Below, in pieces: positions 1 to 64,000 of a stretch of DNA of 64,000 nucleotides; positions within the stretch are counted from its first letter, which is position 1, and every line of letters starts with the position of its first letter. A program made the translations under genes and the position numbers. The DNA is taken from positions 62,001 through 126,000 of the forward strand of contig PBOJ01000131.1 of NCBI GenBank assembly GCA_002724315.1, given 5' to 3'. This stretch comes from Planctomycetaceae bacterium. GTDB taxonomy: Bacteria; Planctomycetota; Planctomycetia; Planctomycetales; Planctomycetaceae. The notes under the pieces were generated by a model that saw only the letters and a program-made list of their open reading frames with translations, was not told where the DNA came from and did no database searches.

Positions 1-790
1 AGTCCACTCCCATCGGGATCCCGCGAATCCGGGAGATCTCGGGCGTGATCTTCGAGGCTGGCAGGATGCCGCCCAGGCCGGGCTTGGCTCCCTGGGAGAG
101 CTTGATTTCCAGGGCCCGGATGGACGGGTGTTTGTTGGTGGTCTCGACCAGGTGGTCGAGACTGAAATTCCCCTGTTCGTCTCGACAACCGAAATAGCCG
201 GTGCCAATTTGCCAGATCAGGTCGCCCCCCTGGAGGTGATGGGGGGAGACGCCTCCTTCGCCGGTGTTGTGCAGGCAGCCGGCCAGGCAACTGCCGGCGT
301 TGAGGGCGTGGATAGCGTTTCCGCTGAGCGATCCATAGCTCATCGCAGAAATGTTGACGATCGAAGGCGGGCGGAACGCGCGGCGACGGCGCCGGTGTCC
401 ACCCAGGATCTTGGCCACCGGAATGGCGTAGTAGGGGTCGTAATCGGCCTCTCCGGGGAGTGGACTGCGGACCGGGAAGGAGGAGTGTTTGATGATGAGA
501 TAGTTGGAGGACTGTTCGAGTTCGCTGTCGGTGCCAAACCCGAAGTAGTTGTTCTGTTTCTTCGACGAGGAGTACACCCAGCGGCGCTGGTCGCGGTTGA
601 ACGGAAGTTCTTCGTCATTGCCGGTGACGATGTACTGTCGCAGTTCGGGGCCGATCGCCTCCAGCAGATAACGGAAGTGCCCAATCACCGGAAAATTCCG
701 CAGGATAGCGTGCCTCCGTTGGGTGAGATCGTAGACGAGCACCAGCAGCAAGCAGCCACCGATCGCAACGGCTAACCAGACGAATACCAT
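1..790 (-). CDS. FMN-binding glutamate synthase-like protein, 3' part cut by window edge
   Basis: An open frame on the minus strand runs from an ATG at 790 to the left edge without a stop: 263 residues are visible of a family that usually has about 500-540. Residues 1-20 form a membrane-anchor-like hydrophobic stretch. The core then shows glutamate-synthase domain 2 hallmarks: MSYGSLS (150-156), NTGEGG (175-180), QIGTGYFG (194-201) and EIKLSQGAKPGLGG (228-241), which in this family shape the FMN and substrate site. The protein lacks the amidotransferase domain of canonical GltB, as in stand-alone YerD-type proteins; whether these make glutamate or reduce another substrate is not settled. The Fe-S cysteine region would lie outside the window. 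The gene is divergent from the leucine-rich-repeat gene. Confidence 0.88.
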   Translation of the reverse strand, partial: MVFVWLAVAIGGCLLLVLVYDLTQRRHAILRNFPVIGHFRYLLEAIGPELRQYIVTGNDEELPFNRDQRRWVYSSSKKQNNYFGFGTDSELEQSSNYLIIKHSSFPVRSPLPGEADYDPYYAIPVAKILGGHRRRRRAFRPPSIVNISAMSYGSLSGNAIHALNAGSCLAGCLHNTGEGGVSPHHLQGGDLIWQIGTGYFGCRDEQGNFSLDHLVETTNKHPSIRALEIKLSQGAKPGLGGILPASKITPEISRIRGIPMGVD

Positions 791-966
791 TGACCACTCT
801 CTCCTGTCTCCATCGTGTGCCGTGACCGGGACACAGTATCGACCGGTCGTCGCGGTGTGGCAAGCAGGTGCTTGACGCGGCATCAGAGAATAGGTTGGAT
901 AGCCCCTGTGGATCGTCGCGGCCGAGCCTCGCGACTTTCGGAGTGGTTGGACGAGGAGACGACCCG

Positions 967-2121
967 ATGTTGGTGATTCTCGGTTTGGCTGCCGGTGTGC
1001 TTGCGCTGGCTTTCACCTTGGGACAGATCCAGGGCCGCAATCCGGCCTTTTGCGCCGGGGCTGTGGGTTGGGGGTTCTCGGTGGTGCTTGCCGGGGGATC
1101 CTGCGGGTTGGTGGCGACCGGCCTGATGCAGGACGCTTCGGCGTTGCAGGGTGAACGGGATGCCGTGAAGGCGATCGAGAAGGAACTGGCCGCCAAGAAG
1201 GGGGCCGTGCCGGCCGGAGCGGCCGTGCCGGGGACGCCGAAGCCGGGTGGTCGTACCGCAGTCGTTTCTACCAAGGGCGGCGGCCGCAAGGGCAGCAAAA
1301 AAGGCGGGAGAAAAGGTGGCAAGAAGGGCAGCAAGAAGGGCGGCAAGAAGGGCGGTTGGGGCCGACGCAGTCGTGGGCCGGTCGTGCCGATGACGCCCGA
1401 GCGTGAAGCGCGGATTGCCGCATTGCGGAAGATGGGAGCGAGGTTCCAGGCTCGCGGCGGCCAGGTGGTGCGGTTGCAACTGGCTGGCCCGGAGATCACC
1501 GACAAGCATCTTGAATTGGTCGATGGCCTGTCCGACACCAGTGCGTTCCACCTGCACGCTCCCAAGGTGTCCGCAACGGCGATGGCTCCTCTGGCGACGA
1601 TGACCGGTCTCACCGAACTCGACATGACCGGGACTCCTCTCAATGACGAGTCCCTGGTGCACCTCTCGGGAATGACCAAGCTCGCCGAACTGAAGCTCGC
1701 CGACCAGGCAATCACCGACAAGTCGGCGATCGTCCTGGCCAAGTTGACCGCCCTGAAGACGCTCGATCTGACCAACACGAAACTGACGGACAAAGGGGTT
1801 GCGCGTCTGGCCGGCCTCAAGTCGTTGACAAGGCTGGTGCTCAGCGGGACCCAGGTTGGAGATGACGGCATCGGCGCGCTGGTCGGAATCACCGGGCTGA
1901 AGCAACTGGAGATCTCTCACACCCAGGTGACTGATGCCGTGGTCGACCACCTGTTGAAGTTCCGCAATGCCGAGTTGTTCTGGCTGACCCGGGGAGCAGA
2001 AGGTGTCAGCGACAAGGCGATTGCCCGGATCCGCGTCGATCTCAGGACCTGCGTGGTGAGATTTTCTGCGGTGGAACTGAAGGGCAAACTCAGGGACGGA
2101 GCGGCCAGCGGGGGCGAGTGA
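967..2121 (+). CDS. Leucine-rich-repeat protein with N-terminal membrane segments and Lys/Gly-rich linker
   Basis: A 384-residue protein. The ATG at 967 is preferred over an in-frame GTG at 868 because GAGGAG lies 8 nt upstream and the protein then begins directly with a hydrophobic segment. Two hydrophobic segments (about residues 1-20 and 30-50) suggest membrane anchoring. A low-complexity Lys/Gly/Arg tract follows at about 103-130. The C-terminal half carries at least five leucine-rich repeats of about 24 residues, with phrases such as LTELDMTGTPL, LKTLDLTNTKL and LTRLVLSGTQV. This repeat type is common in planctomycetes and usually mediates protein binding. No catalytic motif is visible. 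The gene is convergent with the sigma-factor gene; the two stop codons are 1 nt apart. The specific role is unknown. Confidence 0.82.
   Translation: MLVILGLAAGVLALAFTLGQIQGRNPAFCAGAVGWGFSVVLAGGSCGLVATGLMQDASALQGERDAVKAIEKELAAKKGAVPAGAAVPGTPKPGGRTAVVSTKGGGRKGSKKGGRKGGKKGSKKGGKKGGWGRRSRGPVVPMTPEREARIAALRKMGARFQARGGQVVRLQLAGPEITDKHLELVDGLSDTSAFHLHAPKVSATAMAPLATMTGLTELDMTGTPLNDESLVHLSGMTKLAELKLADQAITDKSAIVLAKLTALKTLDLTNTKLTDKGVARLAGLKSLTRLVLSGTQVGDDGIGALVGITGLKQLEISHTQVTDAVVDHLLKFRNAELFWLTRGAEGVSDKAIARIRVDLRTCVVRFSAVELKGKLRDGAASGGE
1273..1355 (+). repeat. Imperfect short tandem repeat encoding a Lys/Gly-rich tract
   Basis: Irregular repeats of AAGGGC/AAGAAGGGCGGC-like units encode KGG, KGS and KKGG motifs within the leucine-rich-repeat gene. 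The tract gives a strongly basic flexible linker between the membrane segments and the repeat domain. Such tracts often vary in copy number between strains; that is inference here. Confidence 0.75.
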
Positions 2122-2122
2122 A

Positions 2123-2770
2123 TCAGTCGTCGGAATCGAGTTGCAACGACAGTTCGATTTCGGCCGCGACGGCCTCCTTCAGGTTCCTGAGTGCCCGCAC
2201 CCACATCGTGCGGACCGCCCCCGACGATCGGTCCAGCCGTTCGGCGATCTCATCGAAGGGGCGTTCCTCGATGTGGCGGAGCACCAGGAGTTCGCGGTGG
2301 GTTTCGGGAAGCCGGGCCAGGGCGTCGGCCAACAACACGGCGCGTTCCTTGCGAACCGCCGCCAGCGAGGGGCTGGTGATTGAGGCTTCGAGCCAACCGG
2401 CCAGGATCCGGCTGGGATTCTCTCCACCTTCACCGCCGGCCCGTTCGCGGCCGGCATCTCGACGGGCGGCCCCCAGGTGATGGTCGACCTGTCTCAGCAC
2501 TTCCCGTTCGGCGATCCGTCGTAGCCAGGCCTCCCAGGCCGGTTGGTCGGCTCCCTGAAACGTCTCGATGTGTCCGGCCACCCGGAGCAGCACATCCTGG
2601 ACGATGTCGGAACTGTCGACCCTGCCCGCCATCCGCCCCCCCCGAAACCGGGCTCGTACAAGCAGCGAAACGAAGTGGCGGTACCGGCCCAGCAATTCCT
2701 CCAGGGCCTTGGGTGTGCCTCGGCGAGCCTCAGCAACCAGGGAATCCAGTGGTGGACGATCGTCGTTCAT
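2123..2770 (-). CDS. ECF-type RNA polymerase sigma factor
   Basis: A 215-residue sigma-70 family protein of the extracytoplasmic-function type. Region 2 is represented by VDSSDIVQDVLLRVAGHIETF, a -10-recognition helix motif typical of planctomycete ECF factors. Region 4 is represented by LARLPETHRELLVLRH followed by PFDEIAERLDRSSGAVRTMW, a helix-turn-helix that binds the -35 element. The ATG at 2770 is chosen over an in-frame TTG at 2785; an AGG lies 6 nt before the ATG. No anti-sigma factor is adjacent. The gene is divergent from the pair of small membrane proteins and convergent with the leucine-rich-repeat gene, so its regulon cannot be inferred. Confidence 0.9.
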   Translation of the reverse strand: MNDDRPPLDSLVAEARRGTPKALEELLGRYRHFVSLLVRARFRGGRMAGRVDSSDIVQDVLLRVAGHIETFQGADQPAWEAWLRRIAEREVLRQVDHHLGAARRDAGRERAGGEGGENPSRILAGWLEASITSPSLAAVRKERAVLLADALARLPETHRELLVLRHIEERPFDEIAERLDRSSGAVRTMWVRALRNLKEAVAAEIELSLQLDSDD

Positions 2771-2935
2771 CTCAAGCCTGTTCAACGAGTTAGGTCAACC
2801 CGTCGTGTCGGAGTTGGAAAAAGACGAGAAAAATGTCGCGGGGCGCGTAACACCGCCGGGGCATTTCCGTTCTGTGATTGTAGAGCGGGGCAGACCCGCA
2901 ACAAGCCGGACCCGTGGAACGAAAGGATCTTCATC

Positions 2936-3310
2936 ATGTCTATGGTCACCACACACATCAGCTACCTGGTCATTAGCGTGGGCGTCACCATCTGGGTTGC
3001 TCGCACGTTGCGGAAGCACGGAATGATTTACCTCTCCGACAAGACCGACTCGAAGCCGGAGGTGGCCGAATCGTTCAGCAACCTGTTGATCGTCGGTTTC
3101 TACCTGATCAACCTCGGGTTCGAGAGTCTGGCGCTGAAGTACGGAGGAGTGGCCACCGACACGGTGAGTGCCATCGAGTTGCTGAGCACGAAGATCGGGT
3201 TCGTGTTGCTGTGCCTGGGGGCGATGCACTTCATCACTGTCGCGGTGCTGACCAAGAGTCGCCGTACGGCCGTGACTCCGCCCCCGACCGCTCCCGCATA
3301 CCTCCGCTAG
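2936..3310 (+). CDS. Small three-helix membrane protein, first of a tandem paralogous pair
   Basis: A 124-residue protein starting at the ATG at 2936, with GAAAGGA 8 nt upstream. Three hydrophobic helices are visible: ISYLVISVGVTIWV near the N-terminus, LLIVGFYLINLGF in the middle and IGFVLLCLGAMHFITVAV near the C-terminus. The tail is Pro/Ala-rich and polar. It closely resembles the protein encoded at 3400-3765: both have a TxWV/TFWV start, an (L)IVGFYLIN/MLVGYYLVN helix and an AIELLSTKIGF/SIEMLSSKVGL motif. I do not recognise a named family. The two genes probably form a short operon. Confidence 0.72.
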   Translation: MSMVTTHISYLVISVGVTIWVARTLRKHGMIYLSDKTDSKPEVAESFSNLLIVGFYLINLGFESLALKYGGVATDTVSAIELLSTKIGFVLLCLGAMHFITVAVLTKSRRTAVTPPPTAPAYLR

Positions 3311-3399
3311 GGTTGCCAACCACGGTCCGGTCCCGGTGGTCCGATCCGGTCAAGTGATCGGGCGGGCCACCGCGGGCCGAAGGAAAAGGAATCGGAACG

Positions 3400-3765
3400 A
3401 TGTCTCCAATGGCCATCACCTACGTCCTCTACCTGGCCTTCTCGCTGGCAGTCACTTTCTGGGTCGGGCACACGCTGTTCGTCAACGGGCGGGTGTTCCT
3501 GATCGAGATCTTCGAGGGAGACGCCGTGCTGGCCGACTCGGTCAATCGCCTGATGCTGGTCGGTTACTACCTGGTCAACGCGGCCTTCGTGACACTGATG
3601 CTGAAAACATCCGAACGGGCCACCGACCTGATTTCCTCCATCGAGATGCTCAGCAGCAAGGTGGGCCTGGTGATGCTGGTGCTGGGCGTGTGGCACCTGT
3701 TCAACCTGTTCGCCTTCAGCTGCGTCCGGCGGTACAACGCCTCGCGGCGGCCAGCGGTTGCCTGA
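3400..3765 (+). CDS. Small three-helix membrane protein, second of a tandem paralogous pair
   Basis: A 121-residue protein starting at the ATG at 3400 after a purine-rich ribosome-binding region (AAGGAAAAGGAA). It has three predicted membrane helices in the same places as its upstream neighbour, with conserved VTFWV, MLVGYYLVN and SSIEMLSSKVGLVMLVLG segments and a short basic C-terminus. Divergence between the copies is substantial, so the duplication is not recent. No catalytic or metal-binding residues stand out. Function unknown; a small integral-membrane partner or sensor is possible but unsupported. Confidence 0.72.
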   Translation: MSPMAITYVLYLAFSLAVTFWVGHTLFVNGRVFLIEIFEGDAVLADSVNRLMLVGYYLVNAAFVTLMLKTSERATDLISSIEMLSSKVGLVMLVLGVWHLFNLFAFSCVRRYNASRRPAVA

Positions 3766-3806
3766 GTCCGAAAAACGCTGTTGGCAGATGACGCCGTCGT
3801 CCGGGG

Positions 3807-6800
3807 TCACTCGCCGCCGACCAGGCTCAACAGGTTTCCGGCCAGGGTGGTCACGACAATCCTGCCGTCGCGGTCGACCAGGAGTCCCCCCGGCAACGGT
3901 TCGTCCTTCACCTCGTGTCGCCACGTTGCCTTGCCGGAGGCCTGGTCAAAGGCCACCACGAACCACTGGGGTTGAGCACGGTACTTCTGCTGGTGCTGGA
4001 CCACGGCCACGATGGCATTGGGACCCACCACCAGCGACATCGCCTCGAACTTGTTGCTTTCACCCAGAGAACTCTGCCAGCGAATCGCCTTGGTCTTGCT
4101 CAAATCCGAGGCGACCGTGCCCCGGCTTCCCTTGGCCGGTTCTTTTGCATTGATTCTCTCCAGGACCTTGCTGGTGTCACAGCAGGTCAGCAGGCCGTGC
4201 TTGAAGTTGACCAGTGCCACGGTGGACGTGTTCCAGGCCGGCGGGATTCCGCCGAAGTTGAGCCTCAGGCGACGCTTGGCCGTGTGCACTTCGAAGCTGC
4301 CCTTGCTCGAGACGTTTCGTGGCGAGGAGAACAGGATCCGGCCCCCGGCCACCGGGACCTTGCCGCCAAGCACCCCGACGTAGCGTCCGTGATTGGACTG
4401 CGGCCGCCCCTGCGACCTGGCCTTGACCAGGCACTTACCGGTCTTCAGGTCAAACGGAGCCGGAGAGATCTGGTTGCCGCCGGCGAGTATCAGGCGGCCG
4501 TCGTGGATCGTCAGGTTGCCCTGGGCACTGATTCCCTTGCGAATCCCGGCATTCAGGTGACCGGTTGAATTGTTCTGCCATTTCAAGGCACCGCTGACGG
4601 CGTCAATGGCGAAAAGGTAGGTGCCGTCGTGATCGATCATGCCGGCGGCAAAGTAGGCGACGCCATCGGCGACAAGCACGCCGGTGTTGACCGGCCAGGT
4701 TGAGGTGAGACGGCCGTAGGCCATGATCTGGCGTTCGACCGGAGCGGCGCGGAACCGCCACAGCGGGCGGCCGGTCGCCGCTTCCAGGCAGTAGACGAAA
4801 CCGTCACCGGCTCCGGCGTACAACCGTCCGTCGGCGATGGTGGGAGGCATGCGAATCGGAGCATTGGTCGGGAAAGTCCAGCGGACGGCACCCGAGCCGG
4901 CATCAACTGCACGGATGACGCCGTCCAGTCCGGTGGCGAAGACCAGTCCGGCCGCTGCCACCGAAGGAACTGGCTGCGATCCTGCCGGATGGTTGAAACG
5001 CCAGGACGGCTTGATCGATGCCGGCAGTTTTACGGGAGTGCTTGATGAGCGGTCGTTGTCGCTGCGATGGGTGCTCCAGTCGGATTCGGTGACAGCCAGT
5101 TCCTTGACCTGGGTCGCGTCGGCAAAGCGTTCGAGCCGTTCGGCGGTCGTGGCCACCCTGGCGAACTGAAAATCACCGGCCGAGCATCTGGCGACGTTGC
5201 CGATCAGGCTCAGATTGCAGTCACACTGCCAGGGGCCGAGATACAGCAGACCGTTGGCAGGCAGCGCCCCGTCGTTGCACGCCGGGCGGATCGCTCCGTC
5301 GACAGTCGGTTTTTTTGCTCCGCGATCGTATCGCAGCGTGCCCTCACCGCGGACGAAGAACGAGTCGGAACTGGCCGTCAGCCGGGTGCAGGCGACCTTG
5401 CGGAACCCGAGATCCTCGACCACTCGTCCGGTGGAGGGTTCGATGGCCACGTGATTGCCGCCCTTGCCGACGCCCAGGATCACCCGCCCGTCGACAAAGA
5501 TCGCGTTGGGATTGTTGGTGACCTTTTTCTTGTGCCACAGCTTGTAACCGTCGGCTGTCGAAATGGCCACGACGTTCATCCGGGTCTGGCCCTGGATGAT
5601 TACCGCGTCGGGCGTGAAGACGGCCAGGCACGCGCTGCGAAATCCCGGCGTCGAACTCAGGCCCTCACCGGGTTGCTCGATCAATCCCAGCACGTCCTTC
5701 TCGTCGTTGGTCCAGACCACCTTTCCCGTCTTGGCATCGAGACAGCGCAGATGCTGGTCGGGGCAGTACAGCACCAGCTTGTCCTGGCCCAGGGTCATGC
5801 CCCGTGAGTCGATCGGCTTGCCGGTCTCCTTGTGGACCCACAGCACCTTGTTGGTCTTCAGATTGATGGCGGCCAGTGCGGTGCCGAATCCCCATGGCAC
5901 CCGGGGCTTGCTGTAGTAACCGCGGCTGAGGTCCGACCAGCTCCAGCCGCCGAACGAACGGTCGCCCTTGGTGGTGACCACGCCCTGGTCCCGAGGACCG
6001 GCGAGGGCGTAGAGGATGCCGTCGCGGATGACCATCCATTTCCAGTGTCCCACCAGTCCGGGGATCCGCAGTCGTCCGAGGTCGGCACCAGTCTGGGGGT
6101 GGATTCTCTGACAGCCAGGGCCGTTGATCATGTAGAAGGTGTCCCGGGTGGCTACGAAGGCCGATCGATGAACGAGGTAGCCCTCCGGCAGCGACTTCTG
6201 CCACAGGATCGTGCCGTTGAAGCCGTTGCGAGCGATGAGCTTGTTGAGCATCTTCCACTCGCGGCGATGGTGCGCGATGTGACCGATGGCCAGAAACGTC
6301 CGCCCGCCGGCGGCAGTGGTCACGCTGGGCATGCCAATGTAGTACGGCATGGCCATGAACTGGGTCATGTAGGGCGCCTTGATCACGCTGTCAGTGGACA
6401 CCGGATTGTTGTCGGGACCGTGCTCCCAGTGGCTCCAGTCGGCAGCGCCCTTCTGTGGAGGGCGGCGGCGAGTGACCAGTTGCTTGCCGTCGGTGCGGAT
6501 CAGGGCGCCCTCGGGTCGCAGGACCCGCATCGCTTCTTTGTCGCCGAGTTTGGGGGTGGCCGTGATCACCGCGTCGATCAGCCGGTCGGCGTAGGGGAGT
6601 TGCGTGGCGTCGCCGGCTTGGATCACGAGCCGATCGATTCCCAGCCCGGCTTCGTCAGCGGCCTGTTGAAGGCGAGCCCGCGCCTTGGCGTCGGGTTCGC
6701 GGACCAGCACCAGCAGGTCACTGGATTGGACCAGTTCCAGGACCACCTCCGCCTCCTGCCCCACCGCCACGCACAGTCCGCGATTGACTCCGACCTGTTT

Positions 6801-6932
6801 GAGCAGCGCCGCAGCTTGCTCGGCCGCCTGTTGGGGATCGGCCGAGTGCACCGGGGACAGGCCGGCGGGCACGAGAGCCAGCGTGAGCAGGAACAATCCG
6901 GAATGGCGGACGGTCAGTCGTGGAGGATTCAT
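3807..6932 (-). CDS. Exported PQQ-like beta-propeller protein with methyltransferase-like N-terminal domain
   Basis: A 1041-residue protein. The ATG at 6932 has GGAG 8 nt upstream and leads into a signal peptide ending near residue 30 (VPAGLSPVHSA). Residues about 35-155 resemble a class I methyltransferase fold (VNRGLCVAVGQ, then IQAGDATQLPYADRLIDAV and MRVLRPEGALIRT), but the expected glycine-rich SAM loop is not clean, so activity is doubtful. The rest is repeated PQQ-like propeller blades: ILWQKSLPEG, KVLWVHKETGKP, KVVWTNDEKDV, AVRWTFPTNAPIR, RPLWRFRAAP and ATWRHEV. Such proteins are abundant and mostly uncharacterised in planctomycetes. It is probably periplasmic or surface-associated, and may bind a quinone cofactor or act only as a scaffold. 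Confidence 0.85.
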   Translation of the reverse strand: MNPPRLTVRHSGLFLLTLALVPAGLSPVHSADPQQAAEQAAALLKQVGVNRGLCVAVGQEAEVVLELVQSSDLLVLVREPDAKARARLQQAADEAGLGIDRLVIQAGDATQLPYADRLIDAVITATPKLGDKEAMRVLRPEGALIRTDGKQLVTRRRPPQKGAADWSHWEHGPDNNPVSTDSVIKAPYMTQFMAMPYYIGMPSVTTAAGGRTFLAIGHIAHHRREWKMLNKLIARNGFNGTILWQKSLPEGYLVHRSAFVATRDTFYMINGPGCQRIHPQTGADLGRLRIPGLVGHWKWMVIRDGILYALAGPRDQGVVTTKGDRSFGGWSWSDLSRGYYSKPRVPWGFGTALAAINLKTNKVLWVHKETGKPIDSRGMTLGQDKLVLYCPDQHLRCLDAKTGKVVWTNDEKDVLGLIEQPGEGLSSTPGFRSACLAVFTPDAVIIQGQTRMNVVAISTADGYKLWHKKKVTNNPNAIFVDGRVILGVGKGGNHVAIEPSTGRVVEDLGFRKVACTRLTASSDSFFVRGEGTLRYDRGAKKPTVDGAIRPACNDGALPANGLLYLGPWQCDCNLSLIGNVARCSAGDFQFARVATTAERLERFADATQVKELAVTESDWSTHRSDNDRSSSTPVKLPASIKPSWRFNHPAGSQPVPSVAAAGLVFATGLDGVIRAVDAGSGAVRWTFPTNAPIRMPPTIADGRLYAGAGDGFVYCLEAATGRPLWRFRAAPVERQIMAYGRLTSTWPVNTGVLVADGVAYFAAGMIDHDGTYLFAIDAVSGALKWQNNSTGHLNAGIRKGISAQGNLTIHDGRLILAGGNQISPAPFDLKTGKCLVKARSQGRPQSNHGRYVGVLGGKVPVAGGRILFSSPRNVSSKGSFEVHTAKRRLRLNFGGIPPAWNTSTVALVNFKHGLLTCCDTSKVLERINAKEPAKGSRGTVASDLSKTKAIRWQSSLGESNKFEAMSLVVGPNAIVAVVQHQQKYRAQPQWFVVAFDQASGKATWRHEVKDEPLPGGLLVDRDGRIVVTTLAGNLLSLVGGE

Positions 6933-7026
6933 CAACGGGTCTCCGGCCGGGTTGAGGATCGAGCCGGCAGTCTACCCCGTGCCCGGCACCCATGCCACGG
7001 AACGGCGCCTCGCGGAGATCTAGAGG

Positions 7027-8412
7027 TCATCCGGTCTCGGCGATCCGTTGCCAGAGCCGCGACCAGGCCTGTTGGCCGCGACGAAAACTCGAAATCCGAA
7101 AGAATTCGTCAGGAGCATGAGCCCGTTCGTCGTCGAGTGCGAACGAGAAAATCACCGTGTAGACGTCCAGGTGTTCGCGCAGCAAGCTGCAGATAGGCAA
7201 TGTGCCTCCCGAGCGAGTGTAGTAGGGCGCGGAGCCGTAGAGTTCTTGCAGTACGTCGCCGGCGGCCAGGTTGCCGGGATGGTCGCCGGGCACCAGGTAC
7301 GGGCGAGCACCCGATTCGCTGACCGTCGTGGTCGCGGTCACTCCCGGAGGCGCGTGCTGCTCGACGTGCCGACGAATGCACTCGGCAACCATCGCCGGGT
7401 CCTGATCGGGCACCAGGCGGCACGTGATTTTCGCGTGGGCCTCCGAGGGCAACACCGTCTTCACACCGTCGTCGGTGAACCCACCCCATGTTCCGTTCAC
7501 CTCCAGCGTCGGACGACACCAGGCTCGTTCGAGCGTCGAGTAGCCGGGTTCACCGAACAACTCGTCGACCCCCAGCCCGTTGGCATAACTCTCATCGTCC
7601 TGGGGGATCGTGGCGATCTGCTCCCGATCGGACTCTCCGGGGGTGATCACCTGGTCGTAGAAGCCGTCGATGGTGATCCGGCCCTGGTCGTCGCGCATCG
7701 AGGCAATCAGGCGGGCCAGGGCATGGATCGGGTTCTGCACGGTGCCGCCGTACTGACCCGAGTGGAGGTCCCGGTTGGGGCCAACCAGGTCGATTTCGAC
7801 GGCGCACAGCCCCTTGAATCCGACCAGCAGGTTCGGCTGATCCTCACTCCACTGGCCCCCGTCGGCGCTGACGACGTAGTCGCAGGCCAATCGTTGTTGG
7901 TGCTCGAGAATGAACTCCTCGACGTGCGGGCTGCCCACTTCCTCTTCGCCCTCGAACAGGAATTTCACGTTGATGGGCAGTGACCCGACTGTTTTCAGCC
8001 AGGCTTCGGCTGCCAGGATCGGGATCAGCATGTTCCCCTTGTCGTCGGAGGCTCCGCGGGCATAGATCCGTTCTTCGCGAATCACCGGTTCGAACGGTGG
8101 GTGAGTCCACAACTCCACCGGGTCGACCGGCTGGGTGTCGAAGTGGCCGTAGACGAGGATGGTGGGAGCCGCTTCGCCGGCCTCCAGGCATTCGCCGAAA
8201 ACGGCGGGGACGCCGCCGGCAGAGAGTACCTCGACGGTTGGCACGCCCGCCTGCCGCAACCGGTCGGCCACCCAGTCGGCGGCGGCGGCCACGTGCGGTG
8301 CGTGGTCGGGCAGAGCCGAGATGCTGGGGATCGCGAGGAATTCGAGCAGTTCGCGGGTGAATCGCTCGCCGTGTTCGGCCAGGTAGTCGGACGGATTGGT
8401 GGACTCGGTCAT
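7027..8412 (-). CDS. M20-family dipeptidase
   Basis: A 461-residue cytoplasmic metallopeptidase with the full M20 signature. GHFDTQP (89-95) supplies a zinc His and the catalytic Asp, ASDDKG (121-126) the bridging Asp, FEGEEEVGS (153-161) the general-base Glu and metal-binding Glu, SADGG (182-186) another metal ligand, and RDLHSGQYGG the dimerisation-domain His. The C-terminal RSGGTLP motif is also present. Length and motifs match the carnosinase-like dipeptidase subgroup, which hydrolyses dipeptides with free termini; the exact substrate is not readable. There is no signal peptide. The gene lies 42 nt downstream of the ABC-permease fusion on the same strand and could be co-transcribed. Confidence 0.93.
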   Translation of the reverse strand: MTESTNPSDYLAEHGERFTRELLEFLAIPSISALPDHAPHVAAAADWVADRLRQAGVPTVEVLSAGGVPAVFGECLEAGEAAPTILVYGHFDTQPVDPVELWTHPPFEPVIREERIYARGASDDKGNMLIPILAAEAWLKTVGSLPINVKFLFEGEEEVGSPHVEEFILEHQQRLACDYVVSADGGQWSEDQPNLLVGFKGLCAVEIDLVGPNRDLHSGQYGGTVQNPIHALARLIASMRDDQGRITIDGFYDQVITPGESDREQIATIPQDDESYANGLGVDELFGEPGYSTLERAWCRPTLEVNGTWGGFTDDGVKTVLPSEAHAKITCRLVPDQDPAMVAECIRRHVEQHAPPGVTATTTVSESGARPYLVPGDHPGNLAAGDVLQELYGSAPYYTRSGGTLPICSLLREHLDVYTVIFSFALDDERAHAPDEFFRISSFRRGQQAWSRLWQRIAETG

Positions 8413-8454
8413 GGATCGCTCTCCGGGGGCACGGTCGGTCCGGGGCGAGCCACT

Positions 8455-10092
8455 TTAGCCGACGGCGATGAATTCGAAAAATGTGAAGACGAAGTGGACC
8501 ACCAGTACGAGCAACGTCGACCAGAGGATCGTTCGGGTGACACCGTTGCTGACGTCGTGGCTGGAGGACTTGGGCTGCATGCCCAGGTGGTAGGAGATCA
8601 GCCCCACTCCCAGTCCACAGCACAGGCAGCGGGCCAGGACCCAGGTTGTGCCTCTCCACAGGCCGCCACCGGCCAGCAGATCCCAGTGGAAGTGTTGGTG
8701 CCAGAAGTCGGGCCCCAGTTCGGGGAAGCGGGCCGTGAAGACAACCAGGCTGGTCCAGCGAGCCAGGGCGAACGCAGCGCCGCACAGCAGTGGCGTGCCG
8801 AGCAGAAACGCCCACAGCGTGCCGGTCAGCAGGTAGCGATCGGGTCGGACGCCGAAGGATCGCAATGCGTCGACCTGGCGGCCGTAGGACTTGCCGCCGA
8901 CATCTGAGGCGACAGCGGCACCGCAACGTGCGGCGATCAACAGCGTGGCCAGCACCGGCACCAGCACACGGAACAGCGCGAAACCGATCGCGTGCAGCAG
9001 GTTCTCTCGTAACAGGGGCTCGGTGTACCGTGCGAAGGGCAGAAAGTGGAACGTGAAGTAGGTGGTGACGTATCCCAGGATCATGCCGGCGATGGCGATG
9101 TAGACCCACGCCGACGGACCGGCAACCAGCCAGGCCGAGTGGCCGGTGAATCTCAGGCCCCAGCGGATCGATGGCCACCGCGGAATCAGACGCAGTGGCG
9201 TTGCCAGAAGTTCCTCTGCCACGCGTGAGGTTCCCGCCAGCAGATCGCCCAGTCGGCTCCTGGACACCGGGCCCGCCGGTGCATCAGCTGACGGCGGGGG
9301 AATCGGGACCAGGAAGTCCTCGGGAGACTCCCAGTTGTCCGACGGTACTTCGACCAGTTGCTGTGTTTCCGGATCGAGCAGAAACAACGCGTCGGCGATC
9401 CCGACCAGCGAGGCGAGATCGTGGGTGACGACGATCGAGGTCCGGGGATGAGCCTTGTGGGTCTTCTGGATCAGGTCGGCGACCCGTGACGCGGTGGCGG
9501 CGTCGAGCCCGGAGGTGGGTTCGTCGTACAGCAGGCAATCGGGATCGGCGGCCAGCGTGCGTGCGATCGCCAGCTGCTGCTGCTGACCACCGCTGAGATG
9601 CCGGGTCAAAACCGACCGCGGTACCTCGAGTGTCTCGAGCAGATCTCCCCCGTTGTCACGGAACAGCGGCTGTCGTCGTCGCCGGCTGTGGTCACTGGCG
9701 AACAACACGTTTTCGGTGGGTGTCAGTTCGTCGAAGAGGGCGAAACCCTGGAAGACGATACCGATCCGCCGTCCGGCGGCCGCCCGTGTCACCGGATCGC
9801 CGTCGATGGTGACCTGGCCCGAAAGCCGGACATTTTCGGGGTCGTCTGAGGGCAGGCCGGCCAGTGCTCTCAGCAGTTGGGACTTTCCCGATCCGCTGAC
9901 ACCAACAATCAGCACGATGCCGCCGGCCGGCAGGTCGACGCTGACATCCCGCAGCAGCGTCCGCCGTCCGGCGACCAGCGTCACCCGGTCCAGTGACAGC
10001 CTGGCACCGACGGATTCGATCTCCTCGCCGCCGGGTGCGGTTTTGGCCGATTCGACGGTGTCGAGATCCGGTTCGTCCTGGATCCTGCTCAC
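8455..10092 (-). CDS. Fused ABC ATPase and MlaE-type permease
   Basis: A 545-residue fusion of two proteins normally encoded separately in lipid-transport (Mla/MCE) systems. The N-terminal half is an ABC ATPase with Walker A GVSGSGKS (64-71), signature LSGGQ (166-170), Walker B CLLYDE (186-191) and H-loop His224. A linker of about 40 residues leads to an MlaE-like permease (about 280-545) with several membrane helices and the cytoplasmic coupling-helix region KSYGRQVDALRSFGV. The GTG start at 10092 overlaps the TGA of the upstream gene as GTGA, indicating translational coupling. The likely role is phospholipid or other hydrophobic-substrate transport across the envelope. One polypeptide would supply both nucleotide-binding and membrane domains, so a homodimer would make a complete transporter. 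Confidence 0.9.
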   Translation of the reverse strand: MSRIQDEPDLDTVESAKTAPGGEEIESVGARLSLDRVTLVAGRRTLLRDVSVDLPAGGIVLIVGVSGSGKSQLLRALAGLPSDDPENVRLSGQVTIDGDPVTRAAAGRRIGIVFQGFALFDELTPTENVLFASDHSRRRRQPLFRDNGGDLLETLEVPRSVLTRHLSGGQQQQLAIARTLAADPDCLLYDEPTSGLDAATASRVADLIQKTHKAHPRTSIVVTHDLASLVGIADALFLLDPETQQLVEVPSDNWESPEDFLVPIPPPSADAPAGPVSRSRLGDLLAGTSRVAEELLATPLRLIPRWPSIRWGLRFTGHSAWLVAGPSAWVYIAIAGMILGYVTTYFTFHFLPFARYTEPLLRENLLHAIGFALFRVLVPVLATLLIAARCGAAVASDVGGKSYGRQVDALRSFGVRPDRYLLTGTLWAFLLGTPLLCGAAFALARWTSLVVFTARFPELGPDFWHQHFHWDLLAGGGLWRGTTWVLARCLCCGLGVGLISYHLGMQPKSSSHDVSNGVTRTILWSTLLVLVVHFVFTFFEFIAVG

Positions 10093-11426
10093 CGTTTTGG
10101 TTCCCGCTGGGTCGTGGACTGTCCCGGATCACCGGGTCCGTCGAGATGGGCCAGGAAGGGGTGTTTCCCGGGACGATGGCCGCGGACAACCGTCAGCGGC
10201 TGGTCGGGCTCAAGGGGGCTTGCCGATGGAACGTCGGCAGCAGATTCGAATACCAGCCAGCGACGGTCTTTTCCCAGCACCTGGTGTCGCAGCACCAGGG
10301 CGAACTCGGGAGTGATCCCCGTTTCGGGTGTTCCGATCAGCAATTCGGCGATCCGTCGCACGGTCGGTTCGAATTGTCGGCTGGCGCGAGCCAGCACGAT
10401 CCGGGCTTCGGCGCCTGTCCAGGTGTCTTTCAGCGCCTGGCGGAACTTTGGGTTGTCGACAGCTGTCCGACGGACGATCTTCCAGAGCAGGCTGCGCAGT
10501 TCGGGGTCGTTGAGCAGCTTGGAACCACTGCGTCGTGCCGCCTGTTGGACCTCGGGGTGTGCCGCCGCATCGCGGATCACCCGTTCGACCACCTTGACGA
10601 TTTCGTCCGAGTGCGAGACCAGGACCGGCGTTGCCTCCTTGTCGACGAAACGGTCGAACTCGTCCCGAAACTTTCCCCGGTTGGGCAACAACGGGGTCTT
10701 GTCGTAGAAGTATCGCCAGGTGAATCTCCACAGCGAGACACGGCTCCACAGATCGCTGCCGATCTGGTCGGCGATCGGTTTGGCACGTCGCCGCACGATT
10801 GGCCAGATCTCGCGGCGGACCAGTGGTACCACTTCCTTGTCGATCAACTGTCGCTGGTACCGATTCCCGATCCGGTCGATCTCTTCGCGATGAGCCGCCA
10901 CTGCGGCGGGCAGTTCGGATTCCACGATCTGCAGGGACTGGTCAAGCGACGATTCGACCAGCGGTTGCAGGGACTGCAGCAGGCTCTCCTGGTGAGCCTC
11001 GACAGCCTGCCGGATCTGGGCTGACACCTGCTGTTGCTTGGCCTCGGGCATCAGGGTCGAGACGATCCAGGCCATCGAATTCGGCGACGAGTACCAGGCC
11101 AACTGGTTGGTCGAAGTCGGTGTGGGGGCCGAAGAGTAGAGCAGGGCGGTGGGGGCCTGCTGGCCGGCGGAGTACCGGATTTCCCCAATCTGCACCAGCC
11201 GTCCATCGTCGTGGGAAAGGAAAATGGGGTCGCCGCCACGCAGATCGAGTTGGTCGGAGAGTTGGAGCGGTACCGTGGAGCGGCTGCCCGATGCGTACCG
11301 CCACAACTGCGGGGCCACGCGCTGGCCCAGGGCCTTGTCAGCCTGGTCGGTGACCAGCCAGCCGATGCCGGTGGCGACAGCGGCCCAGGCCACCAGGCCC
11401 ACCACGATTCTCAATCGCCTTGGCAT
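10089..11426 (-). CDS. Membrane-anchored partner of the MlaE-ABC fusion, possibly a divergent MCE-type protein
   Basis: A 445-residue protein. The ATG at 11426 is chosen because AGGAG sits 8 nt upstream; an in-frame GTG at 11462 is less likely. One N-terminal membrane helix (IVVGLVAWAAVATGIGWLV) is followed by a beta-rich stretch with LDLRGGDPIFL and GRLVQIGEIRYS. This recalls the G-pattern of MCE domains (a GDPV-like turn followed by GxVxxI), but too weakly for a firm assignment. Residues 130-380 are strongly alpha-helical, like the rod of MCE proteins. The gene stop overlaps the start of the ABC-MlaE fusion by 4 nt, exactly where an mlaD-like gene would be expected. Its function as periplasmic substrate-binding partner is inferred from context. 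Confidence 0.65.
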   Translation of the reverse strand: MPRRLRIVVGLVAWAAVATGIGWLVTDQADKALGQRVAPQLWRYASGSRSTVPLQLSDQLDLRGGDPIFLSHDDGRLVQIGEIRYSAGQQAPTALLYSSAPTPTSTNQLAWYSSPNSMAWIVSTLMPEAKQQQVSAQIRQAVEAHQESLLQSLQPLVESSLDQSLQIVESELPAAVAAHREEIDRIGNRYQRQLIDKEVVPLVRREIWPIVRRRAKPIADQIGSDLWSRVSLWRFTWRYFYDKTPLLPNRGKFRDEFDRFVDKEATPVLVSHSDEIVKVVERVIRDAAAHPEVQQAARRSGSKLLNDPELRSLLWKIVRRTAVDNPKFRQALKDTWTGAEARIVLARASRQFEPTVRRIAELLIGTPETGITPEFALVLRHQVLGKDRRWLVFESAADVPSASPLEPDQPLTVVRGHRPGKHPFLAHLDGPGDPGQSTTQREPKR

Positions 11427-11544
11427 CCACAATTCTCCTCGACTGGCGCCGGTTGACACCACGACGGTCCCCGTCGGGCTGTTCGCTGTCGAGCCGGATT
11501 TCTTGGGGCCGTATCAATAAAGTGGTGAGTTTTTTGCCGGTTGT

Positions 11545-12672
11545 CTACAGGAAACGGTCGACAGCAAAGCGGGCGATCTGCCGACGCGTGTGCCCGTCGA
11601 GGACGAGATCGGCCAGGATGTCACCGACGAGGATCGAAAACTTGAAACCATGCCCGGAGAACCCCCCGCCAAGAACCAGGCGATCGTCCGACGGGTGTGA
11701 ACCGATCAGGAAATCGTGGTCGGGGGTGTTGGTGTACAGGCACACCTCGCCACGACCGGCGGTACCGACCAATCCCGGTTGCCAGCGTTCGACCCAGTCG
11801 TACAACTGTCCGACTGACTGGGCAGAGACGTCACGGTCGACCGAGTCCGGGTCCACCCGCTGGCCGGAGTGATCGGCCGCGACCTTGATCGTCCGGCCAT
11901 CCAGGCTCGGGAACCCGTAGTTGGTGGTGTCGTATTCGCAGAAACACGGGAACACATCGGGCGTGACGTGGGCCGGGTCGTTGACCGGCAAGTAGATTTT
12001 CTCTTCGCGGGTGACCTCCAGGTTCCAGTTCAGGTCTCCAGCGAGCCGGTCCAGCCAGGCGCCGGCGGTGATGACGGCCCGGGCCGTGTCGATCGTGCCC
12101 TGGTCGGTTTTGACCCGCAGTCCGGAATCGAGTGGCTCGATCGACTCGACCCGGCACCCGTCCCGGCGAACAGCTCCATGGGCTTCGGCACGGTTCCGCA
12201 ATGTCTCGAGCACCTGGTAGGCCCGCACGAATCCGTTCTCCCTGGCGAAGAACGCGTGCTGGGATTCGGTCAGCCTGAAGGTCGGGAACCGTTGTGGAAC
12301 GTCCGGTCCGTCCAGCAGGTCGTGAGGCAATCCTGCATCGGCCAGCATCTTCAGCGTGCGGGTGAAACGGTCATTCTCGAGGCTGGCGAAGATCAACAGA
12401 CCACAGAGTTCCAGCAGATCGACATCGGCCTCGGTTTCCAGTTCTCGCCACATGCCCAGCGATTCGCGGGCCAGTTCGACATACAGCGGATCGTCGTACG
12501 TGGTGCGGAAGACGCGGGAGTGTCCGTGCGAACTGCCACGGACATGCCCCGGCTCGAACTGCTCGATTCCCACGACGTCAACACCGCGACGCGCGAGGTG
12601 GTAAAGCGCCGAGGACCCCATGGCACCCAGGCCGACGACCACGCAGTCACAGGTTTGAACTGAAGTCGAAAT
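11545..12672 (-). CDS. Sarcosine/N-methyl-amino-acid oxidase family flavoprotein
   Basis: A monomeric sarcosine oxidase/SolA-type FAD oxidase. It shows the Rossmann FAD motif GLGAMGS, the GSSHGHSR loop and the covalent-flavin cysteine context CLYTNTPD, all typical of the family, which oxidises N-methyl amino acids to amino acid, formaldehyde and hydrogen peroxide. The first canonical start (GTG at 12642) would make the protein begin inside the first beta strand (VVVGLG), leaving no room for the usual N-terminal residues. The frame stays open upstream to an ATT at 12672 with AAGAG about 9 nt before it, giving ten more residues ending in TCDC. I use ATT as the tentative start. The gene follows a Gfo/Idh/MocA gene by about 50 nt, probably in one operon. 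Confidence 0.86.
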   Translation of the reverse strand: MSTSVQTCDCVVVGLGAMGSSALYHLARRGVDVVGIEQFEPGHVRGSSHGHSRVFRTTYDDPLYVELARESLGMWRELETEADVDLLELCGLLIFASLENDRFTRTLKMLADAGLPHDLLDGPDVPQRFPTFRLTESQHAFFARENGFVRAYQVLETLRNRAEAHGAVRRDGCRVESIEPLDSGLRVKTDQGTIDTARAVITAGAWLDRLAGDLNWNLEVTREEKIYLPVNDPAHVTPDVFPCFCEYDTTNYGFPSLDGRTIKVAADHSGQRVDPDSVDRDVSAQSVGQLYDWVERWQPGLVGTAGRGEVCLYTNTPDHDFLIGSHPSDDRLVLGGGFSGHGFKFSILVGDILADLVLDGHTRRQIARFAVDRFL

Positions 12673-12721
12673 GGCTGGGGGCTCTTGAGGGGTCTTTGGG
12701 TGCTGGTCTGCGCTGTCGTGG

Positions 12722-13999
12722 TTACTGCCGCTGAAAGACGGCTCCGAACTGGCGAGGGTCGGGCAGCGTGGCCGGATCGAATTCCCGCCCGTGGGTGTAT
12801 TCGGAGATGTCGACCATCGTCCCGTTGGCCTCGGCCGATTCGTAAGCGGCCATCAGCACGGCCATGGTGTCCCAGGCCATCAGGGGACCCGACTGGGGCA
12901 TCCGATCCGGGTCGAGGGCACAGTCGACCGCGTCGTTCATCTCGTTGACGTATCCGTGAGCATGAAACTGGCGGGGCCTGGGAAAACTGGTCCCCTGGGC
13001 GGTGGGCAGTTTTTCTCGAAGCAGCAGGTCTCCGGCGGCCTCGGCATCAGGCAGGAACAGTTCGTTTTCGTTGTTGGGGTTGATCCGCATGTCGTACTGC
13101 GCGAAGTCGGTGATCACTCGCAGTTCGTTGCGGATGCCACTGATGCTGAGGTCCGATCCGACGACTTCGGCCACGGTGTGGTCGTCGAACACGACGGTGA
13201 TCCGTCCGAAGTCATCAACATTCTGCAGCACCCGGAAATGTCGGCCCGAGGCCTCGGGCTGGTGCTTGAGCACCTGCAGGGCGACGGCGGTGACCGAGAC
13301 GGGCCGGATCGGTCGTCCGTCCCGGATGATGCCCTCGGCCTGCTTCAGGTACAGGCAGGGGCCCAGCGGGTGGCAGGCCTTGTTGAACAGTGCCCCGCCA
13401 CCGGAAAGCGAGGGGGTGTCGTAGGCAGGCGCGTGGGAGCCCTGGTGGGCACAGACGCCCTGTTGCCACAGCACGCGTCCCTGTCCGCCGGCGATCGCCT
13501 CGATCAGCACCTCGACCAGGCCCTTCACCCCGTCGACGTAGACGAAGTCCTCGGCGTAGAGTAGCCGGCTGCCCGAGCCGGCTACCTCGTCGAGCACTTC
13601 GGCCAGGTAGTCCATCGACTCGCGTTTGCGCGTCGCGGCGTCAGCCGTGCGGTCCTCGTTGTATCCTGGCCAGACGACCGGGGGTTTTTCCAGCACGATC
13701 ACCGGCACCCCGGCCCGGGCGGCCTCGATGGTGTACGGTCCGTGGGCCGCGTTGGCACAGGCGATGTTGTCGATGGTCGGTTGCACCGCCTCGAGCATTT
13801 CGGCGTGCGAGGCGTAGGCCGTGGTGACGCCGTGCGAACCGGCAAACCGCTCGGCGTTCTCCATCCGGCCGCTGGTGACCCCGGCCAGGCGGATGTTGAC
13901 TCCGTTGCGGTGGGGAATCAGACCATAGGTGCGGGCGGTGTAGTCGCCCGCGAATCCGGTGCCGTTGATCGTGACATCGAGCGTGACAGGGTCGGTCAT
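12722..13999 (-). CDS. Gfo/Idh/MocA-family oxidoreductase
   Basis: A 425-residue NAD(P)-dependent dehydrogenase-like protein. The start is the ATG at 13999 (MTDPVTL), with GGAAAG about 8 nt upstream; in-frame ATGs farther upstream give a basic, unstructured extension. GTGFAGDYTA (13-22) is the nucleotide-binding loop. VLEKPP carries the conserved EKP motif, whose Lys is catalytic in the family. NKACHPLGP in the C-terminal half carries the conserved His of the active site. The substrate is likely a sugar, inositol or related polyol, but the sequence does not say which. It appears to be the first gene of an operon with the downstream oxidase and is divergent from the MFS gene. Confidence 0.88.
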   Translation of the reverse strand: MTDPVTLDVTINGTGFAGDYTARTYGLIPHRNGVNIRLAGVTSGRMENAERFAGSHGVTTAYASHAEMLEAVQPTIDNIACANAAHGPYTIEAARAGVPVIVLEKPPVVWPGYNEDRTADAATRKRESMDYLAEVLDEVAGSGSRLLYAEDFVYVDGVKGLVEVLIEAIAGGQGRVLWQQGVCAHQGSHAPAYDTPSLSGGGALFNKACHPLGPCLYLKQAEGIIRDGRPIRPVSVTAVALQVLKHQPEASGRHFRVLQNVDDFGRITVVFDDHTVAEVVGSDLSISGIRNELRVITDFAQYDMRINPNNENELFLPDAEAAGDLLLREKLPTAQGTSFPRPRQFHAHGYVNEMNDAVDCALDPDRMPQSGPLMAWDTMAVLMAAYESAEANGTMVDISEYTHGREFDPATLPDPRQFGAVFQRQ

Positions 14000-14175
14000 G
14001 GAGAGGTCTTTCCGGGTGCCGTGAGCGGACCGGCACGATGACTGACGGCGGGGGGAATTGCAATCGGATGATTCTCGATGGCGATGTCGCTTGGAATCGA
14101 TCGTCGGGTCGTTCATGCTGCCGGTTCGTCCCCAGTGGGGTCGGATGCCCACGACTCGTTTCGGAGCACTCGCCG

Positions 14176-15600
14176 GTGGCTCTGTCCAACAACCGCTCGC
14201 ACCGAATTATCACCTTCTGTGCTCTGTACTTTGCGCAGGGGATCCCATGGGGATTCATGCTGCTGACGCTGCCGTCGTACCTGCTGGACAACTTTGGCGA
14301 TCACTACGGCGACGATGAGATCGGTGAACTCAAAGCGATCATCTTGATCCCCTGGTCGTTCAAGTTGATCTGGGCCCCGCTCATGGACAGCTTCACGATT
14401 CGTAGCATGGGGCGGCGGCGGTCGTGGATCATCGGGGCCGAGTTGTTGATGGCCCTGACACTGCTGGGGTTGATTGGCCTGGGAGATCTTTCCGATCAGC
14501 TGACCCCCCTGTTGTACATGTACTTCCTGCACAACTGCTTTGCGTCGTTGCAGGATGTCTGTACGGATGCGATGGCCGTTGACCTGTTGCCCGATGACGA
14601 GCAGGGGCAGATGAACGGGATGATGTGGGGCAGCAAGCTGGTGGGTAAGGCCGGCGGAGCGTGGGCACTTTCCTACGTGATCAACTGGGGAGGGATTGAG
14701 GCGTGTGTCTGGGTGCAGGTCGCGTTGCTGGCGGTGATCATGCTCGTCCCGTTGCTGTTTCTTGAACGCCCCGGCGAGCGGCGGTTGCCCTGGTCGGCGG
14801 GTTCTGCGCAGGGAGACAACACGAGCAGCGTTCGCAGTCCAATAGCGACCATCCAAGAGACGTTCAAGGCCCTCACCCTGCCGACTTTGGCTGTCTATGT
14901 CGTCTTCACCCTGGCCAAGCTGTTGGGGACTGGGATCAACGAGGTGGTCGTCAATACCCTTTACATCAAGCAGCTGGGATGGAGCGATCTCGATTTCACC
15001 ACGGCCAGCGGGCTCTACACGCTTCCACTCCTGATTCTTGGCACATTCTTCGGCGGCATGCTTGCGGACCGCTTCGGACGCCGGTTGATTCTGACTGTCG
15101 GCTATGGAGGCTTCGCGGTCGCGGCCATCGGCTTCTCACTGAGTCCTCAGTTGTGGGACCGGTACTGGTTTGCCCTCACATACCTGCTGGCCTTCGAGAC
15201 GCTGGCGGCGATCGGCTCGGTTGGATTCCTGTCGATGGCCATGCGGATCAGCTGGTCGACAGCGGCTGCCACGGTCTTCACCGTCTACATGACTCTCAGC
15301 AACGTTTCACATGTTGTCGGCAACTGGCTGGCTGGACCGGTGAGGAGGATCACCACCGGGTATGCCGAGTCGAGTGGATTGGTTGGGGCCGAAGCGGAAC
15401 TGATGTCGTACCAACTGACGATCGGCATGGCCGGCCTGATCACTCTGCCCGCGCTGCTTTTGTTGTTGCGGGTGAGGACGTCGGAAGTTGATGCTGCTGC
15501 GGGACCGCGGGCAGATGGCGAAGACAGTGACACAGGTCACAATGAATTGACCGACGCGCCGAGCGGCCTTGAGGACGGTCAGATGGATCCGATCGAATGA
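14176..15600 (+). CDS. MFS transporter, AmpG/PAT-like
   Basis: A 474-residue multi-helix transporter. The GTG at 14176 is preferred, with GGAG about 9 nt upstream; the frame is open upstream but not membrane-like. About 12 hydrophobic helices are visible. Family hallmarks are YFAQGIPWGFML in helix 1, WSFKLIWAPLMDSF, GRRRSWII in loop 2-3, SLQDVCTDAMAVDLL and GGMLADRFGRR. These match the peptide-acetyl-CoA/muropeptide-type AmpG branch of MFS, but the cargo here is unknown. Its TGA overlaps the ATG of the next gene as ATGA, so transport and dehydrogenation are translationally coupled; the cargo may be an alpha-hydroxy acid or a precursor of one. Confidence 0.87.
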   Translation: MALSNNRSHRIITFCALYFAQGIPWGFMLLTLPSYLLDNFGDHYGDDEIGELKAIILIPWSFKLIWAPLMDSFTIRSMGRRRSWIIGAELLMALTLLGLIGLGDLSDQLTPLLYMYFLHNCFASLQDVCTDAMAVDLLPDDEQGQMNGMMWGSKLVGKAGGAWALSYVINWGGIEACVWVQVALLAVIMLVPLLFLERPGERRLPWSAGSAQGDNTSSVRSPIATIQETFKALTLPTLAVYVVFTLAKLLGTGINEVVVNTLYIKQLGWSDLDFTTASGLYTLPLLILGTFFGGMLADRFGRRLILTVGYGGFAVAAIGFSLSPQLWDRYWFALTYLLAFETLAAIGSVGFLSMAMRISWSTAAATVFTVYMTLSNVSHVVGNWLAGPVRRITTGYAESSGLVGAEAELMSYQLTIGMAGLITLPALLLLLRVRTSEVDAAAGPRADGEDSDTGHNELTDAPSGLEDGQMDPIE

Positions 15601-16673
15601 CCGCAATGGATGTGCTGGTCGACAGCGTTCGGCTAAGCGAACTGGTTGAGGCCGTGTTGCTGGCGGCGGGATTTCGTGATGCGGACGCGGCCCTGGTGGC
15701 CGAGGTGCTGGTCGAGGCGGATTTGCGGGGGGTCGATTCTCATGGCGTGACCCGGCTTTTCGGGTACCTGGAGATGATCGACGCCGGTCATGTGAATCCG
15801 CAGCCGGAGGTTTCTGTCGAAAAGGAGTCCGGGGCGACGGCGCTGCTGGATGGTGACAGTGGCATCGGAATTATCGCCGCCCGGCAGGCGATGGATCGGG
15901 CGATTGCGCTTTCGGCCGAATCTGGCATCGCCTGCGTCTCGTTGCGGAACGTTTCGCACACCGGGCTGTTGGGCTTCTATACGATGCGGGCGGCCCGGCA
16001 AGGGCTGATCGGGATCGCGATGAACAACGGGCCCTGCATGACACCGCCGTTCGGCGGGCTCGAACCGGTGGCCGCGACCAACCCGATCAGCATCGCCGCT
16101 CCGTCCGGCGGACCGCACCCGGTCGCTCTCGACATGGCCACCACCACGGTGGCTGCCGGCAAGATCCGATTGGCCCGGAAGCTGGGCCAGCCGATTCCCG
16201 CCGACTGGGGGCTGGACCGAGACGGGCAACCGTGTACCGATCCGGCCGAGGTGATCGACAACGGGTTTTACCAGTGGACCGGAGGTTACAAGGGTTTCGG
16301 TTTGGCGACGATGATCGAGATTCTTTCGGGAGTCCTCTCGGGTGGTCTGTTCGGTCGGAATGTTCCGACGCTGGTCAACTATGGCCAGGACCCGTTGATC
16401 AGCAGCGGCTTTTACGTGGCCATTGATGTCCAACGGTTTCAGCCGCTGGAGGATTTCCGCTCGCGAGTCGACAGCCTGGTGGACATGGTGCGGGCGACCG
16501 AGCCGATCGATGCGTCGCAGCCCGTGATGGTGGCTGGTGACAAGGAACTCGCCTGTCGCGAGAACCGGCTGGAGCAGGGGATTCCGCTGAGTCCCCAGGT
16601 GGCCGAAGAACTGGACGGTTTGCTCGACCGTTTCGAGCTCAACCAGGTGGCTCGGCTTCGGTCTGGCTCGTGA
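15597..16673 (+). CDS. LDH2/malate-lactate dehydrogenase family oxidoreductase
   Basis: A 358-residue NAD(P)-dependent dehydrogenase of the malate/ureidoglycolate/L-sulfolactate (LDH2) family, distinct from classical lactate dehydrogenases. Diagnostic segments are RGVDSHGVTRL near residue 45, NVSHTGLLGFYT around 118, ATNPISIAAPSG around 161, VALDMATTTVAAGKI around 176 and GGYKGFGLATMIEIL around 227. The start ATG overlaps the MFS stop by 4 nt. Substrates in this family include malate, lactate, 2,3-diketogulonate, ureidoglycolate and sulfolactate; none can be chosen from sequence alone. The last 35 nt overlap the convergent carbon-nitrogen hydrolase gene. Confidence 0.88.
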   Translation: MTAMDVLVDSVRLSELVEAVLLAAGFRDADAALVAEVLVEADLRGVDSHGVTRLFGYLEMIDAGHVNPQPEVSVEKESGATALLDGDSGIGIIAARQAMDRAIALSAESGIACVSLRNVSHTGLLGFYTMRAARQGLIGIAMNNGPCMTPPFGGLEPVAATNPISIAAPSGGPHPVALDMATTTVAAGKIRLARKLGQPIPADWGLDRDGQPCTDPAEVIDNGFYQWTGGYKGFGLATMIEILSGVLSGGLFGRNVPTLVNYGQDPLISSGFYVAIDVQRFQPLEDFRSRVDSLVDMVRATEPIDASQPVMVAGDKELACRENRLEQGIPLSPQVAEELDGLLDRFELNQVARLRSGS

Positions 16674-17574
16674 TCGGGCCGTAGTGCTCGATCCGCCGGT
16701 TCTTCCCGAAGTGGAAGATGCCTTCCTTGTACGGCTGAGTTGCATCGAGGTCGCAGGTGTGGACGACCAGTTCGTCCTCGAGCGTGGTGGCCTGGGCGAC
16801 GACCTCGCCGGAGGGGGCGATGATCATCGTCTGCCCCAGTTGCATCACGCCCTCTTCCTCGCCCGCCTTGGCCACCCCCACCACCCAGGCACCGTTCTGG
16901 TAGGCCCCGGACTGCATCGACAGCCGGTTGTGGAACGACACCAGCGAGTTCATCTCGGGGTAGTCGGGATTGTTTGAGGGCGTGTTGTAACCCAGCAGGA
17001 TCAGTTCGGCCCCCCGCAAACCCAGCACGCGGTAGGTCTCGGGCCAACGGCGATCGTTGCAGATGCACAATCCGACGGTGCCACCGAACGCCCGCCATGT
17101 CTGGAAGCCCAGGTCGCCGATGTCGAAGTACCGCTTCTCGAGATTCTGGAAGGGATGGTCCGGACGCGGTTCGCTGTACCCGGGCAAGTGAATCTTGCGG
17201 AAACGGCCGATTTCGGCTCCGTCGGGACCGACCAGGACCGAGCTGTTGAAATGTCGAACTTCCCCGTCGACCTCGGCGAGTTCGGCAAATCCCAGGTGGA
17301 ACCCGACTCCCAGCCGTCGGGCCTCGTCGAACAGGGCCTGGGTGTCGGGGCCGGGCACCTGGGACTCGAAATAGGTGTCCAGTTCAGCCGGATCCTCGAT
17401 CAGCCAGTGAGGGAAGAAGGCTGTCAGGGCGCACTCGGTGAAGACAACCAGTTCACAGCCCCGCTTGTGTCCCTCTCGCAGCATCACGATCAGTCGCTCG
17501 AGTGCATCGGCCCGCGACTGGTCACGGGGGATCGGTCCCGACTGGGCGGCCCCGATGGTCAGTTGTCGTGTCAT
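16639..17574 (-). CDS. N-carbamoyl-D-amino-acid hydrolase-like nitrilase-superfamily enzyme
   Basis: A 311-residue carbon-nitrogen hydrolase starting at the ATG at 17574. The catalytic triad is complete and at the spacing known for Agrobacterium D-carbamoylases: Glu47 in FTECAL, Lys127 in FRKIHLPG and Cys172 in CICNDRRWPE. These enzymes convert N-carbamoyl-D-amino acids to D-amino acids, carbon dioxide and ammonia, often after hydantoinase. No hydantoinase is visible here. The start lies just before the stop region of the upstream symporter gene (4 nt between the stop and the ATG), so the two are likely one operon and the symporter could import the substrate. The 3' end overlaps the LDH2 gene on the opposite strand. 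Confidence 0.92.
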   Translation of the reverse strand: MTRQLTIGAAQSGPIPRDQSRADALERLIVMLREGHKRGCELVVFTECALTAFFPHWLIEDPAELDTYFESQVPGPDTQALFDEARRLGVGFHLGFAELAEVDGEVRHFNSSVLVGPDGAEIGRFRKIHLPGYSEPRPDHPFQNLEKRYFDIGDLGFQTWRAFGGTVGLCICNDRRWPETYRVLGLRGAELILLGYNTPSNNPDYPEMNSLVSFHNRLSMQSGAYQNGAWVVGVAKAGEEEGVMQLGQTMIIAPSGEVVAQATTLEDELVVHTCDLDATQPYKEGIFHFGKNRRIEHYGPITSQTEAEPPG

Positions 17575-17578
17575 GGCA

Positions 17579-19021
17579 TCAGCCTGTCGTTTCGAGAGGG
17601 GGGGCATTCCGGGTTGGGCCGACCAGTGTGGCGACCACGTAGACCACCGTCGAGACGGCCAGTCCGACATAGACCTCGTGGAGATCCGTCCAGCCGGCCC
17701 GTTTGGCCAACCACCAGGCGATGACGGTGGATCCGCCGGCGACCATCGCGGCGATGGCTGCCGGAGCGCCTGGCCGGTTCCAGTAGAGTCCCACGACCAT
17801 GGTCGAGAGGAAGCAGGCGGCGTAAAGCGATCCGGAGAACGCCGTGATTTCGACGATGTCGGCGAACGGGTTGAGCGCCACCAGCATCGCGGCCAGCGAC
17901 ACGGCCACCACCCACGCCCGGGTGCGGCCGATTGCCCGTGGATCGTCATCGGAGAGCAGTTGCAGGTCGCGGGTGATCGCGCTGGCGGTGACCAGCAGCA
18001 CCGAGTCGAGCGACGACATGGCCGCGGCCAGCAGCACCAGCAGGAAGAAACTGCTGGCCGTCGGGCCCAGGATCTCGGCCTGGCCCAGCAGGTAGGGGGT
18101 CAACTGGTCGGTGTCGGCAGTGATCGTGGCTGCCATTTCGGGAGGGACGATCGTACGGGAGAGGGCACCGACCGGTAGCAGGCAGGCGTAGGTCACGGTG
18201 ATCAGGATCGGTGCCACGATCCGGGCGGTTTTCAGCGCGCGTTCGTCCTTCAGGCCGTAGATTCTCGAGACCTGGCGAGGGTCGACCAGCAGCTTCAGGC
18301 CCCCGGCCAGGCCGATGCCCAGGATGACCAGCAACGGGGTGGGACCGTCCCAGGAGACGAGCCGAGGGTCGATCGTTTCGAGTTGATCGATCATCGGTCC
18401 CAGTCCCCCGCCCCTGGAGAGCACGGCGAAGAGAATCAGCACGGCACCGATGGTCATCAACAGCCCCTGGAAACTGTCGGTGAGCACGACCGACCGGAAC
18501 CCCCCCAGCAGGGTGTAGGCGGTGACCACGGCGAAGACAGCCACTGCCGAGACCGTGTAGCTCAGGCCCAGGAACTGCGAGAGTGCCACCGACGACCCCT
18601 TGTAGATGGCGACCAGGTACAGTCCCGAAGCGAGCAGGATGACCACGGCGGTGATCCGTCGCACGGCCACCGATCGGTAGCGAGCCCCGAGGAAATCGGC
18701 GACGGTCAGCGACCGGTATTCCCGTGACCGCCGGTAGAACCGTGGTGCGACCACCAGCCAACTCAGCCAGCACAAGGGCCCGTAGATGCCGACCTTCAGC
18801 CACCAGGCCAGCCCCGCTTCCCAGCTTTCTCCCGCCTGTCCGATGAAGCTGTTGGTGCTGACAAAGGTGGCGTAGAACGAGAAGGCGATCACCACGCCGC
18901 CGAGGCTGCGGCCGGCGACCAGGTAATCGGACAGCGAGCGAGTGTTCCTGGAACCCTCGCGGCCGTGGTGCACCAGCAGCAGCAGGTAGGCGGCAATCAG
19001 GAACAGTCGAAACCAGGGCAT
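17579..19021 (-). CDS. Sodium/solute symporter (SSS family)
   Basis: A 480-residue integral membrane protein with about 13 hydrophobic helices. Family features include SDYLVAGRSLGG near the N-terminus, SFYATFVSTNSFIGQAG (the SSS substrate/ion-binding helix 1 region), LTVADFLGARY and the TAYTLLGGFRSVVLTDSFQG signature, followed by AAMSSLDSVLL. SSS carriers couple sodium influx to uptake of sugars, amino acids, nucleobases, urea or organic acids. Immediate linkage to the N-carbamoyl-amino-acid hydrolase suggests an N-carbamoyl amino acid, hydantoin-like or related substrate; this is inference. It is divergent from the secreted propeller gene at 19161, with about 140 nt between the start codons. 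Confidence 0.9.
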   Translation of the reverse strand: MPWFRLFLIAAYLLLLVHHGREGSRNTRSLSDYLVAGRSLGGVVIAFSFYATFVSTNSFIGQAGESWEAGLAWWLKVGIYGPLCWLSWLVVAPRFYRRSREYRSLTVADFLGARYRSVAVRRITAVVILLASGLYLVAIYKGSSVALSQFLGLSYTVSAVAVFAVVTAYTLLGGFRSVVLTDSFQGLLMTIGAVLILFAVLSRGGGLGPMIDQLETIDPRLVSWDGPTPLLVILGIGLAGGLKLLVDPRQVSRIYGLKDERALKTARIVAPILITVTYACLLPVGALSRTIVPPEMAATITADTDQLTPYLLGQAEILGPTASSFFLLVLLAAAMSSLDSVLLVTASAITRDLQLLSDDDPRAIGRTRAWVVAVSLAAMLVALNPFADIVEITAFSGSLYAACFLSTMVVGLYWNRPGAPAAIAAMVAGGSTVIAWWLAKRAGWTDLHEVYVGLAVSTVVYVVATLVGPTRNAPPLETTG

Positions 19022-19160
19022 CCCACGAAGGGAATCTCATGACCGACGGTTGTCAACTCATCCCGTGACGAACTCGTCCTGCAGATCTCCCTTCGGTTGG
19101 CTCACCATCGGCCGGCGTGTCACAATGCCCGTCGTCTTTCAGTTCCTCGAGGCCGTCCCG

Positions 19161-20549
19161 ATGCGTTGCCCGCTTTTGCTGATCCTGGCTGTTGTTGCGT
19201 GTTCACAGCAGGGAATAGCCGCCAAGCCACTGGCTATCGGTTCAAGGCTTGAACCGCTTGTCGATCGGTTCCTGGTCGATTCGTTTTCCGGCGACGCTGC
19301 CCAGGTGATGCACCGGCCGGCGGCGAAAGAAGTCGTGTTGGTCACCGGCAAGCCGTGGGAAGGGAACACGTCGGCCTACTACACCGTCTTCCGGGACGGG
19401 GACATTTTCCGGATGTACTACCGGGGGTCTCATGCCGACCCGAAGATGAAGCGGACACACCGCGAGGTGACCTGTTACGCAGAAAGCCGGGACGGGATCC
19501 ATTGGACCAAGCCGGAACTGGGCCTGTTCGATTTCAAGGGCTCCAGGAAGAACAACATCGTCTGGGACGGCATCGGAACGCACTGTTTCGCTGCCTTCAA
19601 GGATACGAACCCGAAATGTCCACCCAAGGCACGGTACAAGGCGATTTCTGCCGGGCGATCCCAAGACAAGCGGGGGCTGTACATCTTTCAGTCGCCCGAT
19701 GCGATTCACTGGAAGCTGATGGCTGATGGTCCGGTGATCACCAGGGGGGCATTCGATTCGCAGAACCTGGCCTTCTTCGATCCCCATGTCGGACTGTACC
19801 GGGCTTACCACCGCATCTTCATCGGAGGTGTGCGGGCGATCATGACCGAGACATCGCGTGACTACCGTTCCTGGACCGAACCGGTGCTGTTGAAGTACCC
19901 GAAGGGGACACCCAATGAGCACCTTTACACCAACACTGTCCGCAATTATCCCGGGGCCGAACACATCCTGCTGGGGTTCCCGACCCGTTACTTGCCCAAA
20001 GAGGGCAGCCGGGTCGAGCCGGTGATGATGACCAGCCGCGACGGAGTGAACTTCCGTCGCTGGACCAAGGCCGTCGTTCCGGAAACCGCTCCCAAGGATC
20101 GGGGGGGCAACCGCAGCAATTACATGACCTGGGGTGTGCTGGAATTGCCCGGTCGGCCCGGCGAATTCTCGGTTTTCGCCACCGAGGCCTACTACGAGGG
20201 GCCCGACAGCCGGGTGCGTCGATTCGTCTACCGCAAGGATGGCCTGGTGTCGGTCCGGGCTGGACGGGGCGGATTGACGACCAGAGCTCTGACGTTCAAG
20301 GGACGCCAACTGGTGATCAATCACCGGGCACGATCCCGCAGCGGTTCGATCCGTGTCGAGTTGCTCGATGATGAGGGGAACCCGATCGATGGCTTCGAAG
20401 CGTCCGACTGTGTGCCGCTGGCAGGCGATCACCTGGCCTCTCGGGTGGCCTGGAAGGGGCAGCGGGATCTGGCGAGGCTGTCGGGTATGCCGATCCAACT
20501 GCGTTTCGTCATCCGAGACGCCGAGTTGTTTTCGCTCCGGTTCCAGTGA
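19161..20549 (+). CDS. Exported five-bladed beta-propeller protein, glycosyl-hydrolase-43/32-like
   Basis: A 462-residue protein starting at the ATG at 19161 (GAGG 8 nt upstream; in-frame upstream ATGs give a non-hydrophobic extension). The N-terminus is a signal peptide; a VVAC motif ending at residue 14 could be a lipobox. The body has repeated propeller-like segments such as RDGDIFRMYYRGS, ESRDGIHWTKPELG, SPDAIHWKLM and TSRDGVNFRRWTKAVV, as in arabinanase/invertase-fold families. It is clearly paralogous to the protein at 48874-50553, with matching segments around AESRDGIHW and FDFKGSRKNN. Catalytic acids are not assigned, so enzymatic activity is uncertain. It lies 71 nt upstream of the PVC-type heme protein on the same strand. 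Confidence 0.8.
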   Translation: MRCPLLLILAVVACSQQGIAAKPLAIGSRLEPLVDRFLVDSFSGDAAQVMHRPAAKEVVLVTGKPWEGNTSAYYTVFRDGDIFRMYYRGSHADPKMKRTHREVTCYAESRDGIHWTKPELGLFDFKGSRKNNIVWDGIGTHCFAAFKDTNPKCPPKARYKAISAGRSQDKRGLYIFQSPDAIHWKLMADGPVITRGAFDSQNLAFFDPHVGLYRAYHRIFIGGVRAIMTETSRDYRSWTEPVLLKYPKGTPNEHLYTNTVRNYPGAEHILLGFPTRYLPKEGSRVEPVMMTSRDGVNFRRWTKAVVPETAPKDRGGNRSNYMTWGVLELPGRPGEFSVFATEAYYEGPDSRVRRFVYRKDGLVSVRAGRGGLTTRALTFKGRQLVINHRARSRSGSIRVELLDDEGNPIDGFEASDCVPLAGDHLASRVAWKGQRDLARLSGMPIQLRFVIRDAELFSLRFQ

Positions 20550-20620
20550 GCCGAGCAATTGTTCAGTCCGGTGACCGATTGTTCGGGCCCGGCACCGATG
20601 ACCCCGATCGAGATGTGACC

Positions 20621-23600
20621 ATGATGTTGCTGCGCCGCCAACCACTTAGCTGCCGCCGGTTGGCAGTTCTGCTGGTGCTCACTCTCGTTGGGTCGACCGT
20701 CACGGCCGCCGGTGTCGAGTACCGCCTGACCGACCCCGCGCTGGAGGTCGTTCCGATCGACAGTTCGCCGCGTGAATCGTTTCTGTCGATGCGGGCCGAT
20801 GCGGCTGGGAGGTTGTTCGTCGGGGGACGAGAAGCGATTTTCGTCTACGAGCCGGATGACACATCGACATCCGGTGGGCTGGGCAAGCGGCAGGAGATTT
20901 TTCGGTTCCCGGCCGACTCGTGGGTCTACGATCTCGAGATCCGCGGCAATGATCTTTACGCGATGACCAACCGGGCGTTGTACCTGCTGCCCGGGGCCGT
21001 CACGAAACGGAACGGAGTCCAGGCCAGGCGGCTGGTCTGGGGACACCCCGACTATCATCCTCACCAGTGTTTCCACGGACTGGCCTGGGGGCCCGACGGT
21101 TACCTCTACCTGTCGCTGGGTGACATGCTGGTCTTCTACGGTGACTTCCGTCGCCCCGATCACTGGGGGCACTGGACGTTCTTCTGCCAGCCCAAGGGGA
21201 CGAAGGTCCCCTACACGGGAGTCGGCGGCGTGTTGAGGTGCCGTCCCGACGGCAGTGATCTGCAGGTGGTGGCCCGCGGAACGCGGAACAGTTGCGGGCT
21301 GGTGTTTGACAGCCGCTGGAACCTGTTCACACACGACAACGACCACGAAGGCCTGCCCCTGGATTACGTCCCCGGCCGCCTGTTGCACGTCACGCCCGGA
21401 GCCGACTTCGGATGGCCGCGGGGGTGGATGCCGACAAAGACCCCCGACCGCGCCGACCTGCTCCGGACGATGGTCAAGGACATGGGCCGAGGGGTTCCGG
21501 TGGGCCAGACGTACTACGATGAACCCGGATTGCCGGAACGATATCGAGGCAACCTGTTGCTGGCTCGCTGGGGGCGTCGAGCGGTGACACGGTATGTGGT
21601 TCGCCGTCATGGAGCGACGTTCCAGGCCACCGAACACGTGTTGCTCGAAGGCCTCGACACCGCCCGTCCGGTCGGTGTTGCGGTCGGGCGTGGCGGCAAT
21701 GTCTTCGTGACGTTGGCTTACATGGCTCACAACGAGGGTTCGCCTGTCTACCGCAGTGACCTGTTGATGATTCGGCGAAAGGACCCTGCCGGCCGACGTC
21801 GTTTCCGAGGCTTTGACATGCTCGAGGCTTCCCCTCAACAACTGTTTGCCGAACTGGGCCGGGGCGGATCGTGGCCGGCGCGGCGGGCCTACGTCGAACT
21901 GGTCAGGCGAGGTCGTGACGCGGTGGCTGGCGTGGTCGATCGACTGAAAGCCTCGAACCCCGAACGGTCCGGGTATCCTCACCTGGTCTGGCTGGCCGCC
22001 CATTCGGCTCGACTTGGCTGGGTCGAGCGTCGGAAGGTGGTGCCCCAACTGGTGGACCTGGTTCGAGACAGTGACTCACCGGCCCGGGGTGTCGCAACAC
22101 GGGCGTTGGCCGAGTGCTTTGGTGCCGACGGGGAACTGAAGACGCTCTGGGAAGGGCTGTTGTCTGACAGCGATCCTCGCGTCCAGCAATTCGCCGTGAT
22201 CGCCCAGGCCACCAGTCCGGCTCCGAGCCTGACGACGATAGCTGCCGGTCCGGCCAGGTCGACCGATTCCTACGTTCGCCAGTCCGCCTTCCAGGTGATG
22301 GCTCGGCACGGTTCTCTGAAACAACTGGCCGGCTGGGCCACCTCTCGAGACGATCGTATCCGCCTGGCCGCTGTGCTTGCCATCGGCACCCGCCTGACGA
22401 TTCCCCCCGCCGTGGGGTCTCTCCGGCCAGGGCTGCCGTTGGGAAAATGGCCCAACCCCAAGGTCTACAGGGTGACTTATGTCGGCCAGACGGTGGACGT
22501 GCGCAAGCTGGGACCGGTTGGCGTGTTTTCCACGGCAGATCATTGGAGAGCGGGCAAGCACACGCCGGAACAGGAAACGCTTTTTGCTCTGCTGCTGGCT
22601 CGGTTGAGCGACAACTCCGAAGCGGTACGACTGCAGGCGGCTCACTACCTGTCGCTGACGCGGGATCCCCGTTCCGAATCACGCGTGGACGCGGTGCGTC
22701 GCCAGAGCGAACGACAACGGCTGAAGCGGGCACCGATCCGCGGTGTGGCCGAGTTGTGGGTCAGTGGCCCCTTCGACGATCGCGGTGCCGGATTCCAAAC
22801 GGTGCACCCACCGGAAACCAGGGCGGTCGACGTGGCCGGACGTTTTGCTGTCGGAAAGAAGACGATCAGGTGGGAGAAACTGAAGCCGATCCGGATGTTC
22901 GACTTCCACAGGAAATACGGCGATACCGATGGTGCGTCGTGCTACGCCTACCTGCGTTTGATCAGTCCCCGCCGCCAGCAGGTGTTGCTCACACCCGGCT
23001 CTGACGACGGTTTGAAGGTCTGGGTCAATGGTCGGAAGGTGCACGAAAACGACATTGCCCGCGGCGGTCTTCCGTTGCAGGACGTGGTCTTTGCCGAACT
23101 GGAACCCGGCAGCAACGAGGTGCTGTTCCGGGTCCGCAATGTCGTGGGGGAGCACTGTCTGTACCTGCACTACCGGTCACTGGGGGGCTCGGTGCAGGCG
23201 ACTCTGCCCGAGCCGCTGGATGCCGGTGGGTTGGCGGCGAGATTGAAGGAGGCGGCCAAGGGAGGAAAGCAAAAGGTCGCAGCGGCTTTTCTGGATGTCG
23301 ACTGGACCACGGAGGCGACTCGTGGCGACAAGGCGAGGGGAAAGAAACTGTTTGCCGCTTCGGGGATCGGATGCGCCAAGTGTCACGCGGCGAAGGGGCT
23401 GGCGGCCGTTCCTGGAGCTCCCAGCCTGACCGGGGCCGGCAAGAGGTTCACCGTGCAGTACCTGGTCGAGAGCGTCCTGCTGCCCAATCGCCGGATCTCT
23501 CCGGTCTTTCGCTCGACGGTCATTGTCACCAGCAAAGGAAAGGTCGTGACCGGACTGGTTGTGGGGGAGACCGGCCAGGCGGTCACCGTGCTGACCCCGG

Positions 23601-23734
23601 AAGCGAAGCGGGTCGAGATCTCTAAGGGAGAGATTGAGGAGCGGAAGACCCAGAACGTCTCGGCGATGCCCGCCGGGCTGGTCAAGACGCCCAGGGAACT
23701 CCGGGACCTGCTGGCGTACCTGTTGGCCCAGTGA
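20621..23734 (+). CDS. PVC-type heme-binding protein: glucose-dehydrogenase-like propeller, HEAT-like repeats, C-terminal cytochrome c
   Basis: A 1037-residue exported protein starting at the ATG at 20621, directly before a signal peptide (LAVLLVLTLVGSTVTAA). An in-frame GTG at 20546 overlapping the previous stop is an alternative. Residues about 40-390 form a sugar-dehydrogenase-like propeller (GLAWGPDGYLYLSLGD, GTRNSCGLVFDSRWNLFTHDND, PGADFGW). About 400-700 is helical and HEAT-like. A jelly-roll/PA14-like segment follows (about 725-870, TPGSDDGLKVWVNG). The C-terminus is a cytochrome c domain with CAKCH at 918-922 and an axial-Met candidate in VSAMPAG. This architecture is characteristic of Planctomycetes and Verrucomicrobia and is thought to oxidise carbohydrates or related substrates in the periplasm; the substrate is unknown. 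Confidence 0.88.
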   Translation: MMLLRRQPLSCRRLAVLLVLTLVGSTVTAAGVEYRLTDPALEVVPIDSSPRESFLSMRADAAGRLFVGGREAIFVYEPDDTSTSGGLGKRQEIFRFPADSWVYDLEIRGNDLYAMTNRALYLLPGAVTKRNGVQARRLVWGHPDYHPHQCFHGLAWGPDGYLYLSLGDMLVFYGDFRRPDHWGHWTFFCQPKGTKVPYTGVGGVLRCRPDGSDLQVVARGTRNSCGLVFDSRWNLFTHDNDHEGLPLDYVPGRLLHVTPGADFGWPRGWMPTKTPDRADLLRTMVKDMGRGVPVGQTYYDEPGLPERYRGNLLLARWGRRAVTRYVVRRHGATFQATEHVLLEGLDTARPVGVAVGRGGNVFVTLAYMAHNEGSPVYRSDLLMIRRKDPAGRRRFRGFDMLEASPQQLFAELGRGGSWPARRAYVELVRRGRDAVAGVVDRLKASNPERSGYPHLVWLAAHSARLGWVERRKVVPQLVDLVRDSDSPARGVATRALAECFGADGELKTLWEGLLSDSDPRVQQFAVIAQATSPAPSLTTIAAGPARSTDSYVRQSAFQVMARHGSLKQLAGWATSRDDRIRLAAVLAIGTRLTIPPAVGSLRPGLPLGKWPNPKVYRVTYVGQTVDVRKLGPVGVFSTADHWRAGKHTPEQETLFALLLARLSDNSEAVRLQAAHYLSLTRDPRSESRVDAVRRQSERQRLKRAPIRGVAELWVSGPFDDRGAGFQTVHPPETRAVDVAGRFAVGKKTIRWEKLKPIRMFDFHRKYGDTDGASCYAYLRLISPRRQQVLLTPGSDDGLKVWVNGRKVHENDIARGGLPLQDVVFAELEPGSNEVLFRVRNVVGEHCLYLHYRSLGGSVQATLPEPLDAGGLAARLKEAAKGGKQKVAAAFLDVDWTTEATRGDKARGKKLFAASGIGCAKCHAAKGLAAVPGAPSLTGAGKRFTVQYLVESVLLPNRRISPVFRSTVIVTSKGKVVTGLVVGETGQAVTVLTPEAKRVEISKGEIEERKTQNVSAMPAGLVKTPRELRDLLAYLLAQ

Positions 23735-23757
23735 GGCGGTGGTGGGGCGGAGTCGGC

Positions 23758-25104
23758 TTAGCCGAGTTCGGTCGGACGTTCGGCGTCTCCGAACCGCTCG
23801 ATCGGGACGCCGGCTCGCTGGAGCAACGCCAGGTGCAGCCGTGACATCGACATCTCTCGACGGGGTTTCAACACTCGCCCGCCACGGATCGTTCCCCCTC
23901 CCCCTCCGGCGATCAGCAGGGGAAGGTTCTCTTCGGCATGCGCGTGCCCGTCGGCGATACTCGAACCGTAGACGATCATCGAATTGTCCAGCAGGGTCCG
24001 CTCGCCCTCGGTGATCGATTTCAGCCGCCCGAGGAACCAGGCCAGTTGTTCGTGATGCCAGCGGGTGACCAGGTTGTACATCCGCTTCTTTTCCTCGGCC
24101 GACTTCCAGGACGTCGTTCCGTCGTCGTCCTCGGTTTTGCCGTCGTAGTCCTTCCAGTGTGACAGGGCATGCCAGGTGCCTTTGACCCCGTCCAGGAAGT
24201 TGAAGTAGCGGTTGCTTTGGCCGTGATCGAGCATGAACGTCGAAACGCGGGTGGCATCAGCCCAGAAGGCCAGTACGATCATCTCGAACATCACCCGGAT
24301 GTACTCCCGGTGCGAATCGGGGATTCCCGGTCCGGGCCGGACAAGTTGCCGCTTGAGGGCCTGTGAACGATCGGCCTGGCGGTCGGCAAACGCCAGCTTC
24401 CGCTCGATGCTGCGGATCGACTCGAGATACTCGTCCAGTTTCCGCCTGTCGGCAAAGCTGCCCCGGCGTTTCAGCGACCGGGCGTCCTCGCGGACCAGGT
24501 CGAGCACTGATCGCTCCGAGGTTGAGGCCGGGCCGCGACGGAACATGCGGTCAAAGATCACCCGGGGTTCAATGTCGCGAGGGGCCGGCGTTTTCGGAGA
24601 GGTCCACGAGAGCGTGTTGCGAACCAGGCTGTTACTGAAAAAACCCTCTCCTCTCAGCGACAATTCCAGCGACGGCAGCAGCGTCTTCTGTCCAATGGTT
24701 CTCGCGGCCAGCTGGTCGGCCGAGACTCCTCCGGCATCGATCCGACGGCCGTTGTAATCTCCGGCGGTCAACCAGGTCGCTGTTCCGGCCCCGTGGCCGT
24801 TGCCTTCGGGTGTCCACATGTTGCGGATCACGACCAGTTGTTGCTGGAAAGGCTTCAGTGGTTCCATCCAGCGGTTGAGCGAACCGATTGTTCCGCCGGG
24901 GGCGACCTGCCGGGGATCCCAGGCCCCATTGGCGACCCCGTTGGGGAAATACAGGTAGGCCAGGCGTCGCGGCGCGGCGGATTCGGTGTCGGCCGTCTCT
25001 GCCGATTCGGTGTGGGGGCTCATCACGTCCAGCAACGGCAGCGCGATGGCGGCACCGGTGCCCTGGAGCATGCTGCGGCGCGAGATGGCGAAACGGTGTG
25101 TCAT
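23758..25104 (-). CDS. DUF1552 protein, Tat-exported
   Basis: A 448-residue protein beginning with a twin-arginine signal (ISRRSMLQGTGAAIALPLL). It is recognisable as DUF1552 by PRRLAYLYFPNGVANGAWDP, LKPFQQQLVVIRNMW, GHGAGTATWLTA and the C-terminal YGSSIADGHAHAEENLPLLIAGGGG. The function of this planctomycete family is not established; structurally it is related to the alkaline-phosphatase/sulfatase-like DUF1501 group. Its ATG overlaps the stop of the upstream DUF1592 gene as ATGA, a pairing seen throughout planctomycete genomes, so the two proteins probably act together in the periplasm. Confidence 0.92.
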   Translation of the reverse strand: MTHRFAISRRSMLQGTGAAIALPLLDVMSPHTESAETADTESAAPRRLAYLYFPNGVANGAWDPRQVAPGGTIGSLNRWMEPLKPFQQQLVVIRNMWTPEGNGHGAGTATWLTAGDYNGRRIDAGGVSADQLAARTIGQKTLLPSLELSLRGEGFFSNSLVRNTLSWTSPKTPAPRDIEPRVIFDRMFRRGPASTSERSVLDLVREDARSLKRRGSFADRRKLDEYLESIRSIERKLAFADRQADRSQALKRQLVRPGPGIPDSHREYIRVMFEMIVLAFWADATRVSTFMLDHGQSNRYFNFLDGVKGTWHALSHWKDYDGKTEDDDGTTSWKSAEEKKRMYNLVTRWHHEQLAWFLGRLKSITEGERTLLDNSMIVYGSSIADGHAHAEENLPLLIAGGGGGTIRGGRVLKPRREMSMSRLHLALLQRAGVPIERFGDAERPTELG

Positions 25105-27065
25105 GAAGAGGGCCGGCCTGGTTGCCGTTGCCGGTTGCGGAAAGGGTAACTGCGGGTGATGGCCCGGATCAATGTCCCGAAACGGAACTCATTGGCCGCC
25201 ATGGTCTTTCGGATCGCCCGCACAGCGGTTTCGTCATAGTACTCCAGTTGTCGTCCCAGGGAGTAGGCGAGCATCTTGCGGATGACCTGGTTGACCAACT
25301 GCTCCTGGCGCCTGGCCAGCAGGATCCTGCGGAGTCCGGCCGGGCCGCTGAACTTGTGGCCTTCCGGTAGCGAGGCCGATGCGTCGACGGTGTGTCGGCG
25401 TCGTCGGGTTCGCCAGCGACCGAACCAGTCGTAATTCTCGAGGCTCAGGCCCAGCGGGTCGATCGCGTCGTGACACGCGGCACAACGGCGATCTTTTCGG
25501 TGAAGTTCCAGTTTCTGTCGTCTCGAAAGTCGGGATCTCTCGGCCAACTCTTCGGACAGTTCGCTGGCCCCCGGCGGTGGGGGCGGAGGCGGGGTTCCGA
25601 GCAGGTCCGCCAGGATCCAGCGGCCGCGATTGATCGGGCTGGTCCGGCCGGGGAACGATGTCACCGTCAACAGGCTGGCCTGTCCGATCAGGCCACCCCG
25701 TTGATCGGTCTTCAATTCGACCCGACGCATTTTCGGTCCCCGCACATTCCCGATGCGGTAGAACTTCGCCAGTTCCTGGTTGAGGAAGGTGTAGCGAGCG
25801 TCGATCAGTCGGGAGATGGGCTGGTTGTCCCGGACCAGCGACACGAAGAACATCGCCGTCTCGGCTCGCATCGCCGTCATCAGGGTCTCGGTGCACCAGG
25901 GATTGTCGATCGGGTCGGCGCGGATGCGGGTGCCCAGGTGCACCGATCCGAGCCACTGCCCGGCGAACCGGGTTCCAAGTGTTTCGGCGCGGGGGTCAGC
26001 CAGCATGCGGGTGATTTCGGCGTCGAGCATGTCGGGTTGGTCGAGCGTGCCCTGGCCGGCGAGCTGCGTGAGACGTTCGTCAGGCATCGTGGCCCAGAGG
26101 AAGTAAGAGAGTCGCGAGGCGAGGTCGTGATCGCTGATGGCGGTCGGTCCGTCGCCGGTCAGTGGTGTCTCGGCCTTCATCAGGAATGATGGTGAGACCA
26201 GGGCAGCCTGCAGGATCTCGCGGATCGCCAGGTTGAAGCCGGATCCGGACCGTCGTCGTGCCAGGACGGCCGAGACGTAACGCTCGCGGGTCGATGCCGG
26301 CACCGGACGACGGAAGGCCCGGGGCAGGAACCTGCCGAGGATGCGGGAGGCTGCCTCGCGGTCGCTGATGTCTCCTCCGGGGCGGACGAACAGAATTCTC
26401 GCCACGGCTTTTTTCTGAGCTTCGGTCTGCGGTTCAAGAGGCAGGGCTGCGTTGAGGACCTTTTCGGCCGCGCCCAGGTAACGCTCCATCAGGATCGGCT
26501 GCAAGAACAGCGTGTTGGCACTGTTGTCGAACCCACTGGTGCCGCTGAGTTCCGAGGGGAATTGCGAGGCCGGGCGGACGTCGACACCGAACAGGTCCCG
26601 TACCGTATTGTCGTACTCGTGGTGGGTCAGCCTGCGAATCGGCACGTCGCCGGGGTTGTTGATCGTCGAGTAGTCGAACTCGTCAACCTGGACACGGATC
26701 CAGGCAACCAGGCGACGGCGCGTGGCGTCGTCGGGTTGTTCCTCGTCTTCCGGGGGCATGAAGCGGTGTCCGACCAGAAACGCGATGTTGTTCCAGGTGT
26801 CCCGGTCTCGGACCAGCGGCTTGCGGTTCAGTGCGGTCTCCAATTGCAGGCCACCCTCACTGGTCTCCGGGCCGTGGCAGCCGGTGCAATACCGCCGCAG
26901 GATTGGCAGGATGTCGCGGGTGGCCTGCGGCGACCTCGCCTGACGAAGGTCGGCGTCGGTGACGCGGAGCGGGTTGGATGTGGCAGCCGCTTGTTCCTCC
27001 TGGGCCGGCAGCCCGGGGCTGATTCCAAGCAGGCAGGCTGAGAAGAGAAGGAGGCGAGTGGACAT
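25101..27065 (-). CDS. DUF1587/DUF1592/DUF1588/DUF1585 protein with cytochrome-like CxxCH motifs
   Basis: A 654-residue exported protein. The start is set at the ATG at 27065, which opens a signal peptide (LLLFSACLLGISPGLPA); upstream in-frame sequence is not leader-like. A planctomycete cytochrome-like motif CTGCH lies at residues 60-64. DUF1587 follows (PIRRLTHHEYDNTVRDLFG), then DUF1592 (YFLWATMPDERL), DUF1588 (RRCAACHDAIDPLGLSLENYD, a second CxxCH) and C-terminal DUF1585 (KMLAYSLGRQLEYYDE). Such proteins are probably periplasmic, with one or two heme-binding sites; the reaction is not known. The gene precedes and overlaps the DUF1552 gene. Confidence 0.92.
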   Translation of the reverse strand: MSTRLLLFSACLLGISPGLPAQEEQAAATSNPLRVTDADLRQARSPQATRDILPILRRYCTGCHGPETSEGGLQLETALNRKPLVRDRDTWNNIAFLVGHRFMPPEDEEQPDDATRRRLVAWIRVQVDEFDYSTINNPGDVPIRRLTHHEYDNTVRDLFGVDVRPASQFPSELSGTSGFDNSANTLFLQPILMERYLGAAEKVLNAALPLEPQTEAQKKAVARILFVRPGGDISDREAASRILGRFLPRAFRRPVPASTRERYVSAVLARRRSGSGFNLAIREILQAALVSPSFLMKAETPLTGDGPTAISDHDLASRLSYFLWATMPDERLTQLAGQGTLDQPDMLDAEITRMLADPRAETLGTRFAGQWLGSVHLGTRIRADPIDNPWCTETLMTAMRAETAMFFVSLVRDNQPISRLIDARYTFLNQELAKFYRIGNVRGPKMRRVELKTDQRGGLIGQASLLTVTSFPGRTSPINRGRWILADLLGTPPPPPPPGASELSEELAERSRLSRRQKLELHRKDRRCAACHDAIDPLGLSLENYDWFGRWRTRRRRHTVDASASLPEGHKFSGPAGLRRILLARRQEQLVNQVIRKMLAYSLGRQLEYYDETAVRAIRKTMAANEFRFGTLIRAITRSYPFRNRQRQPGRPSS

Positions 27066-27211
27066 CGGGGGCTCATTCCGGATTTCGGCGTCAGTCAGTC
27101 GATTGTATCGGTCGATTTCTTCGGCGACCAATCGCTGAAGACCGGTTCCATGTCTGGCACTCCCGTCGACCCGACCACGCTTCGGACGTACGATGGAGGC
27201 CGAGGCTGGTC

Positions 27212-29002
27212 TTGGAGATTTCGAGCTTGGCGCCATCGACAACACAACAGTGCCGTGTGCTGGTTGCCGCCCTGTTGCTGGTCGGTGCGGTGCCGCATGC
27301 CGGACAGGCCGGGACGCCGTTTCCTGAACAGATCGATCGGATCATCGACGCGGCTCACCTCCGCGACGGCGTGCGTCCGGCCGGTGTGGCCGATGATGCG
27401 GAGTTCCTGAGACGGGTGTATCTGGACCTGGCGGGCGTGGTGCCCACCGCCGTGCAGGCCGACGCGTTTTGCGGTGATTCTGCCGAAGGGAAACGTCGGC
27501 GGCTGGTTGATCGGTTGCTGGCTGCCCCGACGTTTTCGCTGCAGATGTCCCGGGTGTTTGACGCGATGCTGGTCGAACGACGAGTGGCCACGATCAAGTC
27601 CTATGACTTCAAGCCCGCCGAGTGGCAGGACTGGCTGGCCACGGCGTTTCGCGGAAACATGTCGTGGGATCGTCTGGCAGCGGCCATGCTGCAAAGCGAT
27701 GGGACGAGTGACACGGAGGCCGCCGCCGCGAGATTCTACCTCGTGCGAGACGTCGAGCCTCACCTGCTCGCTCGGGACATCGGCCGGCTGTTCCTGGGCA
27801 GGGATCTGCAATGTGCTCAGTGCCATGATGACCCGCGAATCAAGACCTACCGCCAGGCGGATTACTACGGCTTGTACGCGTTTGTCAGTCGGCTGAAGCA
27901 CTTCCGTGATGACAAGAAGAAGTTGAACTTCGTCACCGAAAAGGCGAACGGTGATGTGTCGTTCACGTCGGCCTTCAGTGGAGCGATGGGCGAGACGAAT
28001 CCCCGGTTGCCCGGTGGCGAAATGATCGCGGACCCGCCCGTCGCCAAGGGGAAGGAGTACTCGGTCAAACCGGAAAAGGGCCAGATGGGGATTCCGACGT
28101 ACAGCCGTCGTCTGCAGTTGGCACAGCGACTGCCACGGAAACAGACAACCGGTTTTTCCAGGAACATCGCCAATCGACTCTGGGCCCTGATGCTCGGTCG
28201 TGGGCTTGTCCATCCCCTGGACATGCACCATCCCGACAACCCCCCGTCACATCCCGAGTTGCTCAAGAGTCTGACGGAGAGGTTCGAGCAGACCGGTTTC
28301 GACATTCGCGGCCTGTTGCGAGAGATCGCCCTCACACGGGCCTACCAGCGTTCCAGCCGATTGCCGGACGAGGTCGACCCGAAGCGGCCTCCCGACCCGT
28401 CGGAGTTCGCCGTGGCGGCACTGCGGCCGCTGACGGCAGAGCAGATGGGATGGAGCGTGCTTCAGGTCACCGGTCGGCTGCCTTCGCGAATCGAACGGTT
28501 CGACAGGAAACTGCGTGAGGCTGCCGACAAGCAGAAGACCGGGAACACGCCGGAAAAGGCCGAAGAGACCGACACGCAAAAGGCCGGCAATTCCGAACGC
28601 CGACCGGATGATCGGAACTGGCAGGCCCACAGGCAGGCGTACAGGGAACTTGCTCGAGAACTGTCCAGCCTGTTGACGGTTTTCTCTCGGTTGCCCGGCC
28701 AGCCGGACAACGGATTTCAGCCGTCGGTGGACCAGGCACTGTTTCTGCTCAACAGTGAACAGATGGTCAAGTTCACCAAGGACTTTCCACTGTTGGACCG
28801 GCTCACAAAGCTGGCCGACCAACCCGACGAACTGGCAACACGGTTGTATCTCTCTGTTCTCTCTCGCCGTCCCGCTGTCGAGGAACGGCAGGAGGTGGCC
28901 AGGCTACTGGAGGGAACCGAGAATCGTGATCAGCGACGCGAGGTGATTCGTAGAATCACCTGGGGGTTGCTGGTCTCTGCGGAGTTTCGTCTGAATCATT
29001 GA
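27212..29002 (+). CDS. DUF1549/DUF1553 (PSCyt2/PSD1) protein
   Basis: A protein of about 596 residues. No ATG fits: the TTG at 27212 is the most upstream plausible start and gives a hydrophobic leader (VLVAALLLVGAVPHAGQA). DUF1549 covers about residues 38-240 (DDAEFLRRVYLDLAGVVPT) with CAQCH at 201-205 in CAQCHDDPRIKTYRQADYYG. DUF1553 covers the C-terminal half (SRNIANRLWALMLGRGLVHPLDMHHPDNPPSHPELL is characteristic but split here: NRLWALMLGRGLVHPLD, then PPSHPELLKSLTERF). A charged Lys/Glu-rich insertion separates two parts of DUF1553. It is the first gene of a three-gene operon with DUF1501 and WD40 proteins; the DUF1501 start codon is 38 nt downstream. Confidence 0.88.
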   Translation: MEISSLAPSTTQQCRVLVAALLLVGAVPHAGQAGTPFPEQIDRIIDAAHLRDGVRPAGVADDAEFLRRVYLDLAGVVPTAVQADAFCGDSAEGKRRRLVDRLLAAPTFSLQMSRVFDAMLVERRVATIKSYDFKPAEWQDWLATAFRGNMSWDRLAAAMLQSDGTSDTEAAAARFYLVRDVEPHLLARDIGRLFLGRDLQCAQCHDDPRIKTYRQADYYGLYAFVSRLKHFRDDKKKLNFVTEKANGDVSFTSAFSGAMGETNPRLPGGEMIADPPVAKGKEYSVKPEKGQMGIPTYSRRLQLAQRLPRKQTTGFSRNIANRLWALMLGRGLVHPLDMHHPDNPPSHPELLKSLTERFEQTGFDIRGLLREIALTRAYQRSSRLPDEVDPKRPPDPSEFAVAALRPLTAEQMGWSVLQVTGRLPSRIERFDRKLREAADKQKTGNTPEKAEETDTQKAGNSERRPDDRNWQAHRQAYRELARELSSLLTVFSRLPGQPDNGFQPSVDQALFLLNSEQMVKFTKDFPLLDRLTKLADQPDELATRLYLSVLSRRPAVEERQEVARLLEGTENRDQRREVIRRITWGLLVSAEFRLNH

Positions 29003-29039
29003 GCGTGGGGAGTTCGACTTGCGGCAGCAGGAGCAACCA

Positions 29040-30314
29040 ATGCGAAACGAACCAGCCGGCCACCAGCTGGTCGCGCCCATCTCGCGCCGTGGCCTGTTGC
29101 GGAGTACGCTTGGCGGAGCCGTGGGGGCAGCGGTCGCCGGGCGATCCGTTTCGGCGGCTGATGCCGTGAAGCCTCCGCGGAAACTGCTGCTGCTGTTTCT
29201 TTCGGGTGGAGCCAGCCAACTGGAGACCTTTGATCCCAAGCCGGACTCAAAGTACGGCGGCCCGTTCCGGCCGATCGCCACGGCGATACCGGGAATCCAG
29301 GTCGGAGAATTGCTGCCTCACACCGCCAGGATCCTCGATCGGCTGGCGGTGATCCGCAGTGTCAACACGGGTGAGACCAGCCATTTTCGCGGTCACTATC
29401 TGTTGCAGTCGGGCCGCAAGGTTCCGGGATACCCGGTCCTCGGATCGGTGATGGCCCAACTGCTGGAACGCCCCGGAGACGAACTGCCCGGTTACGTGAC
29501 GATGCGTCGCCAGAACCCGCAGGCCTACACCGATGTCGGTGATGCCGGGTTCCTGGGGCCTCGTTACGAGGGCGTGATGATCATCGACGGCAAGCCGCCG
29601 GCAAACATCCGGCGACCGGAGTCGGTTGACGTGGCCGCCGTGACGACCCGTGACCGGATTCGCCGCCTGACCAACAAGCGGTTTCTCGAGCGACGGTCGC
29701 CCCGGTCGATTCAGTCCTACACCGAGAGTTACCAGAAGGCCGATGCATTGATGCGGCGACGCGAGGTATTTGATCTCGAACAGGAATCGGCCGCGGATCG
29801 TGCGAGATACGGAGATCACCATTTCGGCCGCAACTGCCTGCTGGCGCGGAGATTGCTGGAAGCGGGGGTCCATTGCGTGAAGGTGGCGCACCACGACTGG
29901 GACGCACACTTCGAGAATTTTCACTGGCAGCGTCAGCGGTGCCTGGAGTTTGACAGGACGTTCGTGACCCTGATGGATGATTTCCGCGATCGTGGGCTTC
30001 TCGACGAAACCTTGGTGGTGATCATGGGCGAGATGGGGCGTACGCCTCGGATCAACTACTACGGTGGCCGTGACCACTGGGGAGACGCCTGGTCGATGGC
30101 GTTTGCCGGATGCGGGATCAAGCCGGGAGTGGTGCTCGGCAAGACCAACGAACTGGGGACCGAGGTGACCGACGGGGCTGTGGATGCGGGGGACCTGTTC
30201 CACACGATCCTGGCCGCAATGGGACTCGATGCCAAAGGAAATCACCAGGTCGGTGGACGAGACAATCCCATTGGCGATCCCGCCTCGTCGGTGATCCAGG
30301 AGGTGTTGGCCTGA
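29040..30314 (+). CDS. DUF1501 protein, Tat-exported (paralogue 1)
   Basis: A 424-residue protein starting at the ATG at 29040 with AGGAG about 8 nt upstream. A twin-arginine leader (ISRRGLLRSTLGGAVGAAVAG) precedes the DUF1501 core: LLLLFLSGGASQLETFDPKPD, RILDRLAVIRSVNTGETSH, LARRLLEAGVHCVKV, and LDETLVVIMGEMGRTPRIN with GRDHWGDAWS. The fold is alkaline-phosphatase/sulfatase-like, but the biological role of the family is unknown. Its stop codon overlaps the start of the WD40 gene (TGATG), so it is translationally coupled to that gene and lies just after a DUF1549/1553 gene. Confidence 0.93.
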   Translation: MRNEPAGHQLVAPISRRGLLRSTLGGAVGAAVAGRSVSAADAVKPPRKLLLLFLSGGASQLETFDPKPDSKYGGPFRPIATAIPGIQVGELLPHTARILDRLAVIRSVNTGETSHFRGHYLLQSGRKVPGYPVLGSVMAQLLERPGDELPGYVTMRRQNPQAYTDVGDAGFLGPRYEGVMIIDGKPPANIRRPESVDVAAVTTRDRIRRLTNKRFLERRSPRSIQSYTESYQKADALMRRREVFDLEQESAADRARYGDHHFGRNCLLARRLLEAGVHCVKVAHHDWDAHFENFHWQRQRCLEFDRTFVTLMDDFRDRGLLDETLVVIMGEMGRTPRINYYGGRDHWGDAWSMAFAGCGIKPGVVLGKTNELGTEVTDGAVDAGDLFHTILAAMGLDAKGNHQVGGRDNPIGDPASSVIQEVLA

Positions 30315-31444
30315 TGGTGGTTGCCGAACCGAAGCTGGACCCGGCCGCCACCCGGCGGCTCCGCGAGTTTCCCCACGAAACTCCGCTGATGTCGTGCGTG
30401 GTTGATCCGACCGGCCGCTGGTGTTTTGCCGGAGGACGCAGCCGTCGGGTCTACGTCACGGATCTTGACAGCGGTGTGACCCGGTCACTGGAAGATCACG
30501 AGAGTTGGGTGGTCACGGCGACGCGATGGAGTTCACCCGGTTTGCCGGTGCGTTCTCCGGCAGCCGAACTGGCACCGCCTCCGCCACCGCAGCCGCGAGA
30601 CGTCACGCAGCCAGTGGCTGGTCCTTCCCGGCCCGTCACAGGATCTACCCAGGAATCGCTGGTGATCACCGGTGACCTGGTCGGACGACTGATCTGCTGG
30701 GAGACGCTCGGAGAATGGCCGTCGGTCCGCTGGAGCATCGAGACCGGGCACGGGACTCTGCGAACCGCCGCCGTGTCTCGTGACGGAAAATGCGTCGCCA
30801 CCGGTGGTGGCGATGGTGTGCTCCGACTCTGGTCGACCGCCGACGGAACCGCGATCCGCGAACTGACCGGTCACACCTGTCCGGTTTTCAGTACGGCGTT
30901 CCATCCCGACGGAACCCATTTGCTGTCCGGTGATCGGGGCGACCAGAAGATCCGGCAATGGGACTACGCCGCCGGGAAGTCGGTTCGAGAATTCGACGCG
31001 AAGGACCTGTCGAACTACAAGGGCGGGACGGACATCAATTACGGGGGTGTCCGTGACCTGGCCTTCACACCCGATGGAGCCATGCTCTTCTGTTGCGGAC
31101 GTGACAGTTACGCTCGCCCGGGCCTGGTGCTGCAGTTCGACTGGGAAACCGGACAGCAGGTCCGCAAGCAGGTTTCGACGTTCACCAATTCGATCTTCCA
31201 CCATCTGGTCTTTCATCCGCAGGGGTTTTACGTGACGTCCGGAGTTGGTGCGCAGACCGGAGAGATCTGGTTCTGGACACCGGAAAAAGACGAGAAACTG
31301 GCCAGCCTCAAGGTGTCTGGTCCGGCTTATGGCATGGACCTGCACCCGGATGGCCGTCACATTCTCGTCGCCCAGATGGGAGGGCCACGGACCTACGGAG
31401 ACCAGGGGATGGTCGGGCTGTACGAAATGCCCCTGGCGAAATAG
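30314..31444 (+). CDS. WD40-repeat protein coupled to a DUF1501 gene
   Basis: A 376-residue protein whose ATG at 30314 shares one base with the DUF1501 stop (TGATG). WD40-like blades are visible: MSCVVDPTGRWCFAGG, RTAAVSRDGKCVATGGGDGVLRLW (as two parts), IRELTGHTCPVFSTAFHPDG and YGMDLHPDGRHILVAQMGG. A Pro/Ala-rich loop interrupts the second blade (about residues 75-115). There is no signal peptide, so it would act in the cytoplasm unlike its exported neighbours, unless exported another way. Similar WD40 genes follow DUF1549/DUF1501 pairs in other planctomycetes; the role is unknown, possibly scaffolding. Confidence 0.82.
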   Translation: MVVAEPKLDPAATRRLREFPHETPLMSCVVDPTGRWCFAGGRSRRVYVTDLDSGVTRSLEDHESWVVTATRWSSPGLPVRSPAAELAPPPPPQPRDVTQPVAGPSRPVTGSTQESLVITGDLVGRLICWETLGEWPSVRWSIETGHGTLRTAAVSRDGKCVATGGGDGVLRLWSTADGTAIRELTGHTCPVFSTAFHPDGTHLLSGDRGDQKIRQWDYAAGKSVREFDAKDLSNYKGGTDINYGGVRDLAFTPDGAMLFCCGRDSYARPGLVLQFDWETGQQVRKQVSTFTNSIFHHLVFHPQGFYVTSGVGAQTGEIWFWTPEKDEKLASLKVSGPAYGMDLHPDGRHILVAQMGGPRTYGDQGMVGLYEMPLAK

Positions 31445-31468
31445 GCCCGGGTCCTGATGGTGAGCCGA

Positions 31469-32557
31469 TCAATCGGCCCAGGCGTCTCGCAGGAACCTCA
31501 GCCAGTTCCCGTTGAGGATCGCCTCGGTGGCTTCGGTCGAATATCCGCGGCCGTCGAGCAATTCGATGAATCTCTGCAGATCGGCGATCGTGTCGAGATC
31601 GGCGGGAAATTCGTCGGTGCCGACGCCACCGTCCAGGTCACTGCCAATGGCGACGTGCAGGTGGTCTCCGGCCATCTGGCAGATGTGGTCGATGTGGTCG
31701 ACAGCCCTTTCGAGCATCACCCGCAGGTGCCGGTTGTCTCCAAGACATTTCCATTCGTACTGCAGTTGCCAGTTGCCGAGCGTGACGCCGATCACGCCAT
31801 CGCGGTCGAGGATGGCCTGGATCTGGCCGTCGTCGAGTTCGCGCTGATGTGGAACCAGGACGCGGCTGTTGGAGTGGCTGGCCAGGACCGGTCCCTCGTA
31901 ATGTTGCAGGCATTCCCAGAATGCCGCGTCCGAGCAGTGGGTCAGGTCGAGCGGAATGCCCAGCCGCTGCATTTCGGCCAGCAGGGGGGGGCCGAGATCG
32001 GTCAGGCCACTGGCGCTGCCGGTGCCTCCGGCGTACCGGCCTTCGGCTGAGTGCGCTGGCCCGATCAGTCTCAGGCCCCAGTTCCACCAGTCTTCGAGTT
32101 GTGCGGGGTCGAGCAGTGCGTCGGCGCACTCCATGCTGACGACCAGTCCCAGCGGAGGTGACGTCGCCGGGTCGGGGTTGTCACCGGTGTCCCATCGGGT
32201 CCACTCGGCCATGTGATCGTCGAGGGATTCGGTCGAACGGATGATCCTGGCGTGTCCCTGGCGTTCCAGGGCTTCGTAGTAGGCCAGTTGGCCTCTCGCG
32301 ACGGCGAAGGCCTGTTCGGGAGACCCGAAGTCCATATGAGGGATGAATCGTCCGGTGGTGGCGAAGGCGTGGGCGGTGGTGAAGCACAACGCCACTCGTC
32401 CACGACGCATCTCCTCCAGCGAGACGGTGCTCTTTCCCTTTCCCTTGGCCGTGTCGTGGCTTTCGCGGACCCTCGTGGTCCAGACGTTGACCAGCAGGTC
32501 ACGATTTTCCTTCAGGGCGTTCATCGCCAGGTCGAGATGTCCGTCGACAATCAGCAT
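31469..32557 (-). CDS. M19 membrane-dipeptidase-family protein
   Basis: A 362-residue peptidase M19 (renal dipeptidase) family protein. The zinc ligands are in place: His7 and Asp9 in DGHLD, Glu143 in SMECAD, His207 in LTHCSD and His228 in ASHSNSR (with Arg232), followed by the substrate-binding Asp region GSDLDGG (305-311). These enzymes hydrolyse dipeptides, including those with C-terminal D-residues. No signal peptide is seen, so the protein is probably cytoplasmic, as in many bacterial homologues. A strong hairpin at 32606-32640 separates it from the glutathione peroxidase gene upstream on the same strand. Confidence 0.92.
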   Translation of the reverse strand: MLIVDGHLDLAMNALKENRDLLVNVWTTRVRESHDTAKGKGKSTVSLEEMRRGRVALCFTTAHAFATTGRFIPHMDFGSPEQAFAVARGQLAYYEALERQGHARIIRSTESLDDHMAEWTRWDTGDNPDPATSPPLGLVVSMECADALLDPAQLEDWWNWGLRLIGPAHSAEGRYAGGTGSASGLTDLGPPLLAEMQRLGIPLDLTHCSDAAFWECLQHYEGPVLASHSNSRVLVPHQRELDDGQIQAILDRDGVIGVTLGNWQLQYEWKCLGDNRHLRVMLERAVDHIDHICQMAGDHLHVAIGSDLDGGVGTDEFPADLDTIADLQRFIELLDGRGYSTEATEAILNGNWLRFLRDAWAD

Positions 32558-32605
32558 GGTGGAGAACCTGTCAGCACAGAGAGGGATGGGCAGTGAAGAT
32601 GCAAA

Positions 32606-32640
32606 GAGCCCCGCGGTGAAGAGGCTTCGCCGCGGGGCTC
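32606..32640 (-). terminator. Hairpin terminator downstream of the selenoprotein gene
   Basis: A perfect 11-bp stem, GAGCCCCGCGG with CCGCGGGGCTC, is extended inside by GAAG/CTTC around a short AGG loop. On the minus strand it lies 23 nt after the glutathione peroxidase stop and is followed by TTTGCATCTT, a weak T-rich tail. It could also act as a processing or stability element because the U tract is interrupted. Confidence 0.7.
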
Positions 32641-32662
32641 GTGAGCAGAACCGGCGGTGCGG

Positions 32663-33235
32663 TTACTTTTTCTTCGCCAAAGCGCCCTCGATCAGCTTGA
32701 GCACGGCGGGATCGTTGGGCTTGGTCCGTGGACCGAAGCGGCCGATCACCTTGCCCTGACGATCGATGACGAATTTCTCGAAGTTCCACGCGACCTTGCC
32801 GGGGCCCTTGGGCTTGGCGGCCTGCTTGGTCAGGTGCTTGTAGAACGGTGCGGCGTCTTTGCCGTTGACGTTCACTTTCGAGAACATGTCAAAGCTGACT
32901 TCGTACTTCGACTTGCAGAATTCCTTGATCTCGGCGTTCGTGCCAGGCTCCTGGGCGCCGAACTGGTTACAGGGGAAGCCGAGTACCGAAAGGCCCGACT
33001 TGTTGTACTTGGTGTGCATGGCCTGCAACTGCAGGTATTGAGGGGTCAGGCCTCACTGGCTGGCCAGGTTGACCACCAGCATCACGCGTCCGTTGTACTT
33101 CTTCATGTCGACGGGTTTGCCGTCGATCGACTTCATCTTGAATTTCAGGCTCGCCGGGGGCTCGGCCGTTTGGCCAGGCACCGCCAGCATTCCGGAAAAT
33201 GCCAGCCCGACGGCCAGCAGTCCAATGTGTCTCAT
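32663..33235 (-). CDS. Exported glutathione peroxidase, predicted selenoprotein (TGA at 33055-33053 = Sec61)
   Basis: Read through one in-frame TGA, this is a single 190-residue glutathione peroxidase. A signal peptide occupies about residues 1-23 (LLAVGLAFSGMLAVPGQTA). The catalytic motif reads NLASQ-U-GLTPQY, with the TGA exactly at the peroxidatic residue. The rest of the tetrad is present: Gln95 in FGAQEPG, Trp150 and Asn151 in VAWNFEKF; FPCNQFG is also intact. Cys107 (EFCKSKY) could be a resolving cysteine, suggesting thioredoxin-type recycling. Both halves are intact family sequence in the same frame, with no other stop, which argues against decay. The ATG at 33235 has AGGA 9 nt upstream. 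It would reduce peroxides outside the cytoplasm. Incorporation requires selA-selD, not visible in this window; a Cys-to-TGA sequencing error is the main alternative. Confidence 0.85.
33022..33035 (-). promoter_or_regulatory. Candidate bacterial SECIS hairpin
   Basis: On the minus strand the 14-nt inverted repeat CCTGCAGTTGCAGG begins 17 nt after the TGA. It folds as CCUGC/GCAGG (an extra A-U pair is possible) around an AGUU loop; the loop starts 22 nt after the UGA. Known bacterial SECIS elements place a small stem-loop with a conserved G, often GU, at the tip about 16-37 nt downstream of UGA for SelB binding. An alternative longer stem pairs GGCCTG (33052-33047) with CAGGCC (33025-33020). 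The folding was done by eye. Confidence 0.6.
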
Positions 33236-33526
33236 CGATAAATGTCCTGATCAGAGAAGGGGGGGCATGTTTCAACTCCGGGCAAGCTACTTCACCGTGA
33301 AACGAATCGCAACTGCAGTCACGGTTTGACAGTGCGGCTTGACCCGTACACGATGCGGGCCAGCAGGTCCGTGTCCGGAGTCCATCGATGTCTGGCAGGC
33401 CCGTGACAGGAACTGATCGCCGAAAATGTCTGGTGGGCCTGGCGACAGTGGCCGGGTCGCAGCTGGTCCGGTTGCCGGCGGCCCCGGTGCGTCGAGGGAA
33501 TTCGCGGATCTGGCAACCGCGATAGC
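33236..33526. other. Intergenic region upstream of the glutathione peroxidase gene
   Basis: About 290 nt between the peroxidase start and the stop of the next minus-strand gene. It must contain the peroxidase promoter. An 11-nt near-palindrome TTCACCGTGAA lies at about 33291-33301, some 55 nt before the start codon, and could be an operator. The left end of the region holds no recognisable gene; the right end holds the short Tat-like ORF listed separately. Confidence 0.4.
33388..33525 (+). pseudogene. 45-codon ORF resembling an orphan Tat leader
   Basis: ATG to TAG, 45 codons. The N-terminal part TDRRKCLVGLATVAG followed by SQLVRLPAAP looks like a twin-arginine leader of the type found on the surrounding DUF1501/1552 proteins, but the frame stops soon after and no mature domain follows. 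It may be the truncated 5' end of a lost exported protein or a chance resemblance. It ends 2 nt before the stop of the convergent DUF1501 gene. Confidence 0.25.
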
Positions 33527-34975
33527 TCAGAACAACTCGAGTACCGGTTGGCCATCGGAGATCCGGACGGGCCGTCCGGTTTCGTCGGGCACCGCGGCTT
33601 CGGGTTTCAGGCCGAAGGCGTGCAGGATCGTGGCCTGGAAGTCGTAGACGCTGACGGGCAGGTCACGGACGTAGGCGGCCAGGTTGTCGCTGGCGCCGTG
33701 GATCCGGCCTCCCTGAATGCCGCCCCCGGCCAGCACGGACGAATAGCACGCTCCCCAGTGGTCGCGGCCGGTGAACTTGTTGATCGTGGGCGTGCGTCCA
33801 AACTCTCCCACCACCGTCACCAGGGTGTCCTCGAGCAGGCCACGCTCCTCGAGATCCGTCAGCAAGGTCGAGAAAGCTGCGTCGAAAGACGGAAGGCAGT
33901 ACTTGTGGCTGAGCATCTCTTTGCCACGATTCACTCCACCACAGACAGTCGTCTTCTTGTCTGTCCCGTGGTTGTCCCAGAGGTTGAACTGGCAACCGTC
34001 GGGACCGTAGTAGGTCCAGAACACGTTGACCATCCGCACGTCGCGTTCGACAAGGCGACGGGCCAGCAGGAAGCTCTGGCCGTACTCGTTCATTCCGTAT
34101 TGTTCGCGCAACGACATCGACTCGTCGGTGACATCGAATGCCTCACGAAACGCCTTCGACGTCAGCATCTCGATCGCCTTGTCGTACTGTTGCTGATAGG
34201 CCAGTACCGCCCCGTCGACTCCGACCCGTTGTGGGCCGACGCGTTCCAGCAGCGAGCGGCGGGCGTCGAGCCGTGCGATCGTCATCTGCTCGCCGTGCAG
34301 TTCCAAGTTCTTCAGCGTGAACTCGTTCCGCTCCAGTGACCCGGTCTTCTCGGTTCCGAGGCTCAGTGGTTCGAATCGCGGTCCCAGGAACCCGGCCCGC
34401 TGGCCCTTGTAGAAACGTGTGCCGGTGGTGAAGTGGCGCGGAACCACGACCCATGGCGGCAGGTTTCCCGAGGGGCCCAGCAGCTTGTGCAGGATGGCGC
34501 CGATGGCCGGGTGGTCGTCTGGCGACACCGGGTAGGCCTTGTTCTTCTTGGTGGCCAGGAGGCTGGCCATCAGCGTGCGGTAGATGCCGGTGTCGTGTGA
34601 CTGGGTGTCGACGTTCATCGAGCGAATGATGGCCAGCTTGTCGGCGTGAGGAGCCACCTTCGGCAGCAGGGCGCCGAAGCGAGTGCCGGGAACACTGGTC
34701 GCAATGTCACCGAACTGGCCCCGAATACGGGCCGGTGCGTCGGGCTTGGGGTCCCACATGTCCAACTGGGAAGGACCACCGCACAGAAAGATGTAGATCG
34801 ATCGCTTGGCCGTTGCCGCATGACGTGTGGCGTCGATCGGCTGGGGCGATGTGTTGGCGGCGGAGAGGATCTGGGGCAGGGTCATTCCCAGACCGCCGAC
34901 GGTGCCCAGACGCAGCGCGTCACGGCGAGTGAATTCGCCGTGACCCGGGACGTGCATGGGCATCAGATTGAGCAT
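33527..34975 (-). CDS. DUF1501 protein, Tat-exported (paralogue 2)
   Basis: A 482-residue protein starting at the ATG at 34975, with AGAAG about 5-8 nt upstream; the frame is open further upstream but unlike a leader. A twin-arginine signal (FTRRDALRLGTVGGLGM) is followed by DUF1501 motifs IYIFLCGGPSQLDMWDPKPDA, KLAIIRSMNVDTQSHD, LARRLVERDVRMVNVFW and LEDTLVTVVGEFGRTPTIN with GRDHWGACYS. It is divergent from the DUF1549/1553 gene at 35231, with a shared intergenic region of about 255 nt, so the two may be co-regulated even though not co-transcribed. The role of the family is unknown. Confidence 0.92.
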   Translation of the reverse strand: MLNLMPMHVPGHGEFTRRDALRLGTVGGLGMTLPQILSAANTSPQPIDATRHAATAKRSIYIFLCGGPSQLDMWDPKPDAPARIRGQFGDIATSVPGTRFGALLPKVAPHADKLAIIRSMNVDTQSHDTGIYRTLMASLLATKKNKAYPVSPDDHPAIGAILHKLLGPSGNLPPWVVVPRHFTTGTRFYKGQRAGFLGPRFEPLSLGTEKTGSLERNEFTLKNLELHGEQMTIARLDARRSLLERVGPQRVGVDGAVLAYQQQYDKAIEMLTSKAFREAFDVTDESMSLREQYGMNEYGQSFLLARRLVERDVRMVNVFWTYYGPDGCQFNLWDNHGTDKKTTVCGGVNRGKEMLSHKYCLPSFDAAFSTLLTDLEERGLLEDTLVTVVGEFGRTPTINKFTGRDHWGACYSSVLAGGGIQGGRIHGASDNLAAYVRDLPVSVYDFQATILHAFGLKPEAAVPDETGRPVRISDGQPVLELF

Positions 34976-35230
34976 CGTTCTTCTCGCCGGTTGTTCGAAA
35001 CGACAGTATAACCGCATTCTCACACCATCGGGAACACTGTCCCTCCGGACGGGGGCTGAAATGGCTGAAGTGTACGTCGTGGCGGGAACACTTCGGCGGC
35101 GAGCCCACATACGCGACAGGTCGGGCCTGTTTCAAAACTCTCCTTTCAATCCGGACGGTCTTGGCTCGGAAAAATCCTGTATCATGCTGGTCGCCAACCG
35201 TCAGGAAATCTTGGGAATGACGCACACGTG

Positions 35231-37141
35231 ATGAACCGACACCTGGGACGTCTGCTGGTTTTGCTCGCCGGGTTGGCGGTGGCCGGGAAACTGGCTGCCG
35301 ATGAGCCCGCGGCCACCTCGTTCCCGCGGACACGAATCTCCGAAGACGAGCGAGACCACTGGTCGTTTCGCCGGTTGAATCCGGGGCGGGTGCCGGCGGC
35401 CGGCAAGTCCCGATGGGGCCGCAACCCGATCGATCGGTTCATCCTGGCACGGCTGGACGAAAACGGCCTGGTGCCCTCTGGCCGGGCGTCACGACGGATC
35501 CTGGTTCGTCGCGCCCATTTTTCTTTGCTCGGCGTGCCGCCGTCTCCGGAGGTGATCGGGCAACACGAAACCGATCGGTCTCCGTCGGCCTGGAGTGACC
35601 TGGTGGACCGGATGCTCGCTTCGCCGCACTACGGTCAGCGATGGGCACGTCACTGGATGGACGTGGCCCGGTTTGCCGAGAGTGGAGGATTCGAGCATGA
35701 CGACGATCGTCCGACGGCCTTCCACTACCGGGATTTCCTCGTCGCGGCCTTCAATCGCGACATGCCGTTTGATCGCTTCGTCGCCTGGCAGCTTGCCGGT
35801 GACGAACTGGCTCCGAAGGATCCACTGGCCCTGATGGCAACCGGATTTCTGGGGGCCGGAGTGTTCCCCAGCCAGTTGACCGAAGCGGAGTTCGAGTCAT
35901 CCCGGTACGACGAACTTGACGATATGGTCACCACCACCGGGGTCGCCTTCCTGGGGCTTTCGATCGGCTGCGCACGGTGTCATGACCACAAGTACGACCC
36001 GATCCCCTCCCAGGACTACTACCGACTGGCGTCGGCCTTCACGACGACAATTCGCGGCGAGGTGACCACTCGGGCGCCGTGGCACTCCACCGACCAGAAA
36101 GTGCTGGTCACCAGCGAGGGCCTTCCCAAGCTCAAGCACCATGCCGACAGCCGCGGGTTCCCTCACTTCTACCAGCAGACGTTCTTCCTTGCCCGTGGCG
36201 ACGTTCACCAGAAACACGGTGCCGCCGATACGGGGTATCTCCAGGTGCTGGTGCGTCCCGGCACCAGCACTTCGCATTGGCAAGTGAAGCCTCCAGCGGA
36301 CAGGAAGCGGACCTCGTTTCGTCGCGCGTCACTGGCTCGCTGGATGACCGATACCGAACGCGGAGCCGGGCACCTGTTGGCCAGGGTCATTGTCAATCGC
36401 CTCTGGCACCATCACTTCGGTCGTGGCCTGGTTGCTTCTCCCAACGACTTCGGGACCCAGGGCGAGCATCCCACCCACCCGAAACTTCTCGATTGGCTGG
36501 CCCAGAGATTGCTTGATTGCGGTTGGCGGCTGAAGCCGATTCATCGGTTGCTGTTGACCAGCAGTGTCTACTGCCAGAACGGTCGTGCCGATGGCAACCG
36601 TCAGGACCGAGATCTCGAGAACCGGTTCTGGTCGCATCGACCGCGAAGGCGGCTCGAGGCCGAGGCGATCCGAGACGCCTTGCTGAGCGTCTCGGGACGA
36701 CTGGATTCCGGAATGTACGGCCCGGGTTCGCTCGACGAAAACTCCCGGCGTCGCAGCGTTTTCCTGAAGGTCAAGCGGAGCCGGCTGGTGCCCACGATGA
36801 TGCTGTTCGACTGGCCCGAACACCTTGTCAGCATCGGTCGCCGAGCCAACACGACTACCGCCGCTCAGGCCCTGGCTTTCATGAACAGTCCGGTAGGTCG
36901 CGGATACGCCGGGAGCCTGGCTGAACGGTTGCCGGCCGATCCTGGTCGGGCGATCGTCCGTGCCTGGCAACTGGCGCTGGGGCGGACGCCGCGGGCTGAC
37001 GAACAGGCTGCGGTGATGGTGTTCCTGGAACGGCAGGAACACATCTACCGGAGGGCGGGGCGGTCCGACCCGATTCGGACGGCGCGGGTCGATTTGTGCC
37101 AGGCGCTTTTGGGGATGAACGAGTTCATTTACGTTGACTGA
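35231..37141 (+). CDS. DUF1549/DUF1553 (PSCyt2/PSD1) protein
   Basis: A 636-residue exported protein; the ATG at 35231 follows an in-frame GTG, and either could start. The leader is LLVLLAGLAVAGKLAA. DUF1549 begins near residue 64 (NPIDRFILARLDENGL) and contains YGQRWARHWMDVARFAES, the QLAGDEL motif and CARCH at 247-251 within CARCHDHKYDPI. DUF1553 follows from about 365 ([32 protein letters not shown]). No PSCyt1 (N-terminal CxxCH) domain is present. It forms a likely two-gene operon with the DUF1501 gene 40 nt downstream, the standard planctomycete arrangement. A heme site is suggested by CxxCH but not proven for the family. Confidence 0.92.
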   Translation: MNRHLGRLLVLLAGLAVAGKLAADEPAATSFPRTRISEDERDHWSFRRLNPGRVPAAGKSRWGRNPIDRFILARLDENGLVPSGRASRRILVRRAHFSLLGVPPSPEVIGQHETDRSPSAWSDLVDRMLASPHYGQRWARHWMDVARFAESGGFEHDDDRPTAFHYRDFLVAAFNRDMPFDRFVAWQLAGDELAPKDPLALMATGFLGAGVFPSQLTEAEFESSRYDELDDMVTTTGVAFLGLSIGCARCHDHKYDPIPSQDYYRLASAFTTTIRGEVTTRAPWHSTDQKVLVTSEGLPKLKHHADSRGFPHFYQQTFFLARGDVHQKHGAADTGYLQVLVRPGTSTSHWQVKPPADRKRTSFRRASLARWMTDTERGAGHLLARVIVNRLWHHHFGRGLVASPNDFGTQGEHPTHPKLLDWLAQRLLDCGWRLKPIHRLLLTSSVYCQNGRADGNRQDRDLENRFWSHRPRRRLEAEAIRDALLSVSGRLDSGMYGPGSLDENSRRRSVFLKVKRSRLVPTMMLFDWPEHLVSIGRRANTTTAAQALAFMNSPVGRGYAGSLAERLPADPGRAIVRAWQLALGRTPRADEQAAVMVFLERQEHIYRRAGRSDPIRTARVDLCQALLGMNEFIYVD

Positions 37142-37181
37142 GACCCACGGCTGACCAGCCGATGGCTTCGAGGAGCATCCG

Positions 37182-38678
37182 ATGGAACCTGCCACCAACG
37201 ATTGCAAGGCGGCCGCGATGCTGTCGCGTCGTCACATTCTGGCGAGGGCCGGGGCCGGTTTCGGAGTGGTCGGGCTCTCGGGCCTCCTTCATTCCGAAGG
37301 CCTGCTGGGCCCGGAGGCACGGGCGGCCTCCGGTTTGGGGCAACGAGGACTGGCCCCGTTGGCTCCTCAGCAAACTCACTTTCCCGCTCGGGCCCGTCAG
37401 GTGATCTGGATTTTTGTCAACGGTGGCCCCAGTCAGGTCGACACCTGGGACTTCAAGCCCGGACTCGTCCGGCGTGACGGGATGTCGATCAAGACATTCG
37501 ATCCCAAGTTCGACAATACCACCGGGTTTTTCCGGAACTCGGTGGGCAATTTGATGGCGTCACCATTTCCTTTTCACGCTCGAGGAGAATGTGGCAAGCG
37601 GATCTCGTCGATCTTTCCGCACCTGGGGAATCACGTCGATCGGATGGCGTTTGTGCATTCGGTTCATACCGAGTCGAACAACCACTCGCCGGCTCTGTTC
37701 ATGATGAACTGTGGAATGCCGCGGATGGGACTGCCGTGCGTGGGGTCGTGGGTCACCTACGGCCTGGGCAGCAGCAGCCAGGACCTGCCGGCGTTCGTGG
37801 TGATGAGTGATCCGAAGGGGCGGGGATTGCCCAAGGGACACGCGGCCAACTGGAGCGCGGGGTTCCTGCCGGGAGTGTTCCAGGGCACACACCTGCGACC
37901 CCAGGGGGCCCCGATCAACAACCTCAAGCGGCCCCGGTTGATGACCGATCTCTCACAACGCAACCAATTGAACCTGCTGAGGCAACTCAACACCCTCGGA
38001 AACGGCCCGCTATCGGTCAGTGGTGAGCTGGCGTCGAGGATTCAGAGTTTTGAGCTGGCCTACCGAATGCAGTCGGCGGCCCCCGAGGCGTTGGCGATCG
38101 AGACGGAGACCAGGCAGGTGCAGGGCCTGTACGGCATCGGTGACAAGCGGTGCGATCATTTCGCCCGCCAGTGCCTGGTGGCTCGGCGACTGGTCGAGCG
38201 AGGGGTGAGATTCGTGCAACTGTATTCCGGCGGGAACGAGAATCAGCGCAGCTGGGACGGGCACAGTGACATCCGAGGAAACCACTCGCAGTTTGCCGGT
38301 GAGACCGATCGTCCGGTGGCCGGTCTGCTGGCGGACCTGGCTCAGAGAGGCCTGCTCGACGAGACACTGGTGGTGTGGTGTGGCGAGTTCGGTCGGCTGC
38401 CCGTGGCCCAGACGGGCAAGAAGCCCGGCCGCGATCACAACCCGCACTGCCTGACGGCGTGGATGGCCGGGGGGGGGATCCGGGGGGGAACGACCTATGG
38501 AGCCTCCGATGACGTCGGCTTCCGGGCAGCTGAGAACCGGGTGCACATCAACGACCTGCACGCCACGATTCTGCATCTGCTGGGGTTGGATCACGAACTG
38601 TTGACGTACAGCTACAACGGTCGTGATTTCCGGTTGACCGACGTCGCAGGTCGGGTCATTCGCGACGTGATTGCCTAG
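37182..38678 (+). CDS. DUF1501 protein, Tat-exported (paralogue 3)
   Basis: A 498-residue protein; the ATG at 37182 has GAGGAG 8 nt upstream. The twin-arginine leader (LSRRHILARAGAGFGVVGL) starts after about 14 residues. Core motifs are VIWIFVNGGPSQVDTWDFKP, MAFVHSVHTESNNHSPALF, ARRLVERGVRFVQLYSGG, LDETLVVWCGEFGRLPVAQ and GRDHNPHCLTAWMAGGGIRGG. The last motif belongs to the subgroup with the GxDHxP(H/Y) sequence, also seen in the paralogue at 43502-44923. It follows a DUF1549/1553 gene by 40 nt, and its 3' end is 4 nt from that of the convergent DUF1501 gene. Confidence 0.93.
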   Translation: MEPATNDCKAAAMLSRRHILARAGAGFGVVGLSGLLHSEGLLGPEARAASGLGQRGLAPLAPQQTHFPARARQVIWIFVNGGPSQVDTWDFKPGLVRRDGMSIKTFDPKFDNTTGFFRNSVGNLMASPFPFHARGECGKRISSIFPHLGNHVDRMAFVHSVHTESNNHSPALFMMNCGMPRMGLPCVGSWVTYGLGSSSQDLPAFVVMSDPKGRGLPKGHAANWSAGFLPGVFQGTHLRPQGAPINNLKRPRLMTDLSQRNQLNLLRQLNTLGNGPLSVSGELASRIQSFELAYRMQSAAPEALAIETETRQVQGLYGIGDKRCDHFARQCLVARRLVERGVRFVQLYSGGNENQRSWDGHSDIRGNHSQFAGETDRPVAGLLADLAQRGLLDETLVVWCGEFGRLPVAQTGKKPGRDHNPHCLTAWMAGGGIRGGTTYGASDDVGFRAAENRVHINDLHATILHLLGLDHELLTYSYNGRDFRLTDVAGRVIRDVIA

Positions 38679-38682
38679 CGGC

Positions 38683-40065
38683 TCAGATCAACTCGGCGAT
38701 CGGGCGGCCGCTGGGAAGCAGGGGAATTGGCCGGCCGGCGTTGTTGATCGTCTCGCTGCTCAGATCGATCCCCAGGTGGCGATACATCGTTGCCAGCACG
38801 TCGGTGGGATGGATTGGCCGTTCGGAGGGCATTTCGCCCTTCGAGTTGGAAGCGCCGATCACCTGGCCGACCTTCAAGCCGCCACCAGCCATCAGGATGC
38901 TCATCAGGGCGCCCCAGTGGTCGCGACCGCCGGTCTTGTTGACCCGCGGTGTCCTTCCGAATTCGCCCCAGACGACCAGCATCACCTTCTTGTCGATGCC
39001 GCGCTGGTAGATGTCGGTGAGCAAGGCGCTGACCATCTGGTCCAGCGGTGGGCCGTGGTGTTCCATGCCGCGGGAGGGACCGTCCGAACCATCGGCGGGA
39101 CGCTTGTCGTCGACGATGTTGCGGTGCCAGTCCCAGCAGAGGGAATCGGGAGCGGTATTGATCGTGACGAAAGTTACTCCCGATTCGACCAGCCGACGGG
39201 CCAGCAACGCCATCTGGCCCCAACGATGCGGTCCATACAGTTTGCGGACGTGCTCCGGTTCGCGGGAGAGATCGAATGCCGCACGGGCCCGGCCACTGGT
39301 GACCATGTCCAGGGCGGCGACAGTGAACTTGTCGATACCTTCCATCTGTCGGCTGGCATCGGCATTGCGGGCGAATCGGTCAAGTCGTTTCAGCAGGCTG
39401 CGTCGGTCCCCGACACGGTCGATCGTCAGGTCGTTGGCCAACGTCAGGTTCGACGTTGCCTCGCCAACCTTCTCGTTCTGGAACTGGTCGCGATAGGGGT
39501 TCTGCAACACGGTGAACGGCGCGTGCTGGACTCCCAGGTAACCGGTGCCCATCACGGCCCCGATCACCGGGTTGCGGGTTTGTTCGTGTGAGAGCAGGAC
39601 GTACGGAGGCAGTCCGGCGTCGTTGGCACCGCGGAAGTGGCTGACGATCGATCCCGAGGAGGGGTGAGTCGGCGGGCTGATGTTTCCGGGATAGCCGGTC
39701 GAGAGCCAGTGGGCTGCGACATAGTGACCGTTGGTGGTGTGAGTGATCGAGCGGATCAACGCGGCCTGGTCGATCACCTGCGCGGTCCGTGGCAGCTTCT
39801 CGCAGAACGAGATGCCGGCGTGCCTGGTCGGAATCACTCCGTAGGGGCCACGGTACTCGGCCGGTGCCTCGGGCTTGGGATCGTACGTCTCGAACTGGCT
39901 GTGGCCACCGCCGAGCCAGATCTGGATCACCGCGGTGTCAGACGAGGCCGGCTTGCCTGCCGCCGCTGATGCCGCCTGCAGTCTCAACAACTCGGGCATC
40001 CCCAGCCCGGCTGTGCCGGCTGAGAGGGTTCCTTCAAGAAAACGTCGTCGAGACTGTTGTGTCAT
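38683..40065 (-). CDS. DUF1501 protein, Tat-exported (paralogue 4)
   Basis: A 460-residue protein starting at the ATG at 40065. Its leader has three arginines (QSRRRFLEGTLSAGTAGLGM). Core motifs are VIQIWLGGGHSQFETYDPKPE, ALIRSITHTTNGHYVAAHW, ARRLVESGVTFVTINT, KVMLVVWGEFGRTPRVNK and GRDHWGALMSILMAGGGLKVG. Compared with its neighbours it keeps a QFET instead of an (H/L)DMW motif near the first acidic residue, placing it in a distinct subgroup. No DUF1549/1553 gene is attached on its own strand, so it appears monocistronic. Confidence 0.92.
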   Translation of the reverse strand: MTQQSRRRFLEGTLSAGTAGLGMPELLRLQAASAAAGKPASSDTAVIQIWLGGGHSQFETYDPKPEAPAEYRGPYGVIPTRHAGISFCEKLPRTAQVIDQAALIRSITHTTNGHYVAAHWLSTGYPGNISPPTHPSSGSIVSHFRGANDAGLPPYVLLSHEQTRNPVIGAVMGTGYLGVQHAPFTVLQNPYRDQFQNEKVGEATSNLTLANDLTIDRVGDRRSLLKRLDRFARNADASRQMEGIDKFTVAALDMVTSGRARAAFDLSREPEHVRKLYGPHRWGQMALLARRLVESGVTFVTINTAPDSLCWDWHRNIVDDKRPADGSDGPSRGMEHHGPPLDQMVSALLTDIYQRGIDKKVMLVVWGEFGRTPRVNKTGGRDHWGALMSILMAGGGLKVGQVIGASNSKGEMPSERPIHPTDVLATMYRHLGIDLSSETINNAGRPIPLLPSGRPIAELI

Positions 40066-40315
40066 TTGTTCGGAGTGCCCATCCGTGGAACACTTGGGGC
40101 AACGGTGACTTGCGCGACATCGAGTCTACGTGTTCCATCGGGCGTGGTAAAGGTGGAACGTGAGGCTGGAGAATGGCGGTTTGGTGATGTTTGAGGAGAT
40201 TTGGGACCGCGAGAGACGGGCGGGGCTGCCGGCGTTGCCTGGGAGCCGCCGACGAGTGAGAATCTCGGGCGATTCAACGAGTTGATCAACCAGGACGATT
40301 TGTGGGACCAGTGAC

Positions 40316-41308
40316 ATGGCGACATCAGACGGGACTCGGGTGAAGGTTGCGGTGGTCGGCCTTGGACGCTTCGGGCGTCTGCATTCTCTGACGGTTGCCG
40401 GCCTGGCCGAGGCCGACCTGGTCGGGGTGGTGGCTCGACGCTCTGAAAGCGTTGAAGCTCTGCAGGAGGAACTTCCGGACGTGCCCGGCTGGATCGATCT
40501 CGAGGTGGCGCTTTCCGAATGCGATGCTGAAGCGTGGGTGGTGGCTTCGACGACGGCCTCGCACGTGCCGATCACCAGACGATTGCTCGAGGCAGGCAAG
40601 ACGGTGTTGCTGGAAAAGCCGATCTCCGAGGACCTTGAGGAAGCGATGTCACTGGAGTCACTCGTGGCCGAGGGTTCGGCGAATTTGATGATCGGTCACA
40701 TCCTGCTGTTCAACAGCGAATTCCGTCAGATTCGTTCCGAGGCGTCTGCCCGAGGTCCCATCTCTCACATCGATTGTGTGCGTCACCGGCCGGCGTCGAT
40801 CGTCAAGGATTTTGCTGGTGAGAATCCTCTGCATGCGGCGATGGTTCACGACCTGTACATGGTGCAGGTCCTGGTCGACCGTGCCGAGCCGAGCGAGGTG
40901 TCGTGCCAGTACCACCGGACCTCGGACGGGGAGATCGATCTGGCGCTGGCCCAATTGAGTTGGGAGAACGGGCCCTTGGTGTCGCTCGCGGCGTCGTATC
41001 TCACACCTGCCGGCATGCCCCCTCGGGGGATCGATCGCATGGAGGTCTTCGGCGAGGGCTGGGCAGCGCGGGCCGAGGCCAACCCGCGACCTTTGGAGGT
41101 CTGGGGAGAACAGGCCGAATGGCCGATGGCTCTCGAAATCCGCACCGACCCCGAGGGGGCCACGGGGATGCTGGCCGAGGAGCTACGCTGCCTCTGCCGG
41201 GTGGCACGTGGCGAGCAGGTGGTCCCATTGGGAGCCACCTTCGCCGACGCCATCCAGGTGCAGCAGTGGATGAACCGGTTGACCGCAGCGGCGGGTCCGT
41301 CGCAATAA
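40316..41308 (+). CDS. Gfo/Idh/MocA-family oxidoreductase
   Basis: A 330-residue NAD(P)-dependent oxidoreductase-like protein. VVGLGRFGRLH (13-23) is the dinucleotide-binding loop; VLLEKPIS carries the EKP catalytic-lysine motif; the C-terminal domain has NPLHAAMVHDLYMV where the family places a conserved Asp/His. It is only distantly related to the longer family member at 12722-13999. The substrate is unknown. The ATG at 40316 is preceded by about 250 nt without a recognisable gene. It stands alone between a DUF1501 gene and the cold-shock locus, both on the other strand. Confidence 0.88.
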   Translation: MATSDGTRVKVAVVGLGRFGRLHSLTVAGLAEADLVGVVARRSESVEALQEELPDVPGWIDLEVALSECDAEAWVVASTTASHVPITRRLLEAGKTVLLEKPISEDLEEAMSLESLVAEGSANLMIGHILLFNSEFRQIRSEASARGPISHIDCVRHRPASIVKDFAGENPLHAAMVHDLYMVQVLVDRAEPSEVSCQYHRTSDGEIDLALAQLSWENGPLVSLAASYLTPAGMPPRGIDRMEVFGEGWAARAEANPRPLEVWGEQAEWPMALEIRTDPEGATGMLAEELRCLCRVARGEQVVPLGATFADAIQVQQWMNRLTAAAGPSQ

Positions 41309-41358
41309 CGACAGGACCGGCTGTGCCGCCGCATCAACTGGCTTACTCAGATCGCCGC

Positions 41359-41556
41359 TCAGACCAAGCGGACGTTTTCGGCACGCGGACCCTTGGGGCC
41401 GGTTCCGACGTTGTACGAAACCTGCTGACCTTCCTGGAGGTCGTCGTACTGCACGCCTTCGACTGACGACATGTGGAAGAACACGTCGGTGCCTGAGCCG
41501 TCCTCAATAAATCCAAATCCCTTGTCCGTGAGCCTCTTGATCGTGCCTTCTGCCAT
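41359..41556 (-). CDS. Cold-shock-domain protein
   Basis: A 65-residue single cold-shock domain. RNP1 (KGFGFI, residues 12-17) and RNP2 (VFFHMS) are intact, as are the basic and aromatic residues that contact single-stranded nucleic acid. The length matches CspA-type proteins. It would bind RNA in the cytoplasm and melt secondary structure, either on cold shock or constitutively. A purine-rich GGACGAG lies before the ATG at 41556, and a hairpin at 41601-41617 with a T-run at 41576-41582 lies between this gene and the small basic protein gene upstream. Confidence 0.96.
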   Translation of the reverse strand: MAEGTIKRLTDKGFGFIEDGSGTDVFFHMSSVEGVQYDDLQEGQQVSYNVGTGPKGPRAENVRLV

Positions 41557-41600
41557 CTGTCTCGTCCAATTCTCAAGAAAAAAAGTTGGTCATCTTTCGG

Positions 41601-41617
41601 GTGTGAACGCTTCACAC
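41601..41617 (-). promoter_or_regulatory. Hairpin and T-run between the small basic gene and the cold-shock gene
   Basis: On the minus strand GTGTGAA-GCG-TTCACAC forms a perfect 7-bp stem, followed 18 nt later by a run of seven T. The spacing is too long for a classical terminator; it may be an attenuator, an mRNA-stability element or part of a temperature-responsive leader for the cold-shock gene. Confidence 0.4.
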
Positions 41618-41648
41618 ACTTCGGATGGCCTGCGTAGGTGATTGTGTT

Positions 41649-41882
41649 TTAGTGAGGAAGACGCCCAGAGTCCAACGAGAAGCCGGTATCTTCGTCCGCG
41701 TCATCAAACTCGTCCGTTTCTTCTGTCTCTTCCGACTCGATGTCGGCGGGGTCCAAGTTGGCAGTCGCCGGGTCCTCGAGCCCCTGTTTTCGCCTCAATC
41801 GGCGCTGTCTTTTGGCTTCGGCTTTCGCCTTCTTTTCCATTTCCCGTTGCCGTTTGGCAAACGTGTTCCGATTGCGTGCGAT
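41649..41882 (-). CDS. Small basic protein upstream of a cold-shock gene, probable ATC start
   Basis: Proposed start ATC at 41882, preceded by AAGGAG with a 7-nt spacer, which is the best Shine-Dalgarno sequence in this area; the product is then 77 residues. The only canonical start in frame upstream is a TTG at 41921 with no clear ribosome-binding site, and it would place the strong AAGGAG inside the coding region. The N-terminal part (ARNRNTFAKRQREMEKKAK, rich in Lys, Arg and Glu) is a basic coiled helix; the C-terminal part is acidic (EETEETDEFDDADED). Small basic proteins of this kind are often encoded beside cold-shock genes; the function is unknown, perhaps RNA- or ribosome-associated. 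Confidence 0.65.
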   Translation of the reverse strand: MARNRNTFAKRQREMEKKAKAEAKRQRRLRRKQGLEDPATANLDPADIESEETEETDEFDDADEDTGFSLDSGRLPH

Positions 41883-41957
41883 GGTTTCACTCCTTGAAAC
41901 AAAATTCTGTGTCGTCGTCAAACTTACGCCGGAACTTGATCAACACGATGGTAGCGA

Positions 41958-41976
41958 ATTCTACTGAGAAATTCTC
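41958..41976 (-). promoter_or_regulatory. Possible promoter/operator for the small basic and cold-shock genes
   Basis: On the minus strand a TAGAAT hexamer (-10-like, 41963-41958) is preceded after 2 nt by the perfect palindrome GAGAATTTCTC (41976-41966), a position where a repressor could block initiation. No convincing -35 hexamer is present. Weak evidence. Confidence 0.22.
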
Positions 41977-42105
41977 GTTACCGGGTCATTTGACGCCCGT
42001 TCTCTGGCGTATCAGGCAAGTTTTCCGTCCACTCGAGGCTAGCAGGTTGCGTTGGGTTGTGAAGGGCAACCGTTGTTGGCTGACCGCGAAAATGTCGGGA
42101 ATTCG

Positions 42106-43494
42106 CTAGAGGATCTCACGAATCACGTGGCCTCGACTGATCGGGATCGGTCGATCCAGTGGATCGTGGACGACGGTTTCGGGGCTGTAGCCCAGGCAGT
42201 GGAAGACCGTCGAGATGATATCTCGCGGCCGGACGACTCCATCGACCGGAAATGCTGCGTGTTTGTCGCTGGAACCGTGAACGACGCCCCCGCGGACTCC
42301 TCCCCCGGCCATCGCGACCGAAAAGCAGTTGCCCCAGTGATCTCTCCCGGCCTTGCCATTGATCTTGGGGGTGTGGCCGAATTCTCCCTGCCACACGACC
42401 AGCGTCTCGTCGAGGAGCCCCCGCTGGTCGAGATCCTCGAGCAATGCGGTGAAGGCCCGGTCCATCATTGGCATCAGGAACGACTTCAGTGACTCGCAAT
42501 GCTTCGAATGCGTGTCCCAGCCGCCCTGGTTCTCTTTCCCCTTGATGCGGGTCCAGTTGAGCTGCACCAGCGAGACGCCGCGTTCGACCAGACGCCGGGC
42601 CAACAGCACACTCTGGCCGTACCGGCTCCGACCGTAACGATCCCGTGTCTTGTCCGATTCCTGGGAAATGTCAAATGCCGTTCCGGCTCGGCCTCGAGTC
42701 AGCAAGTCGAGAGCCTGTTGGGCGTGGAGTTGGTAGGAGCTGACGGCGGGGGCACGGTCGAGATGGTTGCGGGCGGCGTCGAACTGGTCGAGCAACTGGC
42801 GACGTCGGTCGAGCCGGAGCCCCGCGAAGTCCTTTTCGAGAGTCAGTCCCGGGACGTTGAAGGTGTTGTCCTGGGGCTGGCAATGGATCAGCCACGGGTC
42901 GTGTCGACGACCGAGGAATCCGGCGTCCTGTCCAGGCCAGGGGAAGTTGCCGTCGTTCCAGATGTGTTCGGGCAGCGTGACGGCTGCGGGCAACTGTCCG
43001 GTTTCCTGTTTCAGGGCACGGACCATTCCGCCAAGACACGGCCAGTTGTTGGGCGGCTTGGGCAGGGCGCTTTCGCGGTTGAGCGGTTGATGCGGGACCC
43101 CGGTCAGCATCTGGTACCCGCTGGAGGAGTGAGAATTGTCACCGGTGACGACGGCCCGCAGCACTGCCATGCGGTTGGCCCACCTGGCCGTGCGCGGCAT
43201 CAGCTCGCCGACGGGCAGTCCTGTCAACGACGAGGAGATCGCACCGAATTCGCCACGGATGTTGGCCGGGGCCTGGGGCTTGGGGTCCCAGGTCTCGTGT
43301 TGTGGGGCACCGCCGGTCAGTCCGAACAGAATGACTCGCTTGGCGGTGGGAGGGATTGCCGTCGGGGTGGCCGTTCGGGCGGCGGCAAGGCGAGACATGG
43401 TCAGTCCGCCCAGCCCGATCCCGCCGATCCTCATCCACTCGCGGCGGGGGAGGCCGTCACAGAGCGTTGGGCCGTTGTCCAGCAGACTCAGCAT
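42106..43494 (-). CDS. DUF1501 protein, Tat-exported (paralogue 5)
   Basis: A 462-residue protein; the ATG at 43494 (7 nt after the upstream stop) is preferred to an overlapping TTG at 43509. The leader contains a twin-arginine motif (LPRREWMRIGGIGLGGL). Core motifs are VILFGLTGGAPQHETWDPKPQ, MAVLRAVVTGDNSHSSSGYQ, ARRLVERGVSLVQLNW, LDETLVVWQGEFGHTPKING and GRDHWGNCFSVAMAGGGVRGG. It is the last gene of an operon of one DUF1553-type and two DUF1501 genes running leftward from 47607. Confidence 0.92.
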   Translation of the reverse strand: MLSLLDNGPTLCDGLPRREWMRIGGIGLGGLTMSRLAAARTATPTAIPPTAKRVILFGLTGGAPQHETWDPKPQAPANIRGEFGAISSSLTGLPVGELMPRTARWANRMAVLRAVVTGDNSHSSSGYQMLTGVPHQPLNRESALPKPPNNWPCLGGMVRALKQETGQLPAAVTLPEHIWNDGNFPWPGQDAGFLGRRHDPWLIHCQPQDNTFNVPGLTLEKDFAGLRLDRRRQLLDQFDAARNHLDRAPAVSSYQLHAQQALDLLTRGRAGTAFDISQESDKTRDRYGRSRYGQSVLLARRLVERGVSLVQLNWTRIKGKENQGGWDTHSKHCESLKSFLMPMMDRAFTALLEDLDQRGLLDETLVVWQGEFGHTPKINGKAGRDHWGNCFSVAMAGGGVRGGVVHGSSDKHAAFPVDGVVRPRDIISTVFHCLGYSPETVVHDPLDRPIPISRGHVIREIL

Positions 43495-43501
43495 TTTCCA
43501 G

Positions 43502-44923
43502 TCATCCAATCAACTGGCGAATCACTTTGGCCTCGTACACGTCGGTCAGCCGTTCGTCACGACCGTTGTGCGAATAGACCAGATGTTCGTGGTCGAGACC
43601 GAGTTGGTGAAGAATCGTCGCGTGCAGGTCGGCCGTCTGGGTGCGGTTCTCGATGGAACGGTACCCGAAGTCGTCGGTCGCGCCGTAGGCCTGGCCTCCA
43701 CGAACACCTCCACCGGCCAGCCAGACGCTGAAGCCGTAGGGGTGGTGGTCCCGACCCTCGTTTCCCTTGGCGGTGTTGCCATCCCGAAGTTCGGCTCCAG
43801 GGGTGCGTCCGAATTCCCCACCCCATTGGACCAGGGTCGAGTCGAATAGCCCGCGGCGTTTCAGGTCGGTCAGCAGGGCACCGATTGGGCCGTCGGTTTG
43901 ACCGCAGACGCTTCTGAGACCATTGGTGTTGGCCGAGTGCGTGTCCCAGGGTTGTCCCCGCATGAACAACTGCACGAACCGCACACCCCGTTCGATCAGC
44001 CGTCGTGCCATCAGGCAGCGGCGGCCGTAGGACTTGGTCGTCGGGTTGTTGAGCCCGTACATCTCGTGAGTGGCCTTGGTTTCACTCGAGAGATCGAGTG
44101 CGTCGGTGGCCGAAAGCTGCATGCGAGCGGCGAGTTCGAAGTTGGCGATCCGGGCCTCGAGTTCCAGTTCGCCGGGGCGGGTCCGCAGATGTTTGCGATT
44201 GAGCGTCTGGAGAAGTCCGAGGCGCCCCTGGCTGACGGCCTGCGAACGGGCCGTGGATGGTTTGAGGTGCAGGACCGGGACACCCTGTGAGCGGAAGGCC
44301 GTTCCCTGGTAGATCGGAGGCAACCAGCCACTGGACCAGTTGCGAGCCCCGTCGACGGGAAGTCCGACCGGGTCCGGCAGAGCGATGTAGGCCGGCAGAT
44401 CGTCGGTTTCGGATCCCAGTCCGTAGGCAGCCCAGCTGCCGATGTTCGGGCGTCCGGGGCGAATCAGGCCGGTGTTGGCCATCCAGATGGCCTGCTCGTG
44501 GTTGCGGTGTTCGGTGAACATTGAGCGGATCACGGCGATGTCGTCGGCGTGATTCGCCACCCCGGACATCACCTCCGAGAACTCCAGTCCGCTCTCCCCA
44601 TAGCGACGAAACGAGAACGGGCTGCCCAGCAAGTACTTCGTCCGGTCCTCGTCGTCGTCGACTTCGGCCGGTGGAGTCGTGCCGTGGTAACGGCTGAGCA
44701 TCGGCTTGGGGTCGAGCAGGTCGACGTGGCTGGGGCCACCGTGCATGAACAACTGGATCACCGCGCGGGCAGGAGCCCGGTGGCCGGGAGATCGCTGCTC
44801 GAGTGAGGAGCGGCGGGAATCAGCAGCGGCCGTCGAGGCGATCAGCGACCCGATTGCCATTCCGGCAAATCCGTCACCCAGTTGGCCCAGGGCCGTGCGA
44901 CGCGTGATGGGGCTGACAAACAT
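43502..44923 (-). CDS. DUF1501 protein, Tat-exported (paralogue 6)
   Basis: A 473-residue protein starting at the ATG at 44923. The leader has a twin-arginine motif (ITRRTALGQLGDGFAGM). Core motifs are VIQLFMHGGPSHVDLLDPKP, DIAVIRSMFTEHRNHEQAIW, ARRLIERGVRFVQLFMRG, FDSTLVQWGGEFGRTPGAEL and GRDHHPYGFSVWLAGGGVRGG. It belongs to the GRDHxPxxF subgroup, the most common form next to PSCyt1-PSCyt2-PSD1 proteins, and indeed follows such a gene by 23 nt. It lies 7 nt upstream of a second DUF1501 gene of another subgroup, so the operon encodes two different partners. Confidence 0.93.
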   Translation of the reverse strand: MFVSPITRRTALGQLGDGFAGMAIGSLIASTAAADSRRSSLEQRSPGHRAPARAVIQLFMHGGPSHVDLLDPKPMLSRYHGTTPPAEVDDDEDRTKYLLGSPFSFRRYGESGLEFSEVMSGVANHADDIAVIRSMFTEHRNHEQAIWMANTGLIRPGRPNIGSWAAYGLGSETDDLPAYIALPDPVGLPVDGARNWSSGWLPPIYQGTAFRSQGVPVLHLKPSTARSQAVSQGRLGLLQTLNRKHLRTRPGELELEARIANFELAARMQLSATDALDLSSETKATHEMYGLNNPTTKSYGRRCLMARRLIERGVRFVQLFMRGQPWDTHSANTNGLRSVCGQTDGPIGALLTDLKRRGLFDSTLVQWGGEFGRTPGAELRDGNTAKGNEGRDHHPYGFSVWLAGGGVRGGQAYGATDDFGYRSIENRTQTADLHATILHQLGLDHEHLVYSHNGRDERLTDVYEAKVIRQLIG

Positions 44924-44946
44924 GGCGAGTTTCCGTGTCCGAGACG

Positions 44947-47607
44947 CTAGTCGATATATGCGAATTCGTTGCTGGCCAACAGCATGTGGCAGAGATCCAC
45001 GATAGCCCGTTGACGAGCAATGCCCGTAGCCACCGGCTTGCCGTCGGCACCGGTGAGATGATGCTGGGATTGTCTGGAGAGGAATTCCACGATCACCTGT
45101 TGTTCCTGTTCGGTAGCCGGACGCGCGTAGGCCAGGCCAATTGCCCGGTTGGCCACGCGGCGGCTGTCGGTGTCGCTCACCCGGGTGGCGAACGACTCGG
45201 CGGCTTTCTCCATCCAGCGGCTGTTCCAGAGCGTCAGGGCCTGGGTGGCGACGGTTGACTGGGATCTCCGCGAGCAGTTGATTTCGATCGTCGGCTGGTC
45301 GAAGGCCTGGAGCATCGTCTGGGGATTCAGTCTCAGGATCTGGATGTAGATGCTGCGGCGGTTGTCGGGTTGGCCGTCGGCCATGTTCACCTCCCCGTCC
45401 GGACGCCGTGCGACTCGCAATGCACCGCCGAAGGGCTGTTGATTGAGCCGTCCGGAAACCGACAGGACCGCATCACGGAGTGGCTCGGCTCCCAGGCGAC
45501 GCAGGCTCTGCCGCCACAAGAACAGGTTGTCGGGATCGATCCGCTCGGAACGAGCGATCACCTCGGGGGCCGGACGTGAGACCTGGCGATAGACCGAAGA
45601 CAGCACGATCAGGCGGTGGATGTGCTTGATGTCCCAGCCGGAATTGATGAACTCCCGGGCCAGCCAGTCGAGCAGTTTTGGGTGCGTCGGGGCAGCACCG
45701 CTGGATCCGAAATCGTCAGGGGTGCGGACGATGCCCTGCCCGAAGTGGTGCATCCAGATCCGATTGACCATCACGCGGGAGGTCAACGGATGGTCGGCAT
45801 GAGTCAGCCAGCGGGCAAACGCCAGCCTGCGACCGGTGGTGCGTGATGACTGGGGGGGGGCTTTCCATTCGAGTGACCGGCCGGTTCGCAGGACCACGGG
45901 GACCTCCGGGGCGACAGCCGGTCCGGGGGTCAGCGGGTCGCCCCGTCTCAACAACGGTGTCTGGACTTCACCGGGAAGGTCATAAAGGGCCCGGATCTCT
46001 TCGAGGTACACCCGGCGGCGCTGCCACGAACCGGTCTCGGATTGCAGGCGGCTCTTCTCCTTGGCGTATTCCGGGAATTCCTGGGGCAGCAGTGTGGCCA
46101 GGGCCTTCTGGCCCGGGCGGAGCAGAGACGCAAACTTGCCGGCCAGGTACTGTTGCACCGGGTCGCGATCCGCCGCGGCAGTTTGCACCGACTTGGAGAC
46201 ATCGGCCCGGATCGGTTCGGGCAGGGTGGCCAACCGCTTGGCGAACAATTTTGTCTTGAAGGTCGTGTCGAGTGCCTTGACCTCGGCGGTGAGTCGCTTG
46301 AGATTGGCGTCGACCTCGGCGTTGCGGGCATCCGCGGCCGTTTTCTGCTTGGCAGTGGCTATCAGCAGTCGCCGCTGCACCTGGGGGATCCACTGCTTGG
46401 GCCGCAGGGCCGGCATGAAGATCGCCTGCATCCGGTAGTAGTCGACCTGGGAAATCGGGTCGAACTTGTGACTGTGGCACCGGGCACAGTGAATGGTCAG
46501 TCCCATCGTGGTGGAAGTGACGATCTGCAGGGTGTCGTTGAGTGTCGGGTAGTGGTAGAGCGCGTCGGCGTTCTTGATGGTCTTGAAATCGGGCCGCGAG
46601 GCGTCGGCGGCCATTCTCAAGAAGCCGGTCGCCACCAGTCCTTCGACCACGGTCGCCGGCAATCGGTCGGCCGTCTCGTAGACCGACCAGTAGTCGGTCA
46701 GTTCGTCACCGGCGAGTTGTTCGTGCAGGAACCTGTCGTAGGGCTTGTTGGCGTTGAGCGCCCGAATGACATAATCGCGGTATCGCCAGGTGAAGGGCAG
46801 GGGGACGTCGGAACTGAGGACCCCGGCCGAATCGGCGTAACCGGCGGTGTCCAGCCAGTGGCGGCCCCAGTGCTCTCCGTAGGCCGGGCTGGCCAGCAGG
46901 CGGTCGACCTCGTGGCGGAATGCGTCCGGTGACGGGTTTGCCAGGAACCGGGCCAGGTCATGGTCGGCCGGCGGCAGTCCGGTCAGGGCGTAGCTGAGCC
47001 GACGCAGCAGCGTGGCGCGATCGGCTTCGGGCGAGAGTTGCAGATGGCGTTCCTGCAGGGATGCCAGGATGAATCCGTCTATGGGATTCCGCACACGCCG
47101 GGCATTTTCCGGTCGCAATCGGTTGGGAACCGGGTGGCGTCGAGGGGACCGGAACGACCAGAACCCCCGTTGCTCGTCGGAGAGATCGTCCAAGTCGATG
47201 TCGCCCAGTTCCCCGGACCTCGCAGAGTCCTTGCCGGTGCCTCGGGCTCCTTCGTTGATCCAGGTGCGAATACGTCCTTTCTCGGCGGCCGTCAACTTGG
47301 GTCCTTTGGGAGGCATGCGGTTGGAGGCCAGCACACCCCACAACCGGCTGCTCTCCGCGGCGTTGAGACGCACCACCGCCCCGTTGTCGCTCCCGGTGAG
47401 TACGCCGCGGCGCGACGAGAGATCGAGGCCGGCCTTGGGCTTGGCTCCCGAATGGCAACCGGTGCAGCGAGCCTTGAGGATCGGCAGGACAGTCTTTTCG
47501 AAAGACGGTGCCTTCGCGGCGGTCGACGGCTGCTTGTCCGCAGCGACCGCGGGACTGCCGCACTGGAGGGCGGCTGCGAGGGCGGTGAGGAGTGTCAGTC
47601 TCGACAT
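44947..47607 (-). CDS. PSCyt1-PSCyt2(DUF1549)-PSD1(DUF1553) protein
   Basis: An 886-residue exported protein with the full-length architecture. After a signal peptide ([19 protein letters not shown]) a PSCyt1 domain has CTGCH at 48-52 and an axial-Met-like NRMPPKG at 96-102. DUF1549 spans about 173-385, with CARCH at 374-378 in [13 protein letters not shown] helical linker rich in Lys/Ala follows (about 400-530). DUF1553 begins near 610 ([21 protein letters not shown]). Two CxxCH motifs suggest two hemes and a periplasmic electron-transfer role, but no activity has been assigned to the family. It heads an operon with two DUF1501 genes. Confidence 0.93.
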
Positions 47608-47679
47608 CGGGGGGCCGACTGGAGGGCTTCGAACAGGAGACGCGTCGGTCTCCGGGGAAGGACCCCCAGTCTAGCACAA

Positions 47680-47711
47680 CGGGCCGCCGCCGGGAGACGA
47701 CGTGCGGCCCG
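47680..47711 (-). terminator. GC-rich hairpin downstream of the SMP-30-like gene
   Basis: CGGGCCGC and GCGGCCCG form a perfect 8-bp stem around a 16-nt loop, 28 nt after the stop of the SMP-30-like gene on the minus strand and before the PSCyt1 gene. There is no U tract, so intrinsic termination is uncertain. Confidence 0.35.
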
Positions 47712-47738
47712 CTGTGGTCTGTGGCACCGATGGCGAGA

Positions 47739-48800
47739 TCACTTGGCGTCGGGCAGTTGATAGCCCTTCACGTTGGTGCGAATCCGGTAGAGGCTCTTGC
47801 CGGAGGTGACGTAGAGCAGTTTGGCATCCTTGCCTCTGGCAAATCCGACGTTGGTCGGAAGTTCCGGAGTCTTGATGTAGGCCAGTTCCTTGCCGTCCGG
47901 AGAGTAGACGACGATGCCCGGACGTTTCTCGGACCGCACGGCCACGAAGAGGTTGCCCTGGGCATCGACGACGAGTCCGTCGGGACCGTCCTCGGGGTAG
48001 TAGTCCACCAGCGTCTTGCGGAACGTGGCTTCTCCCTTGGCGTTGAGATCGTAGGCCATCAGGGCCATGTGGCCTTTCCTGAGAGGAGCAGCTGGGGCGA
48101 CCGGCCCCTTGGCGTCCTCGGCCTTGCCGAGCCGTTCGAAGCCGGTGGCGCCGTTGTCGTTGCTGACGACGTACAGGGTTTTCTGGTCCGGCGAGATGCA
48201 GACCCCGTTGGGTTTGCCTGCGTCGGAGATGATGCGATGGATCGACCCGTCGGGGTCGATCCGGTAAACGCCCATCACCGGTTGCTCGATCGCCTCGTGG
48301 CCCAGGTACCTGGGGTCACTGAAGTAAAGGCGTCCCTTGAGGTCGATGGTGACGTCGTTGGGCGAGTTGAGCCGACGGCCCTCGAACATCCCGGTGATGA
48401 TGTAACTCATCCCGGTTTTCATGTCCGTTCGGGTCACCCGCTGGCCGCCGTAATCGGCTCCCTCGCAGATGATCATGTCTCCATGGGCGTCGAACTTGAT
48501 GCCGTTGGACATGCCCGAGGGGGAGCGGAAGATCGTCGTCTTGTTGGTCTTGGGGTTGTATTTCCAGATGTGGCCGGCGTGGATCGCCCCGGTCTCGGTC
48601 TTGGCCTGGTGCGAGAAGGTGATGTCGCTGAAATAGACCATCCCATCGGGAGCAACCGCGACACCCTCGGTCAGGACAATTCCGTCGAAGAGTTTCTCGA
48701 GCTTGGCGCCGGGGGGAATGATCGGTTCGGCCGCGGTGACTGGAGCCGAGAAGATGGAGGCCAGTCCGACAAGCAGCAGGTTGGGGACGAGGTGTCTCAT
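47739..48800 (-). CDS. SMP-30/gluconolactonase/LRE-family exported protein
   Basis: A 353-residue six-bladed propeller protein. The ATG at 48800 has AAGGA 9 nt upstream and opens a signal peptide (VPNLLLVGLASIFSAPVTAA). Metal-binding positions of SMP-30 are recognisable: Glu in LTEGVAVAPDG, Asn in LNSPNDVTID and the Asn/Asp region VVSNDN; PNGVCISPDQKTLYV and DGLVVDAQGNLFVA are typical blades. These enzymes hydrolyse aldonolactones using a divalent metal. An export signal implies periplasmic sugar-lactone hydrolysis, which would fit the PVC-type sugar oxidase at 20621. It may be co-transcribed with the propeller gene 73 nt upstream. Confidence 0.88.
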   Translation of the reverse strand: MRHLVPNLLLVGLASIFSAPVTAAEPIIPPGAKLEKLFDGIVLTEGVAVAPDGMVYFSDITFSHQAKTETGAIHAGHIWKYNPKTNKTTIFRSPSGMSNGIKFDAHGDMIICEGADYGGQRVTRTDMKTGMSYIITGMFEGRRLNSPNDVTIDLKGRLYFSDPRYLGHEAIEQPVMGVYRIDPDGSIHRIISDAGKPNGVCISPDQKTLYVVSNDNGATGFERLGKAEDAKGPVAPAAPLRKGHMALMAYDLNAKGEATFRKTLVDYYPEDGPDGLVVDAQGNLFVAVRSEKRPGIVVYSPDGKELAYIKTPELPTNVGFARGKDAKLLYVTSGKSLYRIRTNVKGYQLPDAK

Positions 48801-48873
48801 GGTGTGTGTCCTTGATGTTGAAGAGTGAGTTGTGTGGAGCAGGAATTCTGTTTGAGTTTGTGTGAGATGGTGT

Positions 48874-50553
48874 TCAGGCCAGCTGGGGATAGAACCGGTA
48901 GCTGTAGAGGACCGCGCCACGGATCTCAAAGTGCAGCGAGACCTGTTGCCCGACCAGGTCCGCCAGATCGGGCTTGGTCTTCCAGCGGGCGATCGAATAC
49001 AGCCGCTTGGTGTCGACCGGAATCCGTGAGTCTTCGAGTGAAAAACCCGGCAGTGGTGAGCCGTCGGGGCCGATGACGGCGACGCGGATCGGTGTGTGTT
49101 CCATGTACTCGACGTTGACCGCCAGGTGCTTGCGGGTCAGCTTGATCGGCTTGGTGCGGACGTGGCCGGGGGGGAGGTTTCTCCACTGGCCAAGTCCGGC
49201 GAACCGGTCCAGGCCGATGGTGGCCAATCCCATCGACATGGGGTTGCCCCGGTTGGCGTGTCTCTTGATGCCGGCGCCGGTGTAGTGAAACAACAGCTTC
49301 TCTCCCACCCGTCCGGGCGGATTGTGTGACGGGTAGGCCAGGGCTCGGTCGAAAGAGTCCTCGGCTCCCACGTCCAGGAACGGGCGATTGGGAAACACCC
49401 GATGCCATTTTTTGCCGGGACGTTGGCAGACCAGTTCGCAGGTTGCTCCCAGGCCGGCCAGCGGCCAGCGTTCGGCCAGCCCGATGTTCACGTTGCCATA
49501 GTTGAACGGTGTGATGCCCCCGTGCCACTGAAAGGTTTTGTTGAACTGGGGGTCGGAGCCCTTGCCGAAGACCACTTCGAGCTTTGACCACGCCCGCCAG
49601 TCCTTGCTGGTTCTCAGGGACGCGTTGCGGCCGCCCTGGTCGTGTGCTCGCTCGTTGAGCCACCAGCGACGGTTGCGGTGATCACGGGTGACCATCATGT
49701 AGTCGCCTCCCAGGGCGGGGAAGAGCCGCCGAGGACGCCGGGTCCAGTGGATGCCATCGGGGCTGGTGTCCATGTATTGTCCGAAAACGCTGCGGGACCG
49801 AGCGACCTGTGCGGGGCTGACGCCGGGATACCGCTTGGGGTAGGCGGGGGCCCACATGCGGTGGTCCTGCATGTTGGCGATCAGCTTGTAACGCCGCATC
49901 GGATCGGGGTCGTCATCGTCGCGGACGACCGTCAGCCCGTCGAGGTTGTTGATCACACCGATCTGGTCGCCGTTTTCGTCGATCGCCGGCAGCCCCAGTC
50001 CCCTCCGGGCGAGTTCTTCGTCGACCAGGTTCTTGTTCTCGGGGTGACAACTGTAGAAGAGGTTGTTCCGCTTGCTGCCCCGGAAATCGACCACGCCCAA
50101 GTCGGGCTTGATCCAGTGGACTCCGTCACGGCTCTCGGCGTAGGCGTAGCCGCCGACATCGAGCAGGTCGAAACGTCTCTGCGTGTTGAAGGCGAAATAC
50201 CACATCCGGAAGAGTCCGTCGGGTTCCTGGATCACGCTGCCCCAGGCCTGGGCGCGTTCGCCTTCCCACGGGCGATCGGCCATCAGCACCGGTCGGGGAT
50301 GCTTCTTCACCCGGTTCATGATCCGCTTGACGTGCTTTTGCTCGGCGATCTCGTGATCGTCGACCATCAGGTGCAGTTGCGGATCGTGATGGTCCTGCGG
50401 ATCCCGGTTGGTCGTCAGGAGGTAACTCTGATTGCCATCGTCCGGCGGAGCCGAGAGCAGCCGGGGACCACGACCGGCCGTGCTGACGCCGGTGGCGAGG
50501 GCGATCGAGGAGGCAAGAAACCGTCGACGTGTGGATCTTGGCATTCGGGACAT
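48874..50553 (-). CDS. Tat-exported five-bladed beta-propeller protein, paralogue of 19161-20549
   Basis: A 559-residue protein. The ATG at 50553 (or 50544) precedes a twin-arginine signal (STRRRFLASSIALATGV). Long upstream in-frame sequence is rejected as it is not leader-like. The mature part shares diagnostic segments with the protein at 19161, including AYAESRDGVHWIKPDLG, VDFRGSKRNN and a C-terminal beta-sandwich ending LHFEIRGAVLYSYRF. It is about 100 residues longer, with extra loops. The fold suggests a GH43/GH32-like glycosidase or carbohydrate-binding protein, but the catalytic acids are not assigned. Export via Tat, while the paralogue uses a Sec/lipoprotein-type leader, suggests a cofactor or cytoplasmic folding requirement. 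Confidence 0.8.
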   Translation of the reverse strand: MSRMPRSTRRRFLASSIALATGVSTAGRGPRLLSAPPDDGNQSYLLTTNRDPQDHHDPQLHLMVDDHEIAEQKHVKRIMNRVKKHPRPVLMADRPWEGERAQAWGSVIQEPDGLFRMWYFAFNTQRRFDLLDVGGYAYAESRDGVHWIKPDLGVVDFRGSKRNNLFYSCHPENKNLVDEELARRGLGLPAIDENGDQIGVINNLDGLTVVRDDDDPDPMRRYKLIANMQDHRMWAPAYPKRYPGVSPAQVARSRSVFGQYMDTSPDGIHWTRRPRRLFPALGGDYMMVTRDHRNRRWWLNERAHDQGGRNASLRTSKDWRAWSKLEVVFGKGSDPQFNKTFQWHGGITPFNYGNVNIGLAERWPLAGLGATCELVCQRPGKKWHRVFPNRPFLDVGAEDSFDRALAYPSHNPPGRVGEKLLFHYTGAGIKRHANRGNPMSMGLATIGLDRFAGLGQWRNLPPGHVRTKPIKLTRKHLAVNVEYMEHTPIRVAVIGPDGSPLPGFSLEDSRIPVDTKRLYSIARWKTKPDLADLVGQQVSLHFEIRGAVLYSYRFYPQLA

Positions 50554-50707
50554 GGTCCTGTGGTTCACTGGTGTCCAATCGTGGGGTTCCGCATGGTCGG
50601 CCAATCCCACCGCTAATTCAACTCGTGGCGAGTTGATCCTCGTCTCCACAAACCCAACACTGGCAGCGGATGTTCCCACCGTTTCCGCCACGCCGAGATG
50701 TTGACTC

Positions 50708-51607
50708 ATGCCCCGATGGACCCAGGTTCTCGAACTCGATTCCGACCGCCAGCCCATTTCCGGTGATGCCGACTCACTTGTCGCAGCCGTTCGTTCGGGA
50801 GCCGATCTGAGAATCGGCACGGCGTTTCGTCACAACGAACACATCGATCCCGAATCGGATCGCGAAGAGTTGATCCGCGAGGTGATGGATTTTCGGGTGT
50901 GTTACCTGGTGAAAGACCGGTGGGTGGCGGGGATCGAAAATATGAGGATGCCGGTCGAATTGCCCGACGGGTTCGGCCCCCGCGAGTCGATGAGTTTTTT
51001 TCTGTACAACCAGGATGGGCACCAGGCGATTGCCCGACCGTTTTTTGACGGTCGGCAGCCGATCGCGTCCCCGGGCGTCTCGCCGACCGACGAATGGGTC
51101 GACATGCCCAGGTACCACGAGTTGGAATCGTTTGACGCAGGAACCAACGCCCCCAGCAGCCACTTCATCTACGATTTCGAGTATTTCCGCTACTTCGTGG
51201 GTGCCGACTGGCGAGAGGTGCTCAGTCACGAGAGCGACGGGAGCGTGACGGGCGGGTCGGTTGTGGACCTGGCCGACTCAGTCGGGCGGGGAGCGGAGGT
51301 CAAGGTGGCGATCCGTGGGTTGTGTGCGGATCTGGAGGAGACACCCGGTGAGGTTGATCACGAGGTCTTTGTCCACCTCGGGGCGTGCTACTACTACACC
51401 GAGGAGCAGCGGCTGATGGCCGCCGCGAATCCGGTCGTCCGAACCCGTCCGGCAACCCCGCTGGGCTACGGAACCGAATCCTGGGACTTCGGCTGGTTGA
51501 TGCCCCGGACCGATGGACACGTGGCCGGCTGGATGTGCGATCCGTATACGCTGAAGTTCCGTCGCACGGCATCCCGGTACGCCATCCGCTGGTTTGTCAG
51601 CGAATGA
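50708..51607 (+). CDS. Conserved-looking protein of unknown function
   Basis: A 299-residue soluble protein starting at the ATG at 50708. It has no signal peptide or membrane helix. Visible features are an acidic N-terminal half, a Trp/Tyr/Phe-rich beta-like region (FIYDFEYFRYFVGADWREVL), a VFVHLGACYYYTEEQ segment and a C-terminal WMCDPYTLKFRRT. Codon use is like that of its neighbours, the frame is long and well placed, and it is flanked by real genes, so it is probably expressed. I do not recognise the family. It is divergent from the Tat-exported propeller gene and 121 nt upstream of the sialidase-like gene on the same strand. Confidence 0.7.
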   Translation: MPRWTQVLELDSDRQPISGDADSLVAAVRSGADLRIGTAFRHNEHIDPESDREELIREVMDFRVCYLVKDRWVAGIENMRMPVELPDGFGPRESMSFFLYNQDGHQAIARPFFDGRQPIASPGVSPTDEWVDMPRYHELESFDAGTNAPSSHFIYDFEYFRYFVGADWREVLSHESDGSVTGGSVVDLADSVGRGAEVKVAIRGLCADLEETPGEVDHEVFVHLGACYYYTEEQRLMAAANPVVRTRPATPLGYGTESWDFGWLMPRTDGHVAGWMCDPYTLKFRRTASRYAIRWFVSE

Positions 51608-51728
51608 GCCCGGTGTCGGGTTTGACATCGGGTCGGCGAGTCGGTTGGTTGGAGAGACGGCTGGTCGGGACGGTTGGTCCGCAAGCTGTCGACGCGAGTC
51701 CGCAACATGAACCAGAGCAGGTGATCCG

Positions 51729-53297
51729 ATGAGAATGCAGAGCAGGTTGGGAGTACTGGGGTTGCTGTTGGCGAGCCTGTCGACAGGAGGCGGGGCCATC
51801 GCCGCGGAAGTCGCCGCCGTGGTGACCCAGGAAGTTCGCCCGGTACTGGTCCGCAACGACCACAACCGCCTGTTGAAACTGACTGTGACCTGCCAGAAGC
51901 CCTACGTCGTGGTCGATTCCCTGACAGTGTCGTTGTCAGGAACCGATGATCGCGACGACATCGACGTGCTCGAGGTCTTCCGCGGAACCCAATTCAATCC
52001 CCAGGTACGGTTCGGGGATTCGGTGTCGGTCCGGGGCCGCCGGGTGAAGATCGCCGGTCACGCGCGGCTCGAAAAGGGTGAGAATCACTTCTGGGTGTCC
52101 TGTCGTCTCGAGAGTGATGCGGACCTGGATCACCACGTGGATGCGACTTGTGTGCAGGTCGAGACCTCTGCCGGCAACATCCGTCCAGTCGACAAGACCA
52201 AAGGCCTGCGGTTGAGGATCGGATTGGCACTGCGGAAGCATTTTGATGACGGTGTCCACACCTATCGGATCGCCGCGCTGGCGACCTCGGCCAAGGGCAC
52301 GTTGCTTTGTGCCTACGACATGCGCCGCCGGAAGGGGCGAGATCTCCAGGAGGACATCGATATCGGTCTGATGAGGAGTACCGACGGTGGCCAGACCTGG
52401 ACCCCGCAACAGGTGATCATGGACATGGGCACCTGGGGCGGTCACCCCCAGCATCTCAACGGGGTCAGTGATCCCGGCCTGATCGTGGATCCGGCGACCG
52501 GTCAGATCTGGTGTTTTGCGGTCTGGATGGTCGGCAAGGAGGGCAATCACCAGTGGAACGAGGGAGGGTCGGAGAAGGGCTGGGAGATCGGCAAAAGCGC
52601 CCAGTTCCTGATGGCCACGAGCACCGATGACGGCAAGACGTGGAGCGAGCCAAAGAACATGACCCGAACGTGGAAGAAGAAGGAGTGGATCCTGTACGCT
52701 CCCTCACCCCAGTCGGGCATCGCTTTGGCCGACGGAACGCTGGTCATGCCGACACAGGGGCGCGACGAGAACAACGGCCACTTCTCCAACCTCCTGGTCA
52801 GCACCGATCACGGCAAGACCTGGACGGTCAGCGGCAAGGCCTCGGTCGGGAACACCGAGTGCCAGGCGGTGCAGTTGGGCGACGGCAGCATCATGCTCAA
52901 CAGCCGGACCGAATCGCCGACGAAGTTTCGCACGGTCAACGTCACCCGTGATCTCGGCAAGACCTGGACGCCCCATCCGACAAGTCTCAAGACCCTGATC
53001 GAGCCCAACTGCAACGGCAGCACCTACCGTTTCGATTACCGCTCTCGGGGCAGGAACCGTCATGTGTTGCTGTTCGCCAACCCCTTCTCTCAGACCGGTC
53101 GCGATCACCATTCGATCCGGACCAGTTTCGACGATGGCATGACTTGGCCGAAACGGGTGTTGCTGGACATCGGCCGGGGGGCCGGTTATCCGAGCCTGTC
53201 TCGAGCCGATGACAATCACGTGGGAATCGTCTACGAGGGCAGCGGCGCGAAGCTGGTCTACCAGAGGTTGTCGCTGAAAGACCTGATGGGTCGATGA
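51729..53297 (+). CDS. Exported sialidase-like (GH33-type BNR/Asp-box) protein
   Basis: A 522-residue protein starting at the ATG at 51729 (51735 also possible), with signal peptide LGVLGLLLASLSTGGGAIAA. Residues about 30-165 form a beta-sandwich like the N-terminal domain of planctomycete sialidases. The C-terminal six-bladed propeller begins with TYRIAALATSAKGTLL, equivalent to the (F/Y)RIP motif that supplies a substrate-binding Arg, and carries Asp boxes STDGGQTW, STDDGKTW and STDHGKTW plus a degenerate FDDGMTW. SVGNTECQAVQL contains a candidate catalytic Glu. These support exo-alpha-sialidase or a related glycosidase acting on host or algal glycans; the substrate is uncertain. Confidence 0.86.
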   Translation: MRMQSRLGVLGLLLASLSTGGGAIAAEVAAVVTQEVRPVLVRNDHNRLLKLTVTCQKPYVVVDSLTVSLSGTDDRDDIDVLEVFRGTQFNPQVRFGDSVSVRGRRVKIAGHARLEKGENHFWVSCRLESDADLDHHVDATCVQVETSAGNIRPVDKTKGLRLRIGLALRKHFDDGVHTYRIAALATSAKGTLLCAYDMRRRKGRDLQEDIDIGLMRSTDGGQTWTPQQVIMDMGTWGGHPQHLNGVSDPGLIVDPATGQIWCFAVWMVGKEGNHQWNEGGSEKGWEIGKSAQFLMATSTDDGKTWSEPKNMTRTWKKKEWILYAPSPQSGIALADGTLVMPTQGRDENNGHFSNLLVSTDHGKTWTVSGKASVGNTECQAVQLGDGSIMLNSRTESPTKFRTVNVTRDLGKTWTPHPTSLKTLIEPNCNGSTYRFDYRSRGRNRHVLLFANPFSQTGRDHHSIRTSFDDGMTWPKRVLLDIGRGAGYPSLSRADDNHVGIVYEGSGAKLVYQRLSLKDLMGR

Positions 53298-53316
53298 GCC
53301 GGGGCACAAAGACAAA

Positions 53317-53351
53317 CCGGGTGGCTCCAGTCGGAACTGGTGGCCACCCGG
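53317..53351 (-). terminator. Intrinsic terminator between convergent genes
   Basis: CCGGGTGGC pairs with GCCACCCGG; an inner CCAGT/ACTGG stem closes a CGGA loop. On the minus strand, 20 nt after the RTX gene stop, the hairpin is followed by TTTGTCTTTGT, a good terminator tail. On the plus strand it lies 19 nt after the sialidase stop but lacks a U tract. Confidence 0.75.
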
Positions 53352-53371
53352 CTTGAGCCGCTCTGGAAAGA

Positions 53372-55405
53372 CTACGAGAAGATCAGGTCGACTCCTGGTC
53401 CACCGAAGATCAGGTCGGCGTCGGCACCGCCGATCAGGATGTCGTTGCCGCTCCCGCCGAACATGAAGTCCGAGCCGGAGTTGCCGAGCATGATGTCGTT
53501 GCCATCCTGGCCGGCCATGATGTCGTTTCCGGACCCACCGACCATGATGTCGTTGCCGTTGCCTCCGAGCATCAGGTCGTTGCCGAGTTCACCGAACATC
53601 AGGTCGTTTCCGTCCTGGCCATCCATGCGGTCATTGCCGCTGCCTCCGAACATCCGGTCACTTCCGTTGCCTCCGTACATCCGGTCGTTGCCGTCCTGGC
53701 CGTTGAGAACATCGTCTCCGTCACCGCCGTAGATCCGATCGTTGCCCGGTCCCCCGAGCAGGCGGTCGTTGTCGAGGCCGCCCAGGAGCAGGTCATTCCC
53801 GGAACCGCCGTCGAGCACATCGCGACCGCTGTTGCCCGAGAGGACATCATTGCCGAGGTCTCCCCAGACGAAGTCGTTGCCGAACCCGCCGGTGAGGAAG
53901 TCGTTGCCGGCTCCGCCCAGCAACCAGTCGTCGTCACTGTCGCCGAAGAGACGATCGTCGCCATCGTTGCCGAACAGGACGTCACGACCCGCGTTGCCAT
54001 GCATCGTGTCATTGCCACTGCCACCGACGACCAAGTCCGAACCGTCGTTTCCGTCGAGCACATCGGAGCCGTCTCCGCCGCTGAGCCAGTCGTGGCCGGC
54101 CCCGCCGGAAATCACGTCATTGCCGTCCTCACCGAAAAGGCGATCGTTTCCCGAACCGCTTTCGATCACGTCGTCTCCCTGGCCCCCGTGGACCAGTACG
54201 TTGGCGGTGACGGCCGCTTCGATCTGCACCATGTCGTCACCGACACTCGAGTCGATCACGATGCCGCCCTCGGTGTCGATCCCGTCAGTGATCGTGTAGC
54301 TGTCGCTGCGAATCAGGTCGGTCATGGCGCTGTCGTAGAAGGCGTCGATCTGGACCTGGGTGACACCACCGCCGAGGTCGGTCAGCGTGATCAGGTCGTG
54401 GGCCCCGGTGCCGGTGACGTAGGCGAAGTCGGGCACCCCGTCCCGGTTGCTGTCCCGCAATCCGATATCAGGATCACTGGCCAGGACTTCGTAGTTGTTG
54501 ACCAGGGCCCCTCCACTGTGGAGCTGCAGGTCGAACCTGGTGACGATGTTGTCGGTCTCACGAGTGACAGAACCGTGCCGGATCGTGTCGCCACTGGAGA
54601 GCAGGCGTTCCTCGGGCGTTGTGCCCTTGGTGTGGAACAGGCCGAAGGTATGCATCGCCTCGTGGACGACCGTGTATGCCACCCGGTGAGCCAGGTTCTC
54701 GTTGAACTCGGCCGTGCCCGGCACACCGCTGGTGGCCGAGACAATCGTGTCGGTGAATGTCAGGGTGGCTTCGTCGTGGTTGTTGCCGGTGGCGCTGAAC
54801 AGGTCCTCTCCGGCAGCGATCCCGAACAGCCCACCGGCACTTCCGAGCAGCCCGCCGGCGGCGGAGATCTCTGAGGAGGAAATCTCCATCACGAAGTTGT
54901 AGGCGTCGTGTTCCCCGAAACCGTCGAAACCGGCCATTCCCGTGTCGTTGCTCTGCAGTGTGTTCGTCACGTCGGCGAAACTCGCCGACCCGATCCCGAT
55001 CACTTCGAAGTCGAATGCGTCCAGTTGACGTTGCACGATCGGCAACACGGCATTCTGGAGGGCCAGGGCGTCATTGGCATCGATCGATGCGTCGCCGTTG
55101 TAGTCGTACTGGATCGAATTGAACTGCAACGGATCGGAGTCGGTCAGTCCGCCGAATCCCGAGACGTCTGACCCGGTCCCGTAGCCGTTGGCACCGGCTC
55201 CGTCGATTTCCCGGAATTCCTCGACGGTCGTCGACATGCCGCCTGCGGGCAGGGCGGTGCCGAAATCGAGATAGAACATCGTCGTCAGCAGGGTCCGGGA
55301 CTCGAGCGACTCGGCCGAGACCACGCCGCGGCGGCCACGTCGGGGTCGCGGGCGGCTGGAAGCGAACAGGTGAACGATCCGGTCGGTCCAGTTGGTCAAA
55401 CGCAT
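53372..55405 (-). CDS. Secreted RTX metalloprotease with LEPR-XLL-type leader
   Basis: A 677-residue protein starting at the ATG at 55405 (GAGGAG 9 nt upstream). The N-terminus has the planctomycete export-type motif LESRTLL (34-40) after a basic region. A dockerin-like/EF-hand segment DYNGDASIDANDALAL lies at 101-116. HEAMHTFGLFH (248-258) is a complete metzincin zinc-binding site HExxHxxGxxH. From about 420 to the end runs a long array of nine-residue RTX repeats (GGxGxDxxx, e.g. GGSGNDTMHG, GNAGRDVLFGN), which bind calcium in a beta-roll. The protein is likely exported and calcium-stabilised. The exact protease family, matrixin- or pappalysin-like, is not determined. Confidence 0.9.
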   Translation of the reverse strand: MRLTNWTDRIVHLFASSRPRPRRGRRGVVSAESLESRTLLTTMFYLDFGTALPAGGMSTTVEEFREIDGAGANGYGTGSDVSGFGGLTDSDPLQFNSIQYDYNGDASIDANDALALQNAVLPIVQRQLDAFDFEVIGIGSASFADVTNTLQSNDTGMAGFDGFGEHDAYNFVMEISSSEISAAGGLLGSAGGLFGIAAGEDLFSATGNNHDEATLTFTDTIVSATSGVPGTAEFNENLAHRVAYTVVHEAMHTFGLFHTKGTTPEERLLSSGDTIRHGSVTRETDNIVTRFDLQLHSGGALVNNYEVLASDPDIGLRDSNRDGVPDFAYVTGTGAHDLITLTDLGGGVTQVQIDAFYDSAMTDLIRSDSYTITDGIDTEGGIVIDSSVGDDMVQIEAAVTANVLVHGGQGDDVIESGSGNDRLFGEDGNDVISGGAGHDWLSGGDGSDVLDGNDGSDLVVGGSGNDTMHGNAGRDVLFGNDGDDRLFGDSDDDWLLGGAGNDFLTGGFGNDFVWGDLGNDVLSGNSGRDVLDGGSGNDLLLGGLDNDRLLGGPGNDRIYGGDGDDVLNGQDGNDRMYGGNGSDRMFGGSGNDRMDGQDGNDLMFGELGNDLMLGGNGNDIMVGGSGNDIMAGQDGNDIMLGNSGSDFMFGGSGNDILIGGADADLIFGGPGVDLIFS
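53420..54180 (-). repeat. Tandem 27-nt RTX-encoding repeats
   Basis: About 28 imperfect 27-nt units encode GGxGxDxxx or GNxGxDxxx nonapeptides inside the metalloprotease gene. At the DNA level they are diverged but share GG(C/A)AACGA(C/T)-type cores on the coding strand. They form the calcium-binding beta-roll and are not an independent element. Confidence 0.85.
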
Positions 55406-55476
55406 TGTGGGGCTCCTCGATCTGAAACGTGTGAACAGCGAATGTGTGTGTCGCTGTTCTTCGAGGACCGCCTGTG

Positions 55477-57939
55477 TCACGGATGTGACGCGCGTTTTTT
55501 GGATATTCCGGAAGTTTTCCGGATCTCCCGGTCGGTGTCGGTCTCATTGTCCCTGGCCCCGACGAACATCGTCTGGGCTTGATGATGAGTCAACTCCCGA
55601 CAGCGGGCCAGGGCTCGCTGAGTCGACAGGGTGTCGCTGTGCGATTGGCCTCGGTGTTGGGCTTGCGCCGTCCAGGTCTCCTGCAACTGGGCTTCAGCCT
55701 CGGCCAGCCTTCGTTGCTTCATCAGGGTCCGACCGAGGTTGGCCTGTGTCCTGAGTGTTGAAGGGTGATGGGCTCCCAGCACTCTCAGCCGGATTGCGAT
55801 CACATTGCGGTTGATCCGTTCGGCTTCCTGGAAACGTCCCTGCCGGTAGTGGGTGTTGGCCAGGTTGTGGAGGGTGTTGAGCGTGCGGGGGTGTTCGGGG
55901 CCGAGCATCCGCCGCTTGATCTCCAGGGTCTGCTCGTAAAGGGACTGGGCCTCCTCCTGCCGTTTCAACAGCCCCAGCATCTGGGCGTGGTTGTGCATGG
56001 CCGAGAGCGTGTCGGGGTGAGTGTCTCCCAGGGTTCGTTTCCTCATCGCCAGGGTCTGTTGGCTCAGGGGCAAAGCCTCCTCGAGTCGCCCCAGTCTCTT
56101 GAGGCAGAGCACGAGGTTGTTCATCGTCCGCAATGTCTGCGGATGATCGGATCCGTTGATGCGGACGCGGTCGGCGAGCACTCTCTGGTAGTGCAGCAGG
56201 GCCTCCTCGTAACGACACATGTTCAACAGGCAAAGGCCCAGGTTGTGGCGTGCCATCAGCACCAGTTGATCATCGGCGAGGCAGTCGTCCCTCAGGCCCT
56301 CGTAGGCTTTCTGGTGCAGTTCCAGGGCCTGGGAGAAATGGCCACAGTGGGCCAGGGCGGTGGCCAACTGCGATGTGGCAGCCAGCGTGTCACCGTGGCT
56401 TTTGCCGAGTTCGTGGCTGCGGTTCTTCACGGCCCGCTTCAACTGTTCGACGGCCTGCGAGTGCAGTCCCAGTGCGTCGTACGACTCACCCAGTGACAAC
56501 TGGATCGATGCAGCGGTTGCCGGTTGGTCGGCAAACGTTGCTTCCACTCGGGTGGCGGCGTGATCGAGTATGGACCTGGGCGAGATGGGCCGTCCGCGCC
56601 GCCGATCGGGTCTCAGGTCACGGATGACCTCCGAGACCAGGAACCGTGTCAGCGCCTCGGCCCGACGTGCGTCTCGCTCGGATTGTCGTTTCAGCGACTC
56701 GGCCTCGGCCCGCACCGTCTGCTCACGAGTGAAACCGATCTGACGAGCCCGATGAGCCATTTCTCGCGACTTCACCAGGCTGCGGGCGTGTCGAGCTTGC
56801 CGGCGGAAATGGTCGGCCGCTGCGATCGATCCGATCGTCAGTGTCACCAGCAGCAGCGCCGCCAGGGAGGTCATTCCTGCCAGGGCCGGGTTGCGTTGGC
56901 ACCAGCGCGCGGTCCGACCGCACCACCCGATGCGTCGGGCATGGATCGGTTCACCCGCCAGGAATCGGGAAAGGTCCTTGGACAGCGCTTCGGCCGACTG
57001 GTAGCGGCAATCCGGGTCGGGATCCAGGGCACGGTCGATGATCGTCTGGAGATCTCGGGAGATTCCCGGGAGAGCCGTTCCCAGAGACCTCGGCTGACGT
57101 TCCCAGGGGTTGTCATCTGAATCGTAGACGGGCTGGTGGGCCAGCAACTCGAACAGCGTGGCTCCCAGGCTGTAGACGTCGCTGCGGGCATCCGCTTCGC
57201 CTCGAAAACACTCTGGAGCCATGTACCGGTGAGTGCCCAGGATGGCACCTGTGGCAGTCAGGTCGTCGGCTTCGGGACTCCGCGCCAGGCCAAAATCGCT
57301 CAGCCAGACTGTACCGTAACGATCCAGCAGCAGGTTTCCTGGCTTCACGTCACGGTGGATCACTCCTTGTCGGTGGGCGTATTCGAGCGCCTCGGCAGCC
57401 TGGCGGCCGATATCAGCGACCGCCTGTTCTGTCTCTGGAGTGGGCCGAGACATGTCCCGCGGGTCCTGGTCTTCCAACTGGTCCAACGAGATGCCGTCGA
57501 TGAACTGCATCGCCAGGTAATGCACGCCCTGTTCGTGGCCCTGGGAAAAGACCGGGACGATGTTGGTGTGGTGCAACGCCGCGGCGGCACGCGCTTCGGC
57601 ACCGAATCGCTCGATCCTCTGGGGATCCAGCCAGTCGGTGGCCGGCAACAGTTTCAGGGCCACACGGCGATCCACCGAAAGCTGGTGCGCTTCGTAGACG
57701 ATCCCCATCCCGCCCCGGCCGATTTCCCGGACGATCTTGAAGTCGCCCAGTGGGCCTGTCGGTGGGACAAACGACTCGGCCGCATCGGCAGCCAACTCTG
57801 CCTTCAGAGAGGCAAGGTGCTCGGCGCGGGAGTCCTTTTCGGCATCGGGTCGCAGGCAACCCGAGCGACCCCAGTCGGAGAGCAGTTTTCGCCACGTGGT
57901 CAGGTCAACGCCCGAATCGTCCCGGGTCACGTCGGTCAT
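55477..57939 (-). CDS. Ser/Thr protein kinase with C-terminal TPR repeats
   Basis: An 820-residue transmembrane kinase. All Hanks motifs are present: P-loop IGRGGMGIVYEA (73-84), Lys96 (VALKLL), HRDVKPGNLL (195-204), DFG (215-217) and APE (241-243). One membrane helix (LAALLLVTLTIGSIAAA, about 361-377) separates the cytoplasmic kinase from a coiled region and a TPR array (about 480-780) with repeats such as YEEALLHYQRVLADRVRINGSDHPQTL. This layout is a planctomycete staple. The ATG overlaps the stop of the upstream ECF sigma gene as ATGA, so kinase and sigma factor are co-translated; phosphorylation of the sigma factor by the kinase is the obvious hypothesis. Confidence 0.95.
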   Translation of the reverse strand: MTDVTRDDSGVDLTTWRKLLSDWGRSGCLRPDAEKDSRAEHLASLKAELAADAAESFVPPTGPLGDFKIVREIGRGGMGIVYEAHQLSVDRRVALKLLPATDWLDPQRIERFGAEARAAAALHHTNIVPVFSQGHEQGVHYLAMQFIDGISLDQLEDQDPRDMSRPTPETEQAVADIGRQAAEALEYAHRQGVIHRDVKPGNLLLDRYGTVWLSDFGLARSPEADDLTATGAILGTHRYMAPECFRGEADARSDVYSLGATLFELLAHQPVYDSDDNPWERQPRSLGTALPGISRDLQTIIDRALDPDPDCRYQSAEALSKDLSRFLAGEPIHARRIGWCGRTARWCQRNPALAGMTSLAALLLVTLTIGSIAAADHFRRQARHARSLVKSREMAHRARQIGFTREQTVRAEAESLKRQSERDARRAEALTRFLVSEVIRDLRPDRRRGRPISPRSILDHAATRVEATFADQPATAASIQLSLGESYDALGLHSQAVEQLKRAVKNRSHELGKSHGDTLAATSQLATALAHCGHFSQALELHQKAYEGLRDDCLADDQLVLMARHNLGLCLLNMCRYEEALLHYQRVLADRVRINGSDHPQTLRTMNNLVLCLKRLGRLEEALPLSQQTLAMRKRTLGDTHPDTLSAMHNHAQMLGLLKRQEEAQSLYEQTLEIKRRMLGPEHPRTLNTLHNLANTHYRQGRFQEAERINRNVIAIRLRVLGAHHPSTLRTQANLGRTLMKQRRLAEAEAQLQETWTAQAQHRGQSHSDTLSTQRALARCRELTHHQAQTMFVGARDNETDTDREIRKTSGISKKRASHP

Positions 57940-58631
57940 CGTGTCTCCTGTTGTTCGAGCCTCGCCAGCATGGCCTGGCGGGCACGTTGATACAGTTGGC
58001 GGGCGGCTGCAGAACTGCGGTTCAATTGTTCGGCGATGTCTTCGAACGGCATCTCCGAGACGATCCGCAGCAGCAGGATCCGGCGGTATTCACGCGGCAA
58101 CGCAGCCACCGTCACGCGGATTCGGTGCCGTTGCTCGTTGCGAACCACTCGCCCGCTGGGAGAGGTCTGGTTGGCGGCCACGCGTTCGGCCGCGTTCGCG
58201 GTTGATCGATTGTCGGTTGAACGGGTTGTCGGAGATTGGGTCACTTCACGTCTGAGGTCACGACCGGCGGTTCCCATGTGATGTCGAACCGAGCCCATGA
58301 TGCGGTGCGTGAGAATCTGACGTAGCCAGCACCACAGTTCTCCTTCACTGCGGCCCCGGAATTGTCGGAAGTCGCGACAGGCGTGCAGCAGGGTGTCCTG
58401 GACGATGTCCGACGGGCTCTGACGGACGCCGAGACGGGGAGAAACGCGTTGTTTCGCCAGGGTTTCCAGTCGGTCGCGGTAGACGCCCAGCAACGGACCC
58501 AGGTTGGACTTGCCCTGACGGACAGAGTTCAGCAGGTCGGCTGGAGACGCATGTCCCGCTTCATGCGTGGCCGTATGATTCACGATGCTTCCCAAGGGAT
58601 GCACGTTGCGTGCCAATGCACGACGAATCAT
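57936..58631 (-). CDS. ECF sigma factor coupled to the Ser/Thr kinase
   Basis: A 231-residue sigma-70 family protein starting at the ATG at 58631 (GAGG 4 nt upstream; a GTG at residue 17 is an alternative). Region 2 shows SPSDIVQDTLLHACRDFRQF and GELWCWLRQILTHRI. A Ser/Thr-rich linker (TQSPTTRSTDNRSTAN) separates it from region 4, LPREYRRILLLRIV followed by PFEDIAEQLNRSSAAARQLYQRA. The Ser/Thr-rich linker is a possible phosphorylation target for the kinase encoded immediately downstream (4-nt overlap). Planctomycete ECF groups fused to or next to such kinases are known; the regulon is unknown. Confidence 0.92.
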   Translation of the reverse strand: MIRRALARNVHPLGSIVNHTATHEAGHASPADLLNSVRQGKSNLGPLLGVYRDRLETLAKQRVSPRLGVRQSPSDIVQDTLLHACRDFRQFRGRSEGELWCWLRQILTHRIMGSVRHHMGTAGRDLRREVTQSPTTRSTDNRSTANAAERVAANQTSPSGRVVRNEQRHRIRVTVAALPREYRRILLLRIVSEMPFEDIAEQLNRSSAAARQLYQRARQAMLARLEQQETR

Positions 58632-58770
58632 TTGCCTCGGAAAAAACCACCTCGACGGTCAAAAGCGTCGGCTTGCGTGTCGTCACGGCTGTGGTGTTCT
58701 GCAACACGAGAACCCGCTGGCGGGGCAAAATGCTACGGCCGTCGCCGAGTCACCACGCCAAAGACCGCGA

Positions 58771-60120
58771 TCAGGCGACGCCCCGGTAGAGCACGTCCAT
58801 GACATGCCCGGTGTTGAGGTGGACCGGCCGACCCAGGCGATCTTCGATCATCGTGGTGGGATCAATGCCCAGCGCGTCGTAGATCGTGGCGCCCATGTCG
58901 TTGGGATGGTAGGGCGTCGTGATCGGATGACCACCGATGTTGTCGCTGGCTCCGATGATCTGACCGGGACGCACGCCGCCACCTGCGAACAGGGCGGAAT
59001 AGACCGCAGCCCAGTGGTGTCGACCCGGGACCTTCTGGTTGGGCAACGGAGAAATCGACGGTGTCCGGCCGAATTCGCCGACGCAGACGATCAGAGTGGT
59101 CTCAAGCAGACCGCGATCCTCGAGGTCATCGATCAGGGCACTGAGGCCATTGTCGAGAGCCGGCAGCATCGTCCTCAGGCGTGGGAAGTGATTGACGTGG
59201 GTATCCCACATCTGCACGTGGCCCATGCTGGCTTGAATGACCGGGATCTCCATCTCGACCAGTCGCCGGGCCAACAGCAGTGTCTGGCCGTACTTGTGCC
59301 GCCCGTACCGGTCTCGCACCTCGGCGCTTTCGGCGTTGATGTCCAGCGCCGCTTTGAGCTTTCCGGAGGAGAGCATCGAGAAGGCGGCCTGTTGCTGGGT
59401 GGAGTACTTGACTCCCTGAGGCGACTGATCGATACCTCGTTGCTGCTTGTCGATTGTTCGCAGCAACTGGCGGCGATCGCCGAGCCTGTTGATGCTGAGT
59501 CCGTCGAGCAGCGAGAGGTCGTTGACCTTGTAGTCCTTGTTGTTCGGATCGCTGTTGAGCACGAAGGGATCGTACTTGGGGCCAAGGAATCCCGAGTGCT
59601 GACCGGGCCAGACCAGCGCGCCCTCGATCAGCGGGTTGGGGACGGTGACCTGGCTGGGCAGGCCGTCGGCGCGAGGCCGAAGCAGCGAGACGCCGCCACC
59701 GTAGCAGGGCCAGTCGGATCGCTTCAGCGATTTCGCCTGGTTGGAATTGCCCGTGTCCGGCTGCACGTAACCCGTCAGGGCATTGTGAGAACCTGACAGG
59801 TGCCGGTTGTCGCCGTGGTGCATCGAACGGACGATCGAGACCTTTTCGGCTCGCTGGGCCATCTTGGCCATCTTGTCAGAGAACTGGACTCCGGCCAGCT
59901 TTGTGGAGATCGCTTCGAACTCGCCCTTGGTCTCGGAGGCTTCCGGCTTGGGATCCCACATGTCGATGTGACTGCCGCCACCCGGCAGGAACACCAGCAC
60001 GACCGACTTGACTTTTGGCGGATGAAGAGCGGCGTGGGCCTGCTGTCCGAGGACGCTGGAGAGCCCCAGTCCGAAGAAGGAGGAGCCACCGATCTGGAGG
60101 ATGTCACGGCGATTGAGCAT
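58771..60120 (-). CDS. DUF1501 protein, Tat-exported (paralogue 7)
   Basis: A 449-residue protein starting at the ATG at 60120. The leader has LNRRDILQIGGSSFFGLGL. Core motifs are SVVLVFLPGGGSHIDMWDPKPE, VSIVRSMHHGDNRHLSGSHNA, ARRLVEMEIPVIQASMG, LETTLIVCVGEFGRTPSISP and GRHHWAAVYSALFAGGGVRPG. Note GRHHW where the other paralogues have GRDH: the Asp, a likely metal ligand in the alkaline-phosphatase-like fold, is replaced by His. The gene is not adjacent to any DUF1549/1553 gene and appears monocistronic. Confidence 0.92.
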   Translation of the reverse strand: MLNRRDILQIGGSSFFGLGLSSVLGQQAHAALHPPKVKSVVLVFLPGGGSHIDMWDPKPEASETKGEFEAISTKLAGVQFSDKMAKMAQRAEKVSIVRSMHHGDNRHLSGSHNALTGYVQPDTGNSNQAKSLKRSDWPCYGGGVSLLRPRADGLPSQVTVPNPLIEGALVWPGQHSGFLGPKYDPFVLNSDPNNKDYKVNDLSLLDGLSINRLGDRRQLLRTIDKQQRGIDQSPQGVKYSTQQQAAFSMLSSGKLKAALDINAESAEVRDRYGRHKYGQTLLLARRLVEMEIPVIQASMGHVQMWDTHVNHFPRLRTMLPALDNGLSALIDDLEDRGLLETTLIVCVGEFGRTPSISPLPNQKVPGRHHWAAVYSALFAGGGVRPGQIIGASDNIGGHPITTPYHPNDMGATIYDALGIDPTTMIEDRLGRPVHLNTGHVMDVLYRGVA

Positions 60121-60460
60121 GTCGAATCGTCTCTTTACTTCCTGGCTTCATCCATTTCGAGACCGGTCCCTGGGCCCGAATCGGTACGACGAATCCACCG
60201 TACCTGATGTGTTCCATTATTGACTGAATCGAACCGCCGGGGCAATGGGAGCCAGTTTTGTTGTGCGGATTCCGGTTCGGTGTCGAAGATCAGCACCGAA
60301 ACCCGCTGAGCCTGAGCGGTTCGCGGCCGTTGTTCAAACAAAACTGTTCGGACGTTGTGACCCAGGATCAGGCTCACGCGATCGACACACTTCAGCCGCC
60401 GTCAACTCTGCGGGTATAACCATACAGTCGACACTTTCCGCTTTCGCTGGAGAACGGCCA
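60121..60460. other. Divergent intergenic region
   Basis: 340 nt between the DUF1501 gene (leftward) and the GH42-like gene (rightward). No gene, RNA or strong hairpin is seen. The region is lower in GC than its surroundings. It should carry both promoters; one weak candidate is listed separately. Confidence 0.5.
60391..60420 (+). promoter_or_regulatory. Weak sigma-70-like promoter for the GH42-like gene
   Basis: TATAAC at 60415-60420 is a good -10 hexamer; TTCAGC at 60391-60396, 18 nt upstream, is a poor -35. A transcript from here would have a leader of about 35 nt before the ATG at 60461. Confidence 0.28.
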
Positions 60461-63400
60461 ATGACATCGGTTTGGAAGAACATCAAGCGGAATGCCTGCA
60501 TGATCCTGATACTCGTGTCTGCTGTCGCCCAGGCGCAGCAGATGCAGCCGACCGAGGGCACGAACCTCGCACGCGGGAAAGTGTGTACCTTTGATCCAAA
60601 ACCGAGCTATCCCGATTGCACGGAAAAAGGTGACCGTTTCGATCTGACCGATGGTCGGTACAACGGATGTCTCTGGATCTACAAGGGCACCGTCGGATTG
60701 ATGCCCGGTTACGGCTGGGGCGTTGAGACCATGCCGATCCCCCTGATCGACATTGATCTCGGGGCTGCCCGAGCCATCGGCAAGGTCACCTTTTCCAGTA
60801 TCACCGGGTCAGGGGGAGTGACGTTTCCCCTGGCGGTACGGGTCTTCGTCAGCACAGACGCGAAACATTACGACCTGCTGTGCGACATGCTCACTGAATC
60901 GGTGCCGCAGGATAAGCCTCTGAACCATCGATTCGTTGCCAAGGATCTCAAGGGGTGGGGCAGGTATGTTCGCTTCGCGGTGCTTCCCGGTGGCCCCATG
61001 GTGTTCTTTGACGAGATTGAGGTCATGGCGGGGACGCATACCCGCGAAGAGGTCCGGCATCTCAACAAGAGGCCCGTGCCGGCCGGAATGGTGAAGACAT
61101 TCGCCAGGCAGATGAGAAGGGGAACTCCGGATCTCTGGTCGTATTCCGGCTTCGGGAGCGACCGCGGCACGATGCGGGAAAACGGGGCCTACTTTTGCGA
61201 AGGTCTGCTGGGGCTGAAATCGAAGCATCCAGAGTTTCACCGGGTGGCCAGTGCGATCAATGCGCTGCTGATTCGCAAGAGTTTTCTGGATGAGAAGCTG
61301 CGGTCTGCGAAGCGCGCGCAGTTTTATGCCAGGAACATTGGCGCAAATGATGATCAAGCCGGCGGCCTGTCCCGGGACGTCGCAGAGATGCAGGAAAAGA
61401 GTGCCGGCGTCAACAATCGACTGAACGATCTGTTTCAGTTCTACGGTCGGGCATTCGATGCAGAACGAAGTGCTGAGCAGTTGTCGGGTGTGAACCCGAA
61501 GATCGAGGATGTGACGGATGGCATTCGAAGGCTTGAAGTTGAAGTAGGTGATCTTGTCTCCAAGGCGTCGTCCGCTGTCGTCTCACAAACAGGCAAGTGG
61601 AAGAGCGACAAACTCGCGCTCTCTCCTGAAGACAGAGTCATCAATCGAGACGGGACCAATCGCAGGTATCAGTTCACGGCCTTTCACGGCGCGCACCTGG
61701 ACGGTTTGTGGGCGCTTGGTCCCTTCGATGGTTATCACATCGATCACCCCGTCCCCTGGCCGGTTTCAGACAATCCGGGGAAATACACATTTCCCAAACT
61801 GCGGGGGTACATCGATCGGATCGTCAACGAGAGCGGTGGCAGGATAAAGAGTTTTTCTCTGACCGAGCCGAGCTACCGGGGTGACGTGATTCCGATGACC
61901 GACTGGATGCTTGCGAAGGCCAAGGCGGATCCGGACCTCCTCTTGCAGACGAAAGAGGACAAACGACCGCCGCTGATCGCCAGTACGCTGATTGGCAACA
62001 ATTCCCGACTCAACGTGCATCACCCGGCTGCGTTGGAGTACGTACGAGGGTACCTGAAGAGTCTTGCCGGCAATCTCTCATCCCAGGCAGAGGTCGACTA
62101 TTTCCTGACTGCCTGGGAAGGCTCTGCAGGCCACGTTGGCTTCAACCCCTCGAGCCAATCGGCATTTCGGAGGTACCTGAAGGAACGCTACGGGTCGATT
62201 GAGTCGCTGAACAGGAAGTGGCAGGCCGATCATCCGTCGTTCCAGTCAATCGGTATTCCGTATCGGCAGTATGCTGCGCCTGCCACCGAAGTGACCGGCC
62301 TGACGTATGAATTCGAACGGTGGAAACGAGTGAATTATGTCCGATTCATTTCGAAGATGCGGCAGTTCTTGAAGCAAGGCGCGCCGAACGTGCCTGTCAT
62401 GTCTGATCCCTCACATTTTCTCAAAGAGGGCAACACGTACCTCATGTACAGGGAACATGCCTGTGACATCATGAGCTTCCATTCCTACCCGGCCCTTGAA
62501 GATCCCATGTGGGTCTACCTGGAAACCATGAACAGAGCCTTTGGGAGGACCACGGGGTATTTCGAAAATTATTTCGGCATGTGGTCCCGGAAGCATCTGA
62601 GCGATGAGCGCCTGGCCAAGCGGGATCTCCACAGGTTTTTCTTCAAGATGTTCCTGAGAGACGTGCGGATCTCGGCGTGGTGGCTGGGGTTTCATTCCCA
62701 TCCCACGAGCTACGTGACCGCCTACAACGGCAACGCATTCGGGCTCAACTATGATCAGACGATCTACCGCTGGAGTACCACGGCGCTTCCGGTGATGTTC
62801 AAGCGGTGCAGATCCATTGAAAAGGCTCTCCTGGAGAGCCGTCAGGAGGTGCCGAAGACCGCGATCATTCAGCCCTGCGCCTCGGTGTTCAACCTGGCCA
62901 GCGTGAATCGAAACGGCAATGACAGTGCCGCGCTAACGCTGATGTTCGATCTTCACAACAAGCTGCTTGCGCCGGAAAACATTGCGCATGACTATCTGCC
63001 CGAGGAAATGGTTCTTGATGGCAAAGGGACCCTGGACGACTACACCGTCCTGTTTCTGCCCTACGCTCCGTACATGTCGCAGGAGGTGTCTCGTCGTCTC
63101 GTGTCATGGGTGCAGAAGGGCGGGACGTTGATTGCGGTTGGCCCATTCTCCCTGAAGAACGAGTTTGGACTGGACCTGCTCCGCAAGGATTCGATCTATC
63201 GGACTCTGTTTCCCAAATTCCAGCAGGTTGGTTCCGGGCATTGGGACTACAGCGTTGACGGGTCAGCTCACAGAACACAGCCTTTCACAGCGAGCAGCTT
63301 CGGCAAGGGACGGGTTGTCTGCCTGAACCAGTCGCTGAACGTGTTGATGCAGAACTCGTCGTTGAACGCGTTGCTCACCGAGATTGTGCGAGATGTGTGC

Positions 63401-63664
63401 GAACGCACGGCGAGTTCTCCCAGTTCCGATCTCGAGATACTTGTCCGCGAGGGGAAGCAAGGCGAAAAGTATCTTGGTCTGTGCAACAGGAACGTCGAGC
63501 AGCCCATCGAGACCATCGTCACGGTGGCCGGCAAATACGAGAACCCAATGGATCTGCTGGTTCCGGGGTGGTGTCCTGTGTCGGCTCACATTTATGGACG
63601 CAAGACCATCTTGAGGGTGCGTCTTGAGCCGGGCGACTGGACCGTGTTGCGATTGCGAAAGTGA
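60461..63664 (+). CDS. Exported discoidin-GH42-like beta-galactosidase
   Basis: A 1067-residue protein; the ATG at 60461 (GGAG about 10 nt upstream) opens a signal peptide (MILILVSAVAQAQ). Residues about 35-200 form a discoidin/F5-8-type carbohydrate-binding domain. After a helical linker, a GH42-like TIM barrel spans about 410-770: the segment SAFRRYLKERYGSIESLNRKW is a GH42 landmark, and Glu553 in LTAWEGSAG is a candidate acid/base. A Rossmann-like trimerisation domain follows (about 800-960, DDYTVLFLPYAPYMSQEV, WVQKGGTLIAVGPF). The mature enzyme probably removes galactose-type residues from external glycans. Its codon use is less GC-biased than that of flanking genes, hinting at acquisition from elsewhere. 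The nucleophile was not placed. Confidence 0.8.
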   Translation: MTSVWKNIKRNACMILILVSAVAQAQQMQPTEGTNLARGKVCTFDPKPSYPDCTEKGDRFDLTDGRYNGCLWIYKGTVGLMPGYGWGVETMPIPLIDIDLGAARAIGKVTFSSITGSGGVTFPLAVRVFVSTDAKHYDLLCDMLTESVPQDKPLNHRFVAKDLKGWGRYVRFAVLPGGPMVFFDEIEVMAGTHTREEVRHLNKRPVPAGMVKTFARQMRRGTPDLWSYSGFGSDRGTMRENGAYFCEGLLGLKSKHPEFHRVASAINALLIRKSFLDEKLRSAKRAQFYARNIGANDDQAGGLSRDVAEMQEKSAGVNNRLNDLFQFYGRAFDAERSAEQLSGVNPKIEDVTDGIRRLEVEVGDLVSKASSAVVSQTGKWKSDKLALSPEDRVINRDGTNRRYQFTAFHGAHLDGLWALGPFDGYHIDHPVPWPVSDNPGKYTFPKLRGYIDRIVNESGGRIKSFSLTEPSYRGDVIPMTDWMLAKAKADPDLLLQTKEDKRPPLIASTLIGNNSRLNVHHPAALEYVRGYLKSLAGNLSSQAEVDYFLTAWEGSAGHVGFNPSSQSAFRRYLKERYGSIESLNRKWQADHPSFQSIGIPYRQYAAPATEVTGLTYEFERWKRVNYVRFISKMRQFLKQGAPNVPVMSDPSHFLKEGNTYLMYREHACDIMSFHSYPALEDPMWVYLETMNRAFGRTTGYFENYFGMWSRKHLSDERLAKRDLHRFFFKMFLRDVRISAWWLGFHSHPTSYVTAYNGNAFGLNYDQTIYRWSTTALPVMFKRCRSIEKALLESRQEVPKTAIIQPCASVFNLASVNRNGNDSAALTLMFDLHNKLLAPENIAHDYLPEEMVLDGKGTLDDYTVLFLPYAPYMSQEVSRRLVSWVQKGGTLIAVGPFSLKNEFGLDLLRKDSIYRTLFPKFQQVGSGHWDYSVDGSAHRTQPFTASSFGKGRVVCLNQSLNVLMQNSSLNALLTEIVRDVCERTASSPSSDLEILVREGKQGEKYLGLCNRNVEQPIETIVTVAGKYENPMDLLVPGWCPVSAHIYGRKTILRVRLEPGDWTVLRLRK

Positions 63665-63731
63665 GCTTCACGCGGGCAAACCAAGGGGGCCGACCTTCGT
63701 CCTCGCAGCACCGTCAGTTGGTCCGCCGGTC

Positions 63732-64000
63732 TCAGCGAGACAGGCAGTAGAGCCACTCCCGGCGTCCGCCGTCGTTTGTTGCCACCCGGTGGAAGATCCT
63801 GCCGCCGCTGATGGCCATCGACGAATAGGTCTGCTGCCCGAGCTTGTTCTTCGCTTTCAGTTCCAGGCCGTCACGGCTGGCCGCAAAGACTGTGGTCTGT
63901 CCGGATTCGTCGGTGGCGTAGAGATTGCCGGCTGCCAGGACCAGGGATGATGTGAAGGTGCCGCCGAGCCGTTTTTTCCACAGCGTCTTGCCGGTGGTCG
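63732..64000 (-). CDS. PQQ-like beta-propeller repeat protein, C-terminal fragment cut by window edge
   Basis: A minus-strand frame enters from the right edge and ends at a TGA (63734-63732), giving the last 88 residues. It shows a PQQ-like blade (TGKTLWKKRLGGTFTSSLVL, AAGNLYATDESGQTTVFAA) and ends in a blade-like YCLSR. The body of the gene, including any signal peptide, lies outside the window. It resembles planctomycete PQQ-binding-like propeller proteins such as the one at 3807-6932. It is convergent with the GH42-like gene, 67 nt apart. Confidence 0.75.
   Translation of the reverse strand, partial: TTGKTLWKKRLGGTFTSSLVLAAGNLYATDESGQTTVFAASRDGLELKAKNKLGQQTYSSMAISGGRIFHRVATNDGGRREWLYCLSR

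Follow-up and report, generated by a model that had tools for sequence, protein, structure and literature searches.

We found that a gene on the reverse strand of the window, the whole 64,000-nucleotide stretch of DNA that was analyzed, very probably encodes a GPX4-like glutathione peroxidase (GPx) with selenocysteine (Sec) as its peroxidatic residue, a reading to which we assign a probability of about 95% from sequence comparison. An earlier note on this DNA had proposed the Sec reading, and it is supported by the selenocysteine genes of the same genome, by homologues with Cys at the codon in question, and by a hairpin confined to those genes that carry TGA there. Translation of the reverse strand gave 60 codons, the TGA, 129 further codons, and a terminal TAA, with zero other stops. 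The two halves flanking the TGA are thus intact in a single frame, as the note had claimed, with codon 61 as the sole interruption, and alignment with homologues confirmed that this codon falls on the peroxidatic residue of the family. Standard gene calling would break up or miss such a gene. Because such a gene would be split or dropped, the use of selenium by marine planctomycetes may be undercounted. An antisense open frame of 194 codons (window positions 32657-33241, forward strand) spans the whole GPx gene; in this GC-rich DNA, it is probably mechanical.

Table 1. Coordinates of the GPx gene, its predicted elements, and the neighboring genes in the window
Feature	Position	Strand	Remarks
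Sec-glutathione peroxidase gene (predicted)	32663..33235	(-)	190 codons; ATG 33235-33233, TAA 32665-32663, one in-frame TGA
Probable signal peptide, residues 1-24 (MRHIGLLAVGLAFSGMLAVPGQTA)	33164..33235	(-)	judged by eye
TGA, predicted Sec61, peroxidatic residue	33053..33055	(-)	aligns with Cys in 102 homologues and with TGA in 8 further genes (all distinct)
Predicted SECIS hairpin CCUGC-AGUU-GCAGG	33022..33035	(-)	nucleotides 18-31 past the UGA, with the loop at 22 nt
Cys89 (FPCNQFG), not conserved	32969..32971	(-)	Cys in 7/9 Sec and 44/102 Cys homologues
Gln95, GPx tetrad	32951..32953	(-)	Gln in 6/9 Sec genes (Phe in 3 paralogues) and 102/102 Cys genes
Cys107, candidate resolving cysteine	32915..32917	(-)	Cys in 9/9 Sec and 102/102 Cys genes
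Trp150-Asn151, GPx tetrad	32783..32788	(-)	kept in 9/9 Sec and 102/102 Cys genes
WD40 protein	30110-31444	(+)	neighbor scan
M19 dipeptidase	31469-32557	(-)	neighbor scan
DUF1501 protein	33527-35110	(-)	neighbor scan
PSCyt2/PSD1 protein	35228-37141	(+)	neighbor scan

Family membership was assessed on the read-through protein with Cys substituted for Sec at residue 61. The protein matched Pfam GSHPx at 146.8 bits (cut-off 27) and stayed below the curated cut-offs of the NCBIfam equivalogs PRK10606 (191.4 vs. 270) and Gpx7 (132 vs. 207.3). Its AlphaFold model had a mean pLDDT of 89.1, with residues 1-23 below 50, and the best Foldseek matches in the PDB were Schistosoma GPx (2v1m and 2wgr) and human GPX4. 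The TM-score against 2v1m was 0.80 by query and 0.93 by target, which indicates a GPx fold, and in the Foldseek alignments, the domain was 45-49% identical to that of human GPX4 and Schistosoma mansoni GPx. The GPx tetrad is complete (Sec61, Gln95, Trp150, and Asn151), and translation placed Gln95, Trp150, and Asn151, as well as Cys89 and Cys107, exactly where the note had them.

We compared the gene by tblastn with 135 submitted loci, 117 of which gave a match. Codon 61 was TGC in 86 of these, TGT in 18, and TGA in 13. Stops elsewhere in the frame of homologues had been named in advance as grounds for abandoning the Sec reading; the aligned frame held none in any of the 117 loci (104 Cys and 13 TGA). 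Four of the TGA loci were duplicates, leaving nine distinct TGA genes: the window gene; those of G001 (the same as RS383, L052), G011 (the same as NP87, L053), SP141 (L054), RS398 (L055), and SI074_bin7 (L056); and paralogues in the source genome (G000, contig C90), G002, and G011. The eight others shared 45-91% identity with the window gene and had the same single TGA, and all 102 distinct non-TGA homologues had Cys at residue 61. In a wider family survey of 170 genomes, 150 had a match at an E value of 1e-30 or better; among the matches listed, TGA occurred inside the GPx genes of G000 (two genes), G001, G002, and G011 (two genes). Two survey entries with TAA or TAG were examined (L139 and L140), and both had Cys at residue 61 and a stop-free tblastn-aligned frame.

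On this comparison, the codons past the TGA are under purifying selection. Downstream of the TGA, dN/dS for the window gene was ∼0.05, 0.11, and 0.12 against L023, L024, and L055 (dN and dS of 0.024/0.47, 0.106/1.00, and 0.183/1.49, with dS of at least 1 and therefore near saturation for the latter two). The 36 codons compared upstream gave dN and dS of 0.055/0.42, 0.075/0.69, and 0.210/1.32 against the same three loci.

The 14-mer CCUGCAGUUGCAGG, whose AGUU loop lies 22 nt past the UGA, is identical in all nine TGA genes and absent from all 102 Cys genes. Elsewhere in codons 28-186, no stretch of more than 5 nt is invariant among the nine genes. Third positions tell the same story: of the 159 codons compared among the nine TGA genes, 13 have an invariant third position, and five of these 13 lie in codons 67-71. 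Nine near Cys genes taken as a control had five invariant third positions and zero at codons 67-71. At the protein level, Leu68 is present in 9/9 Sec proteins and 0/102 Cys proteins, and Gln69 is present in 9/9 and 25/102, respectively. Codon 70 is TTG in all nine genes, a less used Leu codon that accounts for 270 of the 1817 Leu codons counted in the window. The hairpin is thus frozen within the coding sequence and tied to a Leu-Gln pair where the Cys homologues vary, a clear natural case of an RNA signal that overrides the protein sequence.

Published rules for bacterial SECIS (bSECIS) elements, in the available text of a 2026 review, call for a stem of 4-16 bp, a loop of 3-9 nt with G among its first two positions, a distance of 16-37 nt from the UGA, and an energy of -7.5 kcal/mol or lower (PMC13188914). 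The window hairpin fits this model with 5 bp, the AGUU loop, and 22 nt; its energy was -7.9 kcal/mol in a 40-nt context and -6.8 kcal/mol bare, so the energy rule is satisfied in context only. A SECIS-rule hairpin at least as stable as the bare window hairpin occurred in 3/102 Cys genes. No significant z score came from plain folding of stretches of 51-71 nt past the UGA (1.03, -0.73, and -1.68, with the last matched by 11 of 200 shuffles). For Escherichia coli fdhF, we take the pairing after the UGA to be UUGC-AGGUCU-GCA; the folding program gave another pairing.

We then turn to the machinery that would read this signal. The source genome (5.69 Mb in 175 contigs, 91.8% complete, 3.0% contamination) encodes all four components whose search the earlier note had suggested (selA, selB, selC, and selD). 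The tRNA-Sec scored 75.5 bits (Rfam cut-off 47) and was called tRNA-SeC with anticodon tca by ARAGORN; SelB, which adjoins SelA, scored 336.7 bits including its in-frame neighbors; and SelA and SelD scored 485.4 and 336.6 bits. The same cut-offs were also passed within a set of 14 control genomes, by tRNA-Sec in five, SelB in two, SelD in two, and SelA in one. SelA of the source genome is 96, 82, and 79% identical to that of its relatives G002, G001, and G011, and the N-terminal part of SelB is 98, 93, and 88% identical; this high identity argues that the sel genes are native rather than stray contigs. SelA exceeded its cut-off in seven of the eight genomes with a TGA-GPx (G000, G001, G002, G011, and the genomes of L054-L056). 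It did so as well in 51 of 99 relatives, and a TGA-GPx was seen in only four of those genomes; the presence of SelA is thus by itself weak evidence.

SelD of the source genome has an in-frame TGA of its own and is a selenoprotein candidate (G000:C25:21123-22043, forward strand, L142), with the TGA within SCAG-U-AGK. The hairpin after it, CCCC-AGGA-GGGG, differs from the GPx 14-mer. Since the two differ within one genome, the conservation of the GPx 14-mer partly reflects common descent, and the nine TGA genes amount to fewer than nine independent observations.

From inspection of its N terminus by eye, the window GPx is likely exported; the five other Sec homologues of the main group also have a hydrophobic N terminus. 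In the mechanism that we propose, SelB and Sec-tRNA-Sec would recognize the hairpin formed by nucleotides 18-31 past the UGA and decode this codon as Sec61; were selenium or SelB in short supply, translation would stop after codon 60, leaving a product without the catalytic residue. In the GPx family, a Sec combined with the tetrad implies peroxide reduction. Outside the cytoplasm, Sec61 together with Gln95, Trp150, and Asn151 would reduce hydrogen peroxide or lipid hydroperoxides and, as in the family at large, would itself become a selenenic acid. Cys107, to judge by its position and conservation, may then attack this selenenic acid to form a selenenylsulfide, which an extracytoplasmic partner with a thioredoxin fold could reopen. 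None of the four neighbors scanned in the window (Table 1) was a candidate for this redox partner.

Several other explanations of the interrupted frame were weighed. A Cys codon could have turned into TGA by mutation or assembly error, leaving the gene split or dead: the sequence comes from a single draft assembly in 175 contigs, and TGC or TGT is one base away from TGA. We consider this very improbable, however, given that the same TGA recurs in other genomes, in genes that share as little as 45% protein identity, that downstream dN/dS is 0.05-0.12, and that the hairpin is retained. Equally improbable is that the locus makes two products, a short secreted peptide of 60 amino acids and the protein of a downstream 121-codon ORF beginning at TTG. 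Such ORFs do exist mechanically, but the downstream one has neither the catalytic residue nor the opening strands of the fold, and coding constraint crosses the TGA in one frame. The least probable of all is that UGA is reassigned or generally suppressed, for example as Trp or Gly. The frame would be open if UGA stood for any residue; against this, TGA terminates 21 of 31 ORFs in the window that run to 300 codons or more (mechanically chosen and nearly nonoverlapping), the genome holds the complete Sec machinery, and the hairpin and the alignment with Cys are specific to codon 61.

A further alternative concerns mechanism and leaves the insertion of Sec unaffected: the enzyme might be a one-residue peroxidase that uses glutathione or another low-molecular thiol, like vertebrate GPX4, with Cys107 as an unused ancestral residue. 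Human GPX4 is among the closest solved structures by fold, and Cys107 does look ancestral, being common to all 102 distinct Cys homologues, so its retention may be inertia. Yet it is also kept in all nine Sec genes, including paralogues that alter Gln95 and, twice, Cys89, and in the same column human GPX4 has Ala and Schistosoma GPx has Val. A second Cys in this column or beside it, moreover, marks the two-thiol GPx-like enzymes, which work with a peroxidatic and a resolving Cys (available text of PMC8614756 and PMC9404953). Because Cys107 is universal here, is replaced by Ala or Val in those two enzymes, and has this counterpart in two-thiol enzymes, we favor the Sec61-Cys107 selenenylsulfide and regard the one-residue enzyme as unlikely, though well short of negligible. 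We consider resolution of the Sec61 selenenic acid by Cys107 somewhat more likely than not. Related Sec and Cys enzymes that both have the resolving Cys would offer material for asking what selenium adds.

The source genome has a second TGA-GPx (G000:C90:20730-21230, reverse strand, L136) with the same hairpin. This paralogue has Phe in place of Gln95 and Thr in place of Cys89, and it keeps Cys107, Trp, and Asn; its N terminus has a Gly-Cys that by eye may belong to a lipobox. The paralogue is also present in G002 and G011, and the G011 copy retains Cys89. A tree of 95 sequences (nine Sec and 86 Cys), built by a quick method with residues 61 and 67-71 masked and with Cys sequences below 46% identity left out beforehand, needs one change between Sec and Cys, on a branch without support. 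Taken as a whole, the picture of an extracytoplasmic, glutathione-independent Sec61-Cys107 enzyme beside a probably lipid-anchored, Gln-less Sec paralogue of altered chemistry is tentative, and we rate it at less than even odds. If it is true, the Gln-less Sec proteins would form a subfamily acting, for example, as selenol-based disulfide or sulfenic-acid reductases.

We also scanned for the combination of TGA and hairpin directly. The exact pattern gave seven matches in five of the 397 genomes of the class, and six of the seven were GPx genes; a reversed control gave at least two matches. The match in G210 was rejected as chance, with stops throughout. When the source genome was searched more loosely for the hairpin behind other TGA codons, nine matches appeared vs. 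11 in the reversed control: two were exact, both of them GPx genes, and seven had one mismatch. Of the latter, four had an intact TGA, none in a convincing frame, and they too were rejected. In G420, a member of another family, we found a new Sec-GPx gene (G420:C11:221335-221368, reverse strand, L202) that reads ...NLASR-U-GLTPQYLQLQ... and has an export-like N terminus; since it was located via the hairpin, it is not counted as hairpin evidence. In this genome (99% complete), SelA remained below its cut-off (best 46.9 bits vs. 267.9), and the 19 kb around the GPx gene held no match to SelA, the SelB part, or SelD of the source genome and no tRNA.

Sec-containing GPx enzymes are already on record in bacteria. 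The available texts report a selenoprotein GPx in Treponema denticola (PMC1794560), five Sec-GPx sequences with a UxxT motif in the Sargasso Sea (PMC1088965), and 40 Sec-GPx in Global Ocean Sampling data (PMC2398784), and the 2026 review lists bacterial Sec-GPx as "predicted with high confidence" (PMC13188914). The window gene resembles this family in its peroxidatic Sec, in a U-G-L-T sequence that fits UxxT, and in a predicted SECIS element just after the UGA, and it shares a marine setting with the Sargasso Sea and Global Ocean Sampling sequences. It differs, as far as the available published descriptions go, in its occurrence in planctomycete genomes that also carry sel genes. An export signal, a resolving Cys, and a second paralogue receive no mention in the available text of these four sources, and a term search of the review found "signal peptide," "periplasm," and "secreted" absent. 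Among planctomycetes, P1 and P2 from Porphyra have selenoproteins and complete Sec-insertion genes (available text of PMC4807772); the phrase "glutathione peroxidase" is absent from the main text of that paper, whose candidate list sits in the supplement. A term search of PMC12013277 returned no GPx, glutathione peroxidase, or planctomyc-, and a paper on planctomycete Sec-GPx was not found among the top matches in the open-access literature, a scope that leaves out most subscription journals.

Individual enzymes offer a closer comparison. Human GPX4 is likewise a Sec enzyme, but neither it nor Schistosoma GPx has a Cys that aligns with Cys107, and both carry one additional residue a little past the Sec or Cys. 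Among two-cysteine GPx-like enzymes that use thioredoxin, the second Cys of 6vpd Trgpx is in register with Cys107, and that of poplar GPX5 lies one residue along; unlike the window protein, poplar GPX5 and the bacterial Cys-GPx enzymes have Cys, not Sec, as the peroxidatic residue. Yeast Hyr1/Gpx3 belongs to the same thioredoxin-using group. The earlier note had called an exported bacterial Sec-GPx with a possible resolving Cys unusual. That holds only in part: Sec-GPx is already catalogued in bacteria and Cys107 is apparently ancestral, but the pairing of Sec with Cys107 is uncommon. Sec-GPx is an established bacterial family, and the combination of Sec with a conserved candidate resolving Cys and the Gln-less Sec paralogue are the notable features seen here.
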